Shown: positions 1-64,000 of the stretch, piece by piece
How the letters are laid out: the number at the start of each line of letters is the position of its first letter
Position numbering within the stretch: the stretch's first letter is position 1
Notes under the pieces: model-generated
Seen by the model: the letters and a program-made list of their open reading frames with translations, nothing else
The model's database searches: none
Told to the model about the DNA's origin: nothing
Origin: an uncultured bacterium
Lineage (GTDB): Bacteria > Patescibacteriota > Gracilibacteria > Absconditabacterales > Absconditicoccaceae
Assembly (NCBI GenBank): GCA_946408385.1
Contig: CAMJSB010000003.1
Coordinates: 1-64,000, forward strand
Direction: 5' to 3'
DNA: 64,000 nucleotides
Program-made: the position numbers and the translations under genes

Positions 1-238
1 CATTAAAATTTCCAATATTTTTAATTCTGACTTCATTTCATTTAGTTTCCAAAATTACAGTTTTACTGTTATCCAGTTTCATCAATGTATCGATGTATTT
101 TTTGTTGTTATCATCAAAACCGCGAGAAAGTGTAAGAGTAAATGCGTCTACCATATTGATAATTTTGCTCAAAACTGTTTCTTTAGCTAAAATTGGGCTA
201 ACACTAGCTATAATTTTTGTAAAACGAAAGTTATTCAT
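1..238 (-). CDS. pyk: Pyruvate kinase-like protein, N-terminal part (cut by window edge)
   Basis: The first 79 residues are visible; the rest lies outside the window. The opening T-K-I-I-A-S-V-S-P matches the TKIVATIGP start of pyruvate kinase, and L-E-T-K-G-N-E-V-R-I matches the LDTKGPEIRTG strand, the glycine there being a UGA codon. Pyruvate kinase converts phosphoenolpyruvate and ADP to pyruvate and ATP. The copy is divergent: the family motif with catalytic Arg and potassium-binding Asn (R-x-N-x-S-H-G) reads T-L-T-L-S-R-G here. The ATG at 238 is chosen; a GTG two codons upstream is possible. It lies downstream of the 369-1796 ATPase on the same strand, separated by an inverted repeat. 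Confidence 0.75.
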
Positions 239-281
239 ACCCACACATATTTAATATAAATAAAATCACTTTTACCACTTT

Positions 282-359
282 GTCATTCTGAGCATTAGCG
301 AAGAATCTTGTATTTTACACCTAAGATTCTTCATTCCACTTCGTTTTATTCAGAATGAC
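282..359. repeat. Palindromic intergenic repeat, copy 1
   Basis: An imperfect palindrome with outer arms GTCATTCTG (282-290) and CAGAATGAC (351-359) and an inner pair AAGAATCTT/AAGATTCTT. The same sequence type recurs at 6612-6701 and, inside a gene, at 8423-8504. Similar GTCATTCTGAG...GAAGAATC elements are scattered in many bacterial genomes. Here it lies between two minus-strand genes and could also act as a terminator, although no long T-run follows. Confidence 0.8.
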
Positions 360-368
360 AGTAAGCTA

Positions 369-1796
369 CTATTTATCATCCACTACTACAAATCCTCTCC
401 TTTCAATTGTTCTCACTTCATTTCTATCATTTATTGCTACTACTCAATTTCTATCAGTTTGATATTTGATTAAGTTATCTCCGATTAATAATGTCACAGT
501 TGTAGATTCATATCCGTTAGGGAAAGAAATGAAAAGCTGACCTCATTTTTTTCATCCACTAATATCTGTTTTCACGTCTAGTAATGGTAATTCATCGAAC
601 GTTCTAACTTTGATGCTCATTCATAATGTTTTTTCTAATTCTGTAATTGCAGCCCCTCATTTTCAGATTATTTTTCATTTTACGAATTCTGGGATGTATA
701 GCTCAATTCCTGCTCATTTCATTTTTACCACGAAATCACTATTCAGAATTGTTTTTAATTTTTTTTCAATTCACTCTTTTGCGAAGCTAGACATTCATCA
801 TTGAGTAGCTGCTGTTTTTTCTTTCATTTCGGCTGTAATTGGCATTACCACTACCTGTTCTCAGAATGTATATATTTCATATAAATCTTGTTTACTTAGG
901 AATGAATTAACTATGATTACTGGTCTAGAAAGGTCTTCACTCTGCATTCACTCCGGCACTTTGGCTGTAAGTGTCAGCTGAAGAATTTCTGCAATTCTTC
1001 ATTTATCTATGAATATCACTGTATCGATTACTTGTGGAATAATTCACATTTCAATCGAACCGATAAAACGCTGGATACTATCCACTGGTTTAGTGGCATG
1101 AATTACTCCCAGCATTCCAATTCATGTAAGTCTAAGGTCTTTATACAATTCAAAGTCTGGTGTATTTCTCACTTCATCATAAACTGTATAATCAGGTCTA
1201 GAAAGCAAAAGAATATCTCTCACTTCATCATGTGTTCAGTGTGTAAAGCTATATTGAACCACATCTTCATCTACCATCAAATCACGTGGAGATTCAATAG
1301 TTTTGATAATATGATGATTAGCATGATAAACCTGAACTAAAGCCTGAACGAATGTTGATTTTCAGCTTCCAGGAGCTCAAGAAACTAGAATTCATTTTGA
1401 GTGATTTGTAAGCAAATCCATCACTTCTGGAGATAAATCATAATCTTCAATTGTTGTCTTTTTGACTGGGCGAACTGCTGTAATCTCAGTGGCATCAGAT
1501 AATGGTGGATAAACTATCACAATTCTATATGGGCCAAGCTGTAAAACTTTGCTCAGTTTTCTATCAATTTCCAAATAATTTCATTTTTCATTAGTTGCTT
1601 CATCGAAAATTTGCTGAATCAGAGCATCCATTTCATCTTGTGTAATAATTTTTTCATCCATCACTGGATTTCGGTTTCCAGGGGTTCATTTTTTTCTAAG
1701 TATTGGGCGATCTGCCTTGAGATGCAATGACATCGTCATTTCATCAAAATAGTTATCTAGAACATACGTTTTGTCGCTTTTTATAGTTTCTGACAT
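369..1796 (-). CDS. PilT/VirB11-type ATPase with KH domain (COG1855-like), lacking PIN domain
   Basis: 475 aa. The core reads [19 protein letters not shown] followed by a Walker A G-A-P-G-A-G-K-S-T near residues 136-144 and the S-P-R-D-L-M-V strand, as in the COG1855 ATPases that are common in archaea. A KH RNA-binding motif I-I-G-K-G-G sits near residue 380. Archaeal relatives of about 600 aa begin with a PIN nuclease domain; here only the short linker M-S-L-H-L-K-A before the ATPase remains, so the PIN domain is absent. The molecular role of the family is not established. The start is the first in-frame ATG after a TTGCAT-17-TATACT promoter; the gene is divergent from the 2056 gene. Confidence 0.88.
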
Positions 1797-1826
1797 TTTT
1801 TAGCATAAACGAATTAAAACTAGATA

Positions 1827-1855
1827 AGTATATTCCAAACTTTGGGAAAATGCAA
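1827..1855 (-). promoter_or_regulatory. Sigma-70-type promoter for the COG1855-like ATPase
   Basis: On the minus strand, -35 TTGCAT (1850-1855), a 17-base spacer and -10 TATACT (1827-1832) lie about 30 bases before the ATG at 1796. The TTGCAT -35 recurs before the genes at 54747 and 57730. Confidence 0.6.
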
Positions 1856-1902
1856 ATATTCAGAGTAAACAAACAGATTTTCACTTCCTTTTTCAAATAA
1901 AA

Positions 1903-1917
1903 CTTATATGATATAAG
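1903..1917. promoter_or_regulatory. Candidate operator palindrome in a divergent promoter region
   Basis: CTTATAT-g-ATATAAG is a perfect 7-base inverted repeat between the divergent promoters at 1827-1855 and 1980-2007. Position and symmetry suggest a protein-binding site, but in AT-rich DNA chance is possible and no regulator gene is adjacent. Confidence 0.3.
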
Positions 1918-1979
1918 TATAAGATATTTAACAAAAGTCTGATTTGTAAAATTTTTCTAACTTTTGGCCACCTTATATA

Positions 1980-2007
1980 TTGATTTTTTTTGAAATTTCA
2001 ATATAAA
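1980..2007 (+). promoter_or_regulatory. Sigma-70-type promoter for the 2056-4708 genes
   Basis: TTGATT (1980-1985), a 16-base spacer and TATAAA (2002-2007) lie about 50 bases before the ATG at 2056. Confidence 0.55.
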
Positions 2008-2055
2008 CTTTATCGTTGAGTGGAGATTATTTAGTTACTACCTGCATTTTAGGAT

Positions 2056-3201
2056 ATGTATTTTCATCTAATTTGAATAAAAGAGAAGAACTGAAATAAA
2101 TACGACTTGGATTTGCTAATAAAATGATGAGATGAAGATTTCATTAGAAGTTTTTTGGCAAATCGGTGAGTTGTAATAGTATCAATCAATGAATTTAAGG
2201 AAGATAATCCTGAAAGTTTTTGAAATATAGTTATTTTGTTGGAATATAATTGAGCTGAAGTTCAAATGTTAATGCAATGAGAGGATTTGTCAGCGAGTAT
2301 GTCTTTTATTGTAACTCTTTGATTAAGACCTCTAAGTATGAATTTTATAGACAATCCTATTTCTGAAGAACAGGTAAAAACTATGCTTGATTCTACAGTT
2401 TTGGCTGCAGAGGAGGAAGATAAAAAAATAAAACAACAAGAGGAATTTGAAGAATTGAAGGAGAAAAAAAAGTATGAGGAGTCTTGAATTAAAGATTGAT
2501 TGAAAATTATTAATTTAAATATTGATCGTATAGAACAAGTATTAAAGGCTGGTAAATGAGTTTTGTCTTCAAATGAGATAAAAGAATTAGAAAATTATTT
2601 ATCAGAAATGAAAAAAATCAGACTTTGAACCAATTTTAATAAAATGACTGCTTTGGTTTTGGATGTTCATGTTTTGTTAGATCGTGCTGAAAAACAAATT
2701 TTTGATGCAAATAGTGAAAAAAGCTTTTTAATAGATGATAATAGTTCAGTTACAAATATTGATGTTTTGAAGGAATATTTTGGTTCTAGTAGAACTTCAG
2801 AAAAGGCCACGTTGCAGCCTGCTTGATTGACTGTATCAGAATCTATTACCAATATTTTGGGTATAAAATCTGTTTTTCTTAAATTATTAAATCGTGATAT
2901 ATCACATTCTTTTGATGGCTATTCTTTTGATGAATTTTTTGATGCTGTGGTAAATTTACTTGAATTTATTGTGCTTCTCGTGATTGTTGTAATTTCAATA
3001 TCATGGGTTGTTGGTCCTTTGTTGTGATTCAATAATTTTTCTCTTTATTTACTGACAGCTATGTGATGGTTATGATTATTGATTTATTTATTGAATAATG
3101 TTAAATTAAATGGAATAACGTCCAAAATTCTTTGATTCTTAGTTCTTGTGTTGATTTATTGGGTGGGATTAAAATTATTATTAAATACGTTTGCTTTTTA
3201 G
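2056..3201 (+). CDS. Membrane protein with cytoplasmic coiled-coil region, unknown function
   Basis: 381 aa, not recognised. The first 100 residues look like a small alpha/beta domain (R-G-V-V-I-V-S-I-N-E-F) that faintly recalls the N-terminal domain of GspF/PilC-type proteins. Residues about 115-215 are charged and helical (E-E-E-D-K-K-I-K-Q-Q-E-E), probably coiled coil. The last 90 residues hold three to four membrane segments (from about residue 298). UGA is used many times as glycine. The start follows an in-frame TAG at 2050. miaB begins 34 bases downstream, so the two are probably co-transcribed; this gives no clear functional hint. Confidence 0.8.
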
Positions 3202-3235
3202 TGGATTTATAATCTTAATTTAATAGTTTTTTTGA

Positions 3236-4708
3236 ATGTCATTTATGTGAAAGAAATTCCATATAATTATACTTGGGTGTCAGATGAACTATGCTGATTC
3301 TGTGAGGATTAAATCAGTTTTAACGAACTGTGGTTTTGAGTATGTGAATAATGAGGATGATGCTGATATTTTGATTTTTGATACATGTTCTGTTCGTCAA
3401 AAGGCTGAAGATAAAATAACGTGAAGTCTGAAAGATGTAAGTAAAGATAAGAAGATTTGGATTACTGGATGTATGGTTCAGCATAATTTTAGAAATATTT
3501 TGAAAAAGAACACACCTAATCAATTTAAACGTGGGAATTTCTTATGAACCACTGAATGAAATCAGATTAAGGTTTATTGAGCAGAAAATGAAGAGATTAA
3601 AGAGCTAATTGATCATAAACAGACTTCTCTTGAAAATATGGTATTTATCAATCATGCATTTAATCCATTATTCTTTAATTTGAAGCAGACTTATCCTAAT
3701 TTAGAATTATGTTTTAGGATCGATGATACTGGATTTTTACCCTTGATGCTTGAAAAAATCTGATATGAATGATTAGAATATGATATAGAATTATTGAGCG
3801 AATATGAAAAGATAATTCCTCAGGAGAATGCTAATATGTCGGAGCATCAGACTACAGCTTATGTGCCTATTTCTACTGGGTGTAATCAATTCTGTTCATA
3901 CTGTATTGTGCCTTATGCTAGAGGTTTAGAAAGATATTTTAGTGTAGAACAGGTCGTGGATGAGGTTAAATTGCATTTAGAAAACTGAGCAAAAGAAATC
4001 GTTTTGCTTGGTCAAATCGTGAATAAACATCCAGAATTTTTGACTATTTTGAAAGAAGTTTTGAAGCTAGATTGATTAGAACGACTCAGATATACTTCAC
4101 CGTATCCAACTTATTATTCTGATGAACTTTTAGCTTTGCATGAAAATGAAAAAAAACTTTGTCCTCATATTCATATACCTTTTCAGTCAGGTTCTGATGA
4201 GGTTTTAAAGAGAATGTTTCGTGGATATAAAGCAGATGATTGTTTTAACTTTGTACAAAAAATTCAGAAATTAAAAAGAAAAATCTCGATAACTACTGAT
4301 ATGATAATCTGATTTTCATGAGAGACTGATTCTGATTTTGATGAGAGTTTAAAATTAGTTGAGGCTGGAAAATTTGATATGATTTATATGTGAATATACT
4401 CACCTCGTCCATGAACTTTTGCATATAAACAACTAAAAGACGATGTAAGTGCTGAAATAAAGCATGAACGTTGGGAGAAAATGAATGAACTTTTGAAGAA
4501 ATGATCACAGGAAAATAATATAGCTGAAATATGATGAGTGAGAAAAGTTTTAATTGATGAGATTAAATGAAATGAATGGTTTGGTCATACGGATAATATG
4601 AAGCAGATTCGGTGAAAGATGGATTGAAAAGATTTGAAAACTTGAGAGTTTATAGATGCAAAAATTATAGACTCATGAGAATTTAAGTTGGTTGGTGAAA
4701 TTGTTTAG
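3236..4708 (+). CDS. miaB: tRNA-2-methylthio-N6-dimethylallyladenosine synthase (MiaB)
   Basis: 490 aa radical SAM methylthiotransferase that adds a methylthio group to N6-isopentenyl-A37 of tRNA. The N-terminal UPF0004 domain has L-G-C-Q-M-N-Y-A-D-S and the cysteines of C-S-V-R and T-G-C-M. The radical SAM cluster motif T-G-C-N-Q-F-C-S-Y-C lies near residues 211-220 and is followed by I-V-P-Y-A-R-G, typical of MiaB. The C-terminus (about 430-490) fits a TRAM RNA-binding domain. The middle, about residues 115-195, is longer than usual. MiaB rather than RimO or MtaB is favoured by the Y-C-I-V-P-Y-A-R-G signature. Confidence 0.93.
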
Positions 4709-5003
4709 TTTTGTTTATTAAAAATATCACTTATTAGTGGTTATCCATTAATACTTTATCTATTTTTTTTGATAAATAGTCTTGTATTTATTTGCAAGTA
4801 AAACAAAAATCGATTTTGATATACTTTTACTATGATCAAAGTCTGCAGAAATATTAAAATTTTTGACTTTTTTGAACTATTAATCATTTTTAGTAGTAAA
4901 AATATATTTGTTATTAAAGTGTAATAATTAAAATTTATATTTTGAAAATCAGAATTATATTTGTATATTTATTGTAACTTATTTTAATAATATTTTATAA
5001 GGT

Positions 5004-6380
5004 ATGAAAAAAATCTGACTTTTTATTTTATTGCTAGCATGTAGCATTTTACTTACTGGATGTTTCGAAAACAATAATCTTGAAGTTATTGATGACTGTG
5101 TACTTCCAGAAGATTGTTCAATAGATGAACCTATCGAAGATGATTTATCTAATAAGTATCTTACAGCATTCTGAACTGAACCTTTCTGGAGCCTTGAAAT
5201 TTCTTGATGAATTGCAAAACTATCTTCTCCAATGTTTGAAACAGAATACGAAGAACCCGTTAATATTACTAAAGAATGAGAAAATTATTATTTTTCCTGA
5301 GATGAATTAGAATGAGAGTTTATAAAAAAGGATTGTATAGATTGATGAAAATGAGATATGCATTATTACACAGTTTGAATTGCTAAATTCAGAGAATACT
5401 ATTACGAATGATGCTGAGACGATGAAGAGTGAATCAAAATGTCAGATGAAGAACGTGAAGAAGATTTTACAAATTTCATGACAGAATTCTCAGGTAACAT
5501 AAAATCATGTGAAAAAAATATTACAGATAATCTGAATATGATAATTGAAAACGCTACAGATATTTCTCAAGGCTGGTATAGTTATAAAAACGTTTGAGAT
5601 TCATACCAAGCCGAATGATACATATCATATTCCATAAACGGTGAATATTACACAAAAGATACTACGTGTGCATTTCAATCTTCAGACTTTTCTGATTGGT
5701 GAGAGTTTTGAAACTGAGAGATTGAATATCGATGACAATGAAATATTATTTGATTAGCTCGAAGTGATGAAGAACAAGAATGCATAGATTCATTATATCA
5801 ATATGAGCCAGAACAAATGCCTTGAGACCCACAAACTATCATTACAGTATCATGTGCAGGAGTAGACTACTGAAATTCATTTGTAACATGATATATTTAC
5901 ACAACTACATATCCCGATTTATGACTCAGAATTTCTACACCTGCATGACGAAGATATTACGATGAAGACTCCATATTTAAGGATAAATCTGATAAACCAA
6001 TTTTTGTGAGAAATTGAAATAGAATTTCATATATACATCCAATCGCTTGAGAAGAAATGGAATATATTCAAACTTTTGAAAAATCTGAAAATGAATCATT
6101 AAAAGATATAATAGAAAGTAAGCACACAAACTGAAAATGTTCATTATTAGAATATAATTATTACCAACAAAATACAGTATCTGCTCCATATCCATGAACT
6201 ATTATTTATTGAATTTATGAATGAGAACAACGAAAAGATTGTAAAATTGATGATGGAGAAGATAAATGATTGGTACGGTTCTTTGAATCTCCAGACAAAA
6301 GTAAATACTATAAAATGGTATTTATGGATTGATGTGCCCCTGGACCTTGTTCTATATTTGGAGAAATAGAATTATTTTAA
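5004..6380 (+). CDS. Lipoprotein with COG3650-like domain
   Basis: 458 aa. A signal peptide ends in a lipobox L-L-T-G-C near residue 20, so the mature protein should be membrane anchored. The segment from about residue 55 (F-G-T-E-P-F-W-S-L-E-I) resembles the small beta domain found in COG3650-type exported proteins; the same kind of motif appears to recur near residue 290 in a more distant form. The rest is acidic, rich in Tyr and Cys and unrecognised. Many glycines are UGA. About 295 bases of AT-rich DNA precede it, with no clear regulatory structure beyond short hairpins near 4760-4790. Confidence 0.82.
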
Positions 6381-6397
6381 TTATTAAACTCGTGATT

Positions 6398-6604
6398 ATG
6401 CGAAAATTTATAAAAGATTTTTTCACATATCCATTCCAGAAGGATAAAACAAATAATAAACGAAATCTCATGATGACTTCATTATTTAAAGATTTTCCTG
6501 CAAATTTTTGGACTAAACCAACATTAAAGAAAACATTAATTGCTCCATTACTAGTAATATATTATATGTTTTCTGAATGAAAAAAGAAAGATAAATCAGA
6601 ATAA
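6398..6604 (+). CDS. Small hypothetical protein
   Basis: 68 aa, unrecognised. It is basic, with a moderately hydrophobic stretch (I-A-P-L-L-V-I-Y-Y-M-F) near residue 50 that could be a short membrane segment or amphipathic helix. It begins 17 bases after the lipoprotein stop and probably shares its transcript. One UGA glycine falls near the C-terminus, which extends the protein by eight residues beyond the standard-code stop. The palindromic repeat at 6612 follows immediately. Confidence 0.55.
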
Positions 6605-6611
6605 TAACACA

Positions 6612-6701
6612 GTCATTCTGAATGAAACGCAGTGTAATGAAGAATCTTAAGTGTTAATACCAAAAAAATACCTAAGATTCTTCGCTTTCGCTCGGAATGA
6701 T
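6612..6701. repeat. Palindromic intergenic repeat, copy 2
   Basis: Arms GTCATTCTGA (from 6612) and CGGAATGAT (to 6701) with an inner GAAGAATCTTA/CTAAGATTCTTC pair. It is the same family as 282-359 and lies between the small gene at 6398 and dtd. Confidence 0.8.
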
Positions 6702-6727
6702 AATATTTTACAAAATTATTTCAAATA

Positions 6728-7177
6728 ATGAGACTCGTAATTCAACAAGTTAAATCAGCTATACTTGATATAGAAGAAAGCAACATCCATAGAGAAATCT
6801 GAAGATGAATCATAATTTACTTATGAATTCACGTCGACGATTTAGATACATATCCAGAGAAAATAGCTAGAATTATGAAAAAATTTCCCTTACTAAAATG
6901 GCTAACTGGACCAGATTGAAATATAAATACATCACTACAAGACATCGACTGAGAAGTTCTTTTGGTTTCAAACTTCACTCTATATGGTAGAAGTACAAAA
7001 TGAACTAAATTAGATTTTGTCCATTCTGCACCATACAAAAAAGCTGAAGAAATATATAATTATTTTATTCAAGAGGCTAAAGCTAACTGACGAAAAATTC
7101 AGACTTGAGAATTTTGAGCAGATATGACAGTTACAAGCGTAAATGAATGACCTCTTAATTATGTGTTAGATTATTAA
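6728..7177 (+). CDS. dtd: D-aminoacyl-tRNA deacylase
   Basis: 149 aa, the normal length of the DTD family. It hydrolyses D-aminoacyl-tRNAs, and glycyl-tRNA-Ala in known members, protecting translation from mischarging. Seen: the M-R-L-V-I-Q-Q-V-K-S-A start, the catalytic S-L-Q-D-I-D-G-E-V-L-L-V-S-N-F-T-L-Y-G block (S-Q-F-T-L in most members), and the C-terminal N-E-G-P-L-N-Y motif that corresponds to the cross-subunit NxGP loop. All motif glycines use the recoded or GGN codons correctly. The gene stands between the repeat at 6612-6701 and the nucleosidase-like gene. Confidence 0.95.
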
Positions 7178-7252
7178 TATAGATAAAAAATATATTATTG
7201 AAAAGATGGAGATTTTTTTTAGATTTTAATTAGATTTATTTTTTTTGATTTT

Positions 7253-7864
7253 ATGATGAAAGTTTTGTTAATAGCGTCAACGCCAAAAGAGTTGAAAGCA
7301 ATTAAAGAATGAATTAAAAAAGCTAATTTAAAAATGAATTTGAATATAGATTATTTGTGCTGTGGAATATGAAATTATGAAGTAGTATCTTCATTGGAAC
7401 ATTATTTAACTCAAAATTCAGCCCCTGTATTTATTTGGAATATATGAGTATGTGATTATTGGAATTCCGAAAATGAAGAAAAATCTGAACCTATTCAGGT
7501 ATCATCAATTATTAATATTCATACTGAAAAAGAAGTAATTATCCCGCCTTTTTTACAAATTGCATCATTAAAAAACTGTTTTTCTGGTGAGAATATTATT
7601 TTGGAAAATTTTAGGTTTCAAAATGGAATATGAATATGATATAATGAGATATATTTTGATATGGAGAGTCGGTGAGTTGGGTTTGTTGCTTCAAAATATA
7701 AGTATCCACGCTTAATTTTGAGACTCCCCTTTTATTACATTTGAATAAAAACTGAATCATCGAAAATAGAAAAATCACTTAATGATTTGGAATTTTCTTT
7801 AAAAAATTTACCTTATCGTGAATATTTATGAAAAATACTTGATTGGATTAGTAAAACTGCATAA
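7253..7864 (+). CDS. Nucleoside phosphorylase/nucleosidase-like protein
   Basis: 203 aa. The opening M-K-V-L-L-I-A-S-T-P-K-E-L and a late F-D-M-E-S-R-G-V-G-F-V-A match the layout of the purine nucleosidase fold (MTA/SAH nucleosidase and futalosine hydrolase group), where D-M-E-x-x-x-x-A-x-V binds the ribose. In those enzymes the N-glycosidic bond of a purine nucleoside is cut. The middle is divergent, and a conserved Asp for purine binding is not obvious, so the substrate cannot be named. It ends directly against the stop codon of the minus-strand surface protein (7864/7865). Confidence 0.6.
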
Positions 7865-10800
7865 TTATTTAGCACTTCTCATAAGCATTATCATCACATA
7901 ACCACGTAATTCTTTCATCTTTGGATCATCCTTTGTGATGATTCATTCTTTAACTAATTTTTCCATATGATTTGTATAATATTTTGGTGTTGATTTATAT
8001 TTTCCATCCAATGTTGAGTACAATAATCTTGATAATGCTGTAACAAACTCTGCTCTACTTACTTCATCATTTGGTCTAAATTTGTTATTCGGCATATTTT
8101 GTCACATTATTCATAATTGATATGCAAGAGTTACTCAATTATCATAGTCCGTATTCATCTTGATAGTAACATCATTAAAATTTATCACTCATTTTGAAAC
8201 ATCAGGCTCTTTTCAGAGTATATTTATCGCATATTGTGACAACATTTTTGCCATTGCTATTCTAGTAAGCTTTCATCCCATATCTGCTTTTTGAATTGTA
8301 GACATTGTTGTAATTCCATTTTCTCTTGCGAATTCATAAGCCTGTTGAAATTCCGTCGAGTATTTCTGTTGGTTCTGTCATTCTGAGGCATTATTAGCTG
8401 GAGAATTATTTATTTCCTGTGCGTCATTCTGAGGAGCCTGCTCCGAAGAATCCATAGGTGTTTCGCTTTCACTCACTGGATCCTTCACATTCATTCAGGA
8501 TGACACCATACTATCATCTTGAGGAGTTTCTGTTGGTTTTTGTTCATCCTGCTTTGGTGTATCTGGTTTCGAACTTCATCCACCTCAACCACCTCATCAT
8601 CCACTACTTCCATTACGTTCATACTTTACATAAACTACAGAATAACTATCTACTCAATTATTCAAATCAATTTTCTGTGTCATTGCTTCATCTGTATATC
8701 ATCATACTACATGATAACCACCTACTGATGGAGGAGTTAATTTTTGTCATTTTGTAAAAGTCGCCGTTGTTTCTGATTTATCTATACTACTGATAAATTT
8801 TACTGTTATAGCATTTTTATCAGTAAAGTATCATGTCTGTCATACTTTATCTATCTTTGCATATGTCTTATCTATATAATTATCATCAAATTTAGTTCAA
8901 TTTCATCATACCACACTTACAGTTCAATAAAACATTCACCCTCAGTTATCAGTAACATTTGTAGTTACAAATTTATCTGATGCATAAATCGTTTTTAGAG
9001 TTGAAGCATCATAGAACATCTGTGACATATTCGTTACATTTTTAGTATCCCAACTACTTAAGTCTAGTTCTTTCAAATTAGTATCTCAATAAAACATTTT
9101 AGACACATTTGTTACTCCATCTACATCAGATCATTCTAAATTTATTTCTTCCACATTTGTTAACCATCCAAATGCATAATTTGCATCTCAAGTATATTTT
9201 GTATTTGTCATATTTAATTTTTTAAGTAGTGGAAGTCATCCATATGTTATATTCATCATCAATGATGTGTTGCTGATTTTTCTAAAGTCTCGTCCACTTA
9301 AATTTATTTCTTCAAGATTGTTACATCATTGAACTAAACTTCACATATTAGTAACATTGTCTGTATTAAATCTACTCAAATCTAATCACGTTAAACTACT
9401 ACAATAACTAAACATTTGACTCATATTTGTCACATTACTGGTGTCTACTGTATCTAATCACTTTATCTCTTCTAAACTACTTAATCATCCAAATGTATAA
9501 CTCATATTTCATGAAAATATTGCATTTGTAATATTTAATTTTTTTATTGATGAAGTATTACTAATAACATTATAACTTCATGCCTTAGTGAAATTCCATC
9601 CACTTAAATTCAGTTCCTGTAAATTATTACATCATTCAACTAGACCTCACATATTAGTAACGTTCGACGTATCAAAATCACTTAAATCTAGATCTGTTAA
9701 TTTACTACATCCATAAAATATATTAGTCATAACCGTTACATTACTTGTATCAACTCAATTTAATTTTATCTTTTCTAGGTTAGATAATCAATAAAAAGTT
9801 TCATACATACTTCAAGAAAATTTTGCATTTGTCATATCTAAAGTTTTTAAACCTAATAATCATCAATATGTCATTTTTGATAAAAAAAGTTCCCTAGCAT
9901 CTATATTTCTAAAGTCCCATCAACTAAAATTTAAGTTCTGTAATTGGTAACAAGCATTAAATATTTGACCTACATTTGTAACTTTACTTGTATCCCAATT
10001 ACTTAAATCTAATTTTTTCAACCTACTACAAGCTGCGAACATATTACTTACATTCGTTAAGTTATCTGTATCCCAATTACTTAAATCCAGTTCTGTCAAA
10101 TTACTACAATCTCTAAACATATAATACATCGTTGTTACATTACTTACATCCCAATTTTTTACACTTATTTTTTGTAAATTATAAGATTCATAAAACATAT
10201 AACTCATATCTGTCACATTACTTGTATTCCAATTGTTCAAATCTAATCAAGTTAAATTCATAGCATGCCAAAACATACCCATCATATTTATTATATTTGA
10301 TGTATCCCACGTATCCAATCATTTTATTTCTTTTGCATACGATATAAAAAATAATTGTTTTAAATCTTTAGCTTTACTCAAATCCCAATCACTAACATCT
10401 ATTGTTATATTTTCTGCACACAACATCGCATTTGTACATCAAAAGACTGAATTAAATGTTTCCGGAATTACCCAATTTTTTGCATATAATGTGTTTAACG
10501 AACTAACTCACATAAACATACCTCATCTACCCGGATTTTTAGAAAAATCCCAATTATCTAAATTCAAATTTTCAATACTTGTACATCAGCTGAACATAGT
10601 ATTCATATTGGTTACATTACTTGTATTTCGACCACCTAAATTTAATTCTGTTAATTTTGAATCACCATTAAACATAGATCACATATCCGTAACTGCACTC
10701 GTATCCACTCATTCTAATACAATTTCTTCTAGAGTAGATAATCATCAGAATGCATAATTCATTGTTGTACCATATTTTGTATTTGACATATCAAGTTTTT

Positions 10801-11380
10801 TAAGAGATGGTAGTCATCCATATGTCATATTCATCATTAATGATGATATATTATATTTACTGAAATCCCATCCACTAAGATTTATTTCCTCTAAACTACT
10901 ACATCATGCAAACACACCTCACATATTAGTTACATTACTTGTATCAAAATCACTTAAATCTAATTCTTCAATTCAATTAAAATTGAAAAACATCTGCTGA
11001 GAATTTTCATTCAGATAAACTGTCTCAGATTGACTTGCATAATATAATGTTCATCCATCAAACCAAGCATATACTGGATAACTACCATCCTCTGATATTA
11101 TTCATGTATTTACTCATGCAGGTATTTCTTCTGCTCTTTGAAAATTTTGTATATTATTATCCACAGTTCAGTATGATACAGCTTCACCATTATTAGCAAA
11201 AGTCTTTATTGCCGCATTAAATTGTTGTCATGGAAGAAGTGTAATCGACGTTCATGGTTGTATTTCCATCATAATTGATTCATTTTCCTCTGGATTTTCC
11301 TGTGCATAACTTATCGTTGTTAAACAAAAACTTGCACATAGAAATGCTAATAACATGCATAATCTAATCAGTTTTTTCAT
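7865..11380 (-). CDS. Large surface protein: DUF285 (BspA-type) repeats plus SLH domain
   Basis: 1171 aa. A signal peptide ends near A-Q-E-N (about residue 26). Residues about 130-900 are tandem DUF285 repeats, each near the pattern L-D-L-S-N-W-D-T-S-N-V-T-N-M followed by M-F-x-x-C, about 25 residues long, a leucine-rich-repeat-like fold found on bacterial surface proteins. Then comes a beta region, a glycine run (about residue 925), a Pro/Glu/Ser linker that contains the palindromic element 8423-8504 in frame, and a C-terminal SLH region (about 1050-1171) for cell-wall attachment. It likely mediates contact with host or surface. A consensus promoter lies upstream. The same SLH module is N-terminal in the 42058-43503 protein. 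Confidence 0.92.
8423..8504. repeat. Palindromic repeat inside a coding sequence, copy 3
   Basis: GTCATTCTGAGGAG...GAAGAATCC...GGATCCTTC...TTCAGGATGAC, the same family as 282-359 and 6612-6701. It lies in frame in the linker of the surface protein. A partial extra arm GTCATTCTGAGG is present at 8377. The insertion encodes acidic, Ser/Pro-rich residues and does not break the frame. Confidence 0.75.
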
Positions 11381-11415
11381 TTTTTGTTTTTAATATAATA
11401 AATATGTATGCATAT

Positions 11416-11443
11416 ATTATATATGTAATTTCTATCTTGTCAA
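11416..11443 (-). promoter_or_regulatory. Consensus sigma-70 promoter for the DUF285 surface protein
   Basis: On the minus strand TTGACA (11438-11443), 16 bases, TATAAT (11416-11421), about 36 bases before the ATG at 11380. Both boxes match the bacterial consensus exactly, suggesting strong expression. Confidence 0.7.
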
Positions 11444-11543
11444 ATTTTTGAAGACTTTTTACAATTATTTAATTTTAGTTTGTAATCTATTATGAAATCT
11501 CTATACAAGAAAATGTGAGATTTATTTATTCGATAGTCGATAT

Positions 11544-11870
11544 ATGAGAAAATTGTATTTGATGTTAGTTTTGTTTTATACTTTTTTATTAGTTTGATGT
11601 TGAAAGAGTGAGATTAGTGTTCAGGAACCGGTTTTTGACTATGATGTAGATATATGTGATAAATTTTTTGAAGTGTCAAATTGTATTATAGATAATACTA
11701 AGAATTCTTCATGGACTCAAGAGAAAAAGGATGATCTTAGGAATGCTATATTGCTTAGGCAAGAGCAGTGGAAAACTTTGTCTAGAGATCAGTTGGAAGA
11801 AGAATGTTCTTCTGTATTATCTGTATTAAAAAATGCATCTGACTTAGATGAATTATGATGCCAAATTTAG
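11544..11870 (+). CDS. Small lipoprotein
   Basis: 108 aa. A hydrophobic signal segment is followed by the lipobox L-V-G-C-G-K at about residue 20, in which both glycines are UGA. The mature part is acidic and helical with three further cysteines (I-C-D, N-C-I, E-C-S), one more near the C-terminus, and no recognised domain. A standard-code reading would start only at the GTG at 11673 and lose the lipobox. It is followed 47 bases later by the CNNM transporter gene. Confidence 0.72.
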
Positions 11871-11917
11871 TGTTAATTATTTATGTTATTTTATAATAAA
11901 TATTATTTTAGTAAAAA

Positions 11918-13252
11918 ATGGACCCGTTTTCGATTATTAGTTTTGTGATTTTAATTCTGCTTTCTATGTTCTTTTCAGGTAGTGAAACTGCTCTAACTTC
12001 TATACCGCAGCACAAGGTAGATTCCCTTTCAAAGCAACGTAAACGTTGAGTAAAATATCTTAGATATTGTAAAAATGAAAGTGATAAGGTTTTGATGGCA
12101 ATTCTTATTGGTAACAATATTGTGAATATAGGATCTGCATCGTTAGCTACTGCAATTTCTATTGGTATTGCTGAGTGAAATGAGAATCAGTGACTTGTTG
12201 TTTGAATTGCTACAGCGGTTGTGACAATTCTGGTTTTGATTTTTGGAGAAATCGTTCCAAAGACTTATGCTCAGGAGCATTCAGAATCTATATCTTTGAA
12301 AATTGCGCCTTTCTATTTTTATTTAACTAAAATTTTAACTCCTGTAATTTGGTGTCTTAGTTTGTTGACTAAAAAAATTAATAAAAAATCTGAAAATTCT
12401 CAAGAGATTTCTCAGGAGGAAGTAGAGGCTTTTATTGAAAAGGCTGTGGAGTCTGATGCTGTAGAGGAAGATACTTTTGAAAATATTAAAAAAATGTTGA
12501 ATTTTAATGATATTACGGTTTGAGAGGCTATGACTCCAAGAGTTAGAATCTGCGCTGTGAATGATGAGCTTACAATAGATCAGGCAATAGAAAAATTATT
12601 AACTTTTCACTATACGCGTATCCCTGTATATCATGAAAGAATTGATGATATTGATAGAGTGGTTACTTTAAAAGAGTTATTAAATTTATCGAAAAAATAT
12701 TCATGAGATGTGAAATTGAAAGATTTGATTTTATATCCAATTCATAAAATTCCATCTCCTACCCCAGTAAATGTTGCTCTTGAAAAATTCAAAATGTCGC
12801 ATAAACATATAGCACTTGTGATGGATGAGTATGGATGAGTAGATGGAATTATTTCTCTTGAAGATATTATAGAGGAAATTTTTGGAAATATTCAGGATGA
12901 AAGTGATGTGGAGATTAGTCCAATTAGAAAAGTCTGAAAAAATTCTTGGGTTGTATCTCCGTTTATTAGAATTGATGAATTTTTGGAAGAAAGTAAATTA
13001 ACATTCGAGGAATTATGATTAAATGAAGATGAATTTGACTGAGAAACTTTGAGCTATTTGATTACATCTCTACTTGAGTGATTTCCAAGTGAATGAGAGG
13101 AAATTGATATACCATTGAAAGAAATCAGAGATGAAGAAATTTGATTTATGAAAAAAAATGATGATAAAAAAATTCCGAAAAGGAGTCTGATTATTAAAGT
13201 GAAGCAGGTGGAAGATAATACAATATGAGACTTAAAAATCTCTATAGTTTAA
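11918..13252 (+). CDS. CNNM/CorC-family transporter with CBS domains
   Basis: 444 aa. The N-terminal CNNM (DUF21) membrane domain, residues 1-180, begins with F-F-S-G-S-E-T-A-L-T-S and contains F-G-E-I-V-P-K-T-Y-A, the family hallmarks. Two CBS domains follow (about 195-315: M-T-P-R-V-R and V-M-D-E-Y-G-G-V-D-G-I-I-S-L-E-D), then a CorC/HlyC C-terminal domain (about 345-435). Members are linked to magnesium and other cation efflux across the inner membrane. The glycine pair in E-Y-G-G uses UGA. Confidence 0.92.
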
Positions 13253-13268
13253 ATTAGTCTCTTAAATT

Positions 13269-13901
13269 ATGACAACAAAGGATTCATTGGTTTCTTTGCT
13301 TTCAAAAGCACCATCAAAAAATAAAAAGTTTGAATGAGATGAAATTTTTTTGGTTGATAAAATTCCTCCTGACTGATTTCCTCTAAGAAGTAGGAAAATA
13401 TGATGATGTGCACATTATTCTTTAAAAGCGGTGATTGAATGAAAAAGAAACATTAAAAGACCTATTGAAGATTATTCCGCTGATTGGTGGTCTAGAACTA
13501 CTTATCTTATGACACCTCGATGAATTATAAAAGTCTTAAAAAAATATAAGCTAAAATATTCTATAATAAGAGCTAAAAATTTAGATAAAAATGAAAAATT
13601 ATTATTGCTTAAGCAGAATTTAAAAAGTGGTCCTATAATTCTTTTAGTGGCTAATTGACAGACTAAAAAGAAACGATTTTTGCGATCTAAAGCATTAATT
13701 CATCGGCATTATATTACATTATGGTGATATGATGAAAGACATAAAATGTTTTATGTATATGATTCGAATACAAAAAGAAAGACTCAAACTGAGGTAATGA
13801 AATGAACTTTAAAAGTACCGTATAAATATATTTTAAAAGAGTGGTGAATTGGTGCATCGAAAATAATATACAATAATTATGCAATTGCTGTAAAATATTA
13901 A
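13269..13901 (+). CDS. C39-like papain-fold peptidase (putative)
   Basis: 210 aa. The segment K-I-G-G-C-A-H-Y-S-L-K-A-V-I-E-G gives a nucleophile-type Cys at a helix start, and I-H-R-H-Y-I-T-L-W-G-Y-D plus F-Y-V-Y-D-S-N gives the His and Asp/Asn partners in the order and spacing of C39/papain-like peptidases. It has no signal peptide. Peptidase C39 domains usually cut double-glycine leaders of exported peptides, but no ABC transporter is fused or adjacent, so it may be a stand-alone C39-like protein. It starts 16 bases after the CNNM gene. Function is inferred from motif order only. Confidence 0.6.
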
Positions 13902-13926
13902 ATATTTATTTATATTTTTTGTTAAA

Positions 13927-15111
13927 ATGAAAAAGACGGTATTATTCTGCATATCCCTTTGATGTATAGTTATGTTTTGATGTGGGCAAAAATTATGAGA
14001 AAATGAGAGTGAGTATATTTGAGAATTGATTATTTCTTGAGTCTGACCTGAAATTGCAATGGAGCCTACTATTGAGGAATGAACATTGGCTTTGAGATGA
14101 AGTTTCGAAGACCATGCAGATCATATATTTCTGGGAAAATGAATTTGGGAAAATTATTTGAGAGAAGAATCTGACTATTTGCCATGAAATACTTTAAAAT
14201 TTAAATGAATTGTGGAGTTTATAGATTGAGCAGCTGGGAATCATTATTATAATGTAAAAGCCATAGATAAACTTGAAGTTATTAAGTATCCAAATGTTAA
14301 TAATATCAAAGATTTATTAGAATGATACAATTATTGTGAAAAAGATTCAGATTGTTGATATTTTGATTGAGAATGTCCTCTTTGATGCTATATCCCATTG
14401 AATATTAAATATATTGATGTAGCTTCAAATATTGTTTCAAATTTTGTAAATCATTTATGAGAGGATGAACGTTGTGTATATGGTTGTACGGATATGGATG
14501 AGGCTGTGTGTAAAAATTATAAATGTGAAATGATTGTGGCTGATGTTGAAAATCATGATGAACCTATAATTTGTACATCTGAGCAAAAATCTGCAGATAT
14601 TTGTACAATGATATATGAGCCTGTTTGCGGCTCGGATTCTAGAACTTATTGAAATAGTTGTGTAGCTTGTCAGTCAGAAACAGTTGAAAGTTATACTATT
14701 TGAGAATGTGAAGGCAGTGCATTTACAGTCGAATGAGATTCTAAATATTTGGATGAAGTTATGGATATTTTGAAGTGGGACTGAACTGTCTCATGTAACT
14801 ATAGTTATAATGATGCGTGAACAGTTATATATGGTAGTTTTATGGCTGATAGAGATAATTTTTATTCAAGTATAGATGATTATTCATCAAATACTGCAAA
14901 TAAAAATTATATGTTATCAACTGATTGAAAACTATATTATTGGTCTACTTTCCCAGATTCTGATAATTTTGTTGTTGATTTTCCTGTTGATATAGAAAGT
15001 GAAATTGCAAATCTTTTAGTTGATGCTTGAAAACATTCTGATTTTCAGATGGATTGTTCCGAATGAATTGAAGATGAAAATTTATTTGAAGTTCCTAACC
15101 TTGAATTTTAA
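13927..15111 (+). CDS. Lipoprotein with Kazal-type protease-inhibitor domain
   Basis: 394 aa. Signal peptide with lipobox M-F-G-C-G near residue 19. A cysteine-rich region (about 135-210) precedes a Kazal domain at about 218-262: C-T-M-I-Y-E-P-V-C, then C-G-S-D-S-R-T-Y-G-N-S-C, then V-A-C and a final G-E-C, which reproduces the C-x7-C-x10-C-x2-C spacing and the C-G-S-D-x-x-T-Y-x-N-x-C core. Kazal domains inhibit serine proteases. Placed on the cell surface it could block proteases of a host or competitor, which is inference. The stop codon abuts the stop of the minus-strand gene at 15112. Confidence 0.85.
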
Positions 15112-16407
15112 TTATTTACGTCTTTTATCTACTGGAGGTTTTTTGCTGATTATTTCTTCATATTCATCATGTGGACGTATAGTGAATATTTCTCAGTTTG
15201 GATATGCTATAATTCTTCGTGCATCACATGATGGGCTTAATTTGTAAGAAAGATATCATTGTCATCGTGATTTTTCTGGTTTTAAATTTGTTTGAATCAT
15301 ACCGGATAGGATATTTTGAATTCAATTATCGAATTGTGTGTGTGTTTGTGTGTTTATGGAATTTACTAATTGAGATATAAAATCTTCTTTATTAGAAAAT
15401 TTGCATCAAACTTTTTCGAACAAATCGACATATTTTTTGCATCTTTTCTCTACATCTTCTACTTTTAAAGTTTCATTTAGTATTTCCATCATATCTTCTT
15501 TTTCTTTATCCATTTCTTGTTTTCATAATGATCAGCTTTCTATCGCTTCTTTGATTAATTTGCTATTTTTTGGTATTATTTGTATGCTTGCTTTTTTCTC
15601 TTGGTTATCAATTATTTTGAATCATGGATAGTTTATTATTAGTCTTCTTATATATTCATAGGCGTGGATGTATTTATCATTAAATTTATTCTTGATATGA
15701 GATAGCATAATTTCTCATGCATTTTTTTTGAGTTCGTTCTTTAATAATTTTTCTATGTCTTGTGGACGAATATCTTTATTAGTTTTTAGCTCTTCTTTTA
15801 TTTGTTCAGACATTCACTCTGGAAGAATAATAGTAGTTTTTGCATTTTCTTGTTCTCTACTCTCCTTTTTTAATATTGGTCAAAATAATTCACTGTACAT
15901 TTTTTCCATTTCTTTTGTATATTCTTCGTGCTTGGTTTTCAAGTATTTTGGATAATCTTTTTCAATTATTTTGGTGTATTCTTCTACTGTTAGACACCTT
16001 TTTTTTATTTTATTTAATAATTCTTTATTGTTTGTTTCTACCGCGTATTGATATACAGTATCTCATCAAAAAGTTTCTGAAATTCATTCTGCAGTATCTC
16101 TATATAATCGGATATCTTTAATTTTTTTTCTTCTATCTTGGAAAAATAATATCTTTTTATCTATCTCCTCTATTGCTTTTGGATAATTTTTAATTTTTTG
16201 TTCTAATTCTTTCATTTTTATGCGGCATATTTTTATTGCGTTTAATGTTGTGATAGCTTGTATTTCGTCTGCTTTATCAGTTGTATTGTCTATGATTTCG
16301 TATATTTTTTCGATGTATCATTGTCTTTTTGATTGTAAAAAAGACAAATCCAATTCTGATTTTTTCTGTTCTAATTCTTTGATTTTTTGATCAAATGTTA
16401 TTGCCAT
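15112..16407 (-). CDS. Coiled-coil protein, unknown function
   Basis: 431 aa, unrecognised, without signal peptide or membrane segment. Residues 1-110 and much of 130-350 are highly charged and helical (L-E-Q-K-K-S-E-L-D, K-E-L-E-Q-K-I-K), so long coiled coils are likely. The last 60 residues change character and contain Y-L-S-Y-K-L-S-P-S-C-D-A-R-R-I-I-A-Y followed by G-E-I-F-T-I-R-P-H-D-E-Y, which loosely recalls the RelE/ParE toxin fold; no partner antitoxin is visible, so this is only a hint. UGA glycines carry the frame through to the TAA at 15112. Confidence 0.75.
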
Positions 16408-16514
16408 TTTTTATTGATTAATCAATAAAAGATTCATATCTAATTCTAGATATAAATATTTTGCTTTAAAAGTCAATAGTAAAATAATTGTTTTTACTTT
16501 TTTGTTTTTTTATG

Positions 16515-16542
16515 TTGATTTTTTATGTATTTTTAATATAAT
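16515..16542 (+). promoter_or_regulatory. Promoter for the structured leader RNA
   Basis: TTGATT (16515-16520), 16 bases, TATAAT (16537-16542). The expected transcription start near 16548-16549 coincides with the first base of the 5-prime strand of the closing stem of the RNA at 16548. Confidence 0.65.
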
Positions 16543-16547
16543 ATATT

Positions 16548-16613
16548 TTAGCTAGTTTTTTTAGGAACCCTATGAAAAGGCATAGGAAAACGGAGAACCC
16601 TCTGTCTAGCTAA
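16548..16613 (+). ncRNA. Candidate three-way-junction leader RNA
   Basis: A perfect 8-bp closing stem TTAGCTAG (16548-16555) / CTAGCTAA (16606-16613) encloses two hairpins: CCTATG/CATAGG (16569-16586, loop AAAAGG) and CGGAG/CTCTG (16591-16604, loop AACC, one G-U). The GG of the first loop can pair with CC of the second, giving a purine-riboswitch-like layout, but the junction sequence does not match the purine aptamer or another class I recognise. Promoter upstream, small ORF and strong terminator downstream. It may be a cis-regulatory element or part of a 250-base non-coding RNA. Confidence 0.5.
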
Positions 16614-16620
16614 TAAAAGT

Positions 16621-16758
16621 ATGAAAAGAAAAAGAACAGACGAAAAAAAGAACATTAGGAACAAAGATCGTAATAAACGAGAATTGTTAAAAGGACTTCG
16701 GGATCAAAAGGAGGAAAAAAATGACTGGAAAAGGCTTAGAAGATCATTAATGCCTTAA
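16621..16758 (+). CDS. Very basic small protein (45 aa), doubtful
   Basis: ATG at 16621 opens 45 codons ending at TAA 16758. The product starts M-K-R-K-R-T-D-E-K-K and is about half Lys/Arg/Asp/Glu, which could bind nucleic acid or ribosomes. It lies between the three-way-junction RNA and a strong terminator. Purine-rich DNA yields such peptides by chance, so the whole 16548-16805 transcript may instead be non-coding. Within it, an AAGGAGG-like sequence precedes a second ATG (16727-16757), a nine-codon ORF in another frame, the only textbook ribosome binding site seen nearby. Confidence 0.4.
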   Translation: MKRKRTDEKKNIRNKDRNKRELLKGLRDQKEEKNDWKRLRRSLMP

Positions 16759-16775
16759 AACCAATTTCATTTTGC

Positions 16776-16805
16776 AAGTCTTACGTAATTCGTAAGACTT
16801 TTTTT
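16776..16805 (+). terminator. Intrinsic terminator
   Basis: Perfect 10-bp stem AAGTCTTACG/CGTAAGACTT (16776-16800) with a 5-base loop, followed by a T-run. It ends the leader RNA/small ORF transcript before gatA. Confidence 0.9.
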
Positions 16806-16875
16806 ATTTCTTTTTCTCTTTATTTTGTGATTAAAATCAGTATCAAAAAGTCAGATTTATATTTATTTTGAACTA

Positions 16876-18291
16876 ATGGAAAATCTTACACTAAAATCAT
16901 ATATTCAATGAGTAGAAAAATGAGAAATAAATGCTAATGAAGTGATAAATTCATATTTAGATAAATCGACTAAAGACTCGGATAATTTACATGCATTCGT
17001 TAGATTACATCCAGACTATGTGGAAAAATTTTTGAATAATTTTAAAGATTTACCTCTACATTGAGCACCAATCGCTATCAAAGATAATATCATGACTAAG
17101 TGATATATTTCTTCATGTGGATCTAAAATGCTTGAAAATTATGTAGCTCCATATTCTGCAACTTGTTTTACAAATTTAGAAAAGAAATGAGGATTGATGC
17201 TTTGAAAGGCGAATATGGACGAATTTGCTATGTGATCGTCTACTGAATATTCTGCTTTCTGAAATACCAAAAATCCAAATTGAACTGACCGTATTCCATG
17301 AGGTTCTAGTGGATGAAGTGCTGCTGCCGTAGCTTGAGATCAATGTATAGCTGCATTATGAACTGATACTTGAGGTTCTATTCGTCAGCCTGCCGCTTTA
17401 TGTGGAATAGTTGGACTTAAACCTACATATGGAAGAGTTTCTAGATATTGAGTTCAGTCAATGGCCTCGTCTTTTGATCAGGTTTGAGTTTTGACTAAAA
17501 CTGTAGAAGATGCTAGAATTATGCTGGATGCAATTTGTGGGTATGATGAAAATGATAGTCAATCAAGAAAAAAAGCTGATATAAAAAATTTTGATAATTT
17601 GAATTTGAAAGAAGGTGATATAAAAATCGCCATTCCTAATGAAGCAATTAATGAGGCTCTCGATCCTAAAGTTAAAGATTTGTTCTTAGCTAAAATTGAA
17701 GAATTAAAATCGCATTGATATACTGTAGATTATGTAGATTTACCTATTTTGAAACATGTAAGTGCAATTTATTACATGCTTATTTCAGCTGAAGTGACAA
17801 GTAATCTTGGACGTTTTGATGGAATACGTTTTGGATTACAAGAAGATATGAAATGAATTAAAGATTTGCACGAATACTATACAAAAATCAGAATGAAATG
17901 ATTCTGAAACGAAGTAAAAAAGAGAATTTTACTCGGAAACTACGTAGTTACCAAAGAAAATTATGAAAAATATTATTTACGTGGATACAAGGCTAGAAAA
18001 CTTTTACAGTCAGAATTTAGTAAATTTTATAAAAATTATCATGCCATTGTAACTCCTACGACTCCAACTCCAGCATGAAGATTTTGAGAAAAATCAAGCA
18101 ATCCATTATTGATGTATCTTGAAGATATGTATACAGTTACAGCTAATTTGGTATGAGTTCCAGCAATATCTGTTCCAATGTGAAATGTAGAAGACAGCTG
18201 AGATACTTTGCCTGTAGGGATTCAGCTTATGTGATGAAAATGGCAGGAAGGATTATTGCTTTCTGTTGCAGAAAAGATTGAAATGAAATAA
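16876..18291 (+). CDS. gatA: Asp/Glu-tRNA amidotransferase subunit A
   Basis: 471 aa. Catalytic subunit of the GatCAB complex that converts Glu-tRNA-Gln and Asp-tRNA-Asn to the amide forms. The amidase Ser-cis-Ser-Lys triad is visible: the Lys in P-I-A-I-K-D-N, and the Gly/Ser-rich P-G-G-S-S-G-G-S-A-A block followed by G-T-D-T-G-G-S-I-R-Q-P-A. Several of these invariant glycines are UGA, which is the clearest proof of code 25 in the window. gatB and gatC are not adjacent. The start is the first ATG after the terminator at 16776-16805. Confidence 0.97.
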
Positions 18292-18347
18292 TTTTTTAAG
18301 ATGGGAGTCCAAATATGTGACGAATAATATAAAATCTAGCCTAAAAT

Positions 18348-18375
18348 TTGATAAAAATATAATTTTGAATATACT
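18348..18375 (+). promoter_or_regulatory. Promoter for the DUF2207 gene
   Basis: TTGATA (18348-18353), 16 bases, TATACT (18370-18375), 35 bases before the ATG at 18410. Confidence 0.5.
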
Positions 18376-18409
18376 TTACAGTGCTAATTTTATATGATTT
18401 TTCGTGAAT

Positions 18410-20398
18410 ATGAAAAAAATTGTATCGTTATTAATATTGCTTATATTTTCATGGTGTTGATGCTTAGCGGAAGATTTATGATATAACATAAATTCTTATA
18501 ATATAGACTATGATATAAAAAAAGATTGATCAATAAATGTAACCGAGAAACTACAAATTTACTATAATGAAGAAAGTCATTGATTTTTTAGAGAAATCCC
18601 ATTTATATATGAATATGATGATAATTATGTGATTGAAACTACATTATCTAATATTTCTGTTGACTGAGATTCATTTCAAAAAAGTGTAAAATGAAATTTC
18701 ACAATATTAAAAATTGGTTCAAGTGACAAAACAATATTATGAAATAAAGACTATATCATAAAATACACTATAGATTGAGCAATAAGATCATATTCATGAC
18801 GGCAAGAATTATTTCGAAATGTAATTTGAACCGATTGGGATACATCAACAAACAATGCTAAATTTATCATACATTTTCCTAGTGATTTAGAAGTCCAAGA
18901 ATATTATGCTCAGAAATGAAAATTGGATAGATGAGAAAATATAGAATTATTATATTCATGAAATACAATATCAAACATAGAATGACTGAAATTATATGCA
19001 AAGGAATGAGTCACTGTTGCTTTAAAATTTCCAAATAAATTCTTTCCTGTGAAAGAAAAAATATATAAAAAATCTTTACGAAGAAAATTAATGAATTATT
19101 TAGATACAGAAGAAAAATTATTTAATTTTGCGTATATTGTTTATTGAATACTTGTCGTTATATTCTTTGTTTTAGTGATATTTACATATAAATATTCAAA
19201 AAATAGAGAAGAAATTTTCTTAAAGCAGAGAGGAGATTGAATGGATTCTGTAAGGGATGTTATTTATTATAATCCACCAGAATGATATACACCGTGGGAA
19301 GTTGCTATAATGAAAGAAATGCAGTCTACCACAAGGATTTTCGCGACTATGCTATATATGTGGTTGTGAAAATGATTAGTGACTATAATTACAAAAAATA
19401 GACGTATATATTTCCAAAAAATTGCAGAACCAGAAGAAAAATGATATAAATTTTATAAATATAATAATGGTAAATATTTTAATAGTCCAGAAAATGAATT
19501 TTGGAATTTTTGTTTTGGGAGGGATAATTTGTATTATCCAGCATCTACATTGCCTTTAGAAAAATCAAATAGATTAAAAGAAATTGCAGACACTATTTAT
19601 TATTCAATAATTGAAAGATTTTGTCCTAAAACACCTAAATTTATAATAAATACTTGAGCATTAGTATGAAAAGAAATTAAAAATCGGAATGAATATACCT
19701 GATGTACGGTGTTTTTTGTTAACTTTATTCTATTCATTTTTATGTTAGATTTCTGATTTTGATTCTATTCATGTATACCTTTGGGAATTATATTTTTTTA
19801 TGTTTTTATCAGTAAATTATTTAAATCTATAAAGCTATATTTTATTGAAAAAAATCTTAATGATGAAGCTAAAGTAGTATTAGAACATATTCGATGACTA
19901 AAAAAATATTTATTAGAAGTTGAAGATGAAAAATTAAATAGATTAACTGAGCATAATTTAAATTATTTTGAAGATATACTTCCTTATGCAATTGCTCTTT
20001 GAATATGAGATAAATGGATAAAAAAGATGTTTTCTTATTCGGAATACGAAAAACTATCCGGTACAAAAGGTAATTTGGATTTGTCGGGGACTTTAAAGAT
20101 ATTAGAGATTTTGAAAAGTGTAGATTATGAAAAAGTATTAAAAAAGTCCTATACAGTTTGAACTATTGTTCAAAAGACTAGAGAAGAAAGGCGTTTTTAT
20201 AATTCTGATACCTGATGGTGACGTAAATCAAGGTCTTCTAGTTCTGCTTCTTCGAATAGTTCCAAGAAAAGTTCATCACGAGATTGATTCTTCTGAAATT
20301 CATCTTGAAACTCTAATTCAAATTCTTCAGGTTGATGATTTAAGCTAGGCTCATTCTCTTGAAAATGATGAGGTTGATGAGGATGAAAAAGATGGTAA
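18410..20398 (+). CDS. DUF2207 membrane protein
   Basis: 662 aa. A signal peptide (residues 1-20) is followed by a beta-rich outside domain (about 21-225) beginning Y-N-I-N-S-Y-N-I-D-Y-D-I and containing the H-G-F-F-R-E-I-P motif of DUF2207. Membrane segments occur near 240-262 and about 440-470, with a cytoplasmic helical region to about 590. The tail is Ser-rich and then Gly-rich (alternating UGA and GGN), as the Gly-rich C-termini of this family usually are. The family function is unknown; members are common in small-genome bacteria. Under the standard code the tail would be cut off. Confidence 0.88.
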
Positions 20399-20514
20399 AA
20401 TTGGTGTTATAAATCTTAAATTTTTAATAATTATAAAATTTTCTAGATTTTAAATTTGAATTTCTTTTTAGGATAGATAAAATGAAAGAGTCTTGGATTT
20501 ATTTTAATTTATGT

Positions 20515-21768
20515 ATGAATAAAATGTTTCAACTCTCCTATTCTCCTAATCTAAAATGAGAAGTAAAAATTTCGTGATCAAAGAATGCGGCATTACCAAT
20601 TGTAGCTGCAAATTATATATTAGATTTTCCCGTAGAATTACTCAACAAGCCTAATATTTCAGATATCAGAAATATGGAAGCTTTGGCTATTACTGCACTC
20701 AAAACTTCTAAAGGTTATTTTGATCTTACAAATGATTTGGCTAAAAAATTCCGTGCTTCAATTTTACTTATTCCTTTGTGATTGATAAAGTATGGAAAAG
20801 TTAAATTCGTTGGAAGTGGTGGATGTAATATCGGGAAAAGACCGTTAGATACTTTTGATAATGCTTTAATTAAAGCCTGAATTTCTATCACTTATGAGGA
20901 AAATTTTAAAGTTTATGAAGTGACTTGAAAGCCAAAGAGAAATATAATGTTACAGCAATTTTCTGTAACCGCGGCTGAAGCTTTGATTACTTATCTCGCA
21001 TTTTGTAAGGATGTAGATTATGAAATAACTATCTACCAAGTTGCTACAGAACCTCACGTAAAAAACACTATAGCATTCTTAAATAATGCGTGAGCTGATA
21101 TTACGATGTGAATTGATCATACTGTAACAATAAAACCTGTTAAGAAAATGGAAGTAAAAGATCCAACATTCAGTATTGTAAGCGATTATATCGAAGCTGG
21201 AACTTATTTCGCAATTTGAGCATGTGCTGATCAATCAGAGTTGACCATTACTAATATGGATGTTGATGACCTTTCAGCAATGTATAACATTGCAGAGCAG
21301 ATTTGAATCAATTTTCGTATTTTGGATAAACATACTATAAAAGTAGATTCATACAATAAAGAAAATTATAGAGCTCTAAAAAGATTAGAAATCAGAATTT
21401 TCCCATGATTCCCTAGCGATTTGCAGTCAATTTTTGGAACTTTGTTTACTCAATGTAATTGAATTACTAAGATATTTGAAACTCTGTATGAATGAAGATT
21501 TTGATATTTAGCCGAGCTTGAAAATTTTGGTGCAAAGATTGAGATTTTAAATCCTCATGAGGCTTTGATTCTTTGAAGGACTAAGTTGAAATGATCTTAT
21601 GTTTCTAGTACTGACCTTAGAGGGTGAAGTGCTATGGTTTTGGCATGAATTATCGCGGAATGAACTACTCATATTACTAATGAAGCCATTATCGAAAGAG
21701 GATATGATAATATAATTGAAAAACTGAATAATATCGGTGTTGATATTAAACAAGTAGCTAATGAATAA
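20515..21768 (+). CDS. murA: UDP-N-acetylglucosamine 1-carboxyvinyltransferase
   Basis: 417 aa, the normal MurA length. It transfers enolpyruvate from PEP to UDP-GlcNAc, the first committed step of peptidoglycan synthesis in the cytoplasm. Seen: S-G-S-K-N-A-A-L-P-I (substrate Lys and Asn), the active-site Cys loop G-G-C-N-I-G-K-R-P-L-D, F-P-S-D-L-Q with the catalytic Asp, and D-L-R-G-G-S-A near residue 368. The Cys form is the fosfomycin-sensitive type by family knowledge. An alternative ATG at 20524 is in frame. It ends in a terminator shared with the convergent cell-wall gene. Confidence 0.95.
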
Positions 21769-21783
21769 AAAATTTTTAGTATA

Positions 21784-21812
21784 AAAAAGCTGGCTTCAAT
21801 AACCAGCTTTTT
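21784..21812. terminator. Bidirectional terminator between murA and the EnvC-like gene
   Basis: AAAAAGCTGG/CCAGCTTTTT stem (21784-21812) with a 9-base loop; A-run and T-run on either side allow termination in both directions. Confidence 0.9.
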
Positions 21813-21815
21813 ATT

Positions 21816-23726
21816 TTACTCTAAATTCGGATTAGGTCATGTCCTAAATGGAAAATCTTCTGGAACAGTATATCATTTAATCTTTGAAAGACATTTCATA
21901 ACATTTCTTTGCCAATTAATTGGACTAGATGCATAGATTTTTCCGTCTTCGTTTCCATATCTAGATAATTGGTTAATCGTGTGATATCATCATAAGTATT
22001 GATTATTTAATGTTGAGGCAATCAGTCTAGCTCATGCATAAGGAGTATCATATGCTACTCTATCTCATCTATCATTATTACCTACATTTCAGATATTATT
22101 ACTTGTTGTTAAATGCTTTCAAAGTGTAGATTCTGCGACTCAGATACAGATTACTACATCTCTATCAATATTTGTTCATTCTACTACTGAATTCCAGAAA
22201 TCTAAATCTCTATAAACTCATACTCCGTAGCCATTCAGTAGTCTTTGGGCTCTTTCATCTACAGTTTTTCATTCCATGATTTTTAAATCTGATACATCAA
22301 TAGGTCTAACAAGTTGGTCATTAAGATATTTTAGTCTATAATCTTCAGGTAATGTGTTTTCCCGGTCAGTTACCACACTTAGATCTAAAATGGTCAATGG
22401 ATCTATTGCTACTCAGTCTTTATAAACTCAGAAAGTCAGATTTTCTCATTCTGAATTGAATCATGCTCACATAGTACCTGGTTCTCATCCACTATATCAG
22501 ATTAGTTGTCAACGCTGAACGATATCTCAGTCTTTTACGATAATCTGGTTTAGGTATTCGTATAATGTTACATATCCATCTTTGTGTATGATTAGCAACC
22601 AAGATATTCCATCAAATCAATTTGAAACATAATAAACTACCCCATCTCTAGCTGCATATATTGGAGTTCATTGCGTAGCTTGGATTTGTATTGCTTGATG
22701 TTTGAACCCATTCTCTTTTTCAAAATCAGCATCATTGAAGTAGTGTGTGATGTTTTCTATTGGGTAAATTGGCCAAGCTATTGGAGCTGCATCATCATCG
22801 CTACTATCAGGAGATTCTAACATTGTTTTAATATTTTCTGGGATATTGTCATTGCTTCTATAATTTTTCTTTACAATATCATCAATAAATGTTAAAACCA
22901 TTTTATTAACATCTACTTTGCTTGTTAATATAGATTCTAGTTTTGAATCAGATTTTTCTTTGTATAACTTCATAAAATTGATTAAATATTGTTTTTTTTG
23001 TTCTAATCTCTCAATTTCATTACGATATTCTTTTATACTTTCTTGTGCTTCGATTTTTAGTTTTCAAAGTTTAGTTAGTAATTTTGTTTTTTTCTCTTTT
23101 TCATTACTAGATTTATCTACTAATTCTCATAATTGGACTGTCATAGCAGATAATAAATCATTTCATATGAAAGTTTCATTAAAATTGTCTGAGTTTACAA
23201 ATAATCTTATATCATCAATATTCTCTCCATCCTGATCATAAATTTTCAACTGCATTTTGTATAGCAATGTCATATATTCATCCATATATTCTTTTGCCTT
23301 TTTCTCTGAAACCTCTGCATCTCTCAACTGTTTTAGTAAATCTTTCATCTTTTTTTGATATTGCGTTAGTTTTTCTAATGATCATGATAAGGTCTCGGAT
23401 GTTCATTTTATACTAGAAATTACTTTAACCATCTCGAATCTAGCCTGTTTATAATTTGTACTCATATCCGAATTTTTATTTCTTTGTTCTTCATCTAATA
23501 TAGATAATTCTTCTTTAATTGTTTCTATATCATCTTGTAGCTTAGATACCCTGCTTACCGCTGCATTTATTAGTGCATTATCATCTGTTGTTAACATCAC
23601 TGAATTCTTTAAATCAACTATGCTTACCTCTCATGTAGCATATGCAAAGCTTGATAAAGAAGAAAAAAGTCAGATTATAGCTATAATTGACTTAATTCAG
23701 AGAATTTGAATTATTTTTCTATTCAT
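21816..23726 (-). CDS. EnvC/NlpD-like protein: coiled coil, degenerate LytM and lysozyme-like domain
   Basis: 636 aa. Signal peptide (cleavage near A-Y-A, residue 30), long coiled coil (about 50-290), LytM/M23-like domain (about 335-440) and a C-terminal lysozyme/transglycosylase-like domain (about 510-620, with V-G-V-A-E-S-T-L-G carrying a candidate catalytic Glu). In active M23 enzymes zinc is held by HxxxD and HxH; here the positions read H-Q-A-I-Q and N-L-T-F, so the domain is probably inactive, as in the amidase activator EnvC. It likely acts at the cell wall during division or host contact. It is convergent with murA. Confidence 0.85.
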
Positions 23727-23848
23727 TTCTTTTTTTAAAATTTCTCAATTAAATACAATTGTAAGTATATATTTTTTTTAAAAAAACGCCAATTTTAAAA
23801 TCAAATATTCAGATTTTCATCTTCCCTTTTTGCTGTTTTGTTTTATAA

Positions 23849-24892
23849 TTAATAATTATTTTTTCTTTCTTCTTTTTTTATTTGCCTAGCTAAGTTATCA
23901 ATCTGAGTTTTTTTAAGTCATAAAACATCTGCAATTTCTTGATTTGTTTTGCCAGAATTTTTTTTATCTTTTATCATACGAACAGCTTCGGCTCTTTTAT
24001 CCTCAAAATCTCAATTAATTCTTGCAATAATTCATTTATCTACTAATTTTTTTCTTACACGAACTATCTTGTCTGTATAATATGATTTATTTTTAGATTC
24101 TTCTAATTCTTTGGGTCGTAAAAGTTTTGCAATTTCAATATTAGGCAGTTGTCATCTACATTCAACCAAAGCTTGATATATTCTTAGAGATTCCTCATTA
24201 AATTCTATTCATATTTCTTTTTGCAATTCTTGATATTTTTGAAATTTTATTAACTTTCAAGATTTGGCTAGATTGGTTTTAATTTTTTGAATATACTTTT
24301 GTGTGGTTTGAAACATTTTACTTAATTCTTCATTAGTATATCCTGTTCACATTAATAATACATTTTCTATTAGTTTGACTTTTGTGCTGTAATATTCTTT
24401 TTTGGTTATATAGTGTAAATTATCATATTTCATATTGTTGTAATTTCAATCTTTAGGTACAAGGATATAATCATTCGGATTTTCTTTTTTTTGGCTAAAT
24501 CAAGGCAAATACATTCAGAAAATTTTATCCATTAATTGTAATATTCAGATTTCTTTTTCTAGAAAAATGCTTTTTCCATTTTTATCCATTTTCTCGATTT
24601 GAATACGAACTCTAGGTCAACGCTTATTTGGATGAAAAAAATATTTCATCACTTCTCATTTCAGAGATTTTACTTCTCAATCTCTATTTATCGTATACTT
24701 AGAATCCAAATGATGATATTTATCATGATAATGAAAAATAAGCATATCTCATTCTGGAGGATTTTTTCATTCTTTATTTTCTCTTTCGATATTATCCAAA
24801 AATCTATCGGTTATTTTAGGGTTTCATCAGATTATTTGATCTCTCTTTTTATCACTTTTTAGCAAATTAATTCATAATATGTTATTTTTCAT
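23849..24892 (-). CDS. HTH DNA-binding protein with NUMOD/HNH-like N-terminal region
   Basis: 347 aa. Residues about 60-155 follow the pattern of NUMOD4/HNH homing-type endonucleases: Y-T-I-N-R-D-G-E-V-K-S-L, then a hydrophobic strand region, then D-G-N-Y-N-N-M-K-Y-D-N-L-H-Y-I-T, which matches the usual DGNxxNNxxxNLxxxT, but the metal-binding His residues are not evident. C-terminal parts hold helix-turn-helix segments (about 180-215: Y-T-N-E-E-L-S-K-M-F-Q-T-T; and 320-340: T-N-Q-E-I-A-D-V-L-G-L). It may be a regulator that arose from a homing enzyme. No target site is visible. Confidence 0.65.
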
Positions 24893-24966
24893 TTTTTGAG
24901 ATAGTCTAAAAAAGTATATCAAAATTATATTTGATTTTTTATTTTTGTCAAATTTTTAAAACTATT

Positions 24967-26073
24967 TTACACGTTGAACTTAAAAATCATTACATCTCCG
25001 TCCTGAACGATATAACTTTTTCATTCCAAACGTAATAATCATTTTTCTCTAGCTTTTGCCCATGAACCACATTCAACTAAATCTTCGTATCAAACCACTT
25101 CAGCTTTAATAAATCATCTCTCAAAATCTGAATGGATAGCTCATGCAGCCTGAGGAGCTGTAGATCATTGAGGAATGGTCCAGGCTTTTGTTTCCTTTTC
25201 TCATGTGGTGAAATAATACATCAGTCAAAGAGTATTGAAAGCCAGAGAAATCAAATCATCAAGAGTTGGGATTTTAGATGCTTGAACTTCGAGCATTTCT
25301 GCCATAAATTCTTGCTTTTCTTCTGTGCTCATATCCATCATTTCTTCCTCAATTTTCACACAAACCACAGCCACTGGAGCATGTAATTTTTCACTATATT
25401 CAGATTTAATAGCTTCTGCATTTGCTAAGTCATCTTGTGAAACATTTAGTGCATAGATGAATGGTTTGAGTGTAAGGAAATTATATGATTTTAAAACTTT
25501 TAAATCTTCAGCAGAAAACTGATCACGAACTGTGTGAGCCAATTTTCAATCCATTAAAGCTTGATAAATCACTTCCAAAATTTCGCACTGCTTTTTCTCA
25601 TCTTTTGTACAGTTTGAAGCCTTTACTTTTTTCTGTAATGTTGATAGGATTCTTTCAATATGTTCTAAATCGGCAAATATAAGTTCAGTATTAATAATTT
25701 CTACATCTCTAAGTGGATCTATACTTCATTCTACATGAACTACATCTGGATCTTTGAAATAACGTAGAACCTGAACTATTGCATCAGTTTCACGAATGTT
25801 TGCAAGAAATTTATTTCCAAGTCACTCCCCTTTTGAGGCTCATTTTACTAGTCATGCAATATCTACAAATTCAGTAGCAGCATAGACTTTTTTCTGACTA
25901 TGAGACATTTCTGCTAGTACATCGATTCTAGGATCTTTTACATCCACTATTCATACATTCGGATCTATGGTACAGAATGGAAAATTCTCTGCAGGGGCTG
26001 CATATGATTTAGTCAAAGCATTAAAGAGTGTGGATTTTCAAACATTAGGTAATCAAACTATTCCAATTTTCAT
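24967..26073 (-). CDS. ychF: Ribosome-associated ATPase/GTPase YchF
   Basis: 368 aa, the usual OLA1/YchF size. It binds the 70S ribosome and hydrolyses ATP in preference to GTP. Seen: G1 G-L-P-N-V-G-K-S-T at residue 6, switch region D-I-A-G-L-V-K-G-A-S-K-G-E-G-L-G-N, the N-V-S-Q-D-D strand in place of NKxD, a helical hairpin (about 125-180) and the C-terminal TGS domain with T-A-P-Q-A-A-G-A-I-H-S-D-F. The start codon gives M-K-I-G-I-V-G, as in other members. The convergent hairpin at 26147 separates it from the repeat-protein gene upstream. Confidence 0.97.
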
Positions 26074-26140
26074 ATATTTGAATATTTAATTATAAATCTG
26101 ATTTTAATATTAATGTTTAACGTTTTGATTTCAAGATAAT

Positions 26141-26170
26141 AAAAAAGACTGTATCATTTTTGATGCAGTC
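26141..26170 (-). terminator. Terminator downstream of the repeat-protein gene
   Basis: GACTGTATCA/TGATGCAGTC stem (26147-26170, one G-U) with a 4-base loop; on the minus strand it is followed by TTTTTT. It ends the 26197-27684 transcript before ychF. Confidence 0.8.
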
Positions 26171-26196
26171 TATCTTAAATAAATCGAACTTAATTT

Positions 26197-27684
26197 TTAT
26201 CAATCTTTTATCAGTCTTTTATATGTTTCTTCATCCAATCATTTATAATAATTTATATCTCTTTTTACTAATACTCAAAATCATTTATCAATTAATTTAT
26301 TGGCTATTTCATCATAATTTAATCATTCAAATTTATATATATTACCTGCTACAACAGTTCCAAATCATTTATCAATTAATTTATTAGCTATTTCATCATG
26401 GTTTAATCATTTAAATCTATCGATGTTATTTACCAAATAAATACTTCATTCTTCTCATTGATCAATTAATTTATTGGCAACCTCATTATCTAATCATTTA
26501 AATTTATCGATGAATAGATTTAAAGATTCTAGTTCTCAATTTTCAACAAGCTTTATAGCGATCATTTTATGGTATTTTGAATCAAAGTACCCGATATATT
26601 GTGCTATATCATGTCATTTTCATAACTCGATTAATTTATCAATAACATCTTCACAATTTAATCATTCAAATTTATCTAATTTCCATACCAAATCTTCTCG
26701 ATATCATTTTTCAATCAATTTATATGCTATTTCTTTATCTAATCATTCAAATTCATCTATATTTTTTATTACTTCATTGGAATGTCATGTATCAATTAAT
26801 ATGATTGCAATTTTTCTATCGGTTAATCACTCAAAACTTTGTATGTTATTTTTTACATTTTTTCGATATCAATCTCTAATTAAGATATTTGCCAAATCTT
26901 CATTTAATGACTTAAAATTTTCTAAATAATATGTTAGACACTTTAAATCTCCAGTATCAACTAATTTATGGGCTAACATATTATAGTCCAATCATTTAAA
27001 ATATTCTATATTTGCAAACAAAGCATTTCAAAATCAAGCATCAACCAATTTATTCGAGATTTCATTATGATCTAATCATTCAAACATGTAAAAACAATGT
27101 GCTACTTCATATCCTTCTCAAACATCAAATAATTTATCTGCAATTTCTTTATGATTTAATCATGCAAATTTTTCTAAATTTAGTGCTACATATCATCACA
27201 ATGAATGACCATATACATCATTAGCTTCAAATAATTTATCCGATACCGTTTTATCCAATTTTTCAAAACATCATAAATCTTTTCCTATATTGTCTCAGTA
27301 TCAGGCATCAATCAGTTTACAGGCTATTTCTGAATCTAATCAGATAAAATATTCTAAATTTTCTGATACATTTTTTCAGTATCAAGCATCAATCAACTTA
27401 CTTACAATTTTCTTATCCAAGAATTCAAATTTATGTATGTTTTCTAGTAAATATTTAATGTCTCATTTTTCAATCAATTTATCTGCTCACTCTTGTGAAT
27501 AATAACCATCTTCTGAAAGACCATATTTCGCAACAATATATTCTGGTGTGTCTTTTTGGTCTAATAAGAGAGCTTCAGTTAATTCTTTACTTTTCCCTCT
27601 CCTCGCTCTAATGGATTTTAAATCTCTTGCAAGATTATCTCTATATTCTTGCTGTTCGGGATTCCTTTGAGTTTTTTTTACCAT
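26197..27684 (-). CDS. Solenoid protein with about 15 tandem repeats of 29-34 residues
   Basis: 495 aa without signal peptide. After a basic N-terminal 65 residues, about 15 tandem repeats follow with consensus near K-F-x-G-L-(N/D)-x-x-E-I-A-x-K-L-I-D-x-G, then a variable stretch ending in N-I-x-x-F. The alternation of two helices per unit suggests an ankyrin- or HEAT-like alpha solenoid for protein binding. The repeats are also visible as about 100-base periodicity in DNA. The glycine before each unit is mostly UGA. I do not recognise a named family. Best-conserved units are near the C-terminus (A-N-K-L-I-D-K-G-F-G appears twice), suggesting recent unit duplication. Confidence 0.85.
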
Positions 27685-27829
27685 TTTTATTGATATAGGT
27701 TATAAAAATTTAGCAATTTAATTATATTTAAAAACTTTAATAAGTCAAATTTTTGGGGATTTTTTTTATTCTTGCTTTTATTGTATTTTTTTCTACAAGT
27801 ATATTATATTTTATTCTAACCTTTAAATA

Positions 27830-29113
27830 ATGCTCTGATTACTATTCTATTGAAGATTAGAAAAAGAAAAATGATTTGATCAGTTAGTTTTAGCAATTAA
27901 AGAATTAAACAAAAGAAAGGTTGATTTCGAAATTTTTATATTCTGAAAGTGAAGTCTAGAATCACAACTTTTTGAAGTTCATGATAAAAATGTTCATTTT
28001 TTTGGTTGGAAACCATTAGATGAAATCAAAAAATACCTAGCAAATATAGATTATTGTCTAATGCCATCAGAATTTTTGGAAACTTTTGGGCTATCTGCAT
28101 TAAATGCATTATCACGGTGATTGCCTGTAATATGATATAAGAAATGATGACTTGAACCGTTTATATTCCAGGAATGTAATCTATTTTTAGCCGAATGAAA
28201 TACAACAGCTGAAAGAATAGTTTCAATGGTTGAAAAACTTGCAAAAAAAGCAAATCCAGAAAGGATCAAAGATAAGGAAGAATTAGAATGAAAAATTAAA
28301 AAATTGTTACCTGAGTATAGTGAGGATGCTTGGTATGATAGATTTTTGAATTTGGTAAAGCATTGTCCTCCTTTATGAAAGGAGGGGGACCACGAAGTGG
28401 TGGAGAATTCTTATTCGTTAAATAAAAAAATCCCCTCGGCTAAAGCCGTATCCCCTTTAAATAAAGGGGAACATGATAATAAACAAAAAATCCTAATCAT
28501 CAGTGATTTTATCAATAAGGCATGATGAATAGAAACATATATTCATGACGTAAAAAACCTTTTGGAGTCTCGCTGACATGAAGTAGTTCTGCGATGAAGC
28601 ACTCTCCCATCATGAAGTAAATGACAACGAAAAAAGAGATTCTGACTTTTACTTTCTCCTTTTAATTTTTGGAGTACAGGTGATTTAAAGGAAGTTCTAG
28701 AAAAAGAAAAGCCTGATATAGTTTGGTTTAATTCATTACTTCGTTGGCTTGGTCCAAATGTTGTGAAAACTGCCTGAAAGTGGAGAAAAGAAAATAAGGC
28801 TGACTGTAAATTTTGGATGATGTACCATGATTTTGGTTATTTCTATCCATTTCCATCTGAATTATATTTTATAGAAGATTGTAAAACTCCCCTAACGAAG
28901 AAAAATTTTGTATCTGCATATAAATGAAAAAAACTGATTACTAAGTTGGCAGTTTTATGTAAATACTATTGGTTACAACCGTTGAAAAAGGCTTTAAAAA
29001 AACAGATAGATTTACACCTATCTCCATCAGATTGTATTACTAATATTGCTCGTGAGAGTTATAAAATAACTGAAAAGAAATGTAAATCTTTCCCACATTT
29101 TATACAAAAATAG
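27830..29113 (+). CDS. Glycosyltransferase with swapped halves (C-domain then N-domain), probably two gene remnants fused
   Basis: 427 aa in one frame. Residues 1-180 are the C-terminal nucleotide-sugar domain of a GT4-type GT-B enzyme: F-Y-G-R-L-E-K-E-K-G-F-D-Q-L, F-G-W-K-P-L-D-E-I, and P-S-E-F-L-E-T-F-G-L-S-A-L-N-A. Residues about 215-427 are an N-terminal acceptor domain starting K-I-L-I-I-S-D-F-I-N-K-A-G-G-I-E-T-Y and ending at the usual domain border (L-S-P-S-D-C-I-T-N-I). The junction is a palindromic repeat (28367-28470) read in frame. GT-B enzymes normally have the opposite order, so this looks like two truncated genes joined; activity is doubtful. Confidence 0.75.
28367..28470. repeat. 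In-frame palindromic repeat at the glycosyltransferase junction
   Basis: Outer arms CCTCCTTTATGAAAGGAGG and CCCCTTTAAATAAAGGGG, inner hairpins GACCACGAAGTGGT and CGGCTAAAGCCG. Elements of this type, with the same CCACGAAGTGG and CGGCTAAAGCCG hairpins, occur as dispersed repeats in other bacterial genomes. Here it forms the linker of the swapped glycosyltransferase and keeps the frame open. Confidence 0.8.
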
Positions 29114-29124
29114 TATTGAAATAT

Positions 29125-29592
29125 TTATGATACGGAAACGTTAAACCTACTGCTAACATAGTCTGAACATTTTTTTCATTTGATTTTTCTATCTGGTCAG
29201 TATCGAAGCTTCGGATTTGTTTTATATTTTTCATAGCAATAATCTAGTTGTTTATATGGATCTTTAAAATCAGGAGAATTTATAAAATCCTTGTTATAGC
29301 TATAGTGTAACTGGCATAGTCAGTGATCATGTGTCTGGGATACCCTATTTGGGTCCCGTTTTCAGTTTTCACATTCTATAAGTTTTACAAATTCTATTCA
29401 TCAAAGCTCATATGCATAATTAGCATAATCTTGAATAACTGAATCAGATGAGTATCAATTGTGTACAATAAATTCTTGATGCTCTTGTTCTTGAACCTGT
29501 CCTTGAAATTCTATTTCCTCGCTATTTTTCAATAACATATTTGGAATAGTTAAATAAGGCACCGCCATAGATATTGCAATTGTCCCAAACAT
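29125..29592 (-). CDS. Small lysozyme/transglycosylase-like protein
   Basis: 155 aa. A hydrophobic N-terminus (residues 1-20) may be a signal or anchor. The segment F-V-K-L-I-E-C-E-N-G-K-R-D-P-N followed by H-D-H-G-L-C-Q-L-H and D-P-Y-K-Q-L-D-Y-C matches the layout of SLT/lysozyme-like domains (catalytic Glu, then GLxQ, then a helix that begins DPxxxL). Such enzymes cut peptidoglycan glycan strands. Two of the glycines are UGA. No upstream in-frame start is available because a TAA precedes. It is convergent with the swapped glycosyltransferase gene. Confidence 0.65.
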
Positions 29593-29801
29593 TTCAACAA
29601 AAATAATTAAAATTTAGCATATCTATTTTTTTGTTTATGTCTTTATATTATATATTTTTTCAAATAAAAAGCAATGCTAAAAAAAGTCTTCGATTATAAG
29701 TGTGTTTTCTGTTTTTAATAGATATTTAAAATTGATAGACATCCAAATATCTTGTTTTAAATTTTATTATTTTTTTAACTTTCTGTGATTTATTTCTGTA
29801 C

Positions 29802-29829
29802 TTGAAACGAATAGTGAAAAAAATATTCT
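29802..29829 (+). promoter_or_regulatory. Promoter for recG
   Basis: TTGAAA (29802-29807), 16 bases, TATTCT (29824-29829), 33 bases before the ATG at 29862. Confidence 0.4.
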
Positions 29830-29861
29830 GAATTTATATTTTGTTTGTATAGAAAAACTTG

Positions 29862-31934
29862 ATGACTCTTAAAGATGAACTTAAAACTACACCTAGATAT
29901 GTGCAAATACTTGCTCAGAATGGAATTACTACCATGAAAGATTTTTTCAATTATTTTCCAAGAACTTATGAAGATAGATCAAAGATAGCTCCACTTGATT
30001 CATTAATATTTGATGCAAAATGAATTGCTGCTACTAAATGAGTTATTACTAAAAAAAGTAGAGTTTTTGTGCATTGAAAAACTATATATGATATTACTTT
30101 CCAAGATATTCATTGAAATACTGGTCATATCAGTATTTTTAATTCAGGTTTCTTAGCTTCTAAATTAGCTGAAAATTGCCGATATATTATCGTCTGAAAA
30201 CCTCAGATGAAGTATGGAAAGCTTACTTTTTCTCATCCTGATGTAATACCTACTGTTGCACCTGAAGAAGAAAGTGAAGATGGAGACATTTCATATAATT
30301 CTGGTAGAATATTTCCGATATATTCTGAAATGCTGTGAATCAAGCCATGATGGTTCGCTCAAAAAGTCTGGAATAACCTCTGAAAGATTGATCAGATTTT
30401 TAGTGAATATTTACCTGATGAGTTTGTAAAAGAGTTTCAACTTTTGGATGTAAAAAATACTATTAAAAATCTGCATTATCCTGATAGTGAAGAACTGAAA
30501 AATAAAGCATTATATAGATTATTTTTTGATAGATTGCTTAGAATTCAGATTTTTTCTCTGCAGAATAAATTAAATTATCAGTGAACTATTGATGATTTGC
30601 CTGTAAATGAGAATCCTCATCGAGAAATTTTAAAACCAATTACGGATTTATTACCATTCCAGTTAACAGTAGCTCAGAAAAAAGTTATAATTCAGATTTT
30701 AGAAGATTTTCATAGAAACTCCCCCATGCTTCGTCTCTTACAATGAGATGTTGGAAGCTGAAAAACTATTGTTGCAACGATTGCTATGCGGTATATTTGG
30801 AAACAATTTCATGGTCAGTCTGTTCTTCTCGCTCCTTTGGAAGTATTAGCTAATCAACATTTTAAGACTTTAGCTAAATTCTTATTGCCATTATGACTTC
30901 GTGTTGAGTTATTAACTGGTTCTTTGACTAAGTGAGAAAAAACTAAAATAAAATCTGATTTAAAAGAATGAAAGATTGATGTATTGGTGACGACTCATGC
31001 TGTTTTACAGGATGATGTGGATTTTAAGAATTTAATGTTTGTTTGTATAGATGAACAGCATAAATTTTGAGTTAAGCAGAGAGCTGTTTTCAAAAAATTC
31101 AACTCCCCTCACATCTTACAAATGACAGCCACTCCTATTCCTCGTTCTATGGCTTTGGCTTTCTTTGGAGAATTTGATGTGAGCATAATTGATCAATTAC
31201 CTGAATGAAGACAAAAAATCGATACTAAAGTTATTTCTGCTAATGAGTGGTTAAAATTAAAACCATGGATATTACAAAAAATCGGTCAGTGACAGAGAGT
31301 ATTTATAGTTACACCACTAATTGAAGATTCTGAAAAAATGGAAGAAGTTCAGTCGGCTGTAACTGCTCATGCAGAAATTTGTGGATTATTTGAAGAATTA
31401 CCTAATGATGAAATAGCTTTATTACACTGAAGACTATCTTCAAAAGAAAAAGATGCCGTTATGCAAAAATTTAAAGATTGAAGAGCTAAAATCTTAGTTT
31501 CAACTACTGTAATCGAAGTATGAGTAGATATCCCTGAAGCTACTGTAATGGTTATAAAGAATGCTGAGCGTTTTTGACTTTCACAATTACATCAGCTAAG
31601 GTGAAGAATTTGAAGATCAGAATTAAAATCTTATTGTTTCTTAGAAACTGAAAAGAAATCCTGAGATTCCTATAAAAGATTGAAAATCATGGAAGAAGTT
31701 TCTGATTGATTTAAGTTAGCTGAATACGATTTAAAGAATCGTGGTTCTGGGGAAATTCTGGGAACTATGCAGTCATGACAATCAGATATTCCTATTGAGA
31801 TATTATCCGATTTAAAATTTCTGTGAAAAGTACAGGAATGAGCTAGATGGATTTTGAAACACTATCCAGATTTGAATGAACTGCCAGCATTGCAAAATTT
31901 TTTGAATGAAAAAATTGGCGATATTTTAGCGTAA
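29862..31934 (+). CDS. recG: ATP-dependent DNA helicase RecG
   Basis: 690 aa, normal length. RecG remodels stalled replication forks and Holliday junctions. N-terminal wedge OB domain (about 60-160), then helicase motifs: Walker A G-D-V-G-S-G-K-T (UGA at two of the glycines, 30744 and 30759), motif II D-E-Q-H, motif [11 protein letters not shown], motif [13 protein letters not shown] and motif VI Q-L-H-Q-L-R-G-R-I-G-R, followed by the RecG C-terminal signature [15 protein letters not shown] in place of the usual DEQHRFG is followed here by K-F-G-V. Nothing looks degraded. Confidence 0.97.
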
Positions 31935-32007
31935 GGTTTACTTGATTTTATCAGTAAAAATCCTACACTAACTTTTATAGTTTTATACTTGTATACAAAA
32001 CAAAATA

Positions 32008-32310
32008 ATGTGGACTTTGTTTAAAGTATTAAGATGATTCTTTTATTTCTTCACTATTATAACAGGAATTGTTTATGTGAGGGGTTGAGATTTGTTTGAT
32101 GAAAGGGCGTTTGAATTGACAAAATCCATTCTTATTCCTGGATATTTAGTATTTTGTGGATTGATGCTTTGATATTTAATTGCAACATTTTGGGTATGAA
32201 ATGAAAAGTATAAGGAGGAGGTTGACAAAGAACGCATAGCTACAAGATCTTTTATTATTTGAACAGTAATTTGAATTGTTTTTGCTTTAATATATATCTT
32301 AGCATTTTAA
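32008..32310 (+). CDS. Small three-segment membrane protein
   Basis: 100 aa, unrecognised. Three hydrophobic segments lie near residues 8-25, 42-62 and 82-99, separated by short charged loops (E-K-Y-K-E-E-V-D-K-E). The AT-rich start context has no Shine-Dalgarno-like purine run. It begins 73 bases after recG and is the first of a run of closely spaced membrane and lipoprotein genes (32008-34177). Confidence 0.7.
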
Positions 32311-32316
32311 AAAGAA

Positions 32317-32874
32317 ATGAAGAATCTGAAAAATATTTTGAGGATATTTTCCATAATACTCTTGTTTAGTCTTAGTTTTTTGTTAATATGATGTTGAAGT
32401 TCATGAGGAGATAGTTTTTCTATAAATGAATATGGATTTGAATTAAATTATGATTGAAAAGTTAAATTAGAAAAAATTCAGCTTAAAGCCGATGATATGG
32501 AGGAGATAATAGATTTATTTCAAGAAGTGGGAGAAGATTTAGTATATAGGGATTCTCTTTTAATTGCTGAAAAGTATTCTCAATGACTTTGAACAAATGC
32601 TTTTACTCAAGATAATTTGGATGCATTAGAGGATCAATGACTTACATTATCAAATATTGAAAAAACTCAGATATGGTTTGAAAAAAATTGAGAAAAAATT
32701 AATGCTGTTCTAGTTGAATATGAGATTACAAAATGATTGATAAATGATATACCTTTGTTATATGTTAGTCAGTTATTTGTACCAAATGAGGAAAATATTG
32801 TATTAATGTCCTTTATAACAGAAGATAAATCATCTCGTTTAAGTGCTTCAAGGATGTTTAAAAATATAAAATAA
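32317..32874 (+). CDS. Lipoprotein, unknown function
   Basis: 185 aa. Signal segment with lipobox L-L-I-G-C-G-S-S near residue 25, where glycines are UGA. The mature part (I-N-E-Y-G-F-E-L-N-Y-D, later A-V-L-V-E-Y-E-I and later V-L-M-S-F-I-T-E-D) has alternating strands and helices resembling PsbP-like or PepSY-size exported domains, but no specific family is recognised. It lies 6 bases after the small membrane protein and is surely in the same transcript. Confidence 0.72.
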
Positions 32875-32904
32875 TTCAGACTTTTTAGTTACTATTCGTT
32901 AATT

Positions 32905-33750
32905 ATGGCCGAATTAAATTCAAGTTTATGATGAATTCCTCCAATTGGAAGTTCTAATCTATGATCAAATTCTACTCAGGGGAAAGTGAATGTGAATAAA
33001 CCTGATGTTGCTATGTTTGACAATGCACCAAGTGATGTAACGGCATGATCATTTTTTTGAAAAATACTTTTGTGAGCGGTTGTATGAATTTGTGCTGCAA
33101 TTTTGTTGCTAGCAACATTATCAGCTATTTGATGATTATCTGATGCTGGTGAGGGTATAAGTCCAATAATTGGATTGCTTTTGCCTGTAGCTGGATTCGT
33201 CGTTGGTTTTGTATGTAACTTAGCTTTAGCTTTATTATATAATGTATTCTTTAGTAAAAGATATTACAGTTTCGGTAAGATGGCCTGATTGATTTTTGCA
33301 TCTTCCTTAATTATATTTTTATTTTTTATTCCTCTTTACTTTTTGTATAAGGGAATGTATGCTTTGTATACATTACTTTGATTCCAGATTATACTAGAAT
33401 TATTTATTGCTAAAAATTTAATTGATTTTTTATCTCAGCCAAACTATTCTGCATCAAGTTTGATGGGAAATACTTTGTGAGCTGTTTTGGCTCTTTTGGT
33501 CCATATATTAATTACAAGTACTATGGACGAAAAGAGTATTGATCTTAAGCTTATTATAGTATCTTCTGGAGTTGTTTATATATTGATGGCTCTTTGATCA
33601 TGAATATGGGATGCAATATATTATAAATTCTATGAATGGTGAAATAACCCATTTTATTTGCCATCTTTGAATGAGTTAAGAGAAGAACGCAAAAAGGAAG
33701 AGATTAAAAAAGCTAAAGAAGAGGAAGAAGTAAATGTTGAAATAAAATAA
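32905..33750 (+). CDS. Multi-pass membrane protein, unknown function
   Basis: 281 aa. A Ser/Gly/Asn-rich cytoplasmic N-terminus (residues 1-48) is followed by about six hydrophobic segments (near 50-75, 85-115, 125-150, 155-170, 190-210, 220-240) and a charged C-terminal helix rich in Glu/Lys. No family is recognised. It is part of the 32008-34481 cluster. A short sequence ahead of the gene, TTAGTTACTATTCG (32885-32898), is closely matched ahead of the metK leader at 59914, which may be a shared promoter-like element. Confidence 0.72.
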
Positions 33751-33775
33751 TTAATTTAGTTTTGGGATTAAAAAA

Positions 33776-34177
33776 ATGGTTGTTCAATCAAGTTTTTATA
33801 AATACTTATCTTTGATAAAATTAGTTGTTGGATTAATAATATTGTTCATAGATTATGTCGCAATTAACGTTTTTGAAGATCCTTTGGTGGCTATCGGTGT
33901 TTTGTTAGTTTGAAGTTTTTTAGTTGCTCGATGAGCTAGTTTTTTCTTGTTTATGTTAGTACAAAAAATATTTAAAAATAAAAAAACTGAGGCATCACCT
34001 GAATCTGAAAGTTATAAGTTATCATTCTTATTTGGAATGTATGCAATGCTGAATATTATATTAATATTGCTTTGATATTGGAACAAATTTTGGGGACTAA
34101 TTATATTGTGAGGATTTATTTTGTTGCTTTATTTTTTGATGATGGATAATTCGAAAAATGTGAAAGAATCAGAGTAA
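33776..34177 (+). CDS. Four-segment membrane protein
   Basis: 133 aa with hydrophobic segments near 12-28, 35-60, 84-100 and 102-120, and a polar end. Unrecognised. Its last 20 bases overlap the start of the DUF59 gene, so the two are translationally close. Confidence 0.68.
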
Positions 34178-34481
34178 AGAATGGGAAGAAAATATTATTA
34201 AAAAGCTGAAAACTGTTTATGATCCGGAGTTTCCTCTTGTGGACATGTACACTCTTGGATTAATTTATGGTATTGAATTAAATGTTAAATATAAGATTTG
34301 TAACATAACTATGACATTCACTACACCAACCTGTCCTATGGCTGATATGATAATGGAATTGGTAAAAAATGCTGTTTTGGATGTAGTTCCTGAATGGGAG
34401 GTGAATATAATTGTAAGTTTTGAACCAATGTGGAGTCCAAGCATGATTAAAGATCCAGATTTACAAAAAATGTTTTTATAA
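34158..34481 (+). CDS. MIP18/PaaD family (DUF59) protein, SufT-like
   Basis: 107 aa, full length for the family. Core motifs: V-Y-D-P-E-F-P-L-V-D-M-Y-T-L-G-L-I-Y near residue 20 and T-P-T-C-P-M-A-D-M near residue 56, the conserved Cys included. Such proteins take part in Fe-S cluster assembly or delivery (SufT, Cia2, PaaD). The start is decided by the code: ATG at 34158 is followed at once by UGA (Gly), giving the N-terminal helix that a standard-code reading loses. The start lies inside the preceding membrane-protein gene. No other suf genes are in the window. Confidence 0.88.
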
Positions 34482-34491
34482 TTTTTCACTA

Positions 34492-35151
34492 ATGATGAAT
34501 TGAAAAACTATTTTTATGAATATATCTATAGATTCAGTACTGATTGATACTGGAGATAATTATAGAATTAGCATTCCTCGTGATCATGTGGAAGAATTAT
34601 TATGAAAAGAATTGATTCAGCTTTATAGAGAAAAATGATTTGATAATGTTGTTGTATTAAATTGACCTGGTGGTTTTACTAATCTTAGAGTAGGAACTTT
34701 GTGCCTGAATATACTAAATACATTATTGGAAAATCAGCTTAATTTTTATGATATTTCTAAGATCGATTTGTACAAAAAAGCATATGAGAAGTGATTTTTA
34801 CCTAAATATTGAGTAATATATATCTGACAAAAAAGAAATATTCGATTGCGAGATTTTGAAAAAAATGAAAAAATCTGACAATATTCTTTCAATGAATTAA
34901 AAGATTTGGATGAAATGAAAAATATTGAAAATATGTTTGTTGAAGATGTGCAAGATAATGAGTATTATCCTGAGTGGATGAATAAATATTTAAAATATCA
35001 TACATTACTTAAATGAACAGATATTTATTTAATTGATAATAAAACTGCAGATTGAAAGTGGATTTCTGTTGATGAATTTGATTTAAAATCTTTGAAATCT
35101 ATCGCTCCAAATTATATGATGGAACCTAGTGTCACGATACAGAGTAAATAA
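34492..35151 (+). CDS. tsaB: TsaB-like protein (t6A37 tRNA modification)
   Basis: 219 aa. TsaB partners with TsaD and TsaE in forming threonylcarbamoyl-A37 of tRNA. The family motif G-P-G-S-F-T-G-L-R-I-G appears as G-P-G-G-F-T-N-L-R-V-G (residues about 60-70) with UGA glycine, and the N-terminus N-I-S-I-D-S-V-L-I-D-T fits the ASKHA strand (usual L-x-I-D-T). The C-terminal half is divergent. A downstream ATG at 34516 would fit the family start better, giving M-N-I-S-I-D; the upstream pair of ATGs adds eight residues. tsaD and tsaE are not in the window. Confidence 0.75.
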
Positions 35152-35191
35152 TTATATTTAATGTATAAATCTTATTATTTGCAAATTATCC

Positions 35192-35220
35192 TTGATTTTG
35201 AGTATAAAATAGTGTATAAT
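35192..35220 (+). promoter_or_regulatory. Promoter for the 69-residue ORF
   Basis: TTGATT (35192-35197), 17 bases, TATAAT (35215-35220); the predicted start leaves about 35 untranslated bases before the ATG at 35262. Confidence 0.65.
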
Positions 35221-35261
35221 TAAGTTTGCAGTAAACAAAATTTTCTAATTCTAATTTTATT

Positions 35262-35471
35262 ATGAAAACAAAAGAACAACAAATTTTGAAATTGGCGTAT
35301 GAGACCGTTTTTGATGTAAATGGTCATGTTAAAAATTGTAGACGAGAAGCTTGTTCAAATCTCATTCATCTGATGAGGAAATATTCTTCAAAAAATGTGG
35401 GTGATGAATCTACAGGTACACTTAACGTGGATGTAATGAAATCTGAATACTATCGCGTTATAGTCCGTTAG
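35262..35471 (+). CDS. Small protein (69 aa) on its own transcript
   Basis: 69 aa, begins M-K-T-K-E-Q-Q-I-L-K-L-A-Y and carries two Cys (N-C-R-R-E-A-C-S) in a basic middle. It is bounded by a near-consensus promoter (35192-35220) and a strong terminator (35486-35515), so it is a monocistronic gene. It has no UGA codon; its three glycines are all GGT. Function unknown. Confidence 0.75.
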   Translation: MKTKEQQILKLAYETVFDVNGHVKNCRREACSNLIHLMRKYSSKNVGDESTGTLNVDVMKSEYYRVIVR

Positions 35472-35485
35472 TTTATTCTTTTAAG

Positions 35486-35515
35486 AATCGTGCTTGATAT
35501 TCGGGCACGATTTTT
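35486..35515 (+). terminator. Intrinsic terminator
   Basis: AATCGTGC/GCACGATT stem with an 11-base loop (35486-35512) followed by TTTTT-like sequence; it ends the 69-residue gene. Confidence 0.85.
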
Positions 35516-35579
35516 ATTTATAATTGAAAAAAATTAGCCAATTTTTATACTATGATTTAGTTTAGATTTAAGAATAATA

Positions 35580-37100
35580 ATGGTTGAGCTGAATTGAAAT
35601 AATATAAACGAAAAATCTCTATCCAGAGCCTTAATTTTTGATTCGGTCTTTGATCCATATAAATGAGTATTAGCTTACGTGAAAGTTGTTGATTGAAGCT
35701 TCAAAGCATGAAGTCCTGTATATCTAATTCATTCTCAAACTGAGTTTACTCCAACTGAAGTTGGGTATTTTCAACCCGATTATAAGGCAGATAAAGAATT
35801 ATCAGAGGGACAGATTTGATATATTATGACATGAGAGAAATCAGTTAGAGATGTAAAAATCTGAGATACTATGGTTTCTTGATATGGTTCATTAAAACAA
35901 GAACTACAAAAAGTTGAATTACAAAAATCTGACAGTGAAGAAAAAAATACGAATTTATTTCAGGATTACATTATACCTGGATTTAAAAAAATGACTCCTT
36001 TCGTTTATGCCGGAGTCTACCCTATTGATTCTACTGAATATGATAAATTAAAAGATAGTTTGGAAAAACTTTCACTAAATGATAGTGCTATAGAGTATGA
36101 GATGGAAGATTCTGGAGCTTTGTGATTATGATTCCGTTGTGGATTCTTAGGAATGCTTCATATGGATATCATCAAAGAGAGACTTTGGAGAGAATATTGA
36201 TTGGATACAATATTTACTATTCCTACAGTATTATACTTAGTAAAGTCTAAAAATCTGAATATACCACAAATAAAAACTTGAGCAAATCTAAAAAGCTTAG
36301 TTCAGTCAGGTTTGTATCAATATGTTCTAAAAGAAATCTGAATTAAACTAACTCATCGTCAAAAACAACGTTTAGAAGATAATCAATGAATTACTTCAGT
36401 AATGCAGGAAGAAACATTTTGGGCGAGACTAGCAAAAGAATTCCAACCATGGATAGTCGTTAAATCATGATCTGAAATGATAGATCAATGAATGATTGAT
36501 AAAATATTTGAACCTATTGCTGAAGTTGAAATAGTTTGACCAAAAGAATATGCATGAAATGTTATGGCTTTGTCTCAAGAATATAGATGAAGCTTAAAAT
36601 CTATGGAATATCTAGACGAGACCCGTGTAGTATGGCATTACGATTTACCTATGTGAGAAATAATTATTGATTTCTATGATAGGCTAAAATCTGCTACGAA
36701 ATGATATGCTACCATGAACTATGAATTCAAATGATATCAGCCTTCAGATTTAGTTAAATTAGATATATTTATCAATAATGAAAGGGTTGAGGCTTTGACT
36801 TGGGTGGTTCATAGAGATAAAGCATATTATCTTTGACGTGATGCTGTAGAGAAGCTAAAAACTCTGATTCCGAGACAACTTTTTGCTATACCTATTCAGG
36901 CAGGACTTGGAACAAAAATAATAGCTCGTGAAACGATTTCAGCTATGAAAAAAGATGTTTTGGCTAAATGTTATGGTTGAGATGTTTCTAGAAAGAGGAA
37001 ACTCCTTCAAAAGCAGAAGGAGTGAAAAAAGAGGATGAAAGCTATCTGAAATGTAGAAGTACCTACTGAGATTTTTGTAAAAATGATTACTAGGGATTAA
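35580..37100 (+). CDS. lepA: LepA/EF4-like elongation factor lacking the GTPase domain
   Basis: 506 aa. The protein starts directly at LepA domain [19 protein letters not shown] near residue 15, where standard LepA (about 600 aa) has L-x-A-L-I-F-D-S-x-Y-D-x-Y-R-G-V after a 185-residue G domain. Domains III and V ([22 protein letters not shown]) and the LepA-specific C-terminal domain ([11 protein letters not shown]) are intact, with an insertion near residues 240-300. No G-domain motif (GHVDHGKST, DTPGH, NKxD) lies upstream: in this frame a TAG stands at 35535. EF4 binds stalled ribosomes; this form cannot hydrolyse GTP by itself. Confidence 0.9.
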
Positions 37101-37139
37101 TAAAACTTATATAAATAATAAAACAAAAAATCAAAAATC

Positions 37140-37619
37140 ATGGAAAGAATTAATTTTTTGAAATCAAAAATCCGAGAGTATCTTTGTTTACGAAAGATAT
37201 TTAGCGTGTTAGAATTTGTTTGCTTAGCAGCACTGTTCATCGTGTTTGTGTATTCTGGTGGAGATAATGCCGTCGAAATCCTTGTTTGTGTTGTTGCTGT
37301 ACTAATCATTCCTGAATCATTTCTCTCGATTCATAGAAATGCCATCAAATCTACAATTAGAGATAAAGTTCTACTCACAAAGCGAGATTTAGAATTTTAT
37401 TCTGATATGAAATTGGAATGTGAAAAGATTAAGAATGAATTTCTTGCACAAGGCTCAAAAAAATTCATTTCGGATGAATGTAAGCAGCTCGTCTGGAAGG
37501 AAGAAATGGGAATCGGTTGGCTATCAATTAAGATAAATGAATTTGAGAAAAAGTGCGATGAAGCAAGACAAATCTTGGAGAATTTAGAATCGATCAAGAA
37601 AAGGCTAGTTATTTTCTAG
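37140..37619 (+). CDS. Membrane protein with two N-terminal segments and coiled coil
   Basis: 159 aa. Two hydrophobic segments (about 22-40 and 45-62), then a charged helical tail. Function unknown. Unlike neighbours it has no UGA codon: all five glycines are GGN, so the same protein results under the standard code. Its stop codon lies inside the terminator hairpin at 37599-37625. It could be a recent arrival or simply a short gene that avoids UGA by chance. Confidence 0.72.
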   Translation: MERINFLKSKIREYLCLRKIFSVLEFVCLAALFIVFVYSGGDNAVEILVCVVAVLIIPESFLSIHRNAIKSTIRDKVLLTKRDLEFYSDMKLECEKIKNEFLAQGSKKFISDECKQLVWKEEMGIGWLSIKINEFEKKCDEARQILENLESIKKRLVIF

Positions 37620-37625
37620 CCTTTT
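37599..37625. terminator. Bidirectional terminator overlapping a stop codon
   Basis: AAAAGGCTAG/CTAGCCTTTT, 10-bp perfect stem with a 7-base loop; the TAG stop of the 37140 gene is within the 3-prime arm. The convergent NUDIX gene ends at 37648. Confidence 0.9.
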
Positions 37626-37647
37626 TATGTTAATTGTAATTAATAAA

Positions 37648-38181
37648 TTACTTTGAAATTTGTTGTTTTAGGGTATCCAATTCTCTATGAAATTGATCAA
37701 AATATTTTCATTCAATTCTTGGGGAACTAACTTCGTAACTTCTTCGATTATGATTATGCCTAAATTCATTTAATGCCATTTTAGCATAAGGTTCCATATT
37801 TTTTCTGATAGCTTCCCTTTCTTTTGAATACTTATCTTCGAGAGGATAAAATGCAAATCATGTAATTTCATTTCTAGCAGGATGAAAGTCTCATCATAAT
37901 TTTAAAGCAAATACATTGTGAATCTGAGTATTTGTCTCAAATCTTATTAAATCTTTCATTTTTTCAATTCTGTATCAAGATCATATCTCTTCTTTTAATT
38001 CTCTCCTAAGAGCTTGCTCTTTTCATTCACCCGGATCAATTCATCATCAGAGAAGTCAGTATTTTCCGTTTACTTTTTCCTTTACTAAAATTATGCATTT
38101 TCATAATTTTCGATGATTGATTAGTGGAATTCACTTTGAAGTTTCCCTTTTATTTACTGAATTTCTTAATTGCATAGTCAT
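37648..38181 (-). CDS. NUDIX hydrolase
   Basis: 177 aa. The NUDIX box reads G-G-G-I-D-P-G-E-G-K-E-Q-A-L-R-R-E-L-K-E with E-I-G following, matching Gx5Ex7REUxEExGU including the metal-binding Glu pair. Such enzymes hydrolyse nucleoside diphosphates linked to another group. The following strand region, A-L-K-L-G-G-D-F-H-P, and a C-terminal helix do not identify the substrate. Glycines in the box are partly UGA. The ATG at 38175 is an equally good start. It is convergent with the 37140 gene. Confidence 0.9.
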
Positions 38182-38295
38182 TGATTAATATTTAAAATAC
38201 TTAGATAACTTTATGGTATATATTTATTATATAGAAAATAATGTTTTTGTCAAGCTCCGGAAGACTTTTTTATGGAAAAGGTTTTACTACTTGTG

Positions 38296-38931
38296 TTATA
38301 AATTATTTATTTTATGACTTGATGCATATCTAATTATTTCCTTAAAGTTTTCATCGTATGGAATATTTTCCATATCGTATTGTAGCCACATTTCTGACCA
38401 GGTTTTATTTTCTTTTAATAATTTTTGTACTCTTTCATTTTCAATGGCATTGCAGCTTTGTTGTTTACTTAACTCAACACATCATTCTTCATCATACAGT
38501 TTACATTGTAAATCACATTCCAATTTATCACATTGATAAGCAAAATTAGCTTCTTTAGTTTGATGTTCATCGAATTCTAAAAATATTTTTTCTATCTCTT
38601 CTCAATCTATCAAATCTTTCAAAATTTCATGAACTGCATCATGTTCTATTCTGATTTTTTCTTCTCTTGATACCTGAAATTCTGTCAAATCTCATATTAT
38701 CGTTTCTCAAAGCTCATGAATAGCAATCATGAATATCACTTTCATCATATCAATATCGTAGTGATATTCAGATTTCATGGCTATTGCGAGCATCTGTACT
38801 CAAAAAATATGTTCAGCTACACTTTCAAGTCTTTCTTTTTGTACATTTCGGTCTTTCCAACCAGTTCTGATTACATTTTTCAGTTTATTACACAGAACAT
38901 AATAATTTATAACTTTTTTTTCTTTCTCCAT
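38296..38931 (-). CDS. HD-domain hydrolase (YfbR-like)
   Basis: 211 aa. The metal-binding layout is A-E-H-I-F-G-V-Q-M-L-A near residue 40 and A-I-H-E-L-G-E-T-I-I-G-D near residue 72, the second in the place of the HD pair with HE. This resembles YfbR-type 5-prime-nucleotidases (R-V-A-E-H-S, then L-L-H-D-x-x-E-x-x-x-G-D). The replacement of HD by HE is unusual. A Cys-rich segment near 140-160 follows (C-D-L-Q-C and E-E-G-C). Substrate unknown. Confidence 0.75.
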
Positions 38932-38941
38932 ATTTTATTAT

Positions 38942-40369
38942 TTAATCTTTAAAACAGCGAACTGAAAATGCCGCTCCACGAGATAAATCATTTTCTGAAT
39001 GTGAAGAATACAATGCCTGGCTATGTGCGAAATTTCAGTTACGGCTTGGAGTAGCAGACCGTAATCATCGATGCTCTCATTGTCACCAAGATCATCAAAA
39101 CTCAAAATCGCGAGAACCTGCATAAGGAACCAAAACTTCATCTTCAAAACTATGATTGTTAGGATCGTCTCAAATTCATCGATAATAGTGGTAAAATGCC
39201 CGAAGCATTCCGTTTAATTCATCATAAGTTGGTACATGATATCATTCTGGACAAGGTCATCTTCTAAAATCAGGTTCTTCATGTATTAATTTTCATTCAT
39301 TTAATACTCATCACCATAAATCATCATTGTGTTCATCATTTAGCCAATAATCTCTAGATGTTTTTATTTCTCTAGTTTGAGGAGTGATAAAAACTGGATT
39401 ATTTAGATGCTTATCTGGTCAATAGATTTCAGGATTTTCTAATCTCTTTGATGATTTTTCTACTTCTCAACTTCGTGGGAAACAATAATCGTTTCACCAT
39501 TGAAAGAGACATCAATATGAATTCTCCCCTGTTCATGCTACTTCTGCTCATAAATTTTTATCCATAAATGTATATGAATAGAATCAATCCGAAACTGTAA
39601 AAGTCCCCTCTTCTAAATTATGAAATATTCAGGATTCTAGCATTACATCTCTTTTTTTCTGTCATAAATCCATTGATAATAAATTAGTTGGCTTTCATGA
39701 CCAAGTCACCATACAGTTAAAATTTTCGTTAAATGGTTCTATTGCTCAATATATTGTATCCAGTGGTCTTCAAATATTATTATCTTCGATGGATTCCTTA
39801 CATTTATCTGTTAGTTCATCGTAGTTTTTTACTTTTCTAATCCAAAAACCTCAGGGGAAAACTGAAAGTTTAAATCAGAATGGCTCAGAATTAAATGGTT
39901 CTGCATCATAATTTCACATATCAATTGAGCAAGATTCATCAAATCATGGCAATTTTCATTGGAGAAATAACCGTTTTCGATTATTCTTTTCACTACTTTG
40001 ACAATACATTGTTAAATCTAATCAGATTGAAATAAGATGGTAATCTTTTCAAAATGCATCTACAAAATCTCAGTTAGGTGTCTTTAGTTCTAATAATCAA
40101 TGCTTTCAATCTAAATCTTCATTAACTTCTATGTTTATATCAGAGTTTGATAATAATTTTTCTGAAAAAATTGAAAAAGTAAGTGGATAATAAATATGTT
40201 CATCCTCAAATATTGTAGTTTCATATTTATAAATATATCAAGAATCTACTTTCTCATAGGTTATGAATTGTTCTCAAGAATCTATTTCTATAGGATTTTC
40301 AGGTGTGGTACATCCTGCAAGTAATAAACTACCGAATAATAAACTTGTTAAAAATCAGATTTTTTTCAT
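38942..40369 (-). CDS. FISUMP-domain lipoprotein A
   Basis: 475 aa. Lipobox L-L-A-G-C at about residue 19. The last 230 residues form a FISUMP domain (Fibrobacter succinogenes major paralogous domain): M-D-K-N-L-G-A, Q-W-G-N, G-P-C-P-E-G-Y-H-V-P-T-Y-D-E-L, V-P-Y-A-G-S-R-D and the ending S-V-R-C-F-K. FISUMP proteins are secreted or outer-surface proteins of unknown role, with a C-type-lectin-like relationship sometimes proposed. The frame across 38980-39120 is confirmed by the V-R-C ending; the overlapping standard-code reading frame is a shadow. It is a tandem paralogue of the next gene. Confidence 0.88.
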
Positions 40370-40381
40370 ATTTATATATCT

Positions 40382-42040
40382 TTAATTTTTAAAACAACGA
40401 ACCGAAAAAACGGCTGAACGATAACTTCTAGAACTCGTGATAGCCGAATTCGTAGATGTTTGTGTAAACCATGATGGACTAGATGATCGATAATATCAGA
40501 CACTTCATCTATCATGAGGAGTTACATCACTATTAAAACGAAGTCATCATGCCCATGGTAATAACAAATCATCTCTTAATTTTCGTCATAAATAAACTCA
40601 ATCGCTTTCTAATTCTTTTGGATATTCAATTGATTTTCGGATAGAAATTAGTTTCTTCCATTCTAGATAACTTGGTATATGAAATCATTCTGGGCATGGT
40701 CATTGTCTTTCTTCTCTTGGATTTCATGTATCTCAAACATAATCCTCTAAACTATATTCATCAAAATAATCACGAGGAGCTCAATATTTTTCCACTTCTT
40801 CTGGCCTTAACTTATCATCTCAACTTCATCACCATAGATTATCGTTATTAATTTCCATATAATCATAATTATGATAATTAACCATCTGATCATATCATGA
40901 TAACCATACATACATAACATCATTTTTATAAGGATTGTTTGGTCAATGTTTTAGAGCTTCTTCTGCTTTTACTTTAACATTTCAAGTCTTTATTCATTCG
41001 CTTGGAGAAAATCCGTAGTTATTTCATCGTTGAAAGTAATATCAAAAAGATTCTTCTCATGTTCAAGTGATAGTTGCTCATAGATTTTTGTCCATTATAG
41101 TTACTGATTCTTCTCAATTGTCTAATGTAATTGTTCATTCTTCAGGATTATGTTGTATTCAGTGTAGTTCTATACTTATCTCTTTAATTTCAGGAAAATT
41201 ATGATTCAAACTGTTTTGGTGGTAGATATGACAAGCTAATTTTGATGCCTCTACGATGAAGCTTTTAGCTTCAGGTAATGATCAGATAAATCTGGATGCT
41301 CATTTACAGTCAGATTCTATTGTTTTATCTTTTGGAATTAAATAAAGAGCTTTTTCAAATCATTCACCAAATACAAAAGGAGAAATAGCATCTTCAGATA
41401 AAGTTTCTTTTCTATTAAGTTCAACAACACAATTATTTTCCCAACTTTTAATAGGCTCCATAACAAAAGGATATGGATTCACCTTATAAAATGCTGATGC
41501 ATTATTTACTGTTGAATATGTAACCGTAGGAAAATATTCTCAATCTTTTTCATATCACTCTTTTACAATATCTCATGAAAACATAGGAAATGAAATTCAA
41601 CTATCTTTTACTCTTTCATAGCATTGAATATATGTTGAAGATGGATTTGATATTGTTACTTCATTATTACGAACAGAAATAGACAATCATCAATTTTTTA
41701 GTAGTAATCTCCTACCGCTATCCTTTAATTCAAATTCACCATTTTGAATTTCAGAATTTGTTGTAAATTTAAAATTAACTGACTGAAAAATATCTTTGAA
41801 ATATACCTTTAACACATAGATATATTGATTATCTTCTTTTCACAGACTAATTATTTCAACAGGAACACTATTTTTATTAATAACATCGGCAACTTCTCAT
41901 GAAAAAATATAAGATTCCTTTGTAATATTAATTTCATTTTCAACATTTTGTGGAATTATTTCATTATTCGAAGGATAACTGCATCAAGTAAGCAATAATC
42001 ATAATGATAGCAAAACTGTCAGAAGTCAGATTTTTCTCAT
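40382..42040 (-). CDS. FISUMP-domain lipoprotein B
   Basis: 552 aa. Lipobox L-L-T-G-C near residue 19. FISUMP motifs in the C-terminal half: M-D-K-N-L-G-A-T, Q-R-G-N-N-Y, G-P-C-P-E-G-F-H-I-P-S-Y-L-E-W, L-P-W-A-G-G-L-R, the Y-Y-R-S-S-S-P strand and S-V-R-C-F-K-N at the end. The N-terminal region (about 25-270) is beta-rich and not similar enough to protein A to name. The two genes are separated by 12 bases and end in near-identical sequence, so they arose by tandem duplication. Likely surface exposed. Confidence 0.88.
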
Positions 42041-42057
42041 AGTTTTATATTAATAAT

Positions 42058-43503
42058 TTATAAAGTCTCTATTTTACCAAATATAGATGGATCACTGACT
42101 CTTATCTTATAATATTTTTCACTATTTTCTTCTGGCTCAAAAAATTGAATCACAGCTTCATATCCTATACTATAATCATCTTCATCATCTGGAAAACAAA
42201 ATAAACTTCCTAATTCATCTTCTCCATTTCTCTTAGTTATATAATAAGAAGTTCCCCTCTGTCATTCAAGACCATCAACTATATTTCAAGTTATTAATTC
42301 ACATCAACGATTAAAATGTCTTTCGGTAATTACTTCTTTTAGAGATTGATTTTTATCTTTGGCATATACTTTTATATATTCTACTCGCATAGGGGCTAGA
42401 GGATCTTTTCAATTTCTTCTAATTTCTACTCAATTCCTAGAAAAAATATTTTCGGGATCTGCTGCAGGAAATTCATATCTCCATCAGATAGGAGTAGATA
42501 TTTTTATTCATAAATCATTAAATGTGTATGTATATCATGTTTCATTATTTACATAACGACCATCCTCTAATTCTCATTGATAAATAAACGAATCTATAAT
42601 CGGTTTTTCTTGGTATCATGAAGATTTGAATTCATAAGGAATATTATTCCTTACTTTAAAATAATCATCCTTTATATTTCATAAAAGAGACACAGAAACT
42701 ACATTTTTTAATTCTTTATAAGATGATCCAGTATTTGTCTGTAAATCTCCAGTATAACTGATTTGTAAGATATCTCATCTTTTTAATCAATTATGGTGAA
42801 GCATAAATCAACCATTATCTTGTTCTTCTGAAAGATTTGTAGGATATGGATAAACAACACTTGTATCATCATAGAAAAAAGGATTATGAACAACTACTTT
42901 TAAATAATTAATATCTCCAGATTCCTGAAATGTTTGTTTTTTATTGTCTTTACTTCTCATGAGCATTAACATTACATATCATCTTAATTCCTGTAAATTT
43001 GGATCATCATTACTAATAACTCACTCTGATTTTAACTTTGCTAAATGTGTTGAATAATATTTATCTACTCAATCTTCTGTATTAAACAACATTCTGGAAA
43101 GAACTGTTCAAAATTCAGCTCTTGTAACATAATCATTAGGTCTAAAATCTGATATTCATTGTCACATTAATCATAACTGACAACTTTCAGTCATATATTG
43201 AACAAGATCAGCAGATACATTAGAATTTAAAAATAAACAAGATTTAGTTGTATCTGGTGTTTTTCATAATATATTTTTAGCATAATTAGTTATCATTTTA
43301 GCCATTTCTGCTCTTGTAATATATCCATTCATATTTGCTTTATCTATAGAATCCATAGTAGTTATCTCATTCTTGTAAGCAAAGTCATAAGCTTTTTGGA
43401 ATTCTTCTGAATAATTGTTTTCAGCATTAACTCCATTAGTAATTCATCAAATCAATAACAATCCTGTAATTGATAGAGTAATAAAAAGTCCAAATTTTTT
43501 CAT
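42058..43503 (-). CDS. Exported protein with N-terminal SLH domain
   Basis: 481 aa. Signal peptide (residues 1-25). An SLH region covers about 28-175: I-T-R-A-E-M-A-K-M-I, F-R-P-N-D-Y-V-T-R-A-E-F-G-T-V-L-S-R and E-L-R-G-Y-V-M-L-M-L-M-R-S-K. This is the same module as at the C-terminus of the 7865-11380 surface protein, including the shared R-G-Y-V-M-x-M-L-M-R-S end. The rest is a beta-rich domain with a late F-F-E-P-E segment like the end of the 5004 lipoprotein (F-F-E-S-P). It likely binds the cell wall or envelope. It is 17 bases upstream of FISUMP B. Confidence 0.87.
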
Positions 43504-43571
43504 TTCCGTATTAATAGAGAACTAAAAAAATAGCATATTCAGTACTATTCTTATATGTGTATTTTTCAAGG

Positions 43572-45251
43572 TTATTTCTTTATTTTTTTGAATTCAGATT
43601 TTAGTTCATTTCTCATCTGTTGCTTCCTGTATGAATTAGAGAATCTATGTGCTTCATCACGGAGTTTAACTAAGAACCTATCAGCTTGATCATAAACTAG
43701 TGAAATTTCTTCTACATTAAATTTATCATCTATAAAACGATAAATCTTTTCTCAAACTAATCATTCATGTCAACGCTTTGATGCTAGTCAGATTCAACTT
43801 TTTCTTCTGGCTTCTCATTTTCATAATGAAACAAAATCCACTTGCTGGAATACTTTATAAAATTCTGATGATTCTTTACATAAATCTTTAACAACATTCA
43901 ACTGCCCTATTCATCAATCTAATACAAACACATCTGGATACTCTGATTTATCTTTTCATAAAAATCTTCTTTGCATCACTTCTTTCAAAGAAGCATAATC
44001 ATCACTTTGCTCTGATACAGATTTTATTTTATATTTACGATATTTCCTCTTATCAGGTATTCATCAGACAATACATGATAATCATCCACTAATCCAATCT
44101 CAGTTCATATGGGAAATATCCACACATTCTATTCGATTTGGGAAATTCTTAAATTTATAACGATTTTTTAGCTGTTCAAGCAATTGATTATGCAATCATG
44201 GTCACTGTAAAGTTGAGGAAATAACATATGAATCAAAGAATCATTCTAGCATATTAATCAATGCAGATTTTTCCTCTTTATTGAATGATACTTTATTTGA
44301 ATAAGCCAAAAGAGAAAAAGCTGAATTTCATTCTTGAGTATTTAAATCTCATATTTCTGCCTCGAATCATGATTTTATCCAATAAATATCTCAATCATCG
44401 GTTGGAATTTCCTGACGAATAATATCAATAAGTTTTCATTCATAGAAATTAAGCAATACACAAATATGAGAATATGCTATCTCTTTGATTGCTAATACAT
44501 ATCATGTTAAGTTTTTTCATAGTTCTACATGCTGTCTTTCTACTAATTCCTCTATATGCATATAGATATCACGAATCTGACTCGCCCATTCAAAATTTTG
44601 TTTAGCCACTGCATCATCTATCTGAGATAATAATACCTTTTCAATCGGTTTCGTATTTCATTTAAAAAATGAACTAAAAATATGAAGATTATTTTTATAT
44701 TCCTCTTTTATTTGTGGCAATTCTGACTTATTTTTACATTTTTCACACCACCCACCACATAATCAGAAATAAAAGTCTGAACAGATTTTTCATTCTTTAA
44801 ACTGTGAATTTGGACATGTACGATATTTTAATATTGTACGAAGATATTGCATCAGCTTTTTTAATTCTTTTGTATTATGCTTAGGTCAAATATAAGTAGC
44901 CTTATCATTCCTCTTATTCCTAGTTGTTAACACCTGAGGGAAATCTCATTCTGTTAATTTAATGTATGTATAACCATTTCATCATTTTAGCATACAGTTA
45001 AAAAATGGCTTATGTTTCTTAATTAAGTTATTCTCTAAGTATAGAGATTCACTTTCATTTGCTACCACAAAAAATTCCACTTTTGAAGCTTTAGCTACCA
45101 TTTCCTGCTTCCAAAGAGAATTTGGAGTGAAATATTGAGAAACACGTTTTTGAAGATTCTTTGCTTTTCAGATATACAAAATAGTACCTTTAGGATCTTT
45201 GAAAAGGTAAACTCATGGTTCTTGTGGTATATGGGATATATCTATTTGCAT
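43572..45251 (-). CDS. uvrC: Excinuclease ABC subunit C, lacking the C-terminal HhH domain
   Basis: 559 aa. UvrC makes the dual incisions of nucleotide excision repair. GIY-YIG domain: G-V-Y-L-F-K-D, I-L-Y-I-G-K-A-K-N-L-Q-K-R (residues 12-45); UVR motif (about 190-225); RNase H-like endonuclease domain with C-V-D-I-S-H, F-V-L-D-G-G and R-D-E-A-H-R-F. In typical UvrC the R-D-E-A-H-R-F strand is followed by 70 residues with two helix-hairpin-helix motifs for DNA binding; here the protein ends about 22 residues later at E-F-K-K-I-K-K. uvrA and uvrB are not in the window. Confidence 0.95.
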
Positions 45252-45269
45252 ATCTGAAATAAGAATAAA

Positions 45270-46811
45270 TTAAGAATCTGATTTTCTAACTTTTTGAACT
45301 TCATTTCGTAATGCTTTTATCTTTCATCGATTAAATCAAGCAATTATTCAAGCATAAATTAAACAAATTCATGCAAGCATAAATAATAGTTGTCGTCTAT
45401 TTTGATTTGGATAGAACAATTCAGAATTATTCTTTACCCATCGGAACAATAAACATAAAATTCAAACTATCAAAACATTTTTGAAGAAAAACTTTCGGTC
45501 AAAATCAAATGGATATTCTTTTTTTATGTATATTACTCATCAAATAAATTGAACAATTCGTGAAAGTGCAAGCACAGTGATTACTGCGTGTAAATCTAGA
45601 TTTAGCACAAATAAAACTAAGATATTACAACTCACATTTACTATGAGCGAAACTAGCAAAATCATAAATCTCTGTTTTATTTTTCATAGTCATGCTAGTA
45701 AATAAAAATTAAGACTGCTTAAACAGTTAAAAATCAAACATGGTCATAAAATTTGGAGCAATTCTCATGAAAATCTAAATTTTTCTCCGTATAATAAAAC
45801 TGATATTTCCTGTCAGAATACTAAAAATATTCATCACATTACAATTGCTAAGAATGCAAAATGTGTATACATCATTGATTCCAAAATCTTGAATTTCTCC
45901 TTTTCTTTTCTTGTTGAGAGTTCTGTGGTGACTGGGAAAAGTAATGCAAGAAACGGTCCGATGATTGAGAAAAATATCATTAACAATGAAAGCATATTGG
46001 TGAAATATCACGATGATTCTGCTCATAACCTATTCAAAACTAGCTGTTGGTCTACATTTCCCAATAGTGTTGAAATATTTGTGGTTAAAAATACCCAAAA
46101 TGCATATTTAAATTGTCTAAAAATCAGACTTTTATCTATTTCTTCTCTTGGTAATTTAAGCAGATGGCTATATTTTCTGAATAATTGGATTAATCAAATA
46201 GATATTCACATTGCTACTCAAATTATCCGAGCTAGTGCAAATAGTGAAACATTAAAACTTGCGAATATTCGGAATAGAATTGAAAATATTAGTACAGAAA
46301 ACATGTTGCAAAATTGCATTAATCACGAACTGAATGTATCTTGGAATGCAACGAAAATAGAGCTACAAACCTGAATGACATTATATCATAAAAAATAGAA
46401 TGACATAATCTTGATTACGTTTGTAGCCTCTATGGCATGAAAATGATGAATCGCTAACCATTCAGCATTAAAAAACAACAAACAAAAAATTATTATTCAG
46501 GTGATCAACTGCATAAAAAATGATAGTCAGATTGTATTTTTTATTTGTCATTTTTTATTCTCTAACCAATATTTTGGTAGAAAATATTGCATAGATTCGG
46601 TCAATCCAAGATCATTATAACTATACAGTAATGTTATCAGACTTAAAACTCAGTAAAAAATTCATATATCAGCTACCGATAAGGCATTTGATGCTACGAG
46701 TCTAATTAAATATCAAAGTGGTGCTGTAAATATTACAAAAACATATGCTCGAAATCATTTGCTAATTAGCTTATGAGAAAGTGTTTCTTCTTGTAATATC
46801 TCTTTATTCAT
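45270..46811 (-). CDS. Polysaccharide flippase (Wzx/MATE-like oligosaccharide exporter)
   Basis: 513 aa with about 12-14 membrane segments over the whole length. The first 70 residues (S-H-K-L-I-S-K-G-F-R-A-Y, then A-D-I-G-I-F-Y-G-V-L-S-L-I) match the polysaccharide biosynthesis flippase family (Wzx/RfbX), which moves lipid-linked sugars across the membrane. The MurJ family is a less likely alternative. A long complementary-strand ORF in 45889-46374 is a shadow of this gene. It may work with glycosyltransferases located elsewhere. Confidence 0.85.
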
Positions 46812-46837
46812 GCACAAAAAATATTAAAATATTGAAT

Positions 46838-47221
46838 CTATTTTACCTTTATTTTATCTAATCATTCTGTTACCTTTTCATTGATTTCATTTGTAATTGT
46901 ATTTCAAAGATTATCAATTTTTTGATTATAATATCATTTTGCATTTTCTACAGCTCAGGATACTCACTCTTTTGCTTTATCAACATAACCTTTCAATACT
47001 TCATCATAATATTGCTCTGCCATTCATTTTGCTTCATCTATTTTTCATGATAAAGTGGTTTGTATAGCTCCAGTATCTACTACGTTTTCTATTAATGTAT
47101 TAAATCCTTCCTTTAAATTTTCAGAATTTGGTATGCTAGAAAATGTACTTTTAATTTTAAAAACGCATCGAACTATTGCTGCTATAATTATAATAGCGAT
47201 TAAATACTTTATAAATTTCAT
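46838..47221 (-). CDS. Small protein with N-terminal anchor and amphipathic helices
   Basis: 127 aa. A single N-terminal hydrophobic segment (Y-L-I-A-I-I-I-I-A-A-I-V) is followed by charged amphipathic helices with an 11-residue-like rhythm (A-K-E-G-V-S-G-A-V-E-N-A-K-G, D-K-A-K, D-N-L-G-N-T), resembling apolipoprotein- or YtxH-like proteins. It ends 26 bases before the flippase start and follows the cluster of giant proteins; it may belong to that transcript, with no obvious strong terminator between. Confidence 0.7.
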
Positions 47222-47341
47222 ATCATTTTTTCTATAATGATAAAAATTGTGTCTAGTAGATTCTATTGATTATATTTTATATTGCAAACATTAATAGAAA
47301 AAAGTCTGATTATTTATTTTGATATGAAAAAATGTGGATTA

Positions 47342-50300
47342 TTATTTTATAAAACTATTGATATAATTTAAGAATTTTTCGTTATTTTTTACTAAGGAAT
47401 AGTACTTGTCAATCGTATTTACATCTAATATATCAACATCATTTATTCAAACTACAAATCATTCTACATCTCTTTCTAAATCTCATCAGTCTGACCGATG
47501 ATAATATCCGAGTTTTCATCAATTAGCTGGAGATCATTGTGGATTTTCTTTAATATTATTTTTTATCCAATTGATAAAATTTGCTATACGAAATCATTCT
47601 TGTGTATTAGGAAAGCTCATTCAAAGTCAATCAATAGTTACTGATTTTAGATTTTTTGAATCATCCATATTTATAGTAATTTTTTCATCATATCATCGAC
47701 TGGAAAAATTTCATGTAATTTTTCATTCCTTTCATTGTTTTTCATCAGCTTCAAATTTTGGATTTTTTCTCTTTCATTCTCGATCTACTTCATTCATTGT
47801 ATTAATTATATTTTTTACAACAATATCTACATCTCTATGGCTATCAGTTTCAGCTTTTTCCACTGATTTCTTTGAAAATTTTGGCTCTCGAGATGTAACT
47901 TTATCTGAATTACGATATTCTGCGTGTGCCTTGTAAAATCAAAGTCAGCCAATTTCTCTGTTCAATTTATTTTTCACTTCTTGCAAATTTTTATCACTAA
48001 AGTCTGTAATATCTATACTAGTTACATTCCCAATGTCATCAAATTTAAGTACTGCCTGTTCCAGACATAATTCATATATTTTTTTTGCTATTTCTTGTCA
48101 TTTCTTATGATTCTCTTCACTTTCTTTATCTAATATTAATTCTTTAACTGTTTTACCTGTGTTATTATCTTTATATAACTCAAGCAATTCTGGTAAATGT
48201 TTCCTAATTGAGTCATTAACTAAATTATTTATTTTGAGATTTCAATTTTTTACTGTAACTATATTGTCTGTCCATATAAAATTCTCAACTTGTGAAAAAT
48301 GTTCTGAATCGTTGATATCGTTTGAGTTTAAGAATGCATTCATTCATATCACTGTGTTTAATAATCATAGGTATAATCAGTTAAAATATCTGTAATATTC
48401 TTCTGATTTTTCAACTAAATAGTCTTGTGCTGTTCATGGTTGCATATAAAGCAATCATTCTTTTATATTTTGCCATTCTATACTTTTTTTACTAATAGCT
48501 TTTTCAAGTTCTACAGGGATATCTAGATCATCTTCGTGTCCTGGCCAAAGTACAAAATGTCATTGTTTACTTCTAAGCTTATTTAATTTTTTTTCGGCCT
48601 CATCCACATAATTAATTAATTGCTTTTCTTTTGGTGATAATTCCTTACCAGTTTTATTCATTGATTCATATTTTATGTTTACATCATTATCAAAATATAA
48701 AACAGTATTTACCATATCTCCACGGGATAAAGCATAAATTTGACCATTTTCTATTCTAAATAAAAATCTATTAACATCTCCTATTCATGCTCTTTTGGCA
48801 TTCATAGCGAGATAACTAGGAAGCTGTACATAACCTTTTTCATTAGAATTATTTGCTTTTATAAAGTCAATAATTTCCTTTTCGTATTCCTTCTTTTTGT
48901 CTATATATCAATATTCTCTATCGATAATTTTTTGCACTCTTTTTCTAAATTCTTGTGTTAAAGACTCATCGGCACTTTCTATTGGAGAATCTAAGTCAAC
49001 TTCTTTTATAATCATTTTAGTTGCTTGCTCTTTTGTAATTTTACTTATATCTATTTTTTCATCTTTTGCTCAAAAAAACCAAAATCCCGTATCATCATTA
49101 ATCCTAAAACCATCATGCATATATATTCATGTATTATCTCCGTCTCATGTATAAAAACGAGACAATTCAAACATATCATTGGCTCATGTATATCCATGAA
49201 CTTCTCTAGCAATACTGTATAGCACATTCTGAAACGTACAATTAGATACTTGTGTATCTACATTTCAAAGATCATCTTTAAACTCACACGAAAGATACCT
49301 CATACTGCGTTCTTCATCCCAAATCGGCCTTTTATTTATATAATTTAAATCTAATAATACATGTTCTATATAATCATAATCCGTGTTGTATGAAACCTTT
49401 GTATTAGATCTTTGCTCCATTGTTATTGTTAAATTCAAGTATTCATTATATTTTTCTACAAAATCTATATTTTTTTTCAATTTTTTAATTTCATCTGTGG
49501 TATAAGTTTGAGTTTCTTTATCTTCTCAATCATCGTTAATATCTAGTCTACTTTTTATACTAGATTTAGACGCTATTGTTCATTCGCATATTTCTTCTAA
49601 AAGCGTAGGATTTGAGTTTCTCAATTTTTCAAAAATTTCGAATTCTGTTTTGTATTCATTTGATAGTTTTTCTTTATAAGCATTTTTATATCATTCTATA
49701 TCTAATTCTTTGTAATTTGAAATATATGCATTCTCGTGGTCAGTTTTCAAATAACTGTGTACTTTGGAATTTGCTAAAAGTTGTTCTACATACTCCATTC
49801 ATTTTAAAGATAATACAGCTTTTTTCATCTCATTATATTCCGGTGAATTTTTATCTTCCTTTATATATTGTTTAATGTATTCCATTCTTAAATTAATAAT
49901 AGCTTCCATCTCTTTTTTTTCTTCTTCATATTGTTTTTTTTCTTCTTCTGCTAATATTTTTTTGAAAGATTCTTCGTCCTCTCAACTACTATAATATCTT
50001 TCTAACATACTGAAGCTTCATTCCATTATTTCTTCTTGATAGATTAATGCTTCCCATGCATCTTCCATTGTATTAATCTCAGAATTAGGTCCTCTGTCAT
50101 CTTTTATCGATTCCTTCATTCACTCGTTCATCTTTAGACGATCTGATTCAAAAAGATGTACTATAGATTGTTTTATTTTTGTTCTTTTTTGGCTAACAAA
50201 ATCATATCTATTCTGGGAATAAAATTCTTTTTTGTTTGCATATAATTCATCGTATGCTGTGGATACTGCAAATGTAAGAATTCATACAGCTGCTCATATA

Positions 50301-51685
50301 GCCATTCAAATTGGTCAAGTGACACTGCATCAAGCAGCACATGCTATTGCAAGTCATAATGCTTCAGCTCCGATACTTCATAATCAAATTATCAGTTGTG
50401 CACTCGCTTTATCCTTTAAAACTTTTCATCTTATTTCATTTATTTTTGATACTAATTCTGCTTCTTTCTTACTATCAAAATAACTTCGAACATCAACTCA
50501 TGCAAATAAGAATGTAATCGTTCACATTCATTTGATTCATCTTATAAAATTTCTTAATTTTGTTCAATTCTTTAATATTCTTGTCAATCATCTTATTTCA
50601 TTTGCATTTTTTAACACCTTTAGTTGTTTAGCTATATCATCAGATATCGTAATATTTTTTAATTTAAAGAATTCTACAATTTCTTTTTCACTTTTCCCTG
50701 CTATTTTAGCTAGTTCTTCATCTGGTAATGACTCTATCAATTTCAAAGTTTTCATATCTCCCCCAACTGATTTTAATAATTTTGGTGATACTCTATCTTG
50801 TAATTTTTGCCAAGCTTTAAATGCTTCTGCAGTTTCTCAGTCTAAAGATTTAGCAGCTTCATCAAATTGTTTTATCGATTTTTTATACACAGCCTTTTGG
50901 GCTCTATTCATTTTTACTCAACTATTCAATTTCTCAGACATTTGACTACTTAATCTATTTAACATTTTCTTTGTTTCCTGTGCATTGAATTCTTCTGGAG
51001 CTTGTTTTAATGAATTTATTCAAAGTTTTTTTTCTGTTAATGACAAAGTTTTACGATATATTGTCGCGGTTACAACTCATGATGCAGTTCATGAAACAAT
51101 GGGACTTATTCATTCGTTATTTTCCTGATTATTATCATTTTCATTCTGATTAACATTCTCTTGATTTTGATTATCGTTACTTTTATCTTGTGTATTAATT
51201 TCTTGTTTTTGACTACTATTTTCTGTATCTTGACTACTATTCTGATTTTGTATATTGTTCTCTACATTTTGATTGTCATCATTTTGATTGTCATCATTTT
51301 GATTGTTATTTGAACCATCTATGCGTTGCTCTAAAACATCCAATTTTCAATTTACAACCAGATTCAATAATTCATCTAATCTTCATTCAGTCTGTGCCTG
51401 AATAATTTTTTCTTGCTTTTCCTTTAAAAATTTAAATGTCCTATTTACTAAATTTTCAAATAGTTGTTTATTTCAAATTTTTACACCTAATACTTTTCAT
51501 CGAAATCATAGATCCTCTAAATCTTTAAGACTATCTACATCAATTTTCTTATCTGATTTTAGTATGTTTTTCATTTTTGTAAAAATCGGAGCTATCATAA
51601 ATTTATCAAAAAAGCCAAGTTCTTTTTTGAAATCTTGCATATATCTGTCTGCTATATTTTCTTTATATTGTTCTATGGACATCAT
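47342..51685 (-). CDS. Giant protein B (1447 aa), unknown
   Basis: 1447 aa, unrecognised. Residues about 130-195 are a low-complexity Asn/Gln/Asp/Glu region encoded in part by 15-base tandem repeats (51265-51309). A short hydrophobic S-G-V-V-T-A-T-I-Y follows. Near residues 430-485 two strongly hydrophobic Gly/Ala-rich segments form a hairpin (L-G-L-A-I-A-C-A-A-G-C, then M-A-I-G-A-A-V-G-I-L-T-F-A-V). The remaining about 960 residues are acidic and helical or mixed with no signal peptide. Start: ATG-ATG at 51685, 30 bases after the stop of protein C; an upstream in-frame ATG at 51790 would overlap C by 76 bases. Part of the 47342-57730 cluster. Confidence 0.85.
51265..51309. repeat. Three tandem 15-base repeats in the Asn/Gln-rich region
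   Basis: Three copies of a 15-base unit CATTTTGATTGTCAT (the last with one change) encode N-Q-N-D-D repeats on the minus strand. The sequence allows slippage in steps of five residues without frame loss. Confidence 0.85.
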
Positions 51686-51714
51686 AGTAAAAGAATATAT
51701 AATAAAATCTGTTG

Positions 51715-54700
51715 TTATAGTACTTTCGCTAGAATTTTTGTAACAGATTTTAAAAGTTTTATTCACTCTTCTCAAATCTGTTTGGCTCATTTTAACAGCA
51801 CTTTATCAAAATTATCTACCAAATTGTTCACTTCGATTCATTTAAAAAATTTAGAAAAATTTGTTTGTTTTATTACTCATTTAAATTCAGTATAATTTCA
51901 CTCTGACAATAATTTTTTAAGATGATCTCATATTTTTCAAATATTCTGTGCTTCATCCGTAATACTAAATAATTTCTTCAGTTCTGGTATTAATTTTGCA
52001 TCAAATCAGTCATCCATAAATTTAACGAAACTTTTCATTTCATCTTCTGCTAAATCTTCTGCTTGTAATTGTCTTAGTTTATCTATATGTACTTTTGCAA
52101 GATTTTTATTTCCCCATTCATCTAATCTTTTTATAGCTTTATCAATATTTGCATCAAATGCCCTTCTAACATCTCATACTACCTCTGCTGCACCTCATGC
52201 TGATGATAAATTTGATACTCTTTTCAATTCGTTAATAGATTTTTGTGCTTTTACCGCATTAGCAATTTCTGGTTTTATATCCCAGTTCTTCACTAATTCA
52301 TCATATAATTGACTATCTTTTTTGATATCTGATAAGTAATTTTCATTGACTTGTTTTTTTACTATAGAATCAAATGCTACTTTTCTCATATCAAATCATT
52401 TTTTCATATCTTCTGTTACATGAAACATACCTTTCCGCACTGTTTCTGTTTCTTTTGATCAAAATACAGGAAAAGATCTTTTATTTATAATTTTTCATGC
52501 ACGATCCAGTGATACTCTTCAATCTACTAAGTCTTGTAATAAGGTCTCTGCTCATTTTTTTCATCTATATTTTAGTGGGTTTACTCTGTGACCAAAATCT
52601 CTTATTGGCTTCACCTGACTTACTCATTTAAATGTCACCCATGCAGGTGAAAACATCATCTTTCATCCAAATGATGCAATTTTCTTTCAACTCTTAGCAT
52701 CAAGAAGACATCGAACTCATCAAACTAACACAATAGCTCATCATGTTCAAATGAATCAACTACTTATATAAGCAAGTCATTCTCACCAATCACCATGAAT
52801 TAATTTTCAAACTCACTTTATTAAATTTTTAACAGATCAGTATAAAAATCATGGAACTCTATATATTATATTTCCATATTCATCGTAATCCTTTTCTAAA
52901 GTTGTTTGTCACAATTCTGCTTCTTTTTTGAGAGCTAACATTGCATTTATTGATTCTGATAATGCAATTTTATCTTCATTACTTAATTTACCATTTTCTA
53001 GTTCTTGTTTTTTAGATAATAATATTTGTTTATAACTTTCAAACATCTTATCAAGTCATGATTTTACCAAATATTCCCTCATATTTGCATCTCAATTTCT
53101 AATTAAGTCTCAATATATATTCCGAGCTCAATCCTCGACTGCTTCAATTATATCATCCATAGAATTCAGCATATTACCACATGCTTCTCATAGTTTTTTA
53201 TCATCATTTGTATCCAACGACTCAGATTTTTGTTTTTTATTATAAATTATCTCAACTATATCCTTTTCTCATTCTTTACTTCAAAGAATTCTACTTCTAT
53301 CTTTATCTATTTCTTTAATTTGGTCCTTTAAATCTTCATCAATATGATTGTCAAACATATTATTTTGTGCTAAAACAGTAACAGCTGAATGTGTAGGACT
53401 ATTTAGAAAATTTTGGTATTGAGGATCTACTTCGATATATTTTTTAAATAAATCTTTATCATTCCATATTTCATCTTCCGATTTTCAGTATTTTTGTGCA
53501 GCTTCTTTTACTATTTTTTTTGTTAATTGATTTCTCTTTTGTCGTAAGTATGTCTGCACTCTAATACTTTGTCTAAAAAAATATTGCATTTCTTTTTCTG
53601 CATCCTTATTCTTTATTTTCCGTTGCTCTATTTTGTCACCTAATGATCATACCATACCTTTGAATGGCAACCATGATGGTAAAAATTCTAGATAACAATC
53701 TGCAAATAGTTGTAAGAACTCTCATCATGTATTTTTTACAAAATTAATCATTCAATCAAGTCATGCATTTAAAGCTGTTTTAAATGAAGAATTTTGTCAT
53801 AAAATACCTTCAACTGACTTAAATTGATTATCTAGACAATACGGAACTATTCATTTATAAAAATTTGTTCATTTTGATTGTTCTTCAGATATTTTTTTCA
53901 TCTCCAGTTCATCTTCATATCACGATTGAAGTTCCTTGTTATAAATTTCTTGGTAAACATTATCAATCTTATCTCATAATCACTCATAATTATTAAATTT
54001 TTCTTTATTTTCTGGTTTCCTTATAAATTCTTCATAAGATTCACTTTTTTCTTTATCTGAATCTCTTCCTGTCGCACCTTCTTTTCCCCATCGACCAAGC
54101 CGTTTTCATATCTTATTAATAAGGAATCAACCTCATGCGGCAATTCATCACCATTTTAAATATTTTCGAAATGACTTTCCTTTCTTCTTTTTCTTCTTTG
54201 GCTTAGTTTCTTCTTCATCATCTTCCTCTTCTTCGTCTTTTCACCATCAAAATAATTTCTTTATTCATTTATAAGCTAACGCTATTGCTCAGACTCACGT
54301 AGCAGTAAATCACACTGTACGTAGCAAATTCTTTCATTTTTCTGTTTCCCATTTTTCTTTATTCCATATATCAGACCACTGATCTCAGATTCGGTCTTTT
54401 GCCTCTGAAAATACTCATTTATTTTCCGTCTCTGGTAATACTTGCTGTTGAGTTGGAACATTATTTCATGTATTCATTATTGAATCATACAAACTCATTA
54501 TTTCATTAAAACTATTCAACAGAGCTTCTGCTTCTTCTTTTTTATTTTCTACTCACTGTCCTGATTGATTTGATAAATCATTAATTTCTTTCTGTATCTT
54601 TTGTTTCGTAGTCTCTGCTTGAGATTTTAATGCTTCTGCTTTTGTCTTTTTTTCAGTTTCAGAAATATCAACATTGGTTTTTAAGTCATTTAACGATTTT

Positions 54701-54747
54701 TTAATGTCATCAACCTCTGTTTTGAGTTGTTCGATGTTGTTGTTCAT
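51715..54747 (-). CDS. Giant protein C (1010 aa) with coiled coil and shared membrane module
   Basis: 1010 aa. Residues 1-65 are a coiled coil (L-K-T-E-V-D-D-I-K-K-S-L-N-D-L). After a Gln/Pro-rich linker comes the module shared with D and E: K-W-E-T-E-K-G-K-N-L-L, then R-T-V-G-F-T-A-T-G-V-G-A-I-A-L-A-Y-K-G-I and K-K-L-F-G-W-G-K (about 143-170). A second Gly-rich hydrophobic segment (W-G-G-I-A-A-G-G-F-L-I) follows a Glu/Lys tract, and a third lies near residue 700 (G-T-G-A-I-V-L-V-G-G-V). No enzyme motif is seen. It has its own TTGCAT-17-TATAAT promoter and is transcribed with B. Confidence 0.87.
54236..54321. repeat. Block nearly identical to 56445-56530 (copy in gene C)
   Basis: 86 bases with about four mismatches to 56445-56530, encoding the A-T-G-V-G-A-I-A-L-A-Y-K-G-I membrane segment. 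Flanking sequences diverge quickly, which points to gene conversion or recent exchange limited to this module. Confidence 0.8.
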
Positions 54748-54781
54748 AATAGATTTTTTAAAAAATAAATTATCTATACCA

Positions 54782-54810
54782 ATTATACACATATATTAAA
54801 GAAAATGCAA
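54782..54810 (-). promoter_or_regulatory. Promoter of the C-B unit
   Basis: On the minus strand TTGCAT (54805-54810), 17 bases, TATAAT (54782-54787), 35 bases before the ATG at 54747. Same boxes, same spacing and nearly the same distance as the promoter at 57774. Confidence 0.7.
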
Positions 54811-54832
54811 AAAATTATGTACTTTTTTTATA

Positions 54833-54858
54833 AAAATAGCTCTATGAAGAGCTATTTT
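54833..54858. terminator. Terminator between D and C
   Basis: AAAATAGCTC/GAGCTATTTT 10-bp perfect stem with a 6-base loop; T-rich on both outer sides. It lies just after the stop of D (54869) and before the C promoter, splitting the cluster into two transcripts. Confidence 0.85.
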
Positions 54859-54868
54859 ATTTTTTATC

Positions 54869-57004
54869 TTATGAATTGTTTTGTCAATTTGTCCAATAAT
54901 TTTGCGATGCTATAGTCCTCATTCAATTCAAAAATTTTATAAATGATGATCCATCTTCTTTATTATTCAGCTGATCTTCGAAATAGCTTTGAGAATTTTC
55001 TTTATTTTTTGCCAAATCTTTTAACAATGTGGGACAATCTTTCTGTAAACTTTCATTTTTTATTACACGCTCTCATTTACCACTTAAGTTTCATTCTCAA
55101 TTTGTGTCAACCCAAAAGCCACTATCATATGCTGAATTTACAGAAGGCACAAATGGGATTATTGGTGTTGGCATACTATTTCATTGGACATAAGGCATTA
55201 AGTTGAAAAAGAAAGGATATTTTTCTCATCAGTATCACCCATATTTTTTTCTAAACATGTTTGATAGATTAACCACTCTCAAACATTCTTTTAATCCCTC
55301 TTTTGTGTGAGGAAAGTCTAATTTCAACTCTCATCAAATATCATTTTCAGAATATTTTTCTATCGTTATAGATTTTATGCTGGATGGATCTACTTGTCAA
55401 TTACCCAACATAGTAATATTTCATAATATTGTTATGTATGTATGTTGACCATATGAAGAGATTTTATATCTATTTGGATTGTGTGGATCTTGTTCTGCTT
55501 TTAGATTCCTTATCTTACCTTCCGGTATTTCTGTTATATTTGTATTATCTAATTCTTCTGCAACATTTTTTATATATTCTTGTATTGGAGATTTATTTTC
55601 AGAATCTATTCTTTGTTTTCATGGCAACCATATAGATTCTCATCATTCTTCAATACCGTTCAAGTATGCAATAAATTTATTAAAGTTATCACCATCTTTT
55701 ATCGTTGAACAGCACCTACCTAAAGAGGAATTATCGTCTAATGCTTGTCATCAAAAATATCATGCTGCACTAAGTCATAGAGTTGCTCATATTCATACAG
55801 CTCCACTTTTTGTAGCAACTCATGAAGTGATTCACAATACAGCTCATGTTATAGCTAATGTATTTTGCCAAAAATCAGAGTTACTTCCAGATAATACCTC
55901 ATTTGCCCCATCCACGGAAAAAGAAAATGAGATATCTCATCCAGTTGATGTTTCTGCAAAAGCTGCTTTTCCTGATCAACATCATCTTAAATTATATTTT
56001 AAACAATTTACGATGTTTGCAGCATGCACAAGCTCCACATTAGTTTTGAATTTTACTGATTCGAGTCAAACAATACATTTTTCATTTTCATTAATTCCTG
56101 TAGATTCTCCGTATGACAATATAGTTTGCTGTTCTTCATCATACTCAATTCAATTATCAAAATTTTGTCTGTACATATTTTCATCTATGTTTCAATTGTT
56201 TACATCTCATGCTGCAAGAAGTACAGCTTCTTTGATTGTTAATGGGTTCTCTCATTCTACATTCCAATCTAAAAAATCTTTGATATTCCATTTACGTGTT
56301 TTTAATCAGTGAGCTATATAATATATTCATGTTCATATACCTGATCGCTTTAAAGCCTTTCCATACCACCTATCCCAAAATGGTTTCTTTTTCTCCTTTT
56401 TTGATTTTTTTTCTTCTTTATCTTCATCATTTTCTTGTTCTTCATCTTTTCACCATCAAAACAATTTCTTTATTCATTTATAAGCCAATGCTATTGCTCA
56501 GACTCACGTAGCAGTAAATCATACTGTACGAAGGACATTTTTTCAAGTTTCATCTTTCCATTTATTTTTATCTCGTATATCTCATCGCTGACTTCAAATC
56601 CGTTCTCAAGCCTTACTAAACATATTTTTATCATCTGATGGTTGTTCTGGTACATTTTGTGATTGTACTGGAGCATTTGATGACTTTCATGCTATATTAT
56701 CATACAAATTTTTGATTTCTATATTTGTTGTATCCAAAAAATTCTGAGCATTTTTAGCTTCTTGCTTAGCTTTTGATGTCGATTTGCTTGATTTATTTAT
56801 CTTATCAATCTCGTCTTGAAGTTGTTTTTCTTTAGTTGTTGCATCTTGGATAAGAGTCTTTGCTTCAGTCTCCTTATCTTCTTGTGTTTTATTAGTATTT
56901 GTATTTAATGCATCTAATTGTGTTTTAATATCTTTATAATCATTTTGTAATTGATTTAGATGTTTCTGTTGTTCTTCCTGAGTTTTTTTCATTTGTTGTG
57001 TCAT
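54869..57004 (-). CDS. Protein D (711 aa) with coiled coil and shared membrane module
   Basis: 711 aa. Residues 1-105 are a Gln/Lys/Glu-rich coiled coil. The shared module begins K-A-G-E-R-I-G-S-Q-R-G-D-I-R-D-K and runs through K-W-K-D-E-T-G-K-N-V-L-R-T-V-G-F to K-K-L-F-G-W-G-K (about 135-185). After a Lys/Glu tract and a globular region there is a second hydrophobic Gly/Ala-rich stretch (about 385-420: A-V-L-G-I-T-S-G-V-A, then G-I-G-A-T-L-G-L-S-A-A-G-Y-F-G-G). The remaining C-terminal 290 residues are unrecognised. A 277-codon ORF on the plus strand inside this region is an antisense shadow. It starts 27 bases after E ends. Confidence 0.86.
56445..56530. repeat. Block nearly identical to 54236-54321 (copy in gene D)
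   Basis: Second copy of the 86-base module; see the entry at 54236. The corresponding part of gene E (about 57155-57240) is clearly related in protein but not near-identical in DNA. Confidence 0.8.
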
Positions 57005-57031
57005 TTTATTTGTTGTTTAGATAAAAAAATT

Positions 57032-57730
57032 TTACTTACTTTTTTTCTCTGCATCTGATAGATGTTTAAAAAGTCGACCTGCTGCATTTTCTAGAAGAGA
57101 ATCTTTTTCTTCTTTCTCTTCATCTTTTCAATCTGACTCTTTACTTGATTTTCATCATCAAAATAAACTTTTTATTCATCTATACACAAATCATAATACT
57201 CATATTCATGTAGCAGCAAATCATAATGTACGAGCTATATTATTTCAAGTTTCATCTTTCCATTTTGTCTTATCTCGAACATCATTTCGTTGATTTCAGA
57301 TTCGTGATCAAGCATCACTAAATTTAGTTCATATCCACTTTCAAGCCTTTGTGAAAAAATTATCATCACTTGATGTTTGTGTCGGCGTCTGTGTTGGAGA
57401 AGAATGCGGTGTTTGTATTGACATTGATGGTGTTTTTACAATATTATCATGTAGATCTTGAACTTCCTGGGTTATTGTTTTCAAAAAATTCTCTGCCTGT
57501 TTGGCTGCTTCAATTTCTTGTTGATCAGCGTTTTGTTTTTTCTTTATTTTATCAATTTCCGTCTTTAATTCTTTTTCCTTTGTTTGAGCACTCTGAATAA
57601 GTTGATTTGCTTCTTTTTCCTTTTCTTTCTGATCTTTATTAGTATCCGACTTTAATGAATCTAATTTCTTTTTGATATCTTCGTATTCTGTCTTTAGTTT
57701 TTTTAGTTCTGGTGTCTCTGGATTTACCAT
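57032..57730 (-). CDS. Protein E (232 aa) with coiled coil and shared membrane module
   Basis: 232 aa. Coiled coil (residues 5-110: K-L-K-T-E-Y-E-D-I-K-K-K-L-D-S-L), Thr/Pro/Ser linker, then K-W-K-D-E-T-G-N-N-I-A-R-T-L-G-F-A-A-T-G and Y-R-G-I-K-S-L-F-G-G-G-K (about 155-190), a Lys/Glu/Asp tract and a short end. It is the minimal member of the family, ending where C and D carry large extra domains. Start: M-V-N-P at 57730; the longer standard-code start at 57763 would lie between the promoter and the chosen start. First gene of the E-D transcript. Confidence 0.85.
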
Positions 57731-58046
57731 TTTTTTGTTTATATTATAAAAATAAAATAACATTTATAATATCATTATACACACAATCACGAAAAAATGC
57801 AAAAAAAATCAGACTTTTTTCTAATTTTTCACTTGATTTTCATATATGAAATGATATATAGTATTTTTGGTACTCGATGTGGTATCCTTTTTTTGATGAA
57901 ACGAATGCAAAAAATAGCATTTCAATAGGCTTTTGACCTAAATACAAAGCTCTTCCACTCAAGACCTAAAATATGAAAAATAATATATGTGATAAATTTT
58001 TGTGAATAAATTTTTTGTGATTATTTAGCATTATAGACCATAATAT
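57731..58046. other. Intergenic region between the E-D cluster and rpoD
   Basis: 316 bases. It holds the E promoter (57774-57802) at one end. In the middle (about 57870-57990) there is less AT-rich sequence with a small hairpin AATGC-n-GCATT (57906-57923). On the minus strand about 57780-58000 lacks TAA/TAG in one frame and gives a basic peptide containing F-V-F-R-S-K-A-Y-G-N-A-I, possibly a remnant of a coding sequence; no start codon, family or repeat ends support a gene. No clear rpoD promoter could be fixed. Confidence 0.4.
57774..57802 (-). promoter_or_regulatory. Promoter of the E-D unit
   Basis: On the minus strand TTGCAT (57797-57802), 17 bases, TATAAT (57774-57779), 44 bases before the ATG at 57730. 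It matches the C-B promoter box for box. Confidence 0.7.
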
Positions 58047-59387
58047 ATGAACGAAGAAAGAAAAAAGATCTATGAAAACCTCATGGAGGATATTTCTGAA
58101 TTAAGTGAAGATTTGCAAGATTTACTCTTAAAATGAGCTGAAAAATGAAGCCTTTTGGAAGAAGACTTGATTGCATCACTCGATAATATGGAAGGATCAA
58201 TCAGAATTTTGGAAAAATTCTATGATCTGTGTGATAAACTCAAAATTAAGGTAATCACTATTGAGGAGGAGTTAGAGAATAGAGAAAAAGAAGATAAATC
58301 AAGCAAAAAAGAATCTAGACTTGGAAAAGTTTCTCTCTATGGAAAGACTGATTTGCCTCCTGATATGCAGTATAAGGACTACATTAAATTGTATTTCAAC
58401 GATATTTCAAAAATTCCTCTTTTGACTGCAGAAGAAGAAAAAGAAGTAGCAAGAAGAGTAAAGAAATGAGATGAAGCAGCTAAACAAAAATTAGTTGAAT
58501 CAAACTTGAGGTTAGTAATTGCTATTGCTAAACGTTATTTTGGAGGAAGACTAGGATTTGCCGACTTAATTCAGGAATGAAATATCTGACTTATTAAAGC
58601 TATTGAAAAATTCGATCCTGATAAAGAATTTAAATTCTCGACTTATGCGACTTGGTGGATTAAACAATCTATCACTAAAGCTATTGCTGATATGTGAAAG
58701 AATGTTAGAATCCCTGTGCATCTAATTGATGAGATAAATTCATATAACAAGACTTATTCATTGTTATTCCAAAAGCTTTGAAGAGAGCCAACAAGTAAAG
58801 AAATCTGACAAAAATTATGATATCCTATCAAAAAAGTTAAAAAGCTTGAAGAAGTGATTTTTGGTAATGTATCACTTGATAGAGAGGTTTGAGATGAAGG
58901 TAGAGATACATTGGCTGACTTAATTGAAGATGGAAATACTTTACGTCCAGATCAATTAGCTGAGAGGGACACTCTTAGAGCTAATTTGGATCAGATTTTA
59001 TGAATGCTTGATGATAGAGAATCAAAAATCGTAAAAATGAGATATGGAATCGATGGACCTAAATATACTCTTGAACAGGTTTGAGAAGAATTTGAAGTAA
59101 CTAGAGAAAGAGTAAGACAAATTGAACAAAAAGTTATCCAAAAATTAAAAGAGCATCAAGGATTACAGAAAATGCTTGGAATTGAGGATGATATTGAGAA
59201 AATGGAAGATGAGAATATCAAAAAGAAGAGAGCTAAGAAAGCTCAAAAAGCTCCTGCAAAGAAGAAGATTGAAGATGATGACGATGAATTCGATTTCGAT
59301 GGATGGGATGATGACGATGATGATTCAGAAGATCACTTCCCTACTGATGCAGAAGATGATGATTTTGATATAGATGCTGCTGAATAA
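58047..59387 (+). CDS. rpoD: Primary sigma factor RpoD with acidic C-terminal tail
   Basis: 446 aa. Regions 1.2 ([12 protein letters not shown]), 2 ([27 protein letters not shown]), 3 and 4.2 ([19 protein letters not shown]) of housekeeping sigma-70 are intact. This fits the consensus -35/-10 promoters seen in the window. Unusual: after region 4, where sigma-70 normally ends within 10-20 residues, about 70 residues follow, first Lys/Ala-rich ([11 protein letters not shown]) and then almost purely acidic ([12 protein letters not shown]). A short acidic helical N-terminal region stands in for region 1.1. Confidence 0.96.
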
Positions 59388-59423
59388 AACTAAATTATAT
59401 TTAACTGAGAAATATTTTTTATT

Positions 59424-59900
59424 ATGAAAAAGAAAATAATCTGAATAATTATTTGAGTTATCCTATTGGTTTTGATTTTGCTTTGATTTTTTGCTTATAA
59501 ATCAATGAATGATTATACAAATATCATAAAACTAAATTGGTGAATTGAAATTCCTAAAGAAGCTAAATATCACGAAATTTATTCTAAAGATTCGTGAGGA
59601 AGTTTTCATTGAGATGGAATTCGTTACCATGTTTATACCTATGAAAATGAAGATGTAGTTGAATCTATGTTGAAATGGCTAAAACCTCATTCTGAAACTG
59701 TTGTTGTACCTACAGTGTTTTATGATTCATATATGGAGGCAATTATTAATTGGCTGAATGAATTAGAAATAGACGATGAATATTCTCCAAGTATAACAGA
59801 CTTTGAGAGCTTTTATTATGAGAAACAAGAAGATAATAGCGAAATTGTTATAATTAAATCTGAAAAAAAGATATTATATGTAATCGAATCGTTTTTATAA
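59424..59900 (+). CDS. Membrane-anchored protein, unknown function
   Basis: 158 aa. One N-terminal membrane segment (residues 5-23, Ile/Leu/Val with UGA glycines) and an exported alpha/beta domain with I-P-K-E-A-K-Y-H-E-I-Y and later Y-S-P-S-I-T-D-F-E-S-F. Only the last half is visible under the standard code. It lies between rpoD and the metK leader; no family recognised. Confidence 0.72.
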
Positions 59901-59974
59901 TTTTTGACTTATAGTTACTATTCGAAAAAATGTTGAATATCAGATTTATAAAATTATATTAACTTTAGATTCAG

Positions 59975-60035
59975 AATGTGGATGGATTTGTATCGCTTGC
60001 AACCACGTAAAAAAATTGCTAAAGACAATTAAATT
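59975..60035 (+). promoter_or_regulatory. SAM-II/SAM-V-type riboswitch upstream of metK
   Basis: The leader contains the conserved elements of the SAM-II pseudoknot in order: stem GTGG (59978-59981) with CCAC (60003-60006), GATTT (59985-59989), CTTGCAACCAC, an A-rich linker and GCTAAAG (60018-60024); TTGT (59988-59991) can pair with ACAA (60025-60028) to close the pseudoknot. SAM-II and SAM-V share this core and control methionine and SAM genes. It lies upstream of metK with an intrinsic terminator between, so high SAM could favour termination or block initiation. Confidence 0.72.
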
Positions 60036-60068
60036 TTACGCAGAAGTTTATAACGACTTCACGAATCC

Positions 60069-60107
60069 AAAAATACGTTCAAGAATCAGAATGTATTTTT
60101 ATTTTTT
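60069..60107 (+). terminator. Terminator/attenuator between the SAM riboswitch and metK
   Basis: AAAAATACGTTC/GAATGTATTTTT, 12-bp stem with one G-U (60069-60100), loop of 8, then ATTTTTTA. It ends 13 bases before the metK ATG, so it must be read through for expression. Confidence 0.8.
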
Positions 60108-60119
60108 ACTCTAGAAAAG

Positions 60120-61346
60120 ATGACTTACCTATTTACTTCAGAGTCGGTCTCTGAATGACACCCAGACAAAGTTTGTGATCAGATTTCTGATGCTATTGTG
60201 GATGCTTATTTGGCTCAAGATTCGAATTCAAAAGTAGCCTGTGAAACTCTCGTTACGACTAATAAAGTCGTACTTGCTGGAGAAGTAAAATCTACTGCAC
60301 ATGTAGATGTAGAAAAAGTGGCTCGTGATGTGATTCGCAGAATCGGTTATACGAAGGATGAATATTGATTTAATGCTGATACTTGCGATATTGAAGTATT
60401 TTTACACGAGCAATCTGCTGATATTTCTCGTGGGGTTGAGAGAGAAAATGCTAAAGATCAGTGAGCTGGAGATCAAGGAATTATGTTCGGATATGCGTGT
60501 AACGAAACTGATGATTTGATACCTTTGACTTTGGATTTATCACACAAATTACTCAGGACTTTGGCAGAAATTCGTAAAGAGAAAAAAGAAATGCTGTACC
60601 TTCGTCCAGATGCAAAATCTCAATTTACGATTAAATACTCCGATGGTGATAAACCTCTGAAAATTAAGACTATCATTCTTTCTACTCAGCATGATGAATT
60701 TGCCTCTGATGATGAAATGCTTACTAAAATCCGTGAAGATGTGAATAATATTTTGTTACCTCGTTTTGTGGATTGACTAGAAGATAAAGTAAAAGCACTG
60801 TTTAACGATCAGATTGATATTCAGATTAATCCTACATGAAAATTTGTAATTTGAGGTCCAAATGGAGACACATGAGTAACTGGAAGAAAAATTATTGTAG
60901 ATACTTATGGATGAAAATGAGCACATTGATGATGAGCTTTCTCTGGTAAAGATCCAAGTAAAGTGGATCGCTCTGGTGCTTATATGGCTCGCTATATCGC
61001 TAAAAACTTGGTTGCAACTGGAATAGCTGATAGAGTTTTGATTCAGGTTTCTTATGCTATTTGAATTGCTAGACCGCTTAGTGTTTATGTAGATACTTAT
61101 TGAACTTCAAAAGTTTCATTGACTGATGGAGAAATTGCTGAAAAAATCTGAGCATTATTTGATTTGAGACCTTATGCTATAGAAAAGAGATTCAATCTTC
61201 GCACCCCTATTTATGAAGAAACTGCAGCTTATGGTCATTTTGGTCGTGAATGTAAAGTAGTTGAAAAATATGGAAAGAATGTTGAGTTATTTCCATGGGA
61301 AAAATTAGATTCAGTAGATTTATTGAAAAATGAGTTTGGAATATAA
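60120..61346 (+). CDS. metK: S-adenosylmethionine synthetase
   Basis: 408 aa. It makes SAM from methionine and ATP in the cytoplasm. Seen: [14 protein letters not shown] at the N-terminus, the G-A-G-D-Q-G signature near residue 117, D-T-Y-G-G-K-G-A-H-G-G-G-A-F-S-G-K-D near residue 260, and [13 protein letters not shown] glycines fall at invariant positions. Preceded by a SAM-binding riboswitch and an attenuator, which closes the regulatory loop. A 3-prime neighbour starts 53 bases later. Confidence 0.97.
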
Positions 61347-61399
61347 TCATAGTTTGACTTAAATTCAATAATAAATAACATGACTTTAATTTATTGAAG

Positions 61400-62041
61400 A
61401 TGTTTTTTGTTGACATGTCTTATACGATTGTTGCTTTACCAGAGAATAATGTGTTAAATGAATTACAGTCTTTAAGAAATTTTTTTTATGAAAATAATTT
61501 TAAATATCACAATAAACCTGTATCAGATTTAGCACATATTAGCTTATCTGTAATAAGTGATACTATGGCGGATTGATTTATATCTGATTTATCAGAAAGT
61601 TTCGAATGAGAAAAATTTTTTACTTTATCTGATTTTGTTGTTCATACTGAGGAGCATAAATGGATTTTTGATGTACCTGAGAAAAAAGAAAAATATCCTG
61701 ATTGATGCTGATGGTTTACTTTGCTGTTTCCAAATAATGAGTATCTAGTTAATGCAAGTAAAAAAATTATAGAAATTGCAAACAAATATTGAATAGATGA
61801 AACATTTGAATATGCCCACAAAATGGCAGAATATGAAAAAAAAGATATTAACAATATTAATATTCATGATTTTATAGCAAATCATATGAATATTTGTAAT
61901 TATATTCGTTTAGAAAAAATGGAAGAGGCGAAAGCTATATTTGAGTCTGAATTTAAGCATAATTCAATATTAATTGATAAGCTTTGAATTAGAAAACTAG
62001 ATAAAAGTTGAGATATAATTCATGAAATAAAATTGAAATAA
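61400..62041 (+). CDS. 2H phosphoesterase-like protein (weak)
   Basis: 213 aa. The first half has A-H-I-S-L-S-V (about residue 45) and the second N-H-M-N-I-C-N-Y (about residue 165), two H-hydrophobic-S/T-like motifs in an arrangement that faintly resembles the 2H phosphoesterase superfamily, known for RNA ligase and cyclic phosphodiesterase activities. The second motif lacks the usual Ser/Thr. Alternative starts are the ATG at 61415 (M-S-Y-T-I-V-A-L-P) and TTG at 61394; 61415 fits a typical 2H start best. No other family evidence. Confidence 0.55.
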
Positions 62042-62046
62042 ATTTT

Positions 62047-62526
62047 ATGTCTTTTCATTTTACTACAAAAAATAATATGCATGTAATATTGAATATTTCA
62101 GATTCTGATAAACATTTCTCATCTGCTATTGAAGAATATCAGAAACGTCTATGAAAAGATGTAGTTTTTGATACTTTGAAGCCATTTAAAGATGATAATC
62201 ATAATTTAGTTATCCAGAAAGAAACGGAATCTGTGATAAAAACGATAGAAAAGAAATATACAAATTATAAAAAAATTTTACTTGCGAAAGAGTGAAGACT
62301 TTTAAGTACGGAAGAAGTAGGGAAGGAGATAAACTGACAAAATTGTGTATTTATAATTTGATGACCTTATGGATTGAACAGAGATGAATTGAAAAGTAAG
62401 TTTTCAGATTTGAAAGAGATTTCATTTGGTGCTATTACTATGCCTCATTGACTAGCTAAACTAGTTTTGATTGAGCAATTATATAGGTGTAAGACTATTC
62501 AGATTTGAAAAAGCTATCATTATTAA
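62047..62526 (+). CDS. rlmH: 23S rRNA pseudouridine-1915 N3-methyltransferase RlmH
   Basis: 159 aa, the normal size of this small SPOUT enzyme, which methylates pseudouridine 1915 in helix 69 with SAM as donor. Seen: F-I-I-G-G-P-Y-G-L (SAM-binding trefoil knot, UGA glycine), I-S-F-G-A-I-T-M-P-H-G-L-A-K-L-V-L-I-E-Q-L-Y-R and the C-terminal pattern I-G-K-S-Y-H-Y. It starts five bases after the preceding stop and is close to metK, which supplies its cofactor. Confidence 0.95.
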
Positions 62527-62553
62527 GATTTATTTTCTATTCTATAATAAGAT

Positions 62554-63276
62554 ATGCCAGAAACATTTAGCGATTACAATATAGAAAAAGATGCATATAA
62601 TTGGCGAGCTGCTATGAATTCATCCACGAATGGAAGATGATACGAAACAATGTCCGAGGAAGATCGTAATATTTTATCACAAATAAAATGACTATCACAG
62701 GAAGATGCAAATATAATTTTGATTCCATTTTTAGATAAGAAGTACAAAGATAATCATGAAGAAATAAATGATGCTGTAAGTCAAATAAAGATAAAATTAG
62801 ATACACAAAAAGATCAAATTCTTAAATTAATGGAAGAGCTGACTAAAAGGCCTATTTTTAATGAGAAATTTCAGATTTGGTATACTACATGTAAAAGATG
62901 ACCATATAATCGAAGGACTTGAGAAATCTGGACATTTGATCCGCCAGAGAAAAGCTGGAGATTAAGGGCATGGAGCTGTGGATTTGCTCATGAATTACTT
63001 CATTTTCAAACTCATAAATACTACGAAAATGAAAAACCGATGAATCTGCTCAATAAACAACAATTTAATTTAATCAAAGAATCTCTCACATTTTTGCTGA
63101 ATCATGAATTTCCTTGAGTAAATTTAAGTACAGATAGATGATATCCTCAGCATCAAGAGTATAGAAAAACCTTAGAAGATTATCGACTCTCCTGTTGAGA
63201 TAGAAAAGATTTTGAAGATTTGATTAGCTTTGGATGTAACTATATACTGAAAAATAATATTTTGTCTGAAGAATAA
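62554..63276 (+). CDS. HExxH zincin-like protein
   Basis: 240 aa, no signal peptide. The segment S-C-G-F-A-H-E-L-L-H-F-Q-T-H (about residue 145) carries the HExxH zinc-binding helix of metallopeptidases, with a conserved-looking E-S-L-T-F-L-L-N-H-E about 30 residues later that could supply a third ligand. The N-terminal 100 residues are acidic and helical. Family unknown; activity is inferred from the motif alone. Closely follows rlmH. Confidence 0.6.
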
Positions 63277-63342
63277 TTTTCTATTGTATTTGACATATTA
63301 AAGATTATAATCATAATATATGATTTATCTTTCCATTAATAT

Positions 63343-63993
63343 ATGAATAGAATTGAAGCTGATTATACTAAGCATCTATGAAATACCAAACATATCTCAG
63401 AACCTGATGAAGAATGATTTATCAGCAAAGTTTTTAAAACAAGGAGACAAATCTTACCGATTGATGAACAAAAAAGGATTATTGAAAAGAAAAAAGAATA
63501 TTTTTGAGAATATATACCAGAGACTGAGTTAATTGAAACTGCGAACTGAGAGTATGTAATCAGACAAAAATATATAGAGTGAAAAACATTAGCACAAACA
63601 GACATCTCAACATTATCTCCAGAGACATTGGCAAGCCTTATAGATCTGATTAAAAAATATCTCAAATATTATAGAGAACAGTGATGAGAACTTGATTTAA
63701 CATGATACCAGTATTATGAATGAAATCCTAGCAATTTAAGGAGAAAAGTTTTAAATTTTTTAAAAATTAGTCAAAATTTTCTAACATCTACAAATATTAT
63801 GATTTGAGATGATTGAAAAGTTTACATGGTGGATGTTTGTGAAAGTTCAGATAACCGCTTACAATGAAAAATTAAGAATTTTTGTGCAAAACCTTTTATT
63901 AAAAGGACAATAAAAAATCTTGAAATTTTATTGGAAAATAAATTGAGCAGTAAAAAAACTAGTTATGAAATTTATGAAACATTATCAGATTAA
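63343..63993 (+). CDS. Protein-kinase-fold-like protein
   Basis: 216 aa. Y-V-I-R-Q-K-Y-I-E-G-K-T-L-A near residue 80 looks like the hinge of an aminoglycoside-phosphotransferase or kinase fold, and N-I-M-I-G-D-D-G-K-V-Y-M-V-D-V-C-E-S near residue 155 like the catalytic and metal-binding strands, as in YrbL-type kinase-like proteins. The ATP-binding Lys and glycine-rich loop are not clear, so it may be a pseudokinase. The gene is complete, ending seven bases before the window edge. Confidence 0.5.
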
Positions 63994-64000
63994 AAAATTT

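Follow-up and report, generated by a model that had tools for sequence, protein, structure and literature searches.

A cluster of four genes with shared domains

Four intact genes form a tight cluster on the minus strand of the window, the 64,000-nucleotide stretch of DNA that was analysed. Translated with table 25, they run in the order E, D, C, B from position 57730 to 47342 and are separated by gaps of 27 nt (E–D), 121 nt (D–C) and 32 nt (C–B). Their coordinates, strand, frames and lengths agree with a preliminary description of this DNA. One flank carries a divergent gene for an rpoD-like sigma factor (58047–59387), and the other carries genes for a 127-aa membrane protein, a flippase and a UvrC-like protein. 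Three neighbouring genes at 38942–43503 encode secreted or lipoprotein-like products, with one SLH match and one weak Fib_succ_major match among them. The bacterium is probably epibiotic, judging by described members of this group (PMC8080830, PMC13059738) and not by the window's own genome.

Table 1. Genes and domains of the cluster: feature, position in the window, strand, description.
Gene E	57032..57730	(-)	232 aa; coil + hairpin module at N-terminus, little besides
Gene D	54869..57004	(-)	711 aa; module, then two copies of a DB domain of 150-200 aa
N-terminal module of D (coil + hairpin)	56285..56965	(-)	HMM, identity comparison
First DB domain of D	55625..56251 (approximate bounds)	(-)	hhalign
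Second DB domain of D	54890..55597 (approximate bounds)	(-)	hhalign
Gene C	51715..54747	(-)	1010 aa; module and large helical region, corresponding to the giant's N-terminal half
N-terminal module of C	54043..54747	(-)	coil residues 3-92 confidently helical; hairpin low confidence
Gene B	47342..51682	(-)	1446 aa plus stop; N2 adaptor, Q/N linker, giant C-terminal half, DB domain
N2 adaptor domain of B	51323..51682	(-)	shared with the N-termini of NlpC/P60 and VanY enzymes in relatives
Hydrophobic Gly/Ala-rich helical hairpin of B	50243..50401	(-)	conserved in giants
Most conserved giant region	48263..49669	(-)	core motif GYxGx...LKxFFxE...GIYxDGxxWxxN; class-wide
DB domain, B C-terminus	47345..47920	(-)	homologous to both repeats of D

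The proteins had been described as free of named domains. This held: searches of B–E against Pfam, NCBIfam, PHROGs, PADLOC and PDB sequences gave nothing above coiled-coil noise. AlphaFold modelled B (residues 247–1446) with fair confidence (pLDDT 76, pTM 0.72) as a mostly helical protein with small alpha/beta parts towards the C-terminus. The model of C is weak (pLDDT 60) and poor outside the coil and a central helical region. Foldseek found no PDB or BFVD match for either model at E<=0.001. An origin from a phage, plasmid or virus was considered and rejected, as searches of phages, plasmids and viral contigs matched no relatives of the cluster proteins. No published work on these proteins was found in a literature search.

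E, D and C are alignable over approximately 210 residues at the N-terminus. Within this module a linker connects a helical coil to a hydrophobic Gly/Ala segment, a charged linker comes next, and C and D continue with a second segment that is weaker. Alignment and HMM comparison place the similarity of the three copies far above chance. An HMM built from them retrieved 23 proteins in the loci compared, and 27 on iteration. A fourth copy in the genome of the window (G000:C4:15064-15636, contig 4) lies directly after sufS and an S-layer-type gene. Module genes often stand directly after sufS, which encodes a cysteine desulfurase (L006:3630-8552, L040, L041, L045, L047, L050, L053, L054), and in several such loci sufS itself comes after a gene for an S-layer-type secreted protein. 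Between D and C the hairpin parts of the module are 76% identical and the coils 29%. The four products had been called membrane proteins. Hydropathy over 19 residues makes this firm for B only, whose hairpin reaches 1.95 and 1.89; C has one such segment (1.71), and the hydrophobic segment of the module is weak (1.33–1.43) and its second segment weaker (0.18–0.61).

Beyond the module the proteins had been said to diverge into unrecognised domains. No named domain was found there, but B and D have a C-terminal domain in common: the last 190 residues of B match both repeats of D (hhalign 98% and 96%). This DB domain occurs in further proteins of the family too. Two DB proteins encoded away from giants (L121:8616-12994, L134:4130-7191) have a conserved partner gene of 196–197 aa in front.

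A giant protein, split or fused, and its exchange

C and B are, by sequence comparison, the two halves of one giant protein. Eleven genomes of the order (seven before a wider search) encode a single-gene giant of 1611–1909 aa that carries the module. In blastp alignments the N-terminal half of this giant matches C and the C-terminal half matches B from residue approximately 205 on; hhalign gives a probability of 100 for both pairings. Window C and B together have the features of the giant family, namely the N-terminal module, the hydrophobic hairpin and the conserved C-terminal core. The two genes are separate, as in the window, in about ten other genomes. The order in which B follows C thus recurs, but the full E–D–C–B set does not recur in relatives. 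The preliminary description had taken B for a separate protein behind C, whereas C and B together correspond to a single giant elsewhere. Of the two outcomes that this description named as refuting it, a known family for B–E and relatives that lack the module and gene order, neither was found. In a tree of the C-terminal region, the split and fused forms fall on opposite sides of one branch with moderate support (71/90), so that a single split or fusion suffices.

The giant profile matches 26 of the 49 genomes of the order, all of one family; the relatives are genome assemblies, many of them fragmented, with simply called open reading frames. Several near-complete or single-contig genomes of the order gave no giant match. 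Elsewhere in the class, scattered standard-code genomes encode relatives of up to 2204 aa, most with the core motif of B and some with the hairpin module. Across 380 genomes sampled over the phylum, the C-terminal profile found matches in class members only. Patchy in the order and confined to the class, the giants form an old, class-specific, accessory family.

Exchange is evident at two levels in the sequences. Within one genome the modules of paralogues have been homogenised: copies from one genome are more alike than copies of the same type from different genomes, in the hairpin (60% versus 39%) and in the coil (43% versus 26%). Coil and hairpin also move independently of each other: in G029, the coils of D and C are 26% identical and the hairpins 100%. 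Entire C/B versions have been exchanged between genera. The B of the window is closest to that of another genus (48% identity, tree support 100/99), and genus g1 occupies four places in the gene tree. Monophyly of g1, a group named after the tree had been seen, is rejected (p-AU 2.7e-5). The same rpoD-to-uvrC site holds differing split versions in the genome of the window (G000) and in G006, and a fused version in G003.

Wall enzymes linked to the giants of relatives

Among relatives in the order, 11 of 13 loci have a wall-enzyme gene as the next gene after the giant or B, in an operon-like arrangement with 16–41 nt between them; the downstream genes of the other two loci are unassigned. These enzymes belong to four unrelated Pfam families: NlpC/P60 at six loci (G019, G020, G025, G027, G028, G061), M23 at two (G059, G065), VanY at two (G021, G070) and L,D-transpeptidase at one (G002). 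The binomial probability of this linkage at the base rate of the order is approximately 2.5e-24, or 8e-9 with the count reduced to 4 of 6 independent cases. No wall enzyme lies next to the window's own B or at L048, the other readable split locus of g1, and no wall-enzyme neighbour was found in the standard-code relatives of the class. The role of the window locus must therefore be read mainly from its relatives. Elsewhere, the genome of the window encodes one NlpC/P60 protein and has two M23 and three VanY matches. The sole NlpC/P60 protein (L137:6156-6920, contig 1 of G000) has 254 aa and no signal peptide, and is conserved across the genus, even in G007, where no giant was found.

A hydrophobic N-terminal segment is present in none of the 14 linked genes as against 32 of 39 unlinked M23 and VanY genes, the absence of signal peptides being judged by hydropathy alone. 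The unlinked NlpC/P60 proteins examined are likewise without a signal peptide, so that its absence is not specific and forms only part of the argument. Short tails of a hydrophobic residue or residues plus Ala (MAA, LAA, MVA) end ten of the 14 linked genes (L040, L046, L049, L050, L054, L088, L092, L093, L094, L096), none of the 39 unlinked wall enzymes and 11 of 753 other proteins, a pattern picked after the data had been seen. Such a tail could serve as a signal for export or, as a degron of ClpXP type, for degradation.

Some enzymes have N2, the adaptor of B itself, as their own N-terminal domain. An HMM built from N2 of B alone matches NlpC/P60 and VanY enzymes at E-values of 1e-8 to 4e-5, and N2 matches also adjoin M23, VanY and NlpC matches away from giants. 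Enzymes of genera g13 and g19 have a common N-terminal domain of approximately 140 residues, which is followed by NlpC/P60 or by M23, depending on the genome. This adaptor is 55–66% identical between enzyme types whose catalytic halves are unrelated; compared with N2 it reaches only 24% in hhalign. Most simply, the adaptors would dock the enzymes to a partner or route that the giant uses too. Swapping of domains at a fixed slot is a clear sign that enzyme and giant cooperate. A conserved Cys...GHR...DPY domain (c8) is encoded after D or the giant at L039, L049, L052 and L053, and is fused to NlpC/P60 in L053. It may be an additional wall or peptide hydrolase. The N2 HMM built from B alone detected no N2 in downstream proteins of the c8 type (G005, G012, G035).

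Possible roles and comparison with known systems

That a giant is usually followed by a wall enzyme in relatives suggests a so far undescribed machine working on or through the cell wall. The preliminary description had offered an envelope structure, a secreted toxin set or a cell-contact apparatus. The linked wall enzymes of relatives and the swapping of cassettes speak indirectly for a role of this kind, but all of its steps are ones that we infer. Our preferred reading, held tentatively, is an accessory and exchangeable system of a giant core and wall enzymes, probably serving host contact. The core would be a giant, mostly helical protein, by hydropathy without a signal peptide, which in the window is split into C and B, with D and E as satellites carrying the N-terminal module of C. 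The N-terminal modules (coil plus hairpin, and N2) may act as docking or loading signals, and the hydrophobic hairpin of B is predicted to insert into the membrane. The giant would carry or position the wall enzymes, so that peptidoglycan could be reached without the Sec route. Most likely the target would be the host that carries the bacteria, at its wall or at the site of contact. In the window species, the wall enzyme would have to act from another locus or would go unused.

A more ambitious version, which we hold to be possible and more doubtful, is a previously undescribed, class-specific apparatus for envelope penetration in epibiotic Gracilibacteria/Absconditabacteria. The giant, whole or split, would be a carrier to which wall enzymes attach, whatever their fold, through a common adaptor, and cassettes exchanged between lineages would possibly set which hosts can be attacked. 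For the way in which minimal epibionts open up or tap into a host, published genomes have so far yielded adhesins, pili and a type IV system as the main candidates. The giant family and its linked wall enzymes, which fall into at least four unrelated kinds and in some cases are joined through an adaptor also present in the giant, provide concrete proteins and pairings to test.

The giant might instead be a scaffold for the bacterium's own wall, active in synthesis or cleavage at division or at a pole, with linked enzymes that act on its own peptidoglycan. Linkage to wall enzymes fits with this role, as does the occurrence of the core family throughout the class and beside housekeeping genes. 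We regard it as unlikely, since approximately half of the genomes in the order, including single-contig ones, gave no giant, giants are swapped between genera, and four unrelated enzyme families in one slot would be odd for a housekeeping function. E, D, C, B and the wall enzymes could also be separate cargo, polymorphic effectors of a contact-dependent secretion system (e.g. type IV) with N- or C-terminal export signals. A conserved N-terminal module on unlike C-terminal parts, homogenisation within genomes and the Ala tails of ten of the 14 linked genes, a post hoc pattern, would all suit such effectors. This too is rather improbable: no toxin domain or immunity gene was found in the window proteins or the linked genes scanned, no secretion genes lie near the cluster, and the giants are conserved along their whole length, whereas toxin tips vary. 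Surface fibres or adhesins, the role suggested for the giants of Vampirococcus and Strigamonas, are quite improbable; giant size is known in the group (PMC8080830, PMC13059738), and S-layer-type genes and a flippase are close by, but B–E have no adhesion domain and, by hydropathy, no signal peptide or N-terminal anchor, unlike the published giants. A relic of a phage's tail or injection apparatus (tape measure with tail lysin) is already disfavoured and very improbable: a giant helical protein with a hydrophobic hairpin followed by NlpC/P60 or M23 recalls one, and weak profile and fold matches to tape measures exist, but the best BFVD fold match is not significant (E 0.12, TM 0.09), PHROGs gives no more than coiled-coil-level matches, for E, no phage, plasmid or viral-contig relatives were found, no other tail genes are present, the neighbours being rpoD, flippase, uvrC and sufS, and the family is common to the whole class.

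The accessory giant-and-enzyme system favoured here can be set beside several known ones. Polymorphic toxins, such as LXG proteins, share N-terminal export domains. As in these toxins, one N-terminal helical module stands on different C-terminal parts and is recombined between paralogues; the operon partner of B–E in relatives is instead a wall enzyme, and Pfam and NCBIfam gave no LXG or WXG match for the N-terminal domain. A tape measure and tail lysin resemble the system in that a giant helical protein has membrane-active segments and exchangeable wall hydrolases come after it. The system differs in being cellular and class-wide, with no homology of sequence or fold and no tail genes. The giants of Absconditicoccaceae described from Vampirococcus lugosii (PMC8080830) and Strigamonas (PMC13059738) contain known domains of adhesion or inhibitor type and in many cases a signal peptide. 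They probably come from the same bacterial group and resemble B–E in extreme length, hydrophobic segments and a suspected role in host contact; judged by the published descriptions, B–E are set apart by having neither these domains nor signal peptides. A type IV secretion system has been reported in Patescibacteria (PMC12102498). In monoderm type IV secretion, as would be the case here, a wall hydrolase is paired with a cell-contact system. The giant system differs in that no type IV genes were seen near the cluster and that some giant-linked hydrolases carry an adaptor in common with B.
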